Shown in pieces: positions 1 through 33,442 of a stretch of DNA of 33,442 bases. The notes below the pieces were generated by a model. The model worked only from the letters and a program-made list of their open reading frames with translations. It ran no database searches and was not told where the DNA came from. The stretch is from Saprospiraceae bacterium. Its GTDB lineage: Bacteria; Bacteroidota; Bacteroidia; Chitinophagales; Saprospiraceae. Within the stretch, counting starts at the first letter, position 1; every line of letters starts with the position of its first letter. A program made the translations under genes and the position numbers. Where the stretch lies: contig JAEUUU010000060.1 of assembly GCA_016787345.1 (NCBI GenBank), positions 1 through 33,442 of the forward strand, given 5' to 3'.

Positions 1-1374
1 CGAACTGGTAAAATTGGGGCCCAGCCCCCGATGGCCGTTGCCGATGACCGTTTCGTCCTGCCAATACAAAAAATTGTAGACCGACAAAAGGGATGGCGTT
101 GCCAGCGGCGTCCAGGTTTGGCCGTAGTCGTCCGTTTTTAAAATGCCCTCGTAGGCACGGGAGGCATAGCCGCGCCCGTCGGTTCGCAACACGGCGTCGT
201 AAATAAATACGTGATCGCCCTGGTTGCGATCCTGCCAGGTTGCGCCGCCGTCGGTGGTGACCAACAGGCTGCTTTCGAGCGGAGAAGTACCGGGGCCGCT
301 TACGTAGTTGCCGGCCGTGACCACACCGAGCTGCGTATTGGTCATGCGGATATTGAGCAGGGTGCGAGTCACGCCGGGCGGATTGGGCGGGTAGTTTTGT
401 TCCGTCCAGTTGATACCGCCGTCGGTGGTTTTCCAGATATGCCGCGATTGCAGCACCCAGCCGGTATCCGGGTGCGGAAAGGATACGGCCAGCGGGGCGC
501 CCTGGTCGGCTGCCGGGAAGGGCAGGTTTTTCCAGCGGCGTTCTTCATCGGCAGGTACGGCATGGCAGACTTCGCGTTCCTGAACGAGGCACGAGGAGCG
601 GACCCGCAGACAAATATTGTAACACCCGGGCGTGGCATACGTATGCTGTGGATTCCAGTCGGTTGAAACCGTGCCGTCGCCGAAATCCCAGACCCAGGTG
701 TCGGCGTTGCGGCTTTGATTCAGCAATTCGACCGTGAGACCATCAGTGCTGGCCACGGAAAACGCGGGTTGGGGCAAGGGGCAAAGGACCGAATCACAGA
801 TTGACGCGTCCGAAGATGGCGCGCTCCACAAATCGCCAGAGGCATCGCGGGCACAGACGAAATAGTTGTACCCTTCGAAATCGCCCCATTGTGGAATCAG
901 CCCCCTGTCGACGTCGCCTATTCCTTCCACCCATTCCACAAAATAGCCGTTAAAAGGCTCTTTCAGGCGAATCCAACGCCGGTTTTCGCCATTGAGCAAG
1001 GTAATTTGCCCGGTTTCCACCACTTGCAGCATGGGGCCGGCGCCGGCAGAAATAGCCTGACCCACCACGAGGTCAAAATCGTAGAGCAAATACCAGTCGG
1101 AACAAAGGCTGTAGGGCGTGCGCAGGTACACCTTGCCGCCATCCAGCCGCAAGTAAACGGGGTTGCCCGCCGGGCTTTCAAACAACAGCAGCGGCGTACT
1201 GCACAGGACGGTATCCTTTACGTAGAGGTAACTGTCGTTGGTATACCCTCCGTAAAAATTGAAGTGCCCCGCCCCGATCTGCAAACCGGGATTCGACCAG
1301 ACCGAACTTTGACTATGCGCTAAAACAGCGGGTAAAAAAAGCGTGGCAAACAGCAGGAGACGCAAAGGAGACAT
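1..1374 (-). CDS. Secreted PKD / Asp-box (Ycf48-like) repeat protein, 3' end outside window
   Basis: Open for 458 codons from an ATG at 1374 down to base 1 with no stop, so the C-terminus lies beyond the window. The start MSPLRLLLFATLFLPAVLAHSQ is a signal peptide. Residues about 200-260 form a PKD-like domain, with the typical VWDFGDGTVSTDW at 228-240 and an HTYATPG turn. From about 275 onward the protein has Asp-box (BNR) motifs: KTTDGGINW (315-323), VTTDGGATW (372-380) and KTDDYGQTW (413-421). These are typical of Ycf48/sortilin-like beta-propellers in exported Bacteroidota proteins. Such proteins usually end in a T9SS sorting domain, which would be in the missing part (inference). It is the last of three minus-strand genes for exported proteins. 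The export signal and domain types are clear; substrate and role are unknown. Confidence 0.85.
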   Translation of the reverse strand, partial: MSPLRLLLFATLFLPAVLAHSQSSVWSNPGLQIGAGHFNFYGGYTNDSYLYVKDTVLCSTPLLLFESPAGNPVYLRLDGGKVYLRTPYSLCSDWYLLYDFDLVVGQAISAGAGPMLQVVETGQITLLNGENRRWIRLKEPFNGYFVEWVEGIGDVDRGLIPQWGDFEGYNYFVCARDASGDLWSAPSSDASICDSVLCPLPQPAFSVASTDGLTVELLNQSRNADTWVWDFGDGTVSTDWNPQHTYATPGCYNICLRVRSSCLVQEREVCHAVPADEERRWKNLPFPAADQGAPLAVSFPHPDTGWVLQSRHIWKTTDGGINWTEQNYPPNPPGVTRTLLNIRMTNTQLGVVTAGNYVSGPGTSPLESSLLVTTDGGATWQDRNQGDHVFIYDAVLRTDGRGYASRAYEGILKTDDYGQTWTPLATPSLLSVYNFLYWQDETVIGNGHRGLGPNFTSS

Positions 1375-1526
1375 AAGTGGAAAAGATTTTTTCACAATGT
1401 CGCTTAAAGATACCTCGATTCGCGCTCCTGCTGCTTTGTTTCACCACGCTGCTCAATGAAACTCCGTGACGATGCCGCCGTGCTGCTCCCAGCGGCCGAG
1501 GGTCTGGTTGTAGTAGGTGCCGAGAA

Positions 1527-2522
1527 TCAGCTTTTCAACTCCTCCATCACCAGTTCGCCGTCCCGCAGGTATTTCAGGCGAAACCATTTTTCGCCCTGTT
1601 TGGGCAGTGAAAACAGGATTTGGTTGCCCTCCAGTATTTCCCAGTGCCCCACTTCCCGCGTTGTGCCGTGTCGGTCGGGCAGGCCCCAGACCAGCGTGCG
1701 GTCGGGCATAAAGAGGTAAACGCCCCAGGTCTGCATCAGACAGGGCGTCTCCTGCTGATCGGCGCCGACGAGGGTCCAGATCGTGCGCGTGGGCGTCTCG
1801 CCCACCACCGAACAGAGCCGCCACAGGCCGCCCTGCACGTCTTCGTCCACCAGGCCGCCGCTCTGGCCGGCCACTTCGCCGGCGCACAGGGCGGGCACCA
1901 CTTCCTCCGGGTCGGGCGCCAGGGCGAGATTGAGCAAGGTATCGCGATCCAGCTCTCCGTCTTCGTAAATGTAGCCGCGCAGGTCGTATTTGGGGTCGCG
2001 GCGGTTGCTGCGCTCCCACAACCCGATGCGTTCGCCGTCTTCGTATTCTCCCGTCCAGACGAAGCCCAGACTGTCCTCTTCCATCCAAAAGCCCACGGGC
2101 ACGGAAGCCGGTGCAATGCGCAGGTAGTACGCTTCTTCATAACTCTCCGGGTCGAAGGTCACGAGGGTATCGATCAGCCAGGAATCCGCCTGGGCGGAAA
2201 ACATACCCCGGGCGCGCAGCCGCGCCGGGTCGAGGCTGTCGTAAGCCAGGTAAAGCCAGTTGCCGTCCTCTACCCGGAGGTATTCATCCAGGACGTTGCC
2301 GTTGGTAAAACGGCGGCGCACGGCCAGCAAGCGGTTGGAAACCGGGTCGCGTACCTGTTGTACGTTTCGGTCGTAGTCCCAGCTGGTACTGCCCCAAAAG
2401 TCGAAATCGAAGGTATCGACGCCGGCGGGCGGCATCACAATGGAGGCATCTGATTCGGCAGGTTCCTGCGCGAGGATCAAGATCGGAGAAAAAAGAAGGA
2501 AGAAGGCGACGAGGGTTCGCAT
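1527..2522 (-). CDS. Exported protein of unknown function (331 aa)
   Basis: The ATG at 2522 gives a clean signal peptide (MRTLVAFFLLFSPILILAQ), predicting export to the periplasm or surface. No lipobox cysteine and no T9SS tail are visible. The mature part is acidic and rich in Trp/Tyr/Asp, with short beta-strand-like stretches such as YLRVEDGNWLYLAYDS, WTGEYEDGERIGLWERS and GHWEILEGNQILFSLP. The wording resembles MORN-type or lipocalin-like beta proteins, but I cannot assign a family. It lies 64 bases downstream of another exported-protein gene on the same strand and 152 bases upstream of the PKD/Asp-box gene, so co-transcription is plausible. No terminator is evident between them. The open frame is well supported by signal peptide and length; function unknown. 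Confidence 0.75.
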   Translation of the reverse strand: MRTLVAFFLLFSPILILAQEPAESDASIVMPPAGVDTFDFDFWGSTSWDYDRNVQQVRDPVSNRLLAVRRRFTNGNVLDEYLRVEDGNWLYLAYDSLDPARLRARGMFSAQADSWLIDTLVTFDPESYEEAYYLRIAPASVPVGFWMEEDSLGFVWTGEYEDGERIGLWERSNRRDPKYDLRGYIYEDGELDRDTLLNLALAPDPEEVVPALCAGEVAGQSGGLVDEDVQGGLWRLCSVVGETPTRTIWTLVGADQQETPCLMQTWGVYLFMPDRTLVWGLPDRHGTTREVGHWEILEGNQILFSLPKQGEKWFRLKYLRDGELVMEELKS

Positions 2523-2586
2523 GGATCGATTAGAGGGAGAAATTAGGATAAATGATGGGTTGTTAGAAAAAAGCGTGCCGAACTGT

Positions 2587-3366
2587 CTATTTACCCTCCG
2601 GCTTCATCTTTTCAAGGGTATAGACGCGTTTTTTAACATCGTAAACCAATCTGACGCGGTCGGCGTGGAGAAAAGTAAAATTAATCCCGGCTGCCCGGTA
2701 ACCGCCCGGCGGGGAAAACCCGCCCAGTTCGCGGCCGTCGCGGCTGTCGACCAGGGTATAGAGGGTTGTATCCAGGTCGGCGGGTACGTAAGGGGTCACC
2801 CACAGGTTGAAACGGTTCGAATGCATGGGGCTGTGCGTCCGGTCGTAGGTCAGTGTATTCTGCTCTCCGGGCCGGAGCAGAACGGCCGTATTGCCCAAAC
2901 ACCCCAGCCAGCGCTTTTTGTCCCGTGAGTTTTTTAATTGGAATTCAACCATTTGCCCCGATTCCCGTTTGTCCGGCGTGTTTGACCGGAGGTAAAAATC
3001 ATTGCAACAATCGTTGTAGGAAAGTGTGTAGGTCGAATCCGCCCGAAGGTCGCAGATCAAAAAAAGGCTGTCTCTGCGCGAGTGTCTGTTCAGCACGATC
3101 ACAGTGTCGAGCCCCTCCCTGACAGGCACTGTATAGCGCAATTGCGCCGTGTCGACCAAACAGCCGTTGAACCACCATTGCCAAAAAGCGCGCTCCGAAC
3201 GCGGAAAAAACCGGGTGTCAATCTCGACATATGCCCTCGGTCCCGGCTCCGGGAGCGGTTGGGGTTGGGCAATCACAGCGCTTTCAACCCGGGCTGGCGC
3301 CTGGCGCTGTTCGCAGGCTACAAAGGCCAATAAAAGCACGAAAAGAACGCCTCCAAAATTTTTCAT
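2587..3366 (-). CDS. Putative lipoprotein of unknown function (259 aa)
   Basis: The ATG at 3366 begins MKNFGGVLFVLLLAFVACEQ, a short hydrophobic signal ending in a lipobox-like FVAC, so Cys18 is probably lipidated and the protein membrane-anchored. A Pro/Gln-rich linker (about residues 20-45) follows. A mixed region of about 210 residues then contains repeated Asp-Ser/Thr turns and paired cysteines (the CC of YNDCCNDFYL). I recognise no enzyme motif or Pfam-type domain. It is the first gene of a minus-strand group of three exported proteins and diverges from leuS across about 165 bases. No good minus-strand -7 element was found in that spacer. Coding status is convincing; function is unknown. 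Confidence 0.75.
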   Translation of the reverse strand: MKNFGGVLFVLLLAFVACEQRQAPARVESAVIAQPQPLPEPGPRAYVEIDTRFFPRSERAFWQWWFNGCLVDTAQLRYTVPVREGLDTVIVLNRHSRRDSLFLICDLRADSTYTLSYNDCCNDFYLRSNTPDKRESGQMVEFQLKNSRDKKRWLGCLGNTAVLLRPGEQNTLTYDRTHSPMHSNRFNLWVTPYVPADLDTTLYTLVDSRDGRELGGFSPPGGYRAAGINFTFLHADRVRLVYDVKKRVYTLEKMKPEGK

Positions 3367-3452
3367 GGTTTCAGGAACGAATGAAGCAGGTGGTAAAGTT
3401 TATTCAATGGTCATCAAGACCCATCTTTAAAATTTAATTCCCTTAAAAGCCC

Positions 3453-3460
3453 TAATTTTG
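3453..3460 (+). promoter_or_regulatory. Candidate leuS promoter, -7 element TAATTTTG
   Basis: TAATTTTG matches the Bacteroidota primary-sigma -7 consensus TAnnTTTG and lies about 70 bases before the leuS ATG. The -33 element is weak (TTTA-like bases at 3433-3436, spacing shorter than usual). The same octamer occurs upstream of crtI. Motif-based call only. Confidence 0.35.
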
Positions 3461-3531
3461 CCGCTTCTCAAAACAATCATCGGGCTGATTGACAAGCCCT
3501 CGACGAATTACCAATTTTCCGAATCGTTTCA

Positions 3532-6500
3532 ATGGAATACAACCCGCGCGACATCGAACAAAAATGGCGCATCTGGTGGCAGGAGAACCAGGTGTACAAA
3601 GTGTTGAACGACAGCAGCAAGCCCAAATTTTACCTGCTCAATATGTTCCCCTACCCTTCCGGCGCCGGCCTGCACGTGGGGCACCCGCTGGGCTACATCG
3701 CGTCGGACATTCTCGCCCGTTACAAACGCCTGCGCGGCTACAACGTGCTCAACCCCATGGGCTACGACTCCTTTGGTCTGCCCGCCGAGCAATACGCCAT
3801 CCAGACCGGCCAGCACCCGGCCGTCACCACCGACCAGAATATCGCCACCTTCCGCCGGCAACTCGACAACATCGGGTTCTCCTTCGACTGGAGCCGCGAA
3901 GTGCGCACCAGCGATCCGTCGTTTTACAAATGGACGCAATGGATTTTCATGCGCCTGTTTGAACATTATTACGACAAAACAGCCGACAAAGCCCTGCCCA
4001 TCAAGCAGTTGGTGCAGCATTTCGAACAAAAGGGCAATGCGGGCATCCAGGCTGCCTGCGACGAGGACACGCCCTCGTTCAGCGCCGCCGACTGGAAAGC
4101 CCTGTCGGAAAAGGAACAACAGGAACTGCTATTGAAATACCGCCTGACCTTCCCCGAAGAATCGTTTGTCAACTGGTGCCCCGGCCTGGGCACGGTATTG
4201 TCCAACGACGAAGTGAAAGACGGCGTTAGCGAACGCGGCGGATTCCCCGTGGAGCGCAAACGGATGAAACAATGGGCCATGCGCATCACGGCCTACGCCG
4301 ACCGCCTGCTGGCCGGCCTCGATACCGTCGACTGGCCCGAATCGATTAAGGAACAACAGCGCAACTGGATCGGCCGCTCGCAGGGCGCTTCGGTGCGTTT
4401 TGCCGTCGACGGCCACCCCGGCGCGGAAATCGAGGTGTTTACCACGCGCCTCGATACGATTTTCGGCGCCACTTTTATGGTGTTGGCGCCCGAGCACGAC
4501 CTAGTCGCCCAACTGACCACCGATGCGCAGCGCGCCGAAGTGGAAGGTTATGTGCGCTGGGCAGCCTCCCGCTCCGACATCGAGCGCATGGCCGAAACCA
4601 AAAAAGTGACGGGCGCTTTCACCGGCGCCTATGCCGTCAACCCCTTCAACGACCAAAAAATCCCGGTTTACATCGCCGACTACGTGCTGGCCGGCTATGG
4701 CACCGGCGCCGTGATGGCTGTGCCCAGCGGCGACCAGCGCGACTGGAATTTTGCCCAACACTTCAAACTGCCCATCATACCCATCCTCGATGCGCAGCAA
4801 AACCTCGACGAAGCCGCCGACCCCACCAAGGAGGGCCGTTACGTCAATTCCGGCTTTATCAACGGGCTGAGCTATCAGGAGGCCATGCCGCGCCTGATCG
4901 AATGGCTGGAAGAAAAAGGCCTGGGACAAGCCAAAGTGCAATACAAAATGCGCAACGCCGTGTTCAGCCGCCAGCGCTACTGGGGCGAACCCGTGCCGGT
5001 GTACTGGAAAGACGGCGTGCCTTGCCTTATCGAGGAAAACGAACTGCCGCTGTTGCTGCCCCAGGTCGATAAATACCTGCCCACCGAAACCGGCGAGCCG
5101 CCACTGGGCCGCGCCGAAGGCTGGAAATACCGGGGGCAGTACGAATACGAACTGAGCACCATGCCCGGCTGGGCGGGTTCATCCTGGTATTTCTACCGCT
5201 ACATGGACCCTCAAAACGAGCAGGCTTTTGCCAGCCCGGAAGCCATCCGCTACTGGCAGCAAGTCGATTTTTACATCGGCGGCTCCGAACACGCTACCGG
5301 ACACCTGTTGTACAGCCGCTTCTGGAACCATTTCATGCACGACCTCGGACTGGTGCCGGAGCGCGAATACGCCCGCAAACTGGTCAACCAGGGGATGATC
5401 CAGGGGCGTTCGAGTTTTGTGTTCCGCGCCCGGGAGCATTTTTATGAAGAATACGTCTGGATCAAGGTCCTGCAGCCGTTTTTTACCGAATTCGGCCCTA
5501 TTCAGGTGCCGGTTTCCAAGGCTGAGGAAGAATACAAATACGATTTTGCCTTCGAAAGCAACGATTTGGTGATCGAGGTCGTGTCGTACAAACAAACCGA
5601 CAAGATCGAGCGCATCCGCAGCGCCGCCGCTTCCGATGGCAAACGCCTGCTGGTGTTGTTCAACGAAGAACTGGCCGATACCATCAACGAGCCCGAAACC
5701 ACGGCCGAAAAAATCCGCCGTGCACTCAACAGCCGGGAGACGTTTTTCATGAGCAATGCACAACCCAAAGCGGAGCGATTGTTCGTATCGCACAACCTGA
5801 CCTCGAAATACAGCCCGGAATCGCTGACCAAACTGCACGTTGACATCAGTCTGGTCGACAACGATGTGCTCGACGTGGCGCGGGCAGCCCAATTGAACCA
5901 GTTTGCCGGCGCGACGTTCAAACTCGACGCCGACGGGAAGTTTATCTGCAGTTCGGAGGTCGAAAAAATGTCGAAATCCAAGTTCAACGTCGTCAATCCC
6001 GACGACATGGTGGAGCAATACGGCGCCGACTGCTATCGCATGTACGAGATGTTCCTGGGCCCCATCGAGGTCGCCAAACCCTGGGACACCAAGGGCATCA
6101 CGGGCGTGTCGGGCTTTTTGCGCAAATTTTGGGGACTGTTTTTTGATGAAAAAAGCGGCGCATTCAACGTCGCCGACGACGAGCCCACCCGCGACGAACT
6201 GCGCGCCCTGCACACGGCCATCAAAAAGGTGAGCGACGACATCGAGCGTTTTTCAATGAACACCTGCGTGAGCCATTTCATGATCGCCACCAACGAACTG
6301 CGCAGCCTGAAATGCAACAAACGCGCCGTACTGGAACCCTTGGTCGTGCTGATTGCGCCCTTCGCCCCGCACGTAGCCGAAGAACTCTGGCACCGACTGG
6401 GCCACAGCGATTCGGTATGCGCCGCCCAATGGCCCGCACTCAACGAGGCGCATCTGGTCACCGATACCGTGGTGTACCCGGTCCAGATCAACGGCAAACT

Positions 6501-6651
6501 GCGCGGCAACGTGGAAGTGCCCGCCGGCACCCCCGCTCCCGAAGTGGAACAAATGGTGCTGGCCCAGGAATTTGTACAACGCAATCTGGGCGGCGGAGCA
6601 GTGAAGAAGATTATTGTGGTGCCGGGGCGGATTGTGAATATTGTGGCGTGA
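3532..6651 (+). CDS. leuS: Leucyl-tRNA synthetase with an extra internal domain
   Basis: A cytoplasmic class I synthetase that charges tRNA-Leu. The HIGH motif is HVGH (residues 48-51). The editing (CP1) domain has TTRLDTIFGATF and GTGAVMAVPSGDQRD. The KMSKS loop is at 812-816, followed by the anticodon-binding domain. The segment around residues 140-200 is also of the Bacteroidota LeuRS type. At 1039 residues it is about 100 longer than the roughly 920-950 I expect for the phylum. The excess lies between SSFVFR (627-632) and LFVSHN (750-755), just before the KMSKS region, where relatives have only a few residues; it is described as a separate feature. The start MEYNPRDIEQKW is the normal N-terminus. 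The frame is unbroken, so the insertion is translated. All catalytic motifs look intact. Confidence 0.97.
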   Translation: MEYNPRDIEQKWRIWWQENQVYKVLNDSSKPKFYLLNMFPYPSGAGLHVGHPLGYIASDILARYKRLRGYNVLNPMGYDSFGLPAEQYAIQTGQHPAVTTDQNIATFRRQLDNIGFSFDWSREVRTSDPSFYKWTQWIFMRLFEHYYDKTADKALPIKQLVQHFEQKGNAGIQAACDEDTPSFSAADWKALSEKEQQELLLKYRLTFPEESFVNWCPGLGTVLSNDEVKDGVSERGGFPVERKRMKQWAMRITAYADRLLAGLDTVDWPESIKEQQRNWIGRSQGASVRFAVDGHPGAEIEVFTTRLDTIFGATFMVLAPEHDLVAQLTTDAQRAEVEGYVRWAASRSDIERMAETKKVTGAFTGAYAVNPFNDQKIPVYIADYVLAGYGTGAVMAVPSGDQRDWNFAQHFKLPIIPILDAQQNLDEAADPTKEGRYVNSGFINGLSYQEAMPRLIEWLEEKGLGQAKVQYKMRNAVFSRQRYWGEPVPVYWKDGVPCLIEENELPLLLPQVDKYLPTETGEPPLGRAEGWKYRGQYEYELSTMPGWAGSSWYFYRYMDPQNEQAFASPEAIRYWQQVDFYIGGSEHATGHLLYSRFWNHFMHDLGLVPEREYARKLVNQGMIQGRSSFVFRAREHFYEEYVWIKVLQPFFTEFGPIQVPVSKAEEEYKYDFAFESNDLVIEVVSYKQTDKIERIRSAAASDGKRLLVLFNEELADTINEPETTAEKIRRALNSRETFFMSNAQPKAERLFVSHNLTSKYSPESLTKLHVDISLVDNDVLDVARAAQLNQFAGATFKLDADGKFICSSEVEKMSKSKFNVVNPDDMVEQYGADCYRMYEMFLGPIEVAKPWDTKGITGVSGFLRKFWGLFFDEKSGAFNVADDEPTRDELRALHTAIKKVSDDIERFSMNTCVSHFMIATNELRSLKCNKRAVLEPLVVLIAPFAPHVAEELWHRLGHSDSVCAAQWPALNEAHLVTDTVVYPVQINGKLRGNVEVPAGTPAPEVEQMVLAQEFVQRNLGGGAVKKIIVVPGRIVNIVA
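5431..5778 (+). other. In-frame insertion domain in LeuRS, DUF559/Vsr-like nuclease fold (degenerate)
   Basis: This stretch encodes LeuRS residues about 634-749 and is absent from the family as I know it. Seen directly: YKYDFAF (668-674), DLVIEVVSYK (678-687), ERIRSAAASDGKRLL (693-707), VLFNEEL (708-714) and AEKIRRAL (725-732). This order matches the C-terminal half of DUF559/Vsr-like PD-(D/E)xK nucleases (xxDF...LVIEIDG..H...RIR...G..VLRF.NEE...KI..L). The first Asp (D671) and the Glu (E682) are in place. The acidic residue normally two after the Glu is Val684, and the usual Gly/His positions are Ser/Lys-Gln, so catalysis is doubtful. No intein splice residues (Cys/Ser at the start, His-Asn at the end) are visible. 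The boundaries are approximate. Confidence 0.65.
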
Positions 6652-6697
6652 TTTACTAAAATCGGGTCAACCATTAATATTTATCAAATCAATCGCC

Positions 6698-7255
6698 ATG
6701 CGCCTCCTTCTCCCTATTCTCGCCCTCCTTCTTTTCACCGCCTGCAAAGACAAAAAGTACTGCGACTGCTGTGAAAATGAGGGGCTGTCGGCCCGTTTCC
6801 CCCTGAATATCGGCCCCGATCACCCCGACAGCCTGTTTACGGAGGCACTGCTCTACGTACCCAATATCATGGTGTACGACGGCGACGGCATCAACAATTT
6901 CTTTTTGGTCTTTTCCAATGCCGGCGTGGTAGAGATTATCTCGCTGGAAGTAGAGGACAAAAAAGGGAATCGGCTGTTTTCCCGCTACAATGTGATGCCG
7001 GCCGATATTGGCGCAGCCTGGACGGGCGTCACCTCGGGCGGCACCCGTTTCGAGGGTTCGTTCAACTACACCCTGGTCGTGCGGCTGTACGACGGCCAGG
7101 TCAAAACCCTCGATGGTTCGGCCTGCGCTTTTCCCTGCGGCGATGCAGGCTTCCCGACCAAACAACTGGATAATTGTCGGTTTACCAACCAGAACAACGG
7201 CAACGGGGAATACGACCCGACGCAGCCGGGGGCTTTGCCGGGGTGTTTTGAATGA
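6698..7255 (+). CDS. Small lipoprotein with a CHU_C-like (T9SS type B-like) domain
   Basis: The ATG at 6698 starts MRLLLPILALLLFTACKDK, a lipoprotein signal with probable lipidated Cys16; an upstream in-frame start would spoil it. After a Cys-rich stretch (YCDCCENEG), residues about 50-150 follow the pattern of the gliding-motility-associated C-terminal domain: VPNIMVYDGDGINNFF, EVEDKKGNRLFSRY, AAWTGVTSGG, then FNYTLVVRLYDGQ. In its usual place (PNxxTPNGDGxND...WDG) that domain ends large T9SS cargo proteins. Here it is almost the whole protein, and it is followed by a short Cys-rich tail (CAFPCGDAG). It sits 46 bases after leuS and 18 bases before the amidohydrolase-like gene, so it probably belongs to one transcript. 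Function is unknown; the domain similarity is moderate. Confidence 0.75.
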   Translation: MRLLLPILALLLFTACKDKKYCDCCENEGLSARFPLNIGPDHPDSLFTEALLYVPNIMVYDGDGINNFFLVFSNAGVVEIISLEVEDKKGNRLFSRYNVMPADIGAAWTGVTSGGTRFEGSFNYTLVVRLYDGQVKTLDGSACAFPCGDAGFPTKQLDNCRFTNQNNGNGEYDPTQPGALPGCFE

Positions 7256-7273
7256 ACCGGATGTTGATCCATT

Positions 7274-8410
7274 ATGCACCAAAGGGCAATTTTTTTTCGA
7301 GGCAGTAAGATTCAAAGGATTGCAGCGTTGTCGCTGCTTTGCCTGCTTCACGCCCCCCTCTCCGCCCAAACCTTCACCCCCGGCCAAACCTATTTCGGCG
7401 CCAACAACTACGTCGAGTACCGGGCCGGCAACCTGCCCATCATCATCAGCGCCCCGCACGGCGGCGATATGACGCCGGCGACCATTCCCGACCGCACTTG
7501 CCCCAACGCGGTGACGGTCAACGACGGCAATACCCAGGCTTTGTGCCGTCAAATAGATACAGCCATTCAGATGCGCTTCGGTTGCTACCCGCACATCGTC
7601 ATCAACCGCCTGGCCCGCCGAAAACTCGACGCCAACCGCGACCTGCCCGAGGCTGCCTGCGACAATCCGCTGGCCGAACAGGCCTGGTTCGACTACCACG
7701 AGTTTATCGATTCGGCCAAAACCGCCGTCACCACCACCTACGGCCGCGGTATTTTTATCGACCTGCATGGCCATGCCCACACCATCCAGCGCCTCGAACT
7801 GGGCTATTTGCTCAGCGGCGCCGAACTGCGCAAACCCGACGATTCGCTCAATTTGCCCGTCTACGTCGCCGAAAGCAGCATCCGGCAACTGGCCGACACC
7901 AACCTCCACCAGTACAAACACGCCCAACTGCTGCGCGACTCCTTTGCCCTCGGCACCCTGCTCCATACCCGGGGCTACACCTCGGTGCCCAGCAACGCCG
8001 ACCCGGCGCCACAGGCCGGCGAGCCTTATTTCAACGGCGGCTACAATACTTTTCGACACGGCTCCTCGGGCGGCGGCGCCATTGATGCCGTGCAGATCGA
8101 GTGTTACTTCGCTGGCGTACGCGACACCTGGGCCAATCGGCGCCTTTTCAGCGACACCCTGAGCCTGGCCTTGCAGATTTTTTTGGAAAAACACATTTTC
8201 GACCGCGCTTTCGTACCCGACATCAGCGGCGGGGCTTCCGTCTGCGAAGACGGTGTTTACACTTATTCCGTGCCCGAACTGCCGAACAACACCTACCTGT
8301 GGGCCGTCTCGGGGGGTGAAATTTTGAGCGGTCAAGGCACGCATACTGTCAGTGTCCGCTGGCTCAGCGCCGGCAACGGCAGCATCACCGTGATGCGGCT
8401 TTGTCCATAG
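7274..8410 (+). CDS. Secreted N-formylglutamate amidohydrolase-like protein
   Basis: The protein has 378 residues and a signal peptide (about residues 1-31, ending LSAQ), so it acts outside the cytoplasm. Motifs fit the N-formylglutamate amidohydrolase (FGase) superfamily of zinc-dependent amidases: IIISAPHGG (57-64), NRLARRKLDANRD (111-123) and FIDLHGHAH (161-169), with likely metal/catalytic His62, Asp163, His165 and His167, and later QIECYFAGVR. The C-terminal 60 residues are an extra PKD-like beta module (VCEDGVYTYSVPELPNNTY). True FGases act in cytoplasmic histidine breakdown, so an exported, PKD-tailed version probably uses another substrate, perhaps a peptide or acylated sugar (inference). 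It closes the leuS-lipoprotein group; the next gene has its own candidate promoter. Confidence 0.75.
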   Translation: MHQRAIFFRGSKIQRIAALSLLCLLHAPLSAQTFTPGQTYFGANNYVEYRAGNLPIIISAPHGGDMTPATIPDRTCPNAVTVNDGNTQALCRQIDTAIQMRFGCYPHIVINRLARRKLDANRDLPEAACDNPLAEQAWFDYHEFIDSAKTAVTTTYGRGIFIDLHGHAHTIQRLELGYLLSGAELRKPDDSLNLPVYVAESSIRQLADTNLHQYKHAQLLRDSFALGTLLHTRGYTSVPSNADPAPQAGEPYFNGGYNTFRHGSSGGGAIDAVQIECYFAGVRDTWANRRLFSDTLSLALQIFLEKHIFDRAFVPDISGGASVCEDGVYTYSVPELPNNTYLWAVSGGEILSGQGTHTVSVRWLSAGNGSITVMRLCP

Positions 8411-8466
8411 ACGAAAGAAACTTTCCTAATTTTATGCACTACCGCTCCGGTAAGCATCCTTAACCA

Positions 8467-8474
8467 TACTTTTG
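8467..8474 (+). promoter_or_regulatory. Candidate promoter of the first ECF sigma gene, -7 element TACTTTTG
   Basis: TACTTTTG is a full match to TAnnTTTG and ends 24 bases before the ATG at 8499. It overlaps a possible TTG start at 8472, which argues against that TTG being used. No clear -33 TTG is seen at the expected distance. Confidence 0.4.
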
Positions 8475-8498
8475 GCGGGATATTCCGCCCGCATACCC

Positions 8499-9086
8499 AT
8501 GCTGAAAATATTCCGCCAAAATCCGCCGGAGCACCTGAGCGACGAGCAGTTGCTGGAACGTTATGTTTCCGGTGGCGAAGCGCGGTATTTGGGGATATTG
8601 TACGAACGCTACATGCCGATGGTGTACGGCGTTTGTCTCAAAATTCTTCGCGAACCCGGCAAAGCCGAAGACGCGACAATGGCCATTTACGAAGAACTCG
8701 TGCGGAAGCTGCGCGAGCATCAGATCGAATCGTTTCGCGGCTGGCTTTACGTGCTGGCCCGCAACCACTGCCTGATGGAATGGCGCAAAAACCAGCGCCG
8801 CCCCACCGACCTGCATGCCCCGGAAGACATGGTTCGCTACGACGCCGTCGTGCCCGGTTTCGAAGTGGAACTGCCCGATGCCGGACCGGCGCCACTTGAA
8901 AAATGCCTCGGCGAACTGCCCGAACAACAGCGGAAAAGCGTCGTTTTGTTTTATTATGAAGAAAAATCGTACAAGGAAATATCTGATTTAATCACCGAAG
9001 ACGTAGGCAAAGTGCGCTCCTATATCCAAAATGGCCGCCGAAACCTGCGAATTTGCCTGGAAAAACAAGGAATGGAGGAGTGGTGA
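8499..9086 (+). CDS. ECF-type RNA polymerase sigma factor
   Basis: A protein of 195 residues with the two-domain ECF layout. Region 2 is about residues 14-100, with YERYMPMVYGVCLKIL, a DATMAIYEEL helix and FRGWLYVLARNHCLMEWRK. Region 4 is about 130-190, with LPEQQRKSVVLFYYEEKSYKEI and a helix-turn-helix ending VRSYIQNGRRNLRICL. It would direct core polymerase to a small envelope- or surface-related regulon. I chose the ATG at 8499 because an upstream in-frame TTG lies inside the putative -7 element. The last two codons, Trp-stop (TGGTGA), are also the first bases of the tandem repeat that follows. The next gene encodes a membrane protein with a cytoplasmic N-terminus, the usual position of a sigma-regulating partner. 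Confidence 0.9.
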   Translation: MLKIFRQNPPEHLSDEQLLERYVSGGEARYLGILYERYMPMVYGVCLKILREPGKAEDATMAIYEELVRKLREHQIESFRGWLYVLARNHCLMEWRKNQRRPTDLHAPEDMVRYDAVVPGFEVELPDAGPAPLEKCLGELPEQQRKSVVLFYYEEKSYKEISDLITEDVGKVRSYIQNGRRNLRICLEKQGMEEW

Positions 9087-9268
9087 ATTGGTGAGGTGGT
9101 GAATTGGTGAATTGGTTATAAAAGGGTTACTTCTGCCCACATTTCAAGAATTTGGCCAATAAGCGAAAACCGAACCCGATCGCAGAAATGAACCTTTTAT
9201 AACCAGTTCACCAATTCACCAATTCACCACCTCACCACCTCACCACCTCACCAATTCACCAAATAACC
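9081..9268. repeat. Inverted-repeat element with octamer tandem arms (element A)
   Basis: The left arm is tandem TGGTGAAT/TGGTGAGG units from 9081 to about 9116. The right arm, about 9205-9268, is the complement, made of TTCACCAA and CTCACCAC units. Inside the arms an inner stem of 23 nt pairs 9114-9136 with 9182-9204 (20 of 23 positions complementary, including 12 perfect pairs GGTTATAAAAGG/CCTTTTATAACC). The loop is about 45 nt. The element fills the gap between the ECF sigma gene and its partner, and its first units overlap the sigma gene stop codon. As RNA it would form a long hairpin that could attenuate or process the transcript (inference). Its core matches the element before truB. Confidence 0.85.
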
Positions 9269-9275
9269 ACACAAC

Positions 9276-10304
9276 ATGAACCCATCTGTCCGCAAGGACG
9301 ACACCCGTTTTCTGGATTTGCTGGAACGTTGGACCCGGGGAGAATTCACCCGCGCCGACGAACAGGAGCTCCTTGCCCTGACCCGTACGGATGATTTCCG
9401 TAGGGAAGCCTGGGAGGGACTCTCCGACGCGCCCGAAGAAGACCACGCGGAGCGCATCGCTGCACTCCGGCGCCGACTGACCGGGCAGCAGCCTTCCGGA
9501 CGGGGACTTGTCATGCCACCCTGGCTGGCTGCCGCCGCGGCTGTCTTGCTCTTGCTGGTCGCAGTATGGGTTATCCGCCCCTGGCAAAAACCCGATCCGC
9601 TTACGCCCATCGCCGGCGCTCAGCCCGACCAAACGCCCGGTGTGACAACCCATACCGCGACCGACAATGGACAACCCATTGCAGCAGCACCGGATATGTC
9701 GGTACAATCTTCCGAAAGCCCTTACCCGCCCACCGCGGCCCGTCAGCAGAGAACCGTTGCGCCCGAAAACAGCGTGCCCGACGACGCCATCGCCATGCAG
9801 GAAATGGAAGAAGGCAAAACTGACATGCAAGAAGCCGTCTCCCAACCCGCAGTAGATAAAATGGCGGACGCCCTGCCCGGCTCGCCGGCCACCAGCGCAC
9901 CGGCAGCCCCGCTTCCGCAGGAAACCCGCAAGGCCAAAGCCAAGTCCGAACCGGCCCGACCGACCGACAGCACCCGCTGGTTCAATACCGACGACCGGCC
10001 CGACGTGGCAGCCATGAAAAAACTGGATCAGGAAAAAAGTCAGCCCGAACCCACCGGCGGCTGGGACGCATTCGCCGAATACCTGCGCCAGAGCGCACGG
10101 CTCACGCCGGAAGCCCGCAACAACAACGTATCCGGTACGGTTCGACTGCAGTTTATCGTCGATGCCAACGGCGAACCGGCCAACATCCAGGTCGTCAAAG
10201 GACTTGGCTACGGGTGCGATCAGGAGGCCGTTCGTCTGGTGAAAGAATGGGACTGGTCGCCCGGTTCCCTCCCGGTGACCATCGACATTCGCTTCGTGCG
10301 CTGA
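9276..10304 (+). CDS. Anti-sigma-like membrane protein with C-terminal TonB domain
   Basis: A 342-residue protein in three parts. Residues 1-80 are a charged helical cytoplasmic segment (FLDLLERWTRGEFTRADEQELLAL, then AERIAALRRRL) like the N-termini of Bacteroidota proteins encoded after ECF sigma genes. One membrane helix (about 83-100, PPWLAAAAAVLLLLVAVWVI) follows. A long Pro/Ala/Gln/Ser-rich periplasmic linker leads to a TonB-C fold (about 265-342: SGTVRLQFIVDANGEPANIQVVKG, then EAVRLVKEWDWSPG). TonB-C domains contact outer-membrane receptors or their plugs. With the sigma factor just upstream, a role in passing an envelope signal to it, or in energising a receptor, is likely (inference). 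The stop codon abuts the crtB stop codon with no gap. Confidence 0.85.
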   Translation: MNPSVRKDDTRFLDLLERWTRGEFTRADEQELLALTRTDDFRREAWEGLSDAPEEDHAERIAALRRRLTGQQPSGRGLVMPPWLAAAAAVLLLLVAVWVIRPWQKPDPLTPIAGAQPDQTPGVTTHTATDNGQPIAAAPDMSVQSSESPYPPTAARQQRTVAPENSVPDDAIAMQEMEEGKTDMQEAVSQPAVDKMADALPGSPATSAPAAPLPQETRKAKAKSEPARPTDSTRWFNTDDRPDVAAMKKLDQEKSQPEPTGGWDAFAEYLRQSARLTPEARNNNVSGTVRLQFIVDANGEPANIQVVKGLGYGCDQEAVRLVKEWDWSPGSLPVTIDIRFVR

Positions 10305-11147
10305 TTACAAAGTATTGAGACTGTGGCGCAAGGCGGAACTGAACAACAGATAGATCTTCCGTTTGTCCGAGACTCTGAAACGCTCCTGGGCCACTTGCTG
10401 GGCAGGGGCGTTTTTGATTTTGGCAAATAACTGGGTGTAGTATTTGTACGCCAGATACACGCCGAGCCGGGCGCCACGCGGCAAACGCCGGATGCCTTCA
10501 AGAGCCGCGTCGAAATCCTCCTTGATGTCCGCTTCGATCCGGCGCTTCTGTTCGTTGTCGAAATACCGGAAATCGACGTCGGGGAAATACACCCGCCCGC
10601 GCTCGTCGTAGTCGCTGCGGATATCGCGCAGAAAATTGATCTTTTGAAACGCTGCGCCCAAACGGCAGGCAGAATCTTTGAGCGACTGGTACCTGGCATC
10701 GTCGCCTTCGCAGAAAACCCTCAGGCACATGAGTCCCACGACTTCCGCCGAACCATAAATGTATTCGTCGTACCCGCTTTCGTCGTAGGTGTTTTTGTGC
10801 AAATCCATTTCCATACTTTTCAAAAACGCTTCCGTCAGTTCAGGCTCGATGCCGTATCGGTGCACCACCTGCTGATAGGCATTCAAAACCGGGTTCAGGC
10901 TGATCCGCTCCCGGATGGCCCGCCAGGTGTCGTCGCGAAAACGATCGAACAACTCCTGTTTGGGGTAGTCGTGAAACGTATCGACTATTTCGTCGGCGAA
11001 ACGCACGAAGCCGTAAATACCGCAGATCGGCGCGCGAAAGCGCTGGGCAAAAAGCCGAATCCCCAGTGAAAACGACGTCGAATAACGACGGGTGATAAGG
11101 CTGCTGCACTCGAAGCAAGTGTTGTTGAACAAAGCGAAGTGGTTCAT
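10305..11147 (-). CDS. crtB: Phytoene/squalene synthase family protein (phytoene synthase)
   Basis: The 280-residue enzyme joins two geranylgeranyl diphosphates to phytoene, the first carotenoid-specific step. Both Mg-diphosphate binding motifs are present: FADEIVD (50-56, DxxxD with Asp52 and Asp56) and NFLRDIRSDYDERGRVYFP (from 171, NxxRDxxxD). Also present is the conserved YIYGSAEVVGLMCL helix (129-142). The length is normal for CrtB. It follows crtI on the minus strand with a 72-base gap and no visible promoter between, so both are probably one transcript reading crtI then crtB. CrtB rather than squalene synthase is inferred from this neighbour. Its stop codon touches that of the convergent TonB-C gene. 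Confidence 0.93.
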   Translation of the reverse strand: MNHFALFNNTCFECSSLITRRYSTSFSLGIRLFAQRFRAPICGIYGFVRFADEIVDTFHDYPKQELFDRFRDDTWRAIRERISLNPVLNAYQQVVHRYGIEPELTEAFLKSMEMDLHKNTYDESGYDEYIYGSAEVVGLMCLRVFCEGDDARYQSLKDSACRLGAAFQKINFLRDIRSDYDERGRVYFPDVDFRYFDNEQKRRIEADIKEDFDAALEGIRRLPRGARLGVYLAYKYYTQLFAKIKNAPAQQVAQERFRVSDKRKIYLLFSSALRHSLNTL

Positions 11148-11219
11148 AGTCTGCGTGGATACTTGAAGGTAGTGCGAAGAAGGGATATGGACTGATTGAA
11201 TAATAATCTGTTTAATAAA

Positions 11220-12701
11220 TCAATCGTTGGAAAGAACTTTCCCGACCTCCCGCGCTACCACCTGTCCGCTGATAATGGCAGGCGGAACGCCGGGGCCCGG
11301 CACGGTCAGCTGACCGGTGTAAAAGAGGTTGGAAACTTTTTTGTTCCGCAGGCGCGGTTTTAAAAATGCCGTTTGCATCAGTGTATTGGCCAGGCCGTAG
11401 GCATTGCCCCGGAAGGCATGGTAGTCGCGTACGAAATCGTTGTGGGCATACGCGCGCCGGTACACCACCGATTCGCCGATGCGCTGACCGGTCAGTACGG
11501 CCAGGCGCTGCATTACGAGGTTGTAATAATGCTCGCGAATCGCCGGCGTGTCTTCCAGCCCCGGCGCTACGGGAATCAGGATAAAAAGGTTTTCACAGCC
11601 TTCGGGCGCCACCGAGGGGTCGGTTTTGGAGGGCGCACTGACGTAAAACAGCGGCCGTTCGGGCCACCGCGGGGTTTCGTAAATCTCGCGGGCATGGCGT
11701 CCGAAATCTTCGTCGAAAAAGAGGTTATGGTGCAACAAATGATCAAGCCGCTTACTGACGCCCACGTAAAAAATCAGGCAGGAAGGCGCCATAACGCGCG
11801 ACTGCCAATAGGTTTCGTTGTAATTACGCGTTTCGGTAGACAGCAGTTTGGACTCCACGTGATGGTAATCCGCCGCGCCGACCACGGCATCGGCGGCAAA
11901 CACTTGTCCGTCGCGTGTGCGGACGCCGGTGGCCTTGCCTCCTTCCGTGTTGATCTGCGCCACTTCGGCATTCAGCACGATTTTCACCCCCAGCGATTGC
12001 GCCAGCAGGGTCATCGCCTCCACGATCTTGTACATGCCGCCCTGCGGGTACCAGGTGCCCAGTGCCAGGTCGGCATAATTCATCAGGCTGTACAACGCGG
12101 GCGTTTTCTCCGGGGTGGCGCCGAGGAAAAGTACCGGAAACTCGAGCAGTTTGATCAGTTTTTCGTGCCGGAACAGGCTTTTGACGTGTTTCGACATCGA
12201 GGTGAACATTTGCAGGCGGAACAAACTGCTGACCACCCGCCAATCGGCAAACTCCAGTATGCTGTGGCTGGGCTTTTGTACAAATTCATTCATCCCGACC
12301 TGGTATTTATACCCTGCCTCGGCCAAAAAGCGGCGCAACGAGGCGGTACTGCCGGGCTCAAGTTGTTCAAACATGGCCTCCAGGGCAGCCATATCGGCCG
12401 GTACGTCGAGGCGGTCGTTGGGGCCGAAGTAAACGCGGTAGGAAGGATCGAGGCGCACCAGATTGTAATATTCAGAGACCTGGCGACCAAAACGGGCAAA
12501 AAACTGCTCGAATACATCGGGCATCCAATACCATGAAGGGCCCATATCGAACGTAAAGCCCTGGGCGCTGTACTGCCGGGCGCGACCGCCGGTTTGTTCG
12601 TTTTTTTCCAGAATCGTGACGTCGTGGCCGTCGGCAGCCAGGTTGCAGGCAGCAGAAAGGCCGGAAAAGCCCGATCCGATAACAATTACTTTTTTAGCCA
12701 T
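11220..12701 (-). CDS. crtI: Phytoene desaturase (CrtI-type)
   Basis: A 493-residue FAD-dependent desaturase that converts phytoene toward lycopene (or neurosporene). The N-terminal dinucleotide fold is VIVIGSGFSGLSAACNLAADG (GxGxxG at Gly9, Gly11, Gly14), followed by EKNEQTGGRAR and the CrtI signature FDMGPSWYWMP. The C-terminal FAD contact is seen in NLFYTGQLTVPGPGVPPAI. I chose the ATG at 12701 because it places the flavin motif at the N-terminus; the frame stays open further upstream but that extension is not family-like. A TAATTTTG -7 element lies about 80 bases upstream. With crtB it makes lycopene-type carotenoids; no cyclase, hydroxylase or GGPP synthase is in view. Confidence 0.95.
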   Translation of the reverse strand: MAKKVIVIGSGFSGLSAACNLAADGHDVTILEKNEQTGGRARQYSAQGFTFDMGPSWYWMPDVFEQFFARFGRQVSEYYNLVRLDPSYRVYFGPNDRLDVPADMAALEAMFEQLEPGSTASLRRFLAEAGYKYQVGMNEFVQKPSHSILEFADWRVVSSLFRLQMFTSMSKHVKSLFRHEKLIKLLEFPVLFLGATPEKTPALYSLMNYADLALGTWYPQGGMYKIVEAMTLLAQSLGVKIVLNAEVAQINTEGGKATGVRTRDGQVFAADAVVGAADYHHVESKLLSTETRNYNETYWQSRVMAPSCLIFYVGVSKRLDHLLHHNLFFDEDFGRHAREIYETPRWPERPLFYVSAPSKTDPSVAPEGCENLFILIPVAPGLEDTPAIREHYYNLVMQRLAVLTGQRIGESVVYRRAYAHNDFVRDYHAFRGNAYGLANTLMQTAFLKPRLRNKKVSNLFYTGQLTVPGPGVPPAIISGQVVAREVGKVLSND

Positions 12702-12782
12702 GTCGGCGAGAAGGGTTGAGGTATTTGCAGCAGAAACGGTTGGACCTTTACTTTGTTTAAGAAAAACCGGAAGAAAGTTAAA

Positions 12783-12790
12783 CAAAATTA
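12783..12790 (-). promoter_or_regulatory. Candidate crtIB promoter, -7 element TAATTTTG
   Basis: On the minus strand this reads TAATTTTG, identical to the element before leuS and a full match to TAnnTTTG. It would give a leader of about 75 bases for crtI. No clear -33 TTG is found, so the call rests on the octamer and its position. Confidence 0.35.
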
Positions 12791-12928
12791 CAAGATTGAT
12801 AAAACTGGACCCGGGCGGGGGCTTGATTTTAAAAGTTTGCGTGCGAAAACAAGTTCCGGATCGTTTTAAAGGTTGTAACCCGGCGACATTTGTTTCCTTT
12901 GCAACCCGCTGCATTAACACGTTTGCGC

Positions 12929-14125
12929 ATGGCACCCAACATATACGCTCGCAAATCAAATTGGAAATGGTACCTGGCCGTTGGCGGCGTGGTCATTGTT
13001 ACGATCTCGTTGTTGTACACCCGTTATCTGGCCAACAAACTGGCCGATCGGGAGCATCAACAGGCAGAGCAATTTGCCGAGTCGCTCCGCAGCATTGCAA
13101 AAACCAACACGGATACGACGCAGTACAATTGCGATATCACCCTGCACAACCTGATTATCCGGCAAAATACTACGATTCCGGTTGTATTGCTCGACGACAG
13201 CTGGAATATCATCGAATACCGCAACCTGCAGGACAATTCCGATTCGCTCGACAAAAGCATTATCCGACAGGAACTTGCGCGAATGGTTGCCGCCGGCGCC
13301 GACACCATCGAAGTATCGGCCCCGCCTTATTTCCGTAATTATCTGATCTATTCCCACTCCAAACTCCTCAACTGGCTCTACTGGTTCCCCATCGTACAAC
13401 TGGGACTGATCGCCATGTTCATCGCATTCGGCTACCTGGGTTTCAGCGCCGCGCGCAGGGCTGAGGAAAACCAGGTTTGGCTGGGTATGGCCAAAGAAAC
13501 TGCACACCAGCTGGGCACTCCCATCACCGCCATTATCGGCTGGGTGGAAACGCTGAAATCGGTCAACGAAGGCAACAGCGACAACCTGGAAATGCTCGAC
13601 GAACTGCGCAATGACGTTACCCGACTCGAACTGGTTGCCGACCGTTTTTCCAAAATCGGCGCACGCCCCGAACTGCGCTCCGTCAATTTGTACCACGAAC
13701 TCGAAAAGTGCCGCGACTACATGAAGCCGCGCACTCCCCGCAGGGTCGTACTCGAATTTCCAGTTGCCGCCGAGCATCCCGACATTATGGTTCAGGTCAA
13801 TTCCCACCTGTTCGATTGGGTAATCGAAAACCTGCTGCGCAACGCGATCGATGCCATGGAGGACGGCTCCGGCACAATCACCGCCGTGGTATACGAAGAG
13901 CCCGGCTTTGCTTGCGTCGATATTTCCGACACGGGTAAAGGCATTCCGGCAGGCCGTTTCAAAACCGTTTTCAAACCCGGCTATTCCACCAAAACACGTG
14001 GCTGGGGCCTCGGACTGTCTTTATCAAAACGTATTATTGAACAATATCACCGCGGAAAGATTTTTGTAAAAAGGTCGGAGCCCGGGAAAGGGACCACCTT
14101 TACCATTAAATTACCGAAAAAATAG
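12929..14125 (+). CDS. Membrane histidine kinase (orphan)
   Basis: A 398-residue sensor kinase. A first membrane helix (about 14-34) and a second (about 150-175) enclose a periplasmic sensor region of about 115 residues. The H-box is AKETAHQLGTPITAIIGWVE, with phospho-acceptor His193. The ATPase part has the N-box (ENLLRNAIDAMEDG), G1 (DISDTGKGIP) and G2 (TRGWGLGLSLSKRIIEQY). I chose the ATG at 12929 over an in-frame TTG 39 bases upstream; the extra residues add nothing and a TTccTTTG-like -7 element (12894-12901) lies there. No response regulator is adjacent. The next gene, a T9SS LVIVD protein, starts 8 bases downstream, so the two are probably co-transcribed. Confidence 0.92.
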   Translation: MAPNIYARKSNWKWYLAVGGVVIVTISLLYTRYLANKLADREHQQAEQFAESLRSIAKTNTDTTQYNCDITLHNLIIRQNTTIPVVLLDDSWNIIEYRNLQDNSDSLDKSIIRQELARMVAAGADTIEVSAPPYFRNYLIYSHSKLLNWLYWFPIVQLGLIAMFIAFGYLGFSAARRAEENQVWLGMAKETAHQLGTPITAIIGWVETLKSVNEGNSDNLEMLDELRNDVTRLELVADRFSKIGARPELRSVNLYHELEKCRDYMKPRTPRRVVLEFPVAAEHPDIMVQVNSHLFDWVIENLLRNAIDAMEDGSGTITAVVYEEPGFACVDISDTGKGIPAGRFKTVFKPGYSTKTRGWGLGLSLSKRIIEQYHRGKIFVKRSEPGKGTTFTIKLPKK

Positions 14126-14133
14126 GCGTTTCG

Positions 14134-15693
14134 ATGAAAAAATACGCTACCCTGTCTTTCCTCGCCTTTACTACCCCCTTCCTGTTGAGCGCCCAATTGC
14201 AATTGCTCGGGCATCTGCCCTACGCCCCCCTGACGCTGGCCGGCTGCTGGCATTATGTCGACAACCAGGGCGGCGAATGGGCGCTCGTGGGCACAAGCGC
14301 CGGCCTGAGCATCGTAGACCTTTCCGATCCCAGCCAGCCGGTCGAGCGATTCAGCGTACCCGGACTGGCCAACAACTGGCGCGAGATAAAAACCTGGGAC
14401 GGCTTCGCCTACATCGGCTCGGAAGCCCCCGGCAGCGGTATCACCATCGTGGACTTGCGGGCGCTGCCCGACAGTATTTACTGGAAAGTCTGGACCGGCG
14501 ACGGCGCCAACGAGGGCCTGATTAACAGAAGCCATACCGTGGCGGCGACCGACGGGTGGCTGTACGTATTCGGCGGCGGAAACCTGACCAACGGGTGCGT
14601 TATCGCCGACCTGAGCGATCCCTGGAACCCGCAAATCGCGGGGATTTACGACGATTTCTACGTGCACGATGGCTACATCCGGGGCAATACGCTGTACAGC
14701 AGCGAGATTTATGCCGGACAATTCACCGTGATCGATGTAACGAATAAAAGCAACCCGGTTCCGCTGGTGAGCACCCCGACGCCCGGCGCGTTCAACCACA
14801 ACAGCTGGCTTTCCGACGACAGCCAAACGCTGTTTACCACCGACGAAAAATCCAACGCCCCGCTGGCCAGTTTCGATATCAGCGATCTCGATAATATTAC
14901 CCTGCTCGACACCTATTACCCCAGCGTTTTTCCCAACAAGGAAGTACACAACGTGCGGGTGCTCAACGACTTTTTAATCAATCCCTCCTATGGCGGCCAG
15001 CTGACCCTCGTCGATGCCAGCCGACCCGACAACCTGATTGAAACGGCCTGGGTATCGCTCGGTAATTCGCTGGTGTGGGACGCCGACCCCTACCTGCCCT
15101 CCGGCATCGTATTCGCCACGGCCAAAAACGAGGGCCTGTTCATTTACCAACCCACCTACCAGCATGCCGCCTGGCTGGAAGGACAGGTGACCGACGCTTC
15201 GACCGGGCAGCCGATCAGCGAGGCTAAAGTGTACGTACTCAATACAATAAACGCCGATACCACCCGCCCCGACGGGCTGTACAAAACCGGTAATGCCCAG
15301 GCAGGCGTTTACACCGTTTTGGCGGAAAAACCCGGTTATGCATCGCAAACCATCCCCGGCATTCAATTGCAGAATGGCATCGTGACTACGCTCAACATCG
15401 CGCTGGTACCCGAAGCCGTAAAAACGGCGGAAAGCCTTTCCGATGCATTTAAGGTATTTCCCACGCTTTTTCAGGATGAATTCACCATACAACTGCCTGT
15501 CGACAGCCCTTTCAAGGTAGGCCAGACAATAGTCACCCTGACGGATTCAAATGGTAAAACCGTGTGGCAACAAACGCTCCACGGCACAACAAACCGCCTT
15601 CAACCCGATCCCACCCTGCCCTCCGGCGCCTACTGGCTTTATCTGCAACAAGGACAAATACGCAGCGTGACAACGGGGCTGGTGAAACGTTGA
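14134..15693 (+). CDS. LVIVD-repeat (choice-of-anchor B family) T9SS-exported protein
   Basis: A 519-residue surface protein. The signal peptide is MKKYATLSFLAFTTPFLLSAQ. A beta-propeller-like region (about 25-345) is built of LVIVD-type repeats such as GLSIVDLSDPSQPVERF, GCVIADLSDPWNPQIAG and FTVIDVTNKSNPVPLV. A carboxypeptidase-regulatory-like module (about 350-430) begins LEGQVTDASTGQPISEAKVYV. The last 80 residues look like a T9SS type A sorting domain (FKVFPTLFQDEFTIQL ... LPSGAYWLYLQQGQ). This is the choice-of-anchor B architecture common in marine and sludge Bacteroidota; the biochemical role of that family is not established. It overlaps nothing and follows the kinase by 8 bases. The intergenic repeat element starts at its stop codon. 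Confidence 0.88.
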   Translation: MKKYATLSFLAFTTPFLLSAQLQLLGHLPYAPLTLAGCWHYVDNQGGEWALVGTSAGLSIVDLSDPSQPVERFSVPGLANNWREIKTWDGFAYIGSEAPGSGITIVDLRALPDSIYWKVWTGDGANEGLINRSHTVAATDGWLYVFGGGNLTNGCVIADLSDPWNPQIAGIYDDFYVHDGYIRGNTLYSSEIYAGQFTVIDVTNKSNPVPLVSTPTPGAFNHNSWLSDDSQTLFTTDEKSNAPLASFDISDLDNITLLDTYYPSVFPNKEVHNVRVLNDFLINPSYGGQLTLVDASRPDNLIETAWVSLGNSLVWDADPYLPSGIVFATAKNEGLFIYQPTYQHAAWLEGQVTDASTGQPISEAKVYVLNTINADTTRPDGLYKTGNAQAGVYTVLAEKPGYASQTIPGIQLQNGIVTTLNIALVPEAVKTAESLSDAFKVFPTLFQDEFTIQLPVDSPFKVGQTIVTLTDSNGKTVWQQTLHGTTNRLQPDPTLPSGAYWLYLQQGQIRSVTTGLVKR

Positions 15694-16023
15694 GTTGGGT
15701 GTTGGCTTTTTAGGAGTTGGGTTTTGGGAGTTGGGTTTTAGGAGTTGGGTATTGGGAGTTGGGTTTTGGCAAAAGGGGGGGGCTGCTCTCAGGATATGCC
15801 TGAGATTTGGGCAGAAATTAACCACGGCTCGCGCGAGGCTTGGCCTCGTGACATTATCCGAGAGCAGCCCCCCCCTTTTGCCAAAACCCAACTCCCAATA
15901 CCCAACTCCTAAAACCCAACTCCCGAATCCAATTCGAGAGCAGAAACAACCCTTTTACCAAAACCCAACTCCCAAAACCCAACTCCCAAAAACCCAACCC
16001 CCAAAACCTAAAACCCAACACCC
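15694..16023. repeat. Large inverted-repeat element with 14-bp tandem arms (element B)
   Basis: It fills the whole gap between a stop codon and the truB start codon. The left arm consists of tandem GAGTTGGGTTTTRG units. It ends in a perfect 65-base inverted repeat (15726-15790 against 15860-15924) that includes eight G's/C's and GCTGCTCTC/GAGAGCAGC. The 69-base loop holds a further hairpin (CGAGGC/GCCTCG, 15834-15848). The outermost bases also pair: GGGTGTTGG (15697-15705) with CCAACACCC (16015-16023). No coding sequence is apparent. As RNA it would be a very stable stem-loop; as DNA it could extrude a cruciform. A second right-arm copy is listed separately. Confidence 0.95.
15935..16023 (+). 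repeat. Second, diverged copy of the element B right arm with conserved core
   Basis: Starting at GAGAGCAG, this repeats the layout of the right arm at 15860-15930. It has GAGAGCAG, a variable spacer, CCCTTTTxCC, then tandem AACTCCCAAAACCC units down to the truB start. Its core GCAGAAACAACCCTTTTA (15940-15957) matches 16 of 18 bases of the inner stem strand of element A (complement of 9114-9136). This links the two loci as one repeat family. Confidence 0.8.
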
Positions 16024-16815
16024 GTGCTAGTTCTTCCTCCCGGTTCTCCATTCCCCGACGAATTTCCCAAAGGCGCCGTGCTGCTGGTCGACAAGCCCCT
16101 GGCCTGGACCTCCTTCGACGTGGTCAACAAGGTGCGTTATCTGTTGTCGCGCAAGCTGGGCATCAAGCGCATCAAGATTGGTCATGCCGGCACCCTCGAT
16201 CCGCTGGCGACCGGCTTGTTGATTCTTTGCACGGGGGAGTACACCAAAAAGATCGAAACGCTGCAGGCCTTGAGCAAAGAATACACCGGGACGATCACTT
16301 TCGGCGCTACAACAGCTTCTTATGATTTGGAAAAACCCGTCGAGGCGACTTTTCCAACAGAGCACCTGAACAATGACTTGTTGGAAAAAGCCAGACACCG
16401 GTTTTTAGGGGAAATACAACAAGTTCCGCCGGTGTTTTCTGCCATTAAGGTGGACGGCAAGCGCGTGTACAAAAACGCCCGAACCGGTCAGATCACCGAA
16501 ATTGAGCCACGAACCGTTCGGATCGATGAATTCGACCTGACGCCGCTGCGTACGGTGCCTGTCTCCTCGGCTACACCGCAGATCATCAGTAAAAAAGGAG
16601 CGCCGATTCACCTACACCCCGATTACGCCGATGGCCTGCAATGCGATTTCAGGGTGGTTTGCGGCAAGGGGACCTATATCCGGTCGCTGGCGCACGATTT
16701 GGGGCAGGCCCTCGATACCGGCGCCTATTTGAGCAGCCTGCGCCGCACCGCGACCGGCGGTTTCAGGGTGGAAGGCGCCTGGACGGTGGAAGGGCTGGAA
16801 GCCTGGTTGCGCTGA
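16024..16815 (+). CDS. truB: tRNA pseudouridine(55) synthase
   Basis: A 263-residue enzyme that makes pseudouridine 55 in the T-loop of tRNAs. Motifs: GAVLLVDKPLAWTSFDVVNK (17-36), the catalytic loop GHAGTLDPLATGLL (53-66) with nucleophile Asp59, the KEYTGTITFGATTASYDLE segment, VPPVFSAIKVDGKRVYKNAR, and the C-terminal CGKGTYIRSLAHDLGQ. Length is normal for bacterial TruB. The start is the GTG at 16024. No ATG is available before the conserved region, and the start follows the repeat element with no room for a normal ribosome-binding site. Translation may therefore depend on the upstream structure or be weak (inference). Confidence 0.95.
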   Translation: MLVLPPGSPFPDEFPKGAVLLVDKPLAWTSFDVVNKVRYLLSRKLGIKRIKIGHAGTLDPLATGLLILCTGEYTKKIETLQALSKEYTGTITFGATTASYDLEKPVEATFPTEHLNNDLLEKARHRFLGEIQQVPPVFSAIKVDGKRVYKNARTGQITEIEPRTVRIDEFDLTPLRTVPVSSATPQIISKKGAPIHLHPDYADGLQCDFRVVCGKGTYIRSLAHDLGQALDTGAYLSSLRRTATGGFRVEGAWTVEGLEAWLR

Positions 16816-16931
16816 CAAACAGACGCGTTTGGGTCGTTTTTGCAAAATTTGTCCGATCCTTTCCAAAACTAAGTCGATCGATCGCATCGCCGCACGGGTG
16901 AAAGGCTTACTTTCGGGTGTCCTTTTGCACT

Positions 16932-17597
16932 ATGTCGATCCGCGCACTGTTATTTGTCCTATTGCCCTGCGTTTTGCAAGGCCAAAGCTTCGAGCCGACC
17001 AACGGCCCCCTGCTCCAGCAGGAAGTCGCCTTTGAACAAGCCAACGAATGTTACATCATTTTTAACAACCTGAGCGGCGACTCGCTCACCCTGCGCTGGC
17101 GCCTGCTGGAAGTAAGTATGCCCGATGGCTGGGACGCCGATTTGTGCGACTACGGCCTGTGCTACAGCGGTATCCCCGGCAATGGCATCATGAATCCCGT
17201 TGTGGGCCCTACCCAGCCTTATCTCAAACTGATTGTGCTGCCGGATGTGGTCCCGGGAGCAGCCTGGCTCTGGTTTCGAGCCTGGGAAGACGGCAACGAA
17301 GACAATTTTGTCGACGTCTATTTCAGCCTGCACACGCCGGGCACAAGCGCCGCCGGCACGGCGGGTGAAGCGGCGCCCCGTTTTTATCCCAATCCGGCTA
17401 CCGATTTGCTTACCCTGGAAAATCCCGCTGCCACCGCGGCTTTTTTTCAACTGATCGCACCAAGCGGGCAACTCGTTTTACAACAACAGGTCTTACCCAA
17501 TTCGGCGGAGCAAGTTTCATTGCGCCATTTAAGGGCCGGGACCTACTTCCTGAAAACCGGACAAAAAACAACTCCGCTATTGATTACCAACGAATAA
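16932..17597 (+). CDS. Small T9SS-exported protein of unknown function
   Basis: A 221-residue protein from the ATG at 16932, with signal peptide MSIRALLFVLLPCVLQGQ. An in-frame GTG 15 bases upstream is less likely. A TACTTTCG sequence (16908-16915), one base off the -7 consensus, lies just before it. The middle (about 20-135) is a compact beta-like domain with several cysteines (CDYGLCYSG). The C-terminus is a T9SS type A sorting domain: APRFYPNPATDLLTLENP, then QLIAPSGQLVLQQQVLPN and LRAGTYFLKTGQ. It is probably displayed on or released from the cell surface. It precedes the C25 protease by 42 bases. The sorting domain is clear; the N-terminal domain is not recognised. Confidence 0.85.
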   Translation: MSIRALLFVLLPCVLQGQSFEPTNGPLLQQEVAFEQANECYIIFNNLSGDSLTLRWRLLEVSMPDGWDADLCDYGLCYSGIPGNGIMNPVVGPTQPYLKLIVLPDVVPGAAWLWFRAWEDGNEDNFVDVYFSLHTPGTSAAGTAGEAAPRFYPNPATDLLTLENPAATAAFFQLIAPSGQLVLQQQVLPNSAEQVSLRHLRAGTYFLKTGQKTTPLLITNE

Positions 17598-17639
17598 TAC
17601 GGGAACCTATCCTTTTGCAACCTGCTTAATTTGAACAAC

Positions 17640-20600
17640 ATGAAAAATTTAATTACCTTCCTTTTCTACTGCCTGTCGGTAACCGCCCTGATCGCCCAGG
17701 CGCAAAGCGAAACCCGCGTTCAGGTCCTGGCCAGCACAGAAGAGGAAACCCTGATCCGCCTTACGCTCAGCGGCGTTGACCAGCACGCCGTTACGACGCC
17801 GCAAGGCCCCGCCGTTGTGGTCACCATGGCCGACGGGACGCCGCTGCTGCGCGCCGGCGCGCCGGATCTCCCCAAATTCGCCGCAGCGCTGACACTGCCT
17901 GCCACAGGGGCTATGTCGGTGGAAATTTTGGGCGGCGAATACGAAGACCTGCCCAATGTAGCCGTCGCGCCCTCCAAAGGCAATTTGATGCGCACTGTCG
18001 ATCCCGCTACCGTGCCGTACGAATACGCGCCCTTGTATCAGGAAGACGCGTTTTTCCCCGGCATTTTGGCCGAAATGAACAGCAAACCATTCATTCTGCG
18101 CGATGTGCGGGGGCAATCGTTGTGGATTTACCCGGTTCAATACAATCCGGTGAGCAATACCCTTCGGGTATACCATGAAATCGTGGTGCGCGTATACCGC
18201 GCCGAGGAGCAAGGCGATAATGAGTTGACAGATAATACCGTTCGCGCACAAAGCCGCGGTTTCGAACAATTGTATGCCCGCACCTTCCTGAATTATTCGT
18301 CCAAAAGCGGGGCGCAAAGCCGCAGCGCGGCCACCGAGCCGGAAAAAATGCTCGTCATTACAAAAGACGAATTTCTGCCGGCGCTCGAACCTTACCTGGC
18401 CTGGAAACGTCAGTCGGGTATTTACACCACGGTTGTCCTCACGTCCGAAGTGCCGTCGCTCGCGCCGGATGGCATCTACGCCTTTGTATCGGATTATTAC
18501 GCCACCCACGGCATTTCCTACCTGCTGCTCGTAGGCGACGAAAATGCCCTGGAACCGCTTGTACGCCCCGGCAGCCCTTATTCCTGCGACAATTGCCTGG
18601 GCTATCAGGCAGGCGACGACCATTATCCTGAAATATTTGTCGGCCGCTTCAATGCCGCCACCCTTGGCGACGTAGAGATCATGGTGGCCCGCAACCTGGA
18701 ATACGAAAAAAATCCGCTGGTCGACGAGGCCGAAAACTGGTGCGCCACCGGCATGGCTTCCGCGTCCAACGAAGGCCAGGGCATCGGCGATGACAACCAG
18801 GCCGACTACCAACAAGGCAACGAATGGAAAGCCGCACACCTTGCAGACGGTTATGAAAAATACTGGGAATTCTACGACGGCAACCACGCCGACATCTCCC
18901 CCACCCCGGGCGACGAAACCGCCGACAAACCCGGCAACCCGGCCAATACCCAACTGGTCGAAGTCATGAACAACCGAGGTGTTAGCCTGTACAACTACAC
19001 CGGCCACGGCTGGGAACAAGGCCTGGTGTCCGGCAATTTCAATACCGACGCCGTGGCGGCCCTGCGCAACCACCATCGCTATCCCATTATCATCGCCGTG
19101 GCCTGCTGCGCCGGCAATTTTACCAACAACAACGGCGGCGATTGCCTGGGCGAAGCCGCGCAACGCGCCGGCGCCTCCGCCGACGAACCCTGGGGAGCCA
19201 TCGCAGGCTATTTCTCCTCCGACTTCCAAAGCTGGGCGCCGCCCATGGAAGGCCAGGACGGCATGAACCAATACCTCGTCGACGCCGACGGCGTCACCCT
19301 CTCCCCCACCCTCGGCGGCATGGCGACCTACGGAAACGCCCTGATGATTGCCGCATACGGACAAGGTGGCATCGACATGGCCGACGTGTGGAACCCCTTC
19401 TGCGACCCCACCACGGTGCCGCGCACCAAACTGCCCCAAACGCTCAACGCCACCCACCAGCCCTCCACTTTCCTCGGTACCACCAGCCTGAGCGTGTCCA
19501 GCGACGTGGAAGGCGCCCTGGTCAGCTTGTACTGGCAGGGCCAAACCCTCGCCGTAGGTATCGTTGAAAACGGCGTGGCGGTACTGGATTTCCCATCGCT
19601 CAACAATGTCGGCGACATGACCGTGACGGTCAGCCAGTTTAATTATATCCCGTACCAGGGAACGATCAACGTCACCCCCGCCGGTATTCCGTTTGTGATC
19701 AGCCAGGAAATCGTTCTCAATGATCAGGCCGGCAACAACAACCAGGCGGCGGACTACGATGAAACGGTCAACCTCGACGTGACCCTCGCCAACGTGGGCG
19801 TCGGACTGGCAGCCGCCACCAGCGCCACCCTCAGCACTGCCGACGACAATATCGTGCTGCTCGACGCCAGCGAAACGTTCGGCGACATCGACGACAGCAC
19901 CTCCATACAGATCCCCGCGGCATTCAGTTTTAAGGTAAATGACGACGTAGCCGACGGCCACACGGTCAATTTCAACCTGCATATCGAGTACAATTCGGGC
20001 ACAACCTTCGACATGCCGCTGTCGGTCAAATTGCAGGCGCCCAAACTTTCCGTGGGCGCCATCACCCTCGACGATACGCAGGGCGGCAACGGCAACGGCC
20101 GCCTGGAAAGCGGAGAAACCGCCAAAATCACTGTTTCCAACCTCAATACGGGCAAAAGCCTGAGCCCCAACGCCGTGGGCGCCCTGAGCACCGATTCGCC
20201 CTGGCTGACCCTCTCCGGTCCCGTCTTCCTGGGCACGCTCGACGCGACCACAGGCCAGGCCAATGCCGTGTACACCGTTGTCGTTGCGCCCGATGCCCCG
20301 CAAGTAGTAACGGCTTCTTTCGACTACCAAGTCACTGCCGGCAATTATGACGCGGCGAAAACGTATGGCCCCCTGGTCATCAATGCCATTATCGAAACCT
20401 TCGGCAGCAACAGCTTCCAGGCTTTCCCCTGGCAAATGGGCGGCAACAAACCCTGGACAATCTCCACGGCCAGCCCCTATGAAGGTTCGAGCTGCGCGCG
20501 TTCGGGCAACATCACGCACAACCAGCAGTCTGAAATGTTCATGACGCTCAATGTCACCTCCGACGGACAGGTGTCGTTTGCGCGCCGCACCAGCACCGAA

Positions 20601-21083
20601 CAGGACTACGACTTCCTGCGCTTCTACATCGACAACCAGATGATGGGCCAGTGGAGCGGCGAAAGCGCCTGGGCAGAAGTATCCTTCCCGGTAGAAGCCG
20701 GCAGCCATTCGCTCCGCTGGGTGTACGAAAAAGACGGCATCGGCGTAGCAGGTTCCGACCGCTGCTGGGTCGACCAGATCAGCCTGCCGCCGTACCAGGT
20801 GGCCGTAAGCACCCAGGCGCCCGACAGCGACGTCGTCACCCTGCAGGTGGCGCCCAACCCGACCAGCGGACCGCTCATGCTCTCCTACGAACTCAACCGC
20901 GAACAACGCCTTGCTATCTCGCTATTCGATCTGCTCGGCCGTGAAGTGCGCTATTTCGAGGGCCGCCAGACAACAGGCCAAACCACGCACAGCCTCGACC
21001 TGGGCGCCCTGGCCCCCGGTGTGTATTTGCTGCAGGTGCGCGGTGAGAATTTCTCCGAAACGGTGAAAATTGTAAAACAGTAA
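17640..21083 (+). CDS. Gingipain-like C25 cysteine protease with T9SS sorting domain
   Basis: A 1147-residue secreted protease. After the signal peptide (MKNLITFLFYCLSVTALIAQ) come a C25 propeptide-like region (about 20-220) and the catalytic domain (about 230-560), with VITKDEFLPALEPYLAWKR and YLLLVGDENALEP. The catalytic dyad is NYTGHGW (His456) and VACCAGNF (Cys489; Cys490 is an extra adjacent Cys). Two beta-sandwich modules follow. A cleaved-adhesin-like jelly roll (about 920-1045, ETFGSNSFQAFPWQMGGNKPW) comes next. The end is a type A sorting domain: VAPNPTSGPLMLSYEL ... LAPGVYLLQVRG. Such proteases are exported by T9SS and degrade proteins outside the cell; specificity cannot be told from sequence. 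The ATG at 17640 follows an in-frame TTG by 9 bases. A strong terminator lies 24 bases downstream. Confidence 0.93.
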   Translation: MKNLITFLFYCLSVTALIAQAQSETRVQVLASTEEETLIRLTLSGVDQHAVTTPQGPAVVVTMADGTPLLRAGAPDLPKFAAALTLPATGAMSVEILGGEYEDLPNVAVAPSKGNLMRTVDPATVPYEYAPLYQEDAFFPGILAEMNSKPFILRDVRGQSLWIYPVQYNPVSNTLRVYHEIVVRVYRAEEQGDNELTDNTVRAQSRGFEQLYARTFLNYSSKSGAQSRSAATEPEKMLVITKDEFLPALEPYLAWKRQSGIYTTVVLTSEVPSLAPDGIYAFVSDYYATHGISYLLLVGDENALEPLVRPGSPYSCDNCLGYQAGDDHYPEIFVGRFNAATLGDVEIMVARNLEYEKNPLVDEAENWCATGMASASNEGQGIGDDNQADYQQGNEWKAAHLADGYEKYWEFYDGNHADISPTPGDETADKPGNPANTQLVEVMNNRGVSLYNYTGHGWEQGLVSGNFNTDAVAALRNHHRYPIIIAVACCAGNFTNNNGGDCLGEAAQRAGASADEPWGAIAGYFSSDFQSWAPPMEGQDGMNQYLVDADGVTLSPTLGGMATYGNALMIAAYGQGGIDMADVWNPFCDPTTVPRTKLPQTLNATHQPSTFLGTTSLSVSSDVEGALVSLYWQGQTLAVGIVENGVAVLDFPSLNNVGDMTVTVSQFNYIPYQGTINVTPAGIPFVISQEIVLNDQAGNNNQAADYDETVNLDVTLANVGVGLAAATSATLSTADDNIVLLDASETFGDIDDSTSIQIPAAFSFKVNDDVADGHTVNFNLHIEYNSGTTFDMPLSVKLQAPKLSVGAITLDDTQGGNGNGRLESGETAKITVSNLNTGKSLSPNAVGALSTDSPWLTLSGPVFLGTLDATTGQANAVYTVVVAPDAPQVVTASFDYQVTAGNYDAAKTYGPLVINAIIETFGSNSFQAFPWQMGGNKPWTISTASPYEGSSCARSGNITHNQQSEMFMTLNVTSDGQVSFARRTSTEQDYDFLRFYIDNQMMGQWSGESAWAEVSFPVEAGSHSLRWVYEKDGIGVAGSDRCWVDQISLPPYQVAVSTQAPDSDVVTLQVAPNPTSGPLMLSYELNREQRLAISLFDLLGREVRYFEGRQTTGQTTHSLDLGALAPGVYLLQVRGENFSETVKIVKQ

Positions 21084-21106
21084 CCCTTATCGGGCAGCAA
21101 TAACAG

Positions 21107-21147
21107 GAGCCGTCTTCCCTCGATCCGGGAAGGCGGCTCTTTTTTTT
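21107..21147 (+). terminator. Rho-independent terminator after the C25 protease gene
   Basis: GAGCCGTCTTCCC pairs with GGGAAGGCGGCTC (13 pairs including one G-U) around a 7-base loop and is followed by eight T's. It closes the plus-strand transcript of the protease and separates it from the next cassette. Confidence 0.93.
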
Positions 21148-21259
21148 CTGAAAATTTTTTGCCCGATACCCAACCTTCTTTTTCCCGGCTGCGTGATAGG
21201 GTCAAAGTTTGCAAACACACCTCTTCTACTTTGATCTCTTTTCGACAATCACTTTTACC

Positions 21260-23077
21260 ATGAAAAAAATTCTTTTCCTCCTTCTTGGCCTTTTTATCCA
21301 GGCCGCGGCGCAATCCCAAAACTGCCAGTCGTCCATTTGGCCCGTGGATTATGACAATGGCGCTACAACCTTGTCGGCCCTGGACTCCTCTTCCAGCGGC
21401 GTTCAGGAGTATCTGTGGAGTAATGGCGCCACCACGCAGACGATTACCGTCAGCACACCGGATACTTATTGCGTTACCGTAACCTACTCGGACGGCTGCA
21501 CTTCTTCCGATTGTTATTCCCTGCCCGATGTTTGCTGGGTGACGACCTGGTGGTACTGGTGGGGGAACAGTGAGGTCATAATCAATTCGTACAGCGGGCC
21601 CTCGTATCTGGAATCAACTAACCTTTGGAGCACCGGAGAAACCGGCAATGCCATTACCGTAACCAGCGGAGGCGAGTACTGCATCACGGTGACCAAGGAG
21701 AACGGATGTACCGCTACGGAGTGTGTTACCATCCCGCCGTTTCCCAACAACGACGACAGCTGTACCGCCGAAATTCAGGGCTGGTTCTGGCCCGATAGCA
21801 CCGTGCAACTCAACGCCCTGAGCAATGGCCAGATGGTTACCTACGAATGGAGCACCGGCGCCGTTACCGCCTCGATCATTCTGGATGCACCGGGCAACTA
21901 TTGCGTAACCATTACCGACGAAACCGGCTGCCAGGCCTCCGATTGCTACACGTACGGCGATACTTCCTGCTATAATTATATCTACTTGAACTGGCAGAAC
22001 AGCTACACAGCCGAGCTCAGCACATGGTCCAACCACCCGGCAGCCACCTACGAATGGAGCACCGGAGCAACTACGCCGACCATTTTGATTACCCAACCCG
22101 GCAGCTACTGCGTTACTACGACCAATATTTACGGCTGTACGTCGTCGAACTGCCTTGTGGTTCCCCAGAGCGGCAATTACCTCAACGTCTACGTCCATAT
22201 TCCGGATTCGCTCAATGGTATTTATGCCGAAGTTTATCTCATCGAATATGATACGGCACAGGGAGGAATGCTGACGGCGATCGATACCTTTTATACATCC
22301 AATGGCTCTACAGTAGCCTATTTTGAAGATGTTCCCCCGGGCGAATATCTGGTGAAGGCTGCTTTGATGCCTGGTGCGCCGCATTATGACGAATATTTGC
22401 CGACCTACAATATTCAGCACCTCTTCTGGAATGATGCCGACCCGATTACGATAACGCCGCTCAGTTTCGGCACCTCCATCTCGATCCACCTGATCGAAGG
22501 GCAGAATCCGGGCGGCCCCGGATTTATCGGCGGCCTGGTGAGCGAAGGCGCCAATTTCACCGCCTCCGGCGACGCCGCCCGCAGCGAAGGCGATCCGATG
22601 GAGGGCGTGCAGATTATTCTCCGCAAGATGGACGACACGCCTGTTGCCGCCGCCAAAACGCAGGCCGACGGTACGTTCAGCTTCGACGGCGTAGCCTGGG
22701 GCACCTACCGCGTTTCCCTCGATCTGCCAGGTATCGAACCGCTGCACCAGGTGGTAACGATCAATGCCGACCAACCCTCGGTCACCTCGACCGACTTTAC
22801 GGTCGACGGTCTCGGCGGCGCATCGGGAACCAATGCCCTTGCACAAAGCCAACCGCTGCAGGTACGCCCCAACCCGGTGCGCGAAATCCTGACGATCGAT
22901 GTACCCGGCAACCAGGGTATCCTGACCCTGTTCAACAGCCAGGGCCAAATGGTCAGCCGCACCATTGAAAATGGCAGCACTGCCGAACTGGACGTACATT
23001 CGCTGCCCGAAGGAATTTACTTCATCCACCTTCTTTCCGGCAACCGGAGCTTTACGACGACCATCTCCAAACAATAA
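21260..23077 (+). CDS. T9SS-exported protein with four Trp/Cys-rich beta repeats
   Basis: A 605-residue protein. The signal peptide MKKILFLLLGLFIQAAAQSQ fixes the ATG at 21260. Four tandem repeats of about 65-75 residues follow (about 22-90, 92-165, 168-232, 237-303). Each starts with a Cys and contains YxWSxGATTxxIxV, then a PGxYCVTxT strand and a GCxxxxC end, resembling the PKD/SprB-type repeats of gliding-type adhesins. Residues about 305-410 form another beta domain, 415-515 a carboxypeptidase-regulatory-like module (MEGVQIILRKMDDTPVAAAK), and the last 75 a type A sorting domain (VRPNPVREILTIDVPG ... LPEGIYFIHLLSG). It is probably a surface adhesin or structural protein (inference). It leads a four-gene cassette, 22 bases before the ECF sigma gene. 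Confidence 0.87.
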   Translation: MKKILFLLLGLFIQAAAQSQNCQSSIWPVDYDNGATTLSALDSSSSGVQEYLWSNGATTQTITVSTPDTYCVTVTYSDGCTSSDCYSLPDVCWVTTWWYWWGNSEVIINSYSGPSYLESTNLWSTGETGNAITVTSGGEYCITVTKENGCTATECVTIPPFPNNDDSCTAEIQGWFWPDSTVQLNALSNGQMVTYEWSTGAVTASIILDAPGNYCVTITDETGCQASDCYTYGDTSCYNYIYLNWQNSYTAELSTWSNHPAATYEWSTGATTPTILITQPGSYCVTTTNIYGCTSSNCLVVPQSGNYLNVYVHIPDSLNGIYAEVYLIEYDTAQGGMLTAIDTFYTSNGSTVAYFEDVPPGEYLVKAALMPGAPHYDEYLPTYNIQHLFWNDADPITITPLSFGTSISIHLIEGQNPGGPGFIGGLVSEGANFTASGDAARSEGDPMEGVQIILRKMDDTPVAAAKTQADGTFSFDGVAWGTYRVSLDLPGIEPLHQVVTINADQPSVTSTDFTVDGLGGASGTNALAQSQPLQVRPNPVREILTIDVPGNQGILTLFNSQGQMVSRTIENGSTAELDVHSLPEGIYFIHLLSGNRSFTTTISKQ

Positions 23078-23099
23078 CACCCGAGCACCTCCAATCCTT

Positions 23100-23660
23100 A
23101 TGAACGTCACCGCCGACCTGCTTCTCGCAGCCCAGCAGGGCGAACGCAAAGCGCAGTACGATTTGTACCGGCTCTGCTTCCCCGTGCTCATGGCCGTGTG
23201 CATGCGCTATAAACGCGATGAGCAGGAGGCGGTGGCGTCTTTAAATGGCGGCTACCTGAAAATCCTGAACAACCTCGGTCGTTACCATGCCGAGGTGCCG
23301 TTTGAAGCCTGGATTCGCCGGATCATGATCAATACCCTGATCGACGAGTTTCGGCGCGATAAAAAATGGCGCGACCAGACGATCTATTCCGACAAGCTGG
23401 AACGGGAACGCGACGAAGAACCCGTCGACTGGAATGAAGCCGACAAACGCTTTGATTACCAACAACTTGAAAACCTGCTTCATCGCCTGCCACCCGTTAC
23501 CGGGCAGGTATTCAACCTCTTTGCACTCGACGGTTTTTCACACGCCGAAATCAGTGCAGCCCTCGGCATGAGCGAGGGCACCTCCAAATGGCATGTCAAT
23601 TCGGCCCGAAAACAGCTGCAAAACTGGATCAGGACCGAATTAATCGAATCCAAATATTGA
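23100..23660 (+). CDS. ECF-type RNA polymerase sigma factor
   Basis: A 186-residue sigma factor. Region 2 spans about residues 8-95 (AAQQGERKAQYDLYRLCFPV, then EAWIRRIMINTLIDEFRRDK). Region 4 spans about 125-180 (LLHRLPPVTGQVFNLFALDG, then the helix-turn-helix AEISAALGMSEGTSKWHVNS). The ATG at 23100 gives the standard ECF N-terminus (MNVTADLLLAAQQGE). It lies 22 bases after the repeat-protein gene and 32 bases before a membrane-protein gene, so one transcript is likely. The neighbour downstream has the cytoplasmic N-terminus plus membrane helix expected of a regulator. Which promoters it recognises cannot be inferred here. Confidence 0.93.
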   Translation: MNVTADLLLAAQQGERKAQYDLYRLCFPVLMAVCMRYKRDEQEAVASLNGGYLKILNNLGRYHAEVPFEAWIRRIMINTLIDEFRRDKKWRDQTIYSDKLERERDEEPVDWNEADKRFDYQQLENLLHRLPPVTGQVFNLFALDGFSHAEISAALGMSEGTSKWHVNSARKQLQNWIRTELIESKY

Positions 23661-23692
23661 CCAGCACCTAAGCCAAACCGAATCGCGATCCT

Positions 23693-25090
23693 ATGGAAAA
23701 CATCGACGATTTTATGAAAAAGAAAATGCTCGACGAGGCGCCCGGCGGCGGCCGGCCCTTCGAGTTCAAGGAAGAATATTGGCAACAGGCCGAGGCGCTG
23801 ATCGTTGCCGACGAGCGCCGCAAACGCCGGCGCCGCTTCATCTGGTGGTGGAGCGCAGGCCTCCTGCTGCTTGCACTCGGCGCCGGCGCCTGGTGGATGC
23901 TTCACATTTCGCCACAGCCCGATACCATTGCCCAACAAATGCCGCCTGCTTCGCAGGAACATTTTGATAAACAAACCGACACCGCATACACAGCCTTCCC
24001 CAAAACGCCATCCAATCTTTCCCAGCAATCAAATAACACAGCAACCAGGGCGCCTCAACCCGAGGGCACGAACAACGCTACACCTAATTCGTCCATCAAT
24101 TCCTCCCCTGAAAAAAACTCCTCCGCCCAACAAACAAACGCGAACCTTTCGGCAAAAACAGCATCCGGCAAGAAGACCCCACAGCCCTCGCCCGGCAGCA
24201 CTGATAAGCCCGGCTCACCCAACAACAGCCCCAGGCAGCAAAGTTCGGATGCCCCGACCGTAGCCGCGGGCACAACCGGCGCTGCCGGAAATGCCGCCAG
24301 TGAAACGCCGGGCGTTCCGCCTGCCGACAACACAGCCGCCGCAGCATCGCCCGTCGCTGCCCCCCTTGCGGTTGTCGCGCTTTTGCCGACGCGGCCCTTG
24401 ACGCCGCTGAGGCATTTACCGCCCACGCTGCCGCCGCAAAAGCCGCGGCCCTCGCTTCCTCAGGCCCAGGCGCCAACGCCCGACCGTCGTCTGCAACTGG
24501 ATGTGTTTGGACTGGGCTCTGTCTACGCTCCCACGGCCAGTACCCAGCGGTACGGTGCAGGAGCCGGTATCAGCGCATCGTGGCGATTGGGGCAGGCCTG
24601 GGCCCTGCAGGCCGCCCCGATGTGGCGCATGCGCACTATGGGTGCATTTCCGGAAGTCTGGGAACCGCAAAATACCCGCCAGCTGCGCTACAGTTTTGGT
24701 TATACCCTCGACGAATACAGTCTGGAAAGTACGGCCAGCCACTGGCTCGAAATACCGGTGGGCGTGCAGTGGCGAAAACTGCCCTGGACGGCCGAAGCGG
24801 GCCTCGCACCCGGTTTTTTGCTGGGTGTGCAAGGGCGGCAAACCCATGCACAGGAGGGCTCGCTGGAAGCCCGTACGAGCGGAAGCCAATGGGTGCGGCT
24901 GGATGATGCGCCGTTTTATAAAAACTATTTTGCCGTGTATGCCGGCGGGCGCTATGCACTGGGTAAAAAACTCGGTATAGGCCTCAGGATACACTATCTG
25001 GGCGGTGATTTCCGCCGCCCCAGCAGCGAATTCACCCCTCCCCGCCAGACCTTCTGGCTGGACGCCGGTTTGCATTGGACCCTGTTTTAA
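23693..25090 (+). CDS. Membrane-anchored protein with disordered linker and C-terminal beta-barrel-like domain
   Basis: A 465-residue protein. Residues 1-48 are a charged cytoplasmic segment (MENIDDFMKKKMLDEAPGG, ending RRKRRRR). One helix (about 49-70, IWWWSAGLLLLALGAGAWWML) crosses the inner membrane. Residues about 75-265 are low-complexity Pro/Ser/Ala/Thr/Asn and would lie in the periplasm. The last 200 residues look like an outer-membrane beta-barrel: amphipathic strands such as LQLDVFGLGSVYAPTA, GAGISASWRLGQAWALQAAP, HWLEIPVGVQWRKL and FAVYAGGRYALGKKLG, ending FWLDAGLHWTLF with a terminal Phe. An inner-membrane anchor joined to a barrel is unusual. Its position after the ECF gene suggests it controls or senses for that sigma factor (inference). 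No family name can be given. Confidence 0.83.
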   Translation: MENIDDFMKKKMLDEAPGGGRPFEFKEEYWQQAEALIVADERRKRRRRFIWWWSAGLLLLALGAGAWWMLHISPQPDTIAQQMPPASQEHFDKQTDTAYTAFPKTPSNLSQQSNNTATRAPQPEGTNNATPNSSINSSPEKNSSAQQTNANLSAKTASGKKTPQPSPGSTDKPGSPNNSPRQQSSDAPTVAAGTTGAAGNAASETPGVPPADNTAAAASPVAAPLAVVALLPTRPLTPLRHLPPTLPPQKPRPSLPQAQAPTPDRRLQLDVFGLGSVYAPTASTQRYGAGAGISASWRLGQAWALQAAPMWRMRTMGAFPEVWEPQNTRQLRYSFGYTLDEYSLESTASHWLEIPVGVQWRKLPWTAEAGLAPGFLLGVQGRQTHAQEGSLEARTSGSQWVRLDDAPFYKNYFAVYAGGRYALGKKLGIGLRIHYLGGDFRRPSSEFTPPRQTFWLDAGLHWTLF

Positions 25091-25110
25091 ACTGTCAAAT
25101 AACACTCACC

Positions 25111-26256
25111 ATGACAAGAACCTTGTTCTTCTTCCTGTTGTTGGCGCTGGCCATCGGCGCCTGTAAAAAAGCGGACTTGCCCGATGATGTGGAAGAAACC
25201 CCGGTCTTTCAGGTCGATTACGGTACCGACAGCAATTCGGAATCCGTCGTAGCCGGCGTTGATGGCCGCTATCTGTTCACCAGTTTCGATCGCGACGACC
25301 ACGACGTCGTCACGATGCGCGGGGCGTTTGCCCTTGTCGATTGCCCGGATGCCAATTGCCCGAATACCCTGATTTTTGAATTCAGGTATATCCAGCCCGG
25401 CGTCGTGGAACCGATCGATTCGGGCGCCGTGATACAGACGGGCCTGTACGGCGCCGACCGTTTCCGGCGCCCCTCTTCCGACAGCAGCGGTACGTATCTG
25501 GCGCGGCTAAAATTCGATGTCGGCGTTCCCGAGCCCGGCGCATCGTACCTCTGGAGTATTCAGCAAGCGCCTCAGTTGACCGTGGAATCAGGCGCGCCCT
25601 CGTTTTCCTACACATTCAGCGACACCACCTCCCCCCTGAAAATCGCTCTTAACTATATCAAATCCAACGGTTTTATCGGCTACACCGAATTCGCCTACCG
25701 ATTCGACCAGGGCGCCTGTCCGCAGGTGAACATTCTCACTGCCCCCGACTCCGTCTTTCCCAACAACATCAGAATGGTTGCGGAAATGACCCCGGCCTCG
25801 GGCAACTACAGTTTTTTGTGGAACAACGGCTTGACGGATCAAACCATCACAATCGACTCTACCGATCTGGGCGGCGTCAAATCGGTAAGCGTCACCGATG
25901 CCGCCGGCTGCACTTCCGTCGGTTCTACATTTGGCATCGATACCGGGCAGGATGTCAACCGCGTTCCCGATGTCATCCTCAGCCGGCAAGACAGCGTGGT
26001 TGTCAACACCTTACAGTTGGGTACGGTGGCCATTATCTGGCTGGAGCCCGAAACCGGGGAAGAGTGGCGCTCCGACGCTGGTTTTCAACCCGCAACGAGT
26101 TTTATGGAAGTTTACGATTCGGCCCCCTACGAGTTGAATGAAAAAGGGCAAAAAACCAACCGGATGAACGTCAATTTCAAATGCCGGCTGTTCAATGACA
26201 GCGGCGAGTCCATTCCTTTTCAGGGAACGGGAAAGATAGCGGTGGCTTATCCTTAG
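25111..26256 (+). CDS. Lipoprotein with a SprB/PKD-like domain
   Basis: The ATG at 25111 gives MTRTLFFFLLLALAIGACKK, a lipoprotein signal with lipobox AIGAC and Cys18 as the lipid site (381 residues). The middle (about 20-205) is a beta-rich region without recognisable motifs. Residues about 210-285 resemble the repeats of the T9SS protein at the head of the cassette: NYSFLWNNGLTDQTITI, then VSVTDAAGCTSVGS. The remaining 95 residues (about 290-381) are another beta-rich segment. It starts 20 bases after the barrel protein gene. The shared repeat type suggests both surface proteins serve one process (inference). Its stop codon overlaps by two bases the stop codon of the convergent kinase gene. 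Confidence 0.82.
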   Translation: MTRTLFFFLLLALAIGACKKADLPDDVEETPVFQVDYGTDSNSESVVAGVDGRYLFTSFDRDDHDVVTMRGAFALVDCPDANCPNTLIFEFRYIQPGVVEPIDSGAVIQTGLYGADRFRRPSSDSSGTYLARLKFDVGVPEPGASYLWSIQQAPQLTVESGAPSFSYTFSDTTSPLKIALNYIKSNGFIGYTEFAYRFDQGACPQVNILTAPDSVFPNNIRMVAEMTPASGNYSFLWNNGLTDQTITIDSTDLGGVKSVSVTDAAGCTSVGSTFGIDTGQDVNRVPDVILSRQDSVVVNTLQLGTVAIIWLEPETGEEWRSDAGFQPATSFMEVYDSAPYELNEKGQKTNRMNVNFKCRLFNDSGESIPFQGTGKIAVAYP

Positions 26257-29200
26257 CCGGGTTCAACGGAGGTAACCGGTAATTCCACGAAGAAGTCCGT
26301 CCCTTCATTTTCGCGGGTCTGGAAGCGGATCGTGCCGTCGAGCGCTTCGATGATCTTGCGGCAAATAGCCAGGCCCAGACCGCTTCCCGAGGTTTTGGTC
26401 GTGAAATTCGGTTCAAAAACCCGGTCGCGGATTTCCGGCGGAATGCCGCCGCCGTTGTCGCTGATCTGCACAATGGCCTTCGACCCTTCGCGCCGCATCA
26501 ACACGCTGATATGTCCTTTTCGGTCGGAAGGAATGGCCTGCATAGCGTTGATAACCAGGTTATTGAACACCCGCAGGAGGTGGTTTTTATCGCCAAGGAT
26601 ATGCATTCGCTCGGCGGGCAACTGGAGTTCGTGGGTGAGTTCTTTTTGTTCGCTGAACAGGTCGTACACGCTTTCCACCACCTCGTTGAGCACCATGTCG
26701 TGTTTTTCCCGGATGTCGAGGTTGGCAAACATGGAGAACTCGGAAGCGATCTGCGCCAGTGAGTCGATCTGCTCGATCAGGCGGGTGATGGCTTTTTTCA
26801 AATAAGCTGCGGCCTGCGAGGGGTCCGACGAGACGCGTTCCAGTTGCTGCATCGACAGTTTCATCGTCGTCAGCGGGTTTTTGATGTCATGGGCGACCTG
26901 ACGGGCCATTTCGCGCCAGGCGCCTTCGCGTTCCAGGCGGATCAGTTGATATTTGGAGTCTTCCAGTTTGTCCACCATGCGGTTGTATTCGCGGATCAGG
27001 TCGCTGAGTTCGTCCTGACTGTCACCGGCATATTGCAGCTGTTCGTTTTTATCTTCCAGGCGAAGCTGATGAATTTTTTCACCGATCAATTTTACCGGTT
27101 TGATGATGGTATTGGCCAGGAAAAGCGTGACGGCAGCGGCTATCAGCAACAGGAAAACGTACAAACTGGCCAGTATGCCTACGAATTCTGACACTTCCGG
27201 ACCGATTTGCCGTTCGGCAAAATTGTAGGGTACGCCCAGGTAGGCCATGAGCTGGTTTTGGTTGTTCAGCACAGGCTGGTATTTGGTAAAATAGTCGAAC
27301 CCGGCTGTTTTTTCGGCTACCAGTATTTCTCCCTGTCGGGTATTGGCCAATGTGATCAATGCCTGCGGGCTCATTTTTTCGGGTAAAACGCCCAGATGCC
27401 GGAGGTCGTCGCGGGTGGTAAAGGTCATGCTGCCATCCGGGGCGTACAGGTTGGCGTCGATCGACAAACTGTTGGCAAATGGCGCAATCGTCGCCGGCAA
27501 CGTGCTGCGCATACTGTCGGAGCCCGCGGAGAGATCGCCCAGTTCGGCGCGCAAATGGGTCACGATGGCTGTGGAGCGGTAATCGAGTCCCGCGCGCTCC
27601 GACTGGTTGGCCGACTGGCTGAATTGCCGGTAACTCAGCCACCCGATAATCAGGAAGGCCACCACGATCAGGATGACGTTGGAGTAGTGGATTCGTTTGG
27701 CCAGCGAGCCGCGTACGCTCAGGATATGTTGCAAATAATCGGGCAACAGGCGCAATTTCGAATTGAGCAGGGCAAGGGCAAAGAGGATCAGCGACGAAAA
27801 AGCGAACAGGATGGAAAAGAGGTACATCGGGTTCAGCCAGCCCCCCGTACCGCGCCCTACGCTGACAACCGTGTTGCCGTTGGCGCCGGATTGTACGGCA
27901 TCGACCCGGGCCGGACTGGCCGACACGAGTTCCATCGACTGCCCTTTATCCAGTTGCAGATTGGCGAGCGCCGGGTTGCGCGGTCCCTTTTCCACCACCA
28001 GCCTGTTGTTTTTCCAGATAGAATAATCGTACTCACTCAGTCTGTCGAGGTTTTTGTAGGGTTGATTAAAAAACAAAGCCGAGTAAACACGGGTGTTTTT
28101 GGGGTATTCATGGTCAAAAAAACAATAGATATCGGCCGGGTGATTGGGATCGCCCATTCGGTTGATCCGGAAATGGAACATGTAGCGCCCCAGTCCTTCT
28201 TCGTTTTCACGGTATCGAATCGCATCGTTTTCGCTGCCGATGGCCTCGGCGCGATCCCAGTTTTGGGTCACCACAAACTCGCGGTTTTGAGTCTGGTCGA
28301 GCAGCAGCGGCTGTTGGTCGCGATCAAAACCAAATACCCGCAGGCGATAGTGCTGGAACAGGTAGTTTTGTTCAAAAACCTTGTTGTTCAAATAATTGCG
28401 CAAAGAATCTGCTGCCGGCTTGAAGGGCCAGGGCTTGAGCAACAGCGGTAAATCCGCATCGGTTGCCATAGCGCTGTACAAGGTATGCAACAGGGGTTCG
28501 GCGCACAGCGCGTCGCGTTCGTCGGCCAGCGCCTCGGCATACGACTGGCGCAAACTTTGATCTTTCAACTTGTTGTATTGGTACAACAACTGGCTGGCAA
28601 ACAAAGAAATCAGCAACAGCCAGAACACCAGCCAGCCGAAGCCGGGAGCCTCGGAATCGACAAATACATCCAGCACCACCGCATACAAAATGGCAAACGC
28701 GGCCAAAGCAAGCGCCGACAACTGCAGATCGACGACAAAACAAAGCGCCACCGCCAACACGCCGGCTATCCCAAGTGCCGTAAAACGCATTCGCGCCGGT
28801 ATCCTCATTTGCTGCACCGTTTGGGCCAGCAAATGATTGAGCCAGAACAAAGCGGTCAGCAGCAAAACGAGCCCCGCCAGCAAAAGCGGAACGGAGGCAT
28901 TGACGTTCAGTAAATTATTGAAATCAAGGTGCAGATCGGGCTGAAATACAAAGACCCGGAAAACAGCAGCAGAAAGGGGTACGCTGGCCATAATCAGCGC
29001 GAACAAAACGGTGGCCAGCGCTATTCGGGTCGGCATCGGCAGCCCCGTAACACCCTGAAATTTCAGCCGGTGGCGAATAAAATTGAACAGCCACAACAGC
29101 AAGGCGCCGTACAGGACCAGATCGGCAGGCGACAAGCCTTTTTGATCCGCATGGCAATGACCGGCATACAAGGGCAATCCGCAAAAGGCCTGGCCGGTAA

Positions 29201-29996
29201 AGTTCCCGACAATGTTGGCGCCGCAAAAAGCAGCCACGGCCGCGGCCGGAAAGGCAATGCCAAGGGCAAATCCCCGGCGTTCGCCCAGCCATTTGGCGCT
29301 TCGTTGCAATGCAATCAATAATAGCCCGCCAAAAACCACCCAGGCCAGTAGTTTCAGCCATAAAAGCCAGTCGGCGGCAGCAGCGCCGGTACTGCCGGCA
29401 AAGGAGAGCCAGCAAAGCGTTTGCTCCCCCGCCACAACGGGGTATTCGGTTTCGGTTGTGCTGATTTGGACTTCGGCCGGGATATGCGCCCCTGCCGGGA
29501 ACAGCGATTGCGGCGAAGGGTTTTGTGCATCCAAAGAATAACGCAGCGGCGTAAGCACCAGCAGGGTCGCCTGTCGGTACGGCTCCCGGTAGGCGGCGTA
29601 ATACCCCAAAGCCAGCCGCACCAATTGCCGCTGGCCGGCGGCAGATTGCAGGCGGGACAATTCCTGTTTACTGGGTAAAACGGCATTGTTTGTCCATAAA
29701 ACCAGCGAATCGCCGCGCAAAACAAGCAGGGTAAAATCCTGTTTGGCCTGTTGGTCGAGCGCCGGACCCAGGTCGCCAGCCGACAACACGGAGCCTACCG
29801 CGAGTGTTTTGTCCAGCAAAGCCCCTTGCGACTGCACCCAATCCCTGGCCAGTTGCTCCTGCCGTTCGAGGTAGCCCGAAACCGCCAGGGCATAGTGTTC
29901 GGGGCGTTGCGTATCTTTGTGCCAACGATCGGCCAGAAAAGCCACCGCGAGCAACATCGCCTCGACAGCCAGGAAAAGCAACAGTCGTTTTGTCAT
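26253..29996 (-). CDS. Large multi-span membrane histidine kinase (orphan)
   Basis: A 1247-residue kinase. The N-terminal 500 residues hold a first helix ([22 protein letters not shown]), a periplasmic loop and a run of about seven or eight further membrane helices. A long extracytoplasmic region follows, then another pair of helices, a second sensor loop and a HAMP segment ([20 protein letters not shown]). The H-box is [20 protein letters not shown] with phospho-acceptor near His1036. The ATPase part has [31 protein letters not shown] and [19 protein letters not shown] chose the ATG at 29996 because upstream in-frame codons overlap the probable promoter (30100-30107) and give no signal sequence. 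The NtrY-like kinase core is clear. No response regulator is nearby. Confidence 0.9.
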
Positions 29997-30099
29997 GATA
30001 ATGAGGGCAAGGCGCTGAGAATCAGAGCAGGACTTTGGATGATACGGGAGTTTTCGCCGACCGCTGCCGAAGTACTTGTTCAGACATTCAGGGGTGCGG

Positions 30100-30107
30100 C
30101 AAAAGTA
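30100..30107 (-). promoter_or_regulatory. Candidate promoter of the large histidine kinase, -7 element TACTTTTG
   Basis: On the minus strand this reads TACTTTTG, a full match to TAnnTTTG. A TTG (complement of 30126-30128) lies 18 bases upstream as a -33 element. This is the best-spaced promoter in the window and predicts a leader of about 100 bases. Confidence 0.5.
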
Positions 30108-30128
30108 GCGGAACAAAGTTTAAGCCAA

Positions 30129-30136
30129 TACTTTCG
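30129..30136 (+). promoter_or_regulatory. Possible rnpB promoter, -7-like TACTTTCG
   Basis: TACTTTCG is one base off TAnnTTTG and lies about 80 bases before the RNase P RNA. It diverges from the kinase promoter about 20 bases away. No -33 TTG is at the right spacing, so the call is weak. The predicted start lies before the tandem repeats, which would be part of the precursor. Confidence 0.3.
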
Positions 30137-30154
30137 CAACACGCATTTTTTTAC

Positions 30155-30210
30155 CCCATCAACCCTATAAACTTTATCAACCTTATCCATCAACCTTATC
30201 CATCAACCTT
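30155..30210 (+). repeat. Tandem CATCAACCTTATC units upstream of rnpB
   Basis: Imperfect 13-base units (ATCAACCCTATAAACTTT, then CATCAACCTTATC twice and CATCAACCTT) lead into the 5' strand of the RNase P P1 helix. Their complement follows rnpB at 30612-30657, so the two arms can pair and lengthen P1. Bases 30200-30226 pair perfectly with 30598-30624 (27 pairs). Confidence 0.85.
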
Positions 30211-30613
30211 CAAAAAAACACGCACCGCTCTGCCGCCTTTCGGGGAGGAAAGTCCGGACAACGCAGAGCGCCGCACCACCTAACGGGTGGGGCCTGTTTC
30301 GGGCAACCGGGGCGGGTACAGAAAGGGTCACAGAAAATTACCGCCTTCGTTTTGGCGGAGGTAAGGGTGAAAATGTGCGGTAAGAGCGCACAGCCTCCCG
30401 GCGCAATCCGGGACGCGGACAAACCTTGCGGGTTGAAATGCCATGTACACCTCGTCTTGCCCGGTTCGCCGGGCGACGCCTGCTGCTCGCGGGCGACACG
30501 AGGGGGGTAGGCAGCGCAAACGCCGGTCGGCGACGATCGGCGTCAGATAAATGGCAGAGCCTCCCGGGCAACCGGGAGCGACAGAATCCGGCTTACAGGT
30601 GCGTGTTTTTTTG
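30211..30613 (+). ncRNA. rnpB: RNase P RNA (bacterial class A)
   Basis: The catalytic RNA that trims 5' leaders from tRNA precursors. Seen in order: P1 (CACGCACC at 30219-30226 with GGTGCGTG at 30598-30605), GGGGAGGAAAGTCCGG near the 5' end, the ACAGAAA of the specificity region near 30328, and the conserved 3' block AGATAAATGGCAGAG ... GACAGAATCCGGCTTACAG (about 30545-30597). The overall length of about 390-400 bases is normal. The mature ends are uncertain by several bases because P1 continues outward into A7/T7 and the flanking tandem repeats. A hairpin at 30665-30693 may terminate it. Confidence 0.96.
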
Positions 30614-30657
30614 AAGGTTGATGGAAGAAGTTGATAGGGTTTATAAGGTTGATGGAT
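30612..30657 (+). repeat. Inverted copy of the tandem repeat downstream of rnpB
   Basis: GAAGGTTGATGG, AAGTTGATAGGG, TTTATAAGGTTGATGG: the complement of the units at 30155-30210. Both TATAAACCCTAT-like and CATCAACCTT-like segments recur, so pairing can extend well beyond P1. It separates rnpB from the terminator hairpin. Confidence 0.82.
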
Positions 30658-30693
30658 AAAAAAAGCGCGTCGCCCACTTTCGGAGCGACGCGC
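30658..30693 (-). terminator. Terminator hairpin between rnpB and the convergent small gene
   Basis: GCGCGTCGC (30665-30673) pairs with GCGACGCGC (30685-30693) around an 11-base loop. On the minus strand it is followed by seven T's, so it ends the 30748-31125 gene. On the plus strand the following AACTTATTTTTC is a weaker T-tract, so it may also stop rnpB transcription. Confidence 0.85.
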
Positions 30694-30747
30694 AACTTAT
30701 TTTTCAAAAACTATTCTTACAAAATTGAGTGGTCTCGTTTCAGCGGC

Positions 30748-31125
30748 CTATTTCTCGCGGTTGAACGCGTAGAGAACATCTTTGCGAACCAGCATAAGTT
30801 GATTTTCGTCGAGGTGTTTGATTTCATACGACATGAAACGCGTGCCTTTCGAGTCGAAAAGATTCAACTGAGTGCCTTCCACCTGCCAGCGGGTGCCCGA
30901 GGGCAACATCGCATCGCTGGTCGTGCTTTCTACAGTGTGGTCGGCTTTAAAAATCACGCCGCCGCCGCAATTAAGTTGGTAGGAAGTGTACTCATCCCAG
31001 TTGCCCGATTTGGTGTTGCAAACCCAACCACCCTCGATACGGGAAGCGTCAAAACGGAAAGAGCAGAGCGAAAGGGCGAAGAAGCCAAAAAATGCGATAG
31101 TGGATAACCGAAGAACCGAAGACAT
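30748..31125 (-). CDS. Small exported protein, lipocalin-like (125 aa)
   Basis: It starts MSSVLRLSTIAFFGFFALSLCSF, a signal sequence. The remaining 100 residues carry beta-strand patterns in lipocalin-like order: RIEGGWVCNTKSGNWDEYTSY, GGGVIFKADHTVESTT, GTRWQVEGTQLNLFDSKGTR and HLDENQLMLVRKDVLYAF. The order GxW..., FxxDHTV, W...G..L.L.D..., L..L...L is typical of the small lipocalin-like domain proteins (100-150 residues) of Bacteroidota, which may bind a hydrophobic ligand. Two cysteines (in WVC and LNC) could form a disulfide. It has its own terminator and no partner gene. The family call is moderate, the function unknown. Confidence 0.75.
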   Translation of the reverse strand: MSSVLRLSTIAFFGFFALSLCSFRFDASRIEGGWVCNTKSGNWDEYTSYQLNCGGGVIFKADHTVESTTSDAMLPSGTRWQVEGTQLNLFDSKGTRFMSYEIKHLDENQLMLVRKDVLYAFNREK

Positions 31126-31311
31126 AGCAGTGAAAGTGGATTAGAATAAAAGTGAAGTAAAGTTGTGTACTCCGTTTGTCCTTGAAGACGATACAAAAGT
31201 CGATCACCGCCCCTCCCCCACCAATAACATTTTTTGACCTTTGTGAGACGAAATCTCAGTTTATACAACCCGTCACTACTATATTTAAGCACTGAATATC
31301 AGCACTTTAAC

Positions 31312-31328
31312 ACAATATTTAATATTGT
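31312..31328. promoter_or_regulatory. Palindromic operator-like site ACAATATTTAATATTGT
   Basis: A perfect 8-base inverted repeat around one central T. It sits in the spacer of the adjacent candidate promoter, where a bound repressor would block polymerase. No regulator gene is next to it. Perfect symmetry could be chance in AT-rich DNA, but the placement is suggestive. Confidence 0.45.
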
Positions 31329-31335
31329 ACATTTG
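31328..31335 (+). promoter_or_regulatory. Candidate promoter toward the GH13 gene, -7 element TACATTTG
   Basis: TACATTTG fully matches TAnnTTTG; TTTA (31306-31309) lies 18 bases upstream as a weak -33. The predicted leader to the GH13 ATG is long, about 300 bases. The palindrome at 31312-31328 touches its first base. Confidence 0.42.
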
Positions 31336-31648
31336 CCTGTATTTGTGAAGATTTTATTTTCATTTCTTAAAAAATGTGAGAAAAAAATTTTTTCCCGATT
31401 GGCTATTGAGCAATACCATACTTGGGTTAGCAGCCAATAGGGCATCAGGAATTTGGCGGCGTTTTTCGAGAAAGTGGCAGTATTCTTGCAAGAAGCGGCA
31501 GTCGGATATCTATTCGGAGGCAAAACATCCTTGCTTCGCAAAAATTTGAACCGCTGAAAAAATTTTGGTTGAACAGACTGCTGCGCACAGACTTCGGTTA
31601 TTTTTCGCTTTCATTTCAATACAGCCACACATTCACCTTCCTCCACTC

Positions 31649-33073
31649 ATGCGATTCCAGGTATTCTTACTTGCCTTCTTTTTGGGCTTTTTGCCCGCCT
31701 GCAAACAGTCCGCTGTCATTGCTCCCTCCGGAACCCAACCGGCGGCAAATACCCTGCACACGCCCGACTGGGCCAAAAATGCCGTGATTTACGAAGTCAA
31801 TATTCGGCAGTTTTCAAAAGAGGGCACTTTCAACGCCTGTACCAAAGAACTGCCGCGCATCCGCGACCTGGGTGTGGACGTCCTGTGGCTGATGCCCATT
31901 TACCCGCTGGCTACCACCAACCGCAAATGCCACGACAACGCGACGACCGAGTGTTTTGGCTCGCATTATGCCGCCATCGACTTTGAGGCCGTCAATCCGC
32001 GCTACGGCACCATGGACGACTTCAATCGCCTCGTCAGCGAAGCGCACCGGCTGAACATGAAAGTTATCCTCGATTTTGTGCCCAACCACACCGGCTGGGA
32101 TGCCAAATGGATGAAAGAACACCCCGATTGGTACGAAAAAGGGCCCGACGGCAAAATCACCGACCCCATCAACTCCGACGGCACCAAGTGGGGCTGGACC
32201 GACGTGGCCCAGCTCGATTTCGACAACCCGCAACTCCGCGAAGCCTGGATGCGGGCACATGAGTTCTGGCTCAAAAACACGGCCATCGACGGGTTTCGCG
32301 AAGACGTGGCTGGCGCAGTGCCTACCTCGTATTGGCTCGAACTCCGCCCTCGGCTCGACAAGATTCGCCCTGTTTTTATGCTTTCGGAAAATGAAGACAA
32401 GGGCCGCGAACACTTCGCCGCCTGTTTTGAGATGAACTACGGCTGGGGCCTGCACCACACGATCAAAGACGTGGCCAAAGGCGCCAAACCCGCCTCGGCC
32501 ATCTACGAACACACCGAAAAAGTGAAAAGCGACTTCGGCACGCGGGGCTGGCAGATGAATTTCACGCAAAACCACGACGAAAATTCCTGGAACGGCACCG
32601 AACGCGAGTTGTTCGGCGCCGGGGCCGACTGTTTTACCGCCCTTTGTTTCACGATCGAGGGCACGGGACTGATCTACAACGGCCAGGAAGCCAACCTCGA
32701 CAAGCGGCTGCTTTTTTTCAACAAGGATGAAATCGACTGGTCGGGCAAGTCGCGGGCCGCCTTTTTCCGCACCCTCACCGATCTCAAGCACCGCAACCGC
32801 GCCCTCTGGAACGGCCGTCACGGCGGGCCGCTGCAAAAAATCCCGACTTCCGACGATGCGCACGTATATGCTTTTTACCGCGAGAAAAAAGGCGACAAAG
32901 CGCTTTGCCTGTTCAATCTTTCCGGCCAGCCCGTATCGGTCAGTTGGACCAGCCCCCTGCTCAATGGACAGTGGCACGACGTATTTGCCCCCGGCCAGCC
33001 GCTCGTAACGGTCAAAAGCGGGGAAACCCGGCAGTTGAGGGGGTATGGGTGGTTGATTTTGAGTAATCGGTAA
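31649..33073 (+). CDS. GH13 alpha-amylase-family lipoprotein
   Basis: A 474-residue glycoside hydrolase that should cleave or rearrange alpha-glucans. The ATG at 31649 gives MRFQVFLLAFFLGFLPACKQ, a lipoprotein signal with Cys18 lipidated; upstream in-frame starts would mask it. The GH13 barrel motifs are: VLWLMPIYP (78-86), DFVPNHTG (142-149), DGFREDVAG (214-222, nucleophile Asp219), MLSENED (244-250, acid/base Glu247) and FTQNHDEN (305-312, Asp310). A short C-terminal beta domain ends it (VYAFYREKKGDKALCLFNLSG). All catalytic residues are present. Membrane anchoring suggests periplasmic or surface maltooligosaccharide breakdown. Subfamily and exact specificity cannot be told. No susC/susD genes are adjacent, so it is not in a standard utilisation locus. 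Confidence 0.93.
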   Translation: MRFQVFLLAFFLGFLPACKQSAVIAPSGTQPAANTLHTPDWAKNAVIYEVNIRQFSKEGTFNACTKELPRIRDLGVDVLWLMPIYPLATTNRKCHDNATTECFGSHYAAIDFEAVNPRYGTMDDFNRLVSEAHRLNMKVILDFVPNHTGWDAKWMKEHPDWYEKGPDGKITDPINSDGTKWGWTDVAQLDFDNPQLREAWMRAHEFWLKNTAIDGFREDVAGAVPTSYWLELRPRLDKIRPVFMLSENEDKGREHFAACFEMNYGWGLHHTIKDVAKGAKPASAIYEHTEKVKSDFGTRGWQMNFTQNHDENSWNGTERELFGAGADCFTALCFTIEGTGLIYNGQEANLDKRLLFFNKDEIDWSGKSRAAFFRTLTDLKHRNRALWNGRHGGPLQKIPTSDDAHVYAFYREKKGDKALCLFNLSGQPVSVSWTSPLLNGQWHDVFAPGQPLVTVKSGETRQLRGYGWLILSNR

Positions 33074-33199
33074 AAAAAGTTGATACCTGACCATTCACTT
33101 TGGTGTCCCTCCCACAGCGCAATACTTCGGTATTGGAATTACCCTTGTTGTCCGGAATGTGTTGAGAGGAATCTTTACGCAAAGCGTGTAAGGAATCCG

Positions 33200-33385
33200 C
33201 TTTTCACGCCTTGCTCTCTTATTCCGAATCTTTTTCCGACAGGGTTCCGGGGGGCAGATCTGATAAAGATAATCCCGAATTACACATCACTGATTTCATC
33301 GGTATTGACGGTACTTGGGAGTTTGTTATCGGACCTTATGTATGCGATGACCGATCCTCGGGTACGATTTGGGGACAAGCAGTGA
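33200..33385 (+). pseudogene. Probable remnant of a DppB/OppB-type ABC transporter permease (C-terminus)
   Basis: The frame ending TGA at 33385 encodes LIKIIPNYTSLISSVLTV followed by LLSDLMYAMTDPRVRF. That is how the last membrane helix of peptide/nickel ABC permeases ends (LLADILYAxxDPRxRF). Upstream, no continuous permease frame exists. Permease-like pieces such as QYFGIGITLVVRNVLRG (33114-33164) and RVRNPLFTPCSLIPNLFPT (33186-33242) fall in different frames with stops between, and there is no room for the roughly 300 residues of an intact gene. The region is visibly less GC-rich than its neighbours. I infer a deleted, frameshifted relic. The C-terminal match is good; the upstream pieces are tentative. 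Confidence 0.5.
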
Positions 33386-33410
33386 TTGTTTGTTGCAGGT
33401 TACAAAGAAG

Positions 33411-33442
33411 AAGCCCTTGCCACTGGGTAGTGACAAGGGCTT
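33411..33442 (+). terminator. Hairpin at window end, probable terminator of the permease relic
   Basis: AAGCCCTTG pairs with CAAGGGCTT, and CAC with GTG inside, around a 6-base loop. The window ends at the last stem base, so the expected T-tract cannot be seen. Its position 26 bases after the relic's stop fits a retained terminator. Confidence 0.55.

Follow-up and report, generated by a model that had tools for sequence, protein, structure and literature searches.

The window, i.e. the whole stretch of 33,442 nucleotides analysed here from a Saprospiraceae bacterium, contained leuS as one uninterrupted frame of 1039 amino acids on the forward strand. The encoded protein scored 917 bits against the bacterial leucyl-tRNA synthetase (LeuRS) profile TIGR00396 (cut-off 548.4 bits), had both HVGH and KMSKS, and was the sole full LeuRS match in the genome. 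The features of the gene are listed below, with the nature of the leucine-specific domain (LSD) given partly as general background.

3532..6651, + strand: leuS, leucine--tRNA ligase (TIGR00396, 1039 aa)
3673..3684, + strand: HIGH-type motif HVGH, residues 48-51, conserved
4360..4911, + strand: CP1 editing domain PF13603, residues 277-460 (Pfam)
5401..5955, + strand: LSD region, about residues 624-808, host of the insert (assigned by its place before KMSKS)
5428..5778, + strand: inserted domain of predicted DUF559/Vsr-like PD-(D/E)xK fold, residues 633-749
5446..5448, + strand: presumed active-site acid 1, insert E7 = residue 639
5542..5544, + strand: presumed active-site acid 2, insert D39 = residue 671
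5575..5577, + strand: presumed active-site acid 3, insert E50 = residue 682
5581..5583, + strand: place of the ExK lysine, V in the window
5965..5979, + strand: KMSKS, residues 812-816, intact

The insert consisted of 117 residues placed in frame at the LSD hairpin. Compared with short-type LeuRS of Bacteroidota, in which only a few residues separate GRSNFVYR from FVS, it began directly past FVFR of GRSSFVFR and stopped ahead of LFVS. The closest solved LeuRS aligned to window residue 627 and resumed at 811; with KMSKS at 812-816, the insert therefore lies within the LSD. In an earlier note on this DNA, the extra segment had been placed at 5431-5778, just before KMSKS. The end was kept and the start was moved to 5428; the segment is indeed upstream of KMSKS, but 62 residues away from it. 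The LSD is described, in the available part of the source, as shifting between editing and aminoacylation-like states, supporting the KMSKS loop, and guiding tRNA into the site (PMC5059758).

The length from NQG to KMSK was determined in 106 LeuRS (L043-L148): it was at most 100 aa in 53, between 100 and 190 aa in 42, and at least 190 aa in 11, all of which were insert carriers. The 42 sequences of intermediate length had other sequences there and gave no domain match to the insert profiles at E < 0.05. The claim that Bacteroidota relatives have only a short loop is thus too strong. Other Bacteroidota (L079-L089, L091, L093, L098, L106, L108, L140, L144, and L145) had long LSD loops that the insert profiles did not match. 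The same LSD loop of a Cytophagales LeuRS (L113, positions 6969-7112) contained an in-frame palindrome-like insert with 19-bp arms and two mismatches. KMSKS was replaced by KMSKR in several Saprospiraceae LeuRS, both carriers (L015, L042, and L077) and non-carriers (such as L043 and L045).

The window insert was modelled with AF2 from a 40-row alignment (pLDDT 87.1, pTM 0.83). The model had the element order H-E-E-E-H-E-H-H, and the predicted structure contained the alpha-beta-beta-beta-alpha-beta core of the PD-(D/E)xK superfamily (Vsr/DUF559 branch). In the full-length LeuRS model (54 rows, pLDDT 83.6, pTM 0.73), the domain was predicted between strands 624-633 and 749-752. When the insert model was compared to the PDB with Foldseek, no match was obtained below E 0.001; the top one was the homing endonuclease I-Bth0305I (E 5.6e-3, prob 1.00, TM 0.54/0.62), followed by Hjc resolvase chains and by the endonuclease-like 3hrl (prob 0.84), which we take to be a DUF559 protein. 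Vsr was found at rank 21 (prob 0.38), and chains of the T. gondii mitoribosome (9i05), presumably RAP proteins, were low in the list (prob 0.14-0.25).

The motif letters given in the earlier note (YxxDF, LVIEV, RIR, G-R-LL, FNEE, and KI--L) were all present in the insert. Pfam gave no DUF559 (PF04480) match for it, only PF18742, a restriction-enzyme family, at E 0.003 and below the cut-off; the same family was obtained for L028 of the window class. Against the DUF559 cut-off of 20.6 bits, five relatives were scanned: L042 was above it (27.4), L041 below it (17.2), and L044, L077, and L028 had no match. PADLOC gave nothing for the window insert, and matches to PHROGs and to PDB sequences were at chance level only. 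In profile searches against PDB sequences, the 40-row insert profile ranked the mobile-intron protein 3r3p third (0.09), below unrelated kinase domains (E 0.05), and the profile from other genera matched the endonuclease-like 3hrl at 0.002.

Profile-profile comparison with hhalign supported a chain from the window genus through five other genera of the family, whose inserts read DFA...IE[IL]K, to standalone DUF559. The window-genus profile was aligned with that of the five genera at prob 97.5 and E 7.5e-12, and the latter with twelve DUF559 domains of the family at prob 98.7 and E 3.6e-16. With two inserts from another family, f127, added, the values were prob 97.9 and E 4.1e-13 for the first step and prob 99.3 and E 5.3e-20 for the second. 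The window-genus profile compared to DUF559 directly was not significant (prob 11). The other-genera profile also matched 10/10 window-class LeuRS (3e-10 to 6e-7, small set). The two f127 inserts are taken as intermediates between the LSD inserts and DUF559, because the DUF559 profile found them at 4e-12 and 9e-10 (small set) and they occupy the same LSD place. A DUF559/Vsr-like character, as proposed earlier, is thus backed by the fold and by linked profiles, and not by a Pfam match or a significant direct profile comparison; the insert does relate to PD-(D/E)xK folds in the AF2 model, in Foldseek, and in the profiles.

An ordinary elaboration of the LSD with no nuclease kinship, resembling the fold by chance, would agree with the lack of Foldseek matches below E 0.001, with the unrelated long LSD loops of other Bacteroidota, and with the missing direct DUF559 match of the window insert. 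The profile chain, the Pfam match of L042, and the DUF559-matching f127 inserts at the same place stand against it; it is very improbable, and ordinary LSD variation was rejected on the profile chain and the fold. A remnant of an intein or intron has in its favor that an in-frame insert akin to homing endonucleases is found in an essential gene, but the frame is open throughout the insert, and no Hint or intein family was among the Pfam matches of the whole 1039-aa protein at E 10. The earlier observation of no intein splice chemistry therefore holds, and a remnant of this kind is as good as dismissed.

The insert was present in 39/42 genomes of the genus, i.e. all those with the region assembled (30 loci and nine more), and is therefore not a chance occurrence; the in-frame extra segment in a single LeuRS frame, as first noted, is real. 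Among the remaining three genomes, the region was missing from G314, and no LeuRS was matched in G307 or G312; G321, counted as a carrier, ends inside the insert. When the window insert was used as the query at E 0.01, 10/298 genomes of the order were matched, nine of them from the same genus (the window's own included). The other match (G141, E 0.007) was rejected as a carrier, being an 827-aa ORF, methylase-like by eye, and no LeuRS. A three-row profile of diverged inserts (E 0.01) matched 58/298 family genomes, among which nine were LeuRS carriers from five further genera; in the carrier G838, a run of N breaks LeuRS at a later point. The remaining matches were weak, none being better than 1.8e-7, and many were in short ORFs. 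At E 0.01, this first three-row profile of relatives missed the insert of the window itself.

In 295 genomes of the class, the 40-insert profile matched the window, two f127 LeuRS (G1051 and G1167), and one DUF559 in another ORF (G1042). A phylum scan with the insert of one relative matched 0/395 genomes; the window's own insert was missed as well, and the scan thus shows little. The order and class scans did not reveal the segment as an insertion general to Bacteroidota, and its absence from the other Bacteroidota sampled is only suggestive. Close sources among mobile elements were also searched for and rejected. For phages, 71 viral-contig stretches fitted a pattern and none was confirmed, and in tblastn the best 20 of 43 phage records, many annotated as homing endonuclease, had a top E of 3e-3 and at most 42% query cover. 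For plasmids, a single record was obtained at E 0.1.

In a quick tree of the LeuRS body with the insert removed (74 rows), carriers did not form a single clade. In segment trees (55 rows), the C-terminal parts of 18/18 window-class rows were in one clade (support 98), and the other-genera carriers adjoined 21/23 Saprospiraceae rows having no insert. In the editing-segment tree, L181 (G316) and L182 (G304) grouped with the other-genera carriers, and their C-terminal part grouped with the window genus; this discord indicates that LeuRS recombined upstream of the insert. Both a single old gain followed by losses and swaps and two separate gains fit the trees. One gain is favored, because the insertion place is shared and the sequences are homologous.

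Conservation was assessed in 49 distinct inserts, 40 of the window class (39 and L077, which is from a named MAG and identical to none of the 39) and nine of other genera, the two classes being about 20% identical to one another. Seven columns were invariant: A1, E3, E7, D39, I49, E50, and A99. Judged by the alignment and known motifs, E7, D39, and E50 are presumably the acids aligning with the DUF559 core, and they were retained in 51/51 inserts when the two f127 inserts were included. With columns treated as equal, the probability of finding three named columns among seven of 117 by chance was 1.3e-4; for the window class by itself, which had 24 invariant columns, it was 0.008. The ExK lysine place was occupied by V (10) or T (30) in 40/40 window-class inserts, by K in 9/9 inserts of the five other genera, and by K in one f127 insert and R in the other. 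The catalytic set of D and ExK (or ExD) was consequently found in all nine inserts of the other genera and in none of the window class. The basic residue at E+5 varied in the window class (K 37, R 2, and E 1).

As the ExK lysine is lost in the window genus, full nuclease activity there is doubtful, though the site has not been erased. The earlier view of the domain as probably inactive agrees with the lost lysine and is made less sure by the three invariant acids. In a still active nuclease, these acids would bind metal and another residue would replace the lysine, so that tRNA or DNA would be cut, e.g. in quality control or defence. Some PD-(D/E)xK enzymes do lack the lysine, and the invariance of the three acids across such diverged classes, together with D..ExK retained in the five other genera, would fit such an enzyme. 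It is nevertheless unlikely, given the V or T at the lysine place, the varying E+5 position, and Pfam results for ten ORFs of the window, among which no nuclease or defence partner was found.

The mean identity over 29 rows was 0.60 in the insert, 0.58 in the following LSD part, 0.77 in residues 1-623, and 0.68 in residues 809-1039, i.e. the insert evolves about as fast as the LSD part next to it and faster than the rest of LeuRS. The dN/dS of the insert was 0.05-0.13 in the four closest pairs (L011/L012, for which it rests on very few changes, L027/L030, L022/L026, and L025/L032), and its median was 0.24 over the 11/465 pairs having dS of 0.05-1.2. The flank dN/dS values are unreliable where flanks contain indels. 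A neutral passenger, i.e. a segment that was inserted in frame long ago at a tolerant hairpin and persists only because it folds on its own and does LeuRS no harm, would agree with the similar rate of the adjoining LSD part, with the variable LSD loop length across Bacteroidota, and with the palindrome-like insert of the Cytophagales LeuRS. An invariant acid triad fits a dead passenger badly, and no loss was seen among the 39 assessable genomes of the genus; such a passenger is possible, if less than probable.

As the preferred function, the domain could be a nucleic-acid-binding lobe on the mobile LSD, the acceptor end of tRNALeu being nearest to it, with cleavage lost or changed; this is put forward tentatively. 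FASTKD4, a Vsr-like protein, is reported in the available part of the source to bind RNA without cleavage (PMC11879112). With the LSD acting at the tRNA end and FASTKD4 binding RNA uncut, we infer that a binding lobe is a little more probable than a tolerated passenger, and that an active nuclease is the least probable of the three.

Other genes also contained canonical DUF559 domains (ExDG..H) in frame. Within the genus, 28 PF04480 matches were obtained in 22/42 genomes, and none in the window's own genome: IleRS accounted for nine, long ORFs for seven (five helicase-like and one each of MutS and HemD), and ORFs 136-271 aa in length for eight; four were partial. The IleRS carriers were L194-L197, L214, L219, L221, L222, and L224 (G262, G309, G272, G318, G311, G329, G310, G301, and G322); no DUF559 was present in IleRS of G286, of G308, or, as far as assembled, of G000. 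Nine module-bearing ORFs were named by profiles as IleRS, MutS, MetH, MnmE (two), HsdR, HemD, and two AAA_11/AAA_12 helicases, of which the helicases, HemD, and the MnmE of L207 were named by Pfam only or below the NCBIfam cut-off. Helicases in L215, L223, and L226 and RecG in L268, L269, and L277 were read by eye. The in-frame domains in MutS, MnmE, MetH, and HemD were those of L213, L207, L208, L198, L254, L258, L275, and L234.

DUF559 matches were obtained in 101 of 247 genomes of the phylum, and among the 150 matches listed, at least 29 were in open frames of at least 500 aa. BLAST assigned these 29 to LeuRS (seven), MetH (three), and HsdR (four), and left 15 with no assignment (three RecG-like by eye). 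Among the seven LeuRS, all from other Bacteroidota, DUF559 was located near window residue 299, within the CP1 editing domain, in four (L250, L251, L264, and L267) and near window residue 535 in three (L259, L261, and L263). Taken with the LSD, LeuRS thus took up DUF559-type domains at three sites. In a weakly resolved domain tree (88 rows, 105 columns), modules of the genus from four IleRS, five helicases, MutS, and HemD were in one clade (support 97), and related modules are therefore spread over different genes within a single genus. The LSD inserts formed their own long clade apart from the modules.

In four IleRS genes (L194-L197), the domain was followed by an inverted repeat that is translated in frame; its arms measured 38-57 bp and had 0-2 mismatches. 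In L194 (G262), a second translated palindrome-like stretch, with no DUF559, was seen by eye downstream of the KMSKS of IleRS. Inverted similarity between both flanks was also tested across modules, and a module passed if at most 1/200 shuffles were as good: 28/43 modules, 1/85 control positions (1200 nt away), and 1/40 LeuRS-LSD inserts passed. Among the modules that failed were all three RecG-like ones, three out of seven in LeuRS, and those of the four IleRS genes in which a palindrome follows the domain. Inverted repeats within a flank alone were found in 9/14 modules of one set and 2/29 of another. From these patterns, we infer that DUF559 modules may be mobile. In a separate repeat check of the LeuRS-LSD site, no inverted repeats were found in 10/10 inserts, which leaves the LSD inserts outside the in-frame DUF559 modules bracketed by inverted repeats. 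As they have no repeats and a clade of their own, descent of the LSD inserts from bracketed modules is proposed by analogy.

The LSD insert shares with DUF559 (PF04480) the motif order, the helix glutamate, and the core D and E, and its relatives match DUF559 by profile. DUF559 has ExDG..H, whereas the LSD inserts, housed inside LeuRS, have ExV/ExT in the window class and ExK/ExR outside the genus. With I-Bth0305I and Vsr (EDxHD, very-short-patch-repair type), the likeness is in the fold, I-Bth0305I being the top match; the LSD insert differs in having no intron and no established nuclease activity, and no histidine of the EDxHD motif was recognised when the window insert was read by eye. Rickettsia palindromic elements are in-frame palindromes in genes, i.e. 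repeat DNA turned into protein in frame, as around the DUF559 modules here; to our knowledge they have no nuclease domain, and unlike them the LeuRS-LSD insert has no repeats. Inteins with a homing endonuclease likewise place a nuclease-type domain in an essential gene, but LeuRS has no splicing domain and the insert presumably stays in the mature protein. RAP-domain/FASTKD proteins, as far as the available part of the source describes them, have a Vsr-like fold with an altered active site and work on RNA (PMC11879112); those are eukaryotic organelle proteins and no aminoacyl-tRNA synthetases.

Taken together, the insert is probably a DUF559/Vsr-type PD-(D/E)xK domain that was gained in frame and then inherited, likely from the same stock as the in-frame modules. 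According to the proposed course of events, a domain of this nuclease fold would have been inserted in frame into the LSD hairpin of LeuRS in a member of Bacteroidota. This would predate the diversification of the window genus, and the domain would since have been inherited as part of the essential enzyme. Its stock would most likely be shared with the modules of IleRS, MutS, MnmE, MetH, and the two other LeuRS sites, a common origin suggested by analogy. Any flanking repeats would have been lost at the LSD site, and the lobe may now bind nucleic acid or be a passenger, the ExK lysine having been lost in the window genus. There is fairly good support for the origin of the LeuRS domain from such an insertion, of which it would be an old, fixed relic devoid of repeats, and the capture of a selfish nuclease, raised in the earlier note, gains support from the in-frame DUF559 domains of other genes.

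No paper linking DUF559 to tRNA synthetases, to palindromic insertion, or to insertion in frame was found, nor one on a nuclease domain within a tRNA synthetase, in the literature within reach, most subscription journals lying outside it. The in-frame modules may represent an element of a new kind. In a broader reading, which is speculative and rather doubtful, Bacteroidota would host an undescribed mobile element made of DUF559 and readable inverted repeats that lands in frame in essential or core genes such as those of IleRS, LeuRS (two sites), MutS, MnmE, MetH, and HemD and leaves them unbroken, the LSD domain of the window being an ancient repeat-less insertion that is now a tRNA-acting lobe. 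A predicted nuclease fold is present in the moving, tRNA-guiding part of LeuRS, genus-wide as far as genomes could be judged, with a complete-looking D..ExK in relatives. If the broader reading is true, readable inverted repeats would let selfish nucleases spare the host gene with no need of splicing, and old enzymes would be able to acquire new domains through in-frame nuclease entry. The pattern suggests a little-known way for nucleases to join core proteins.
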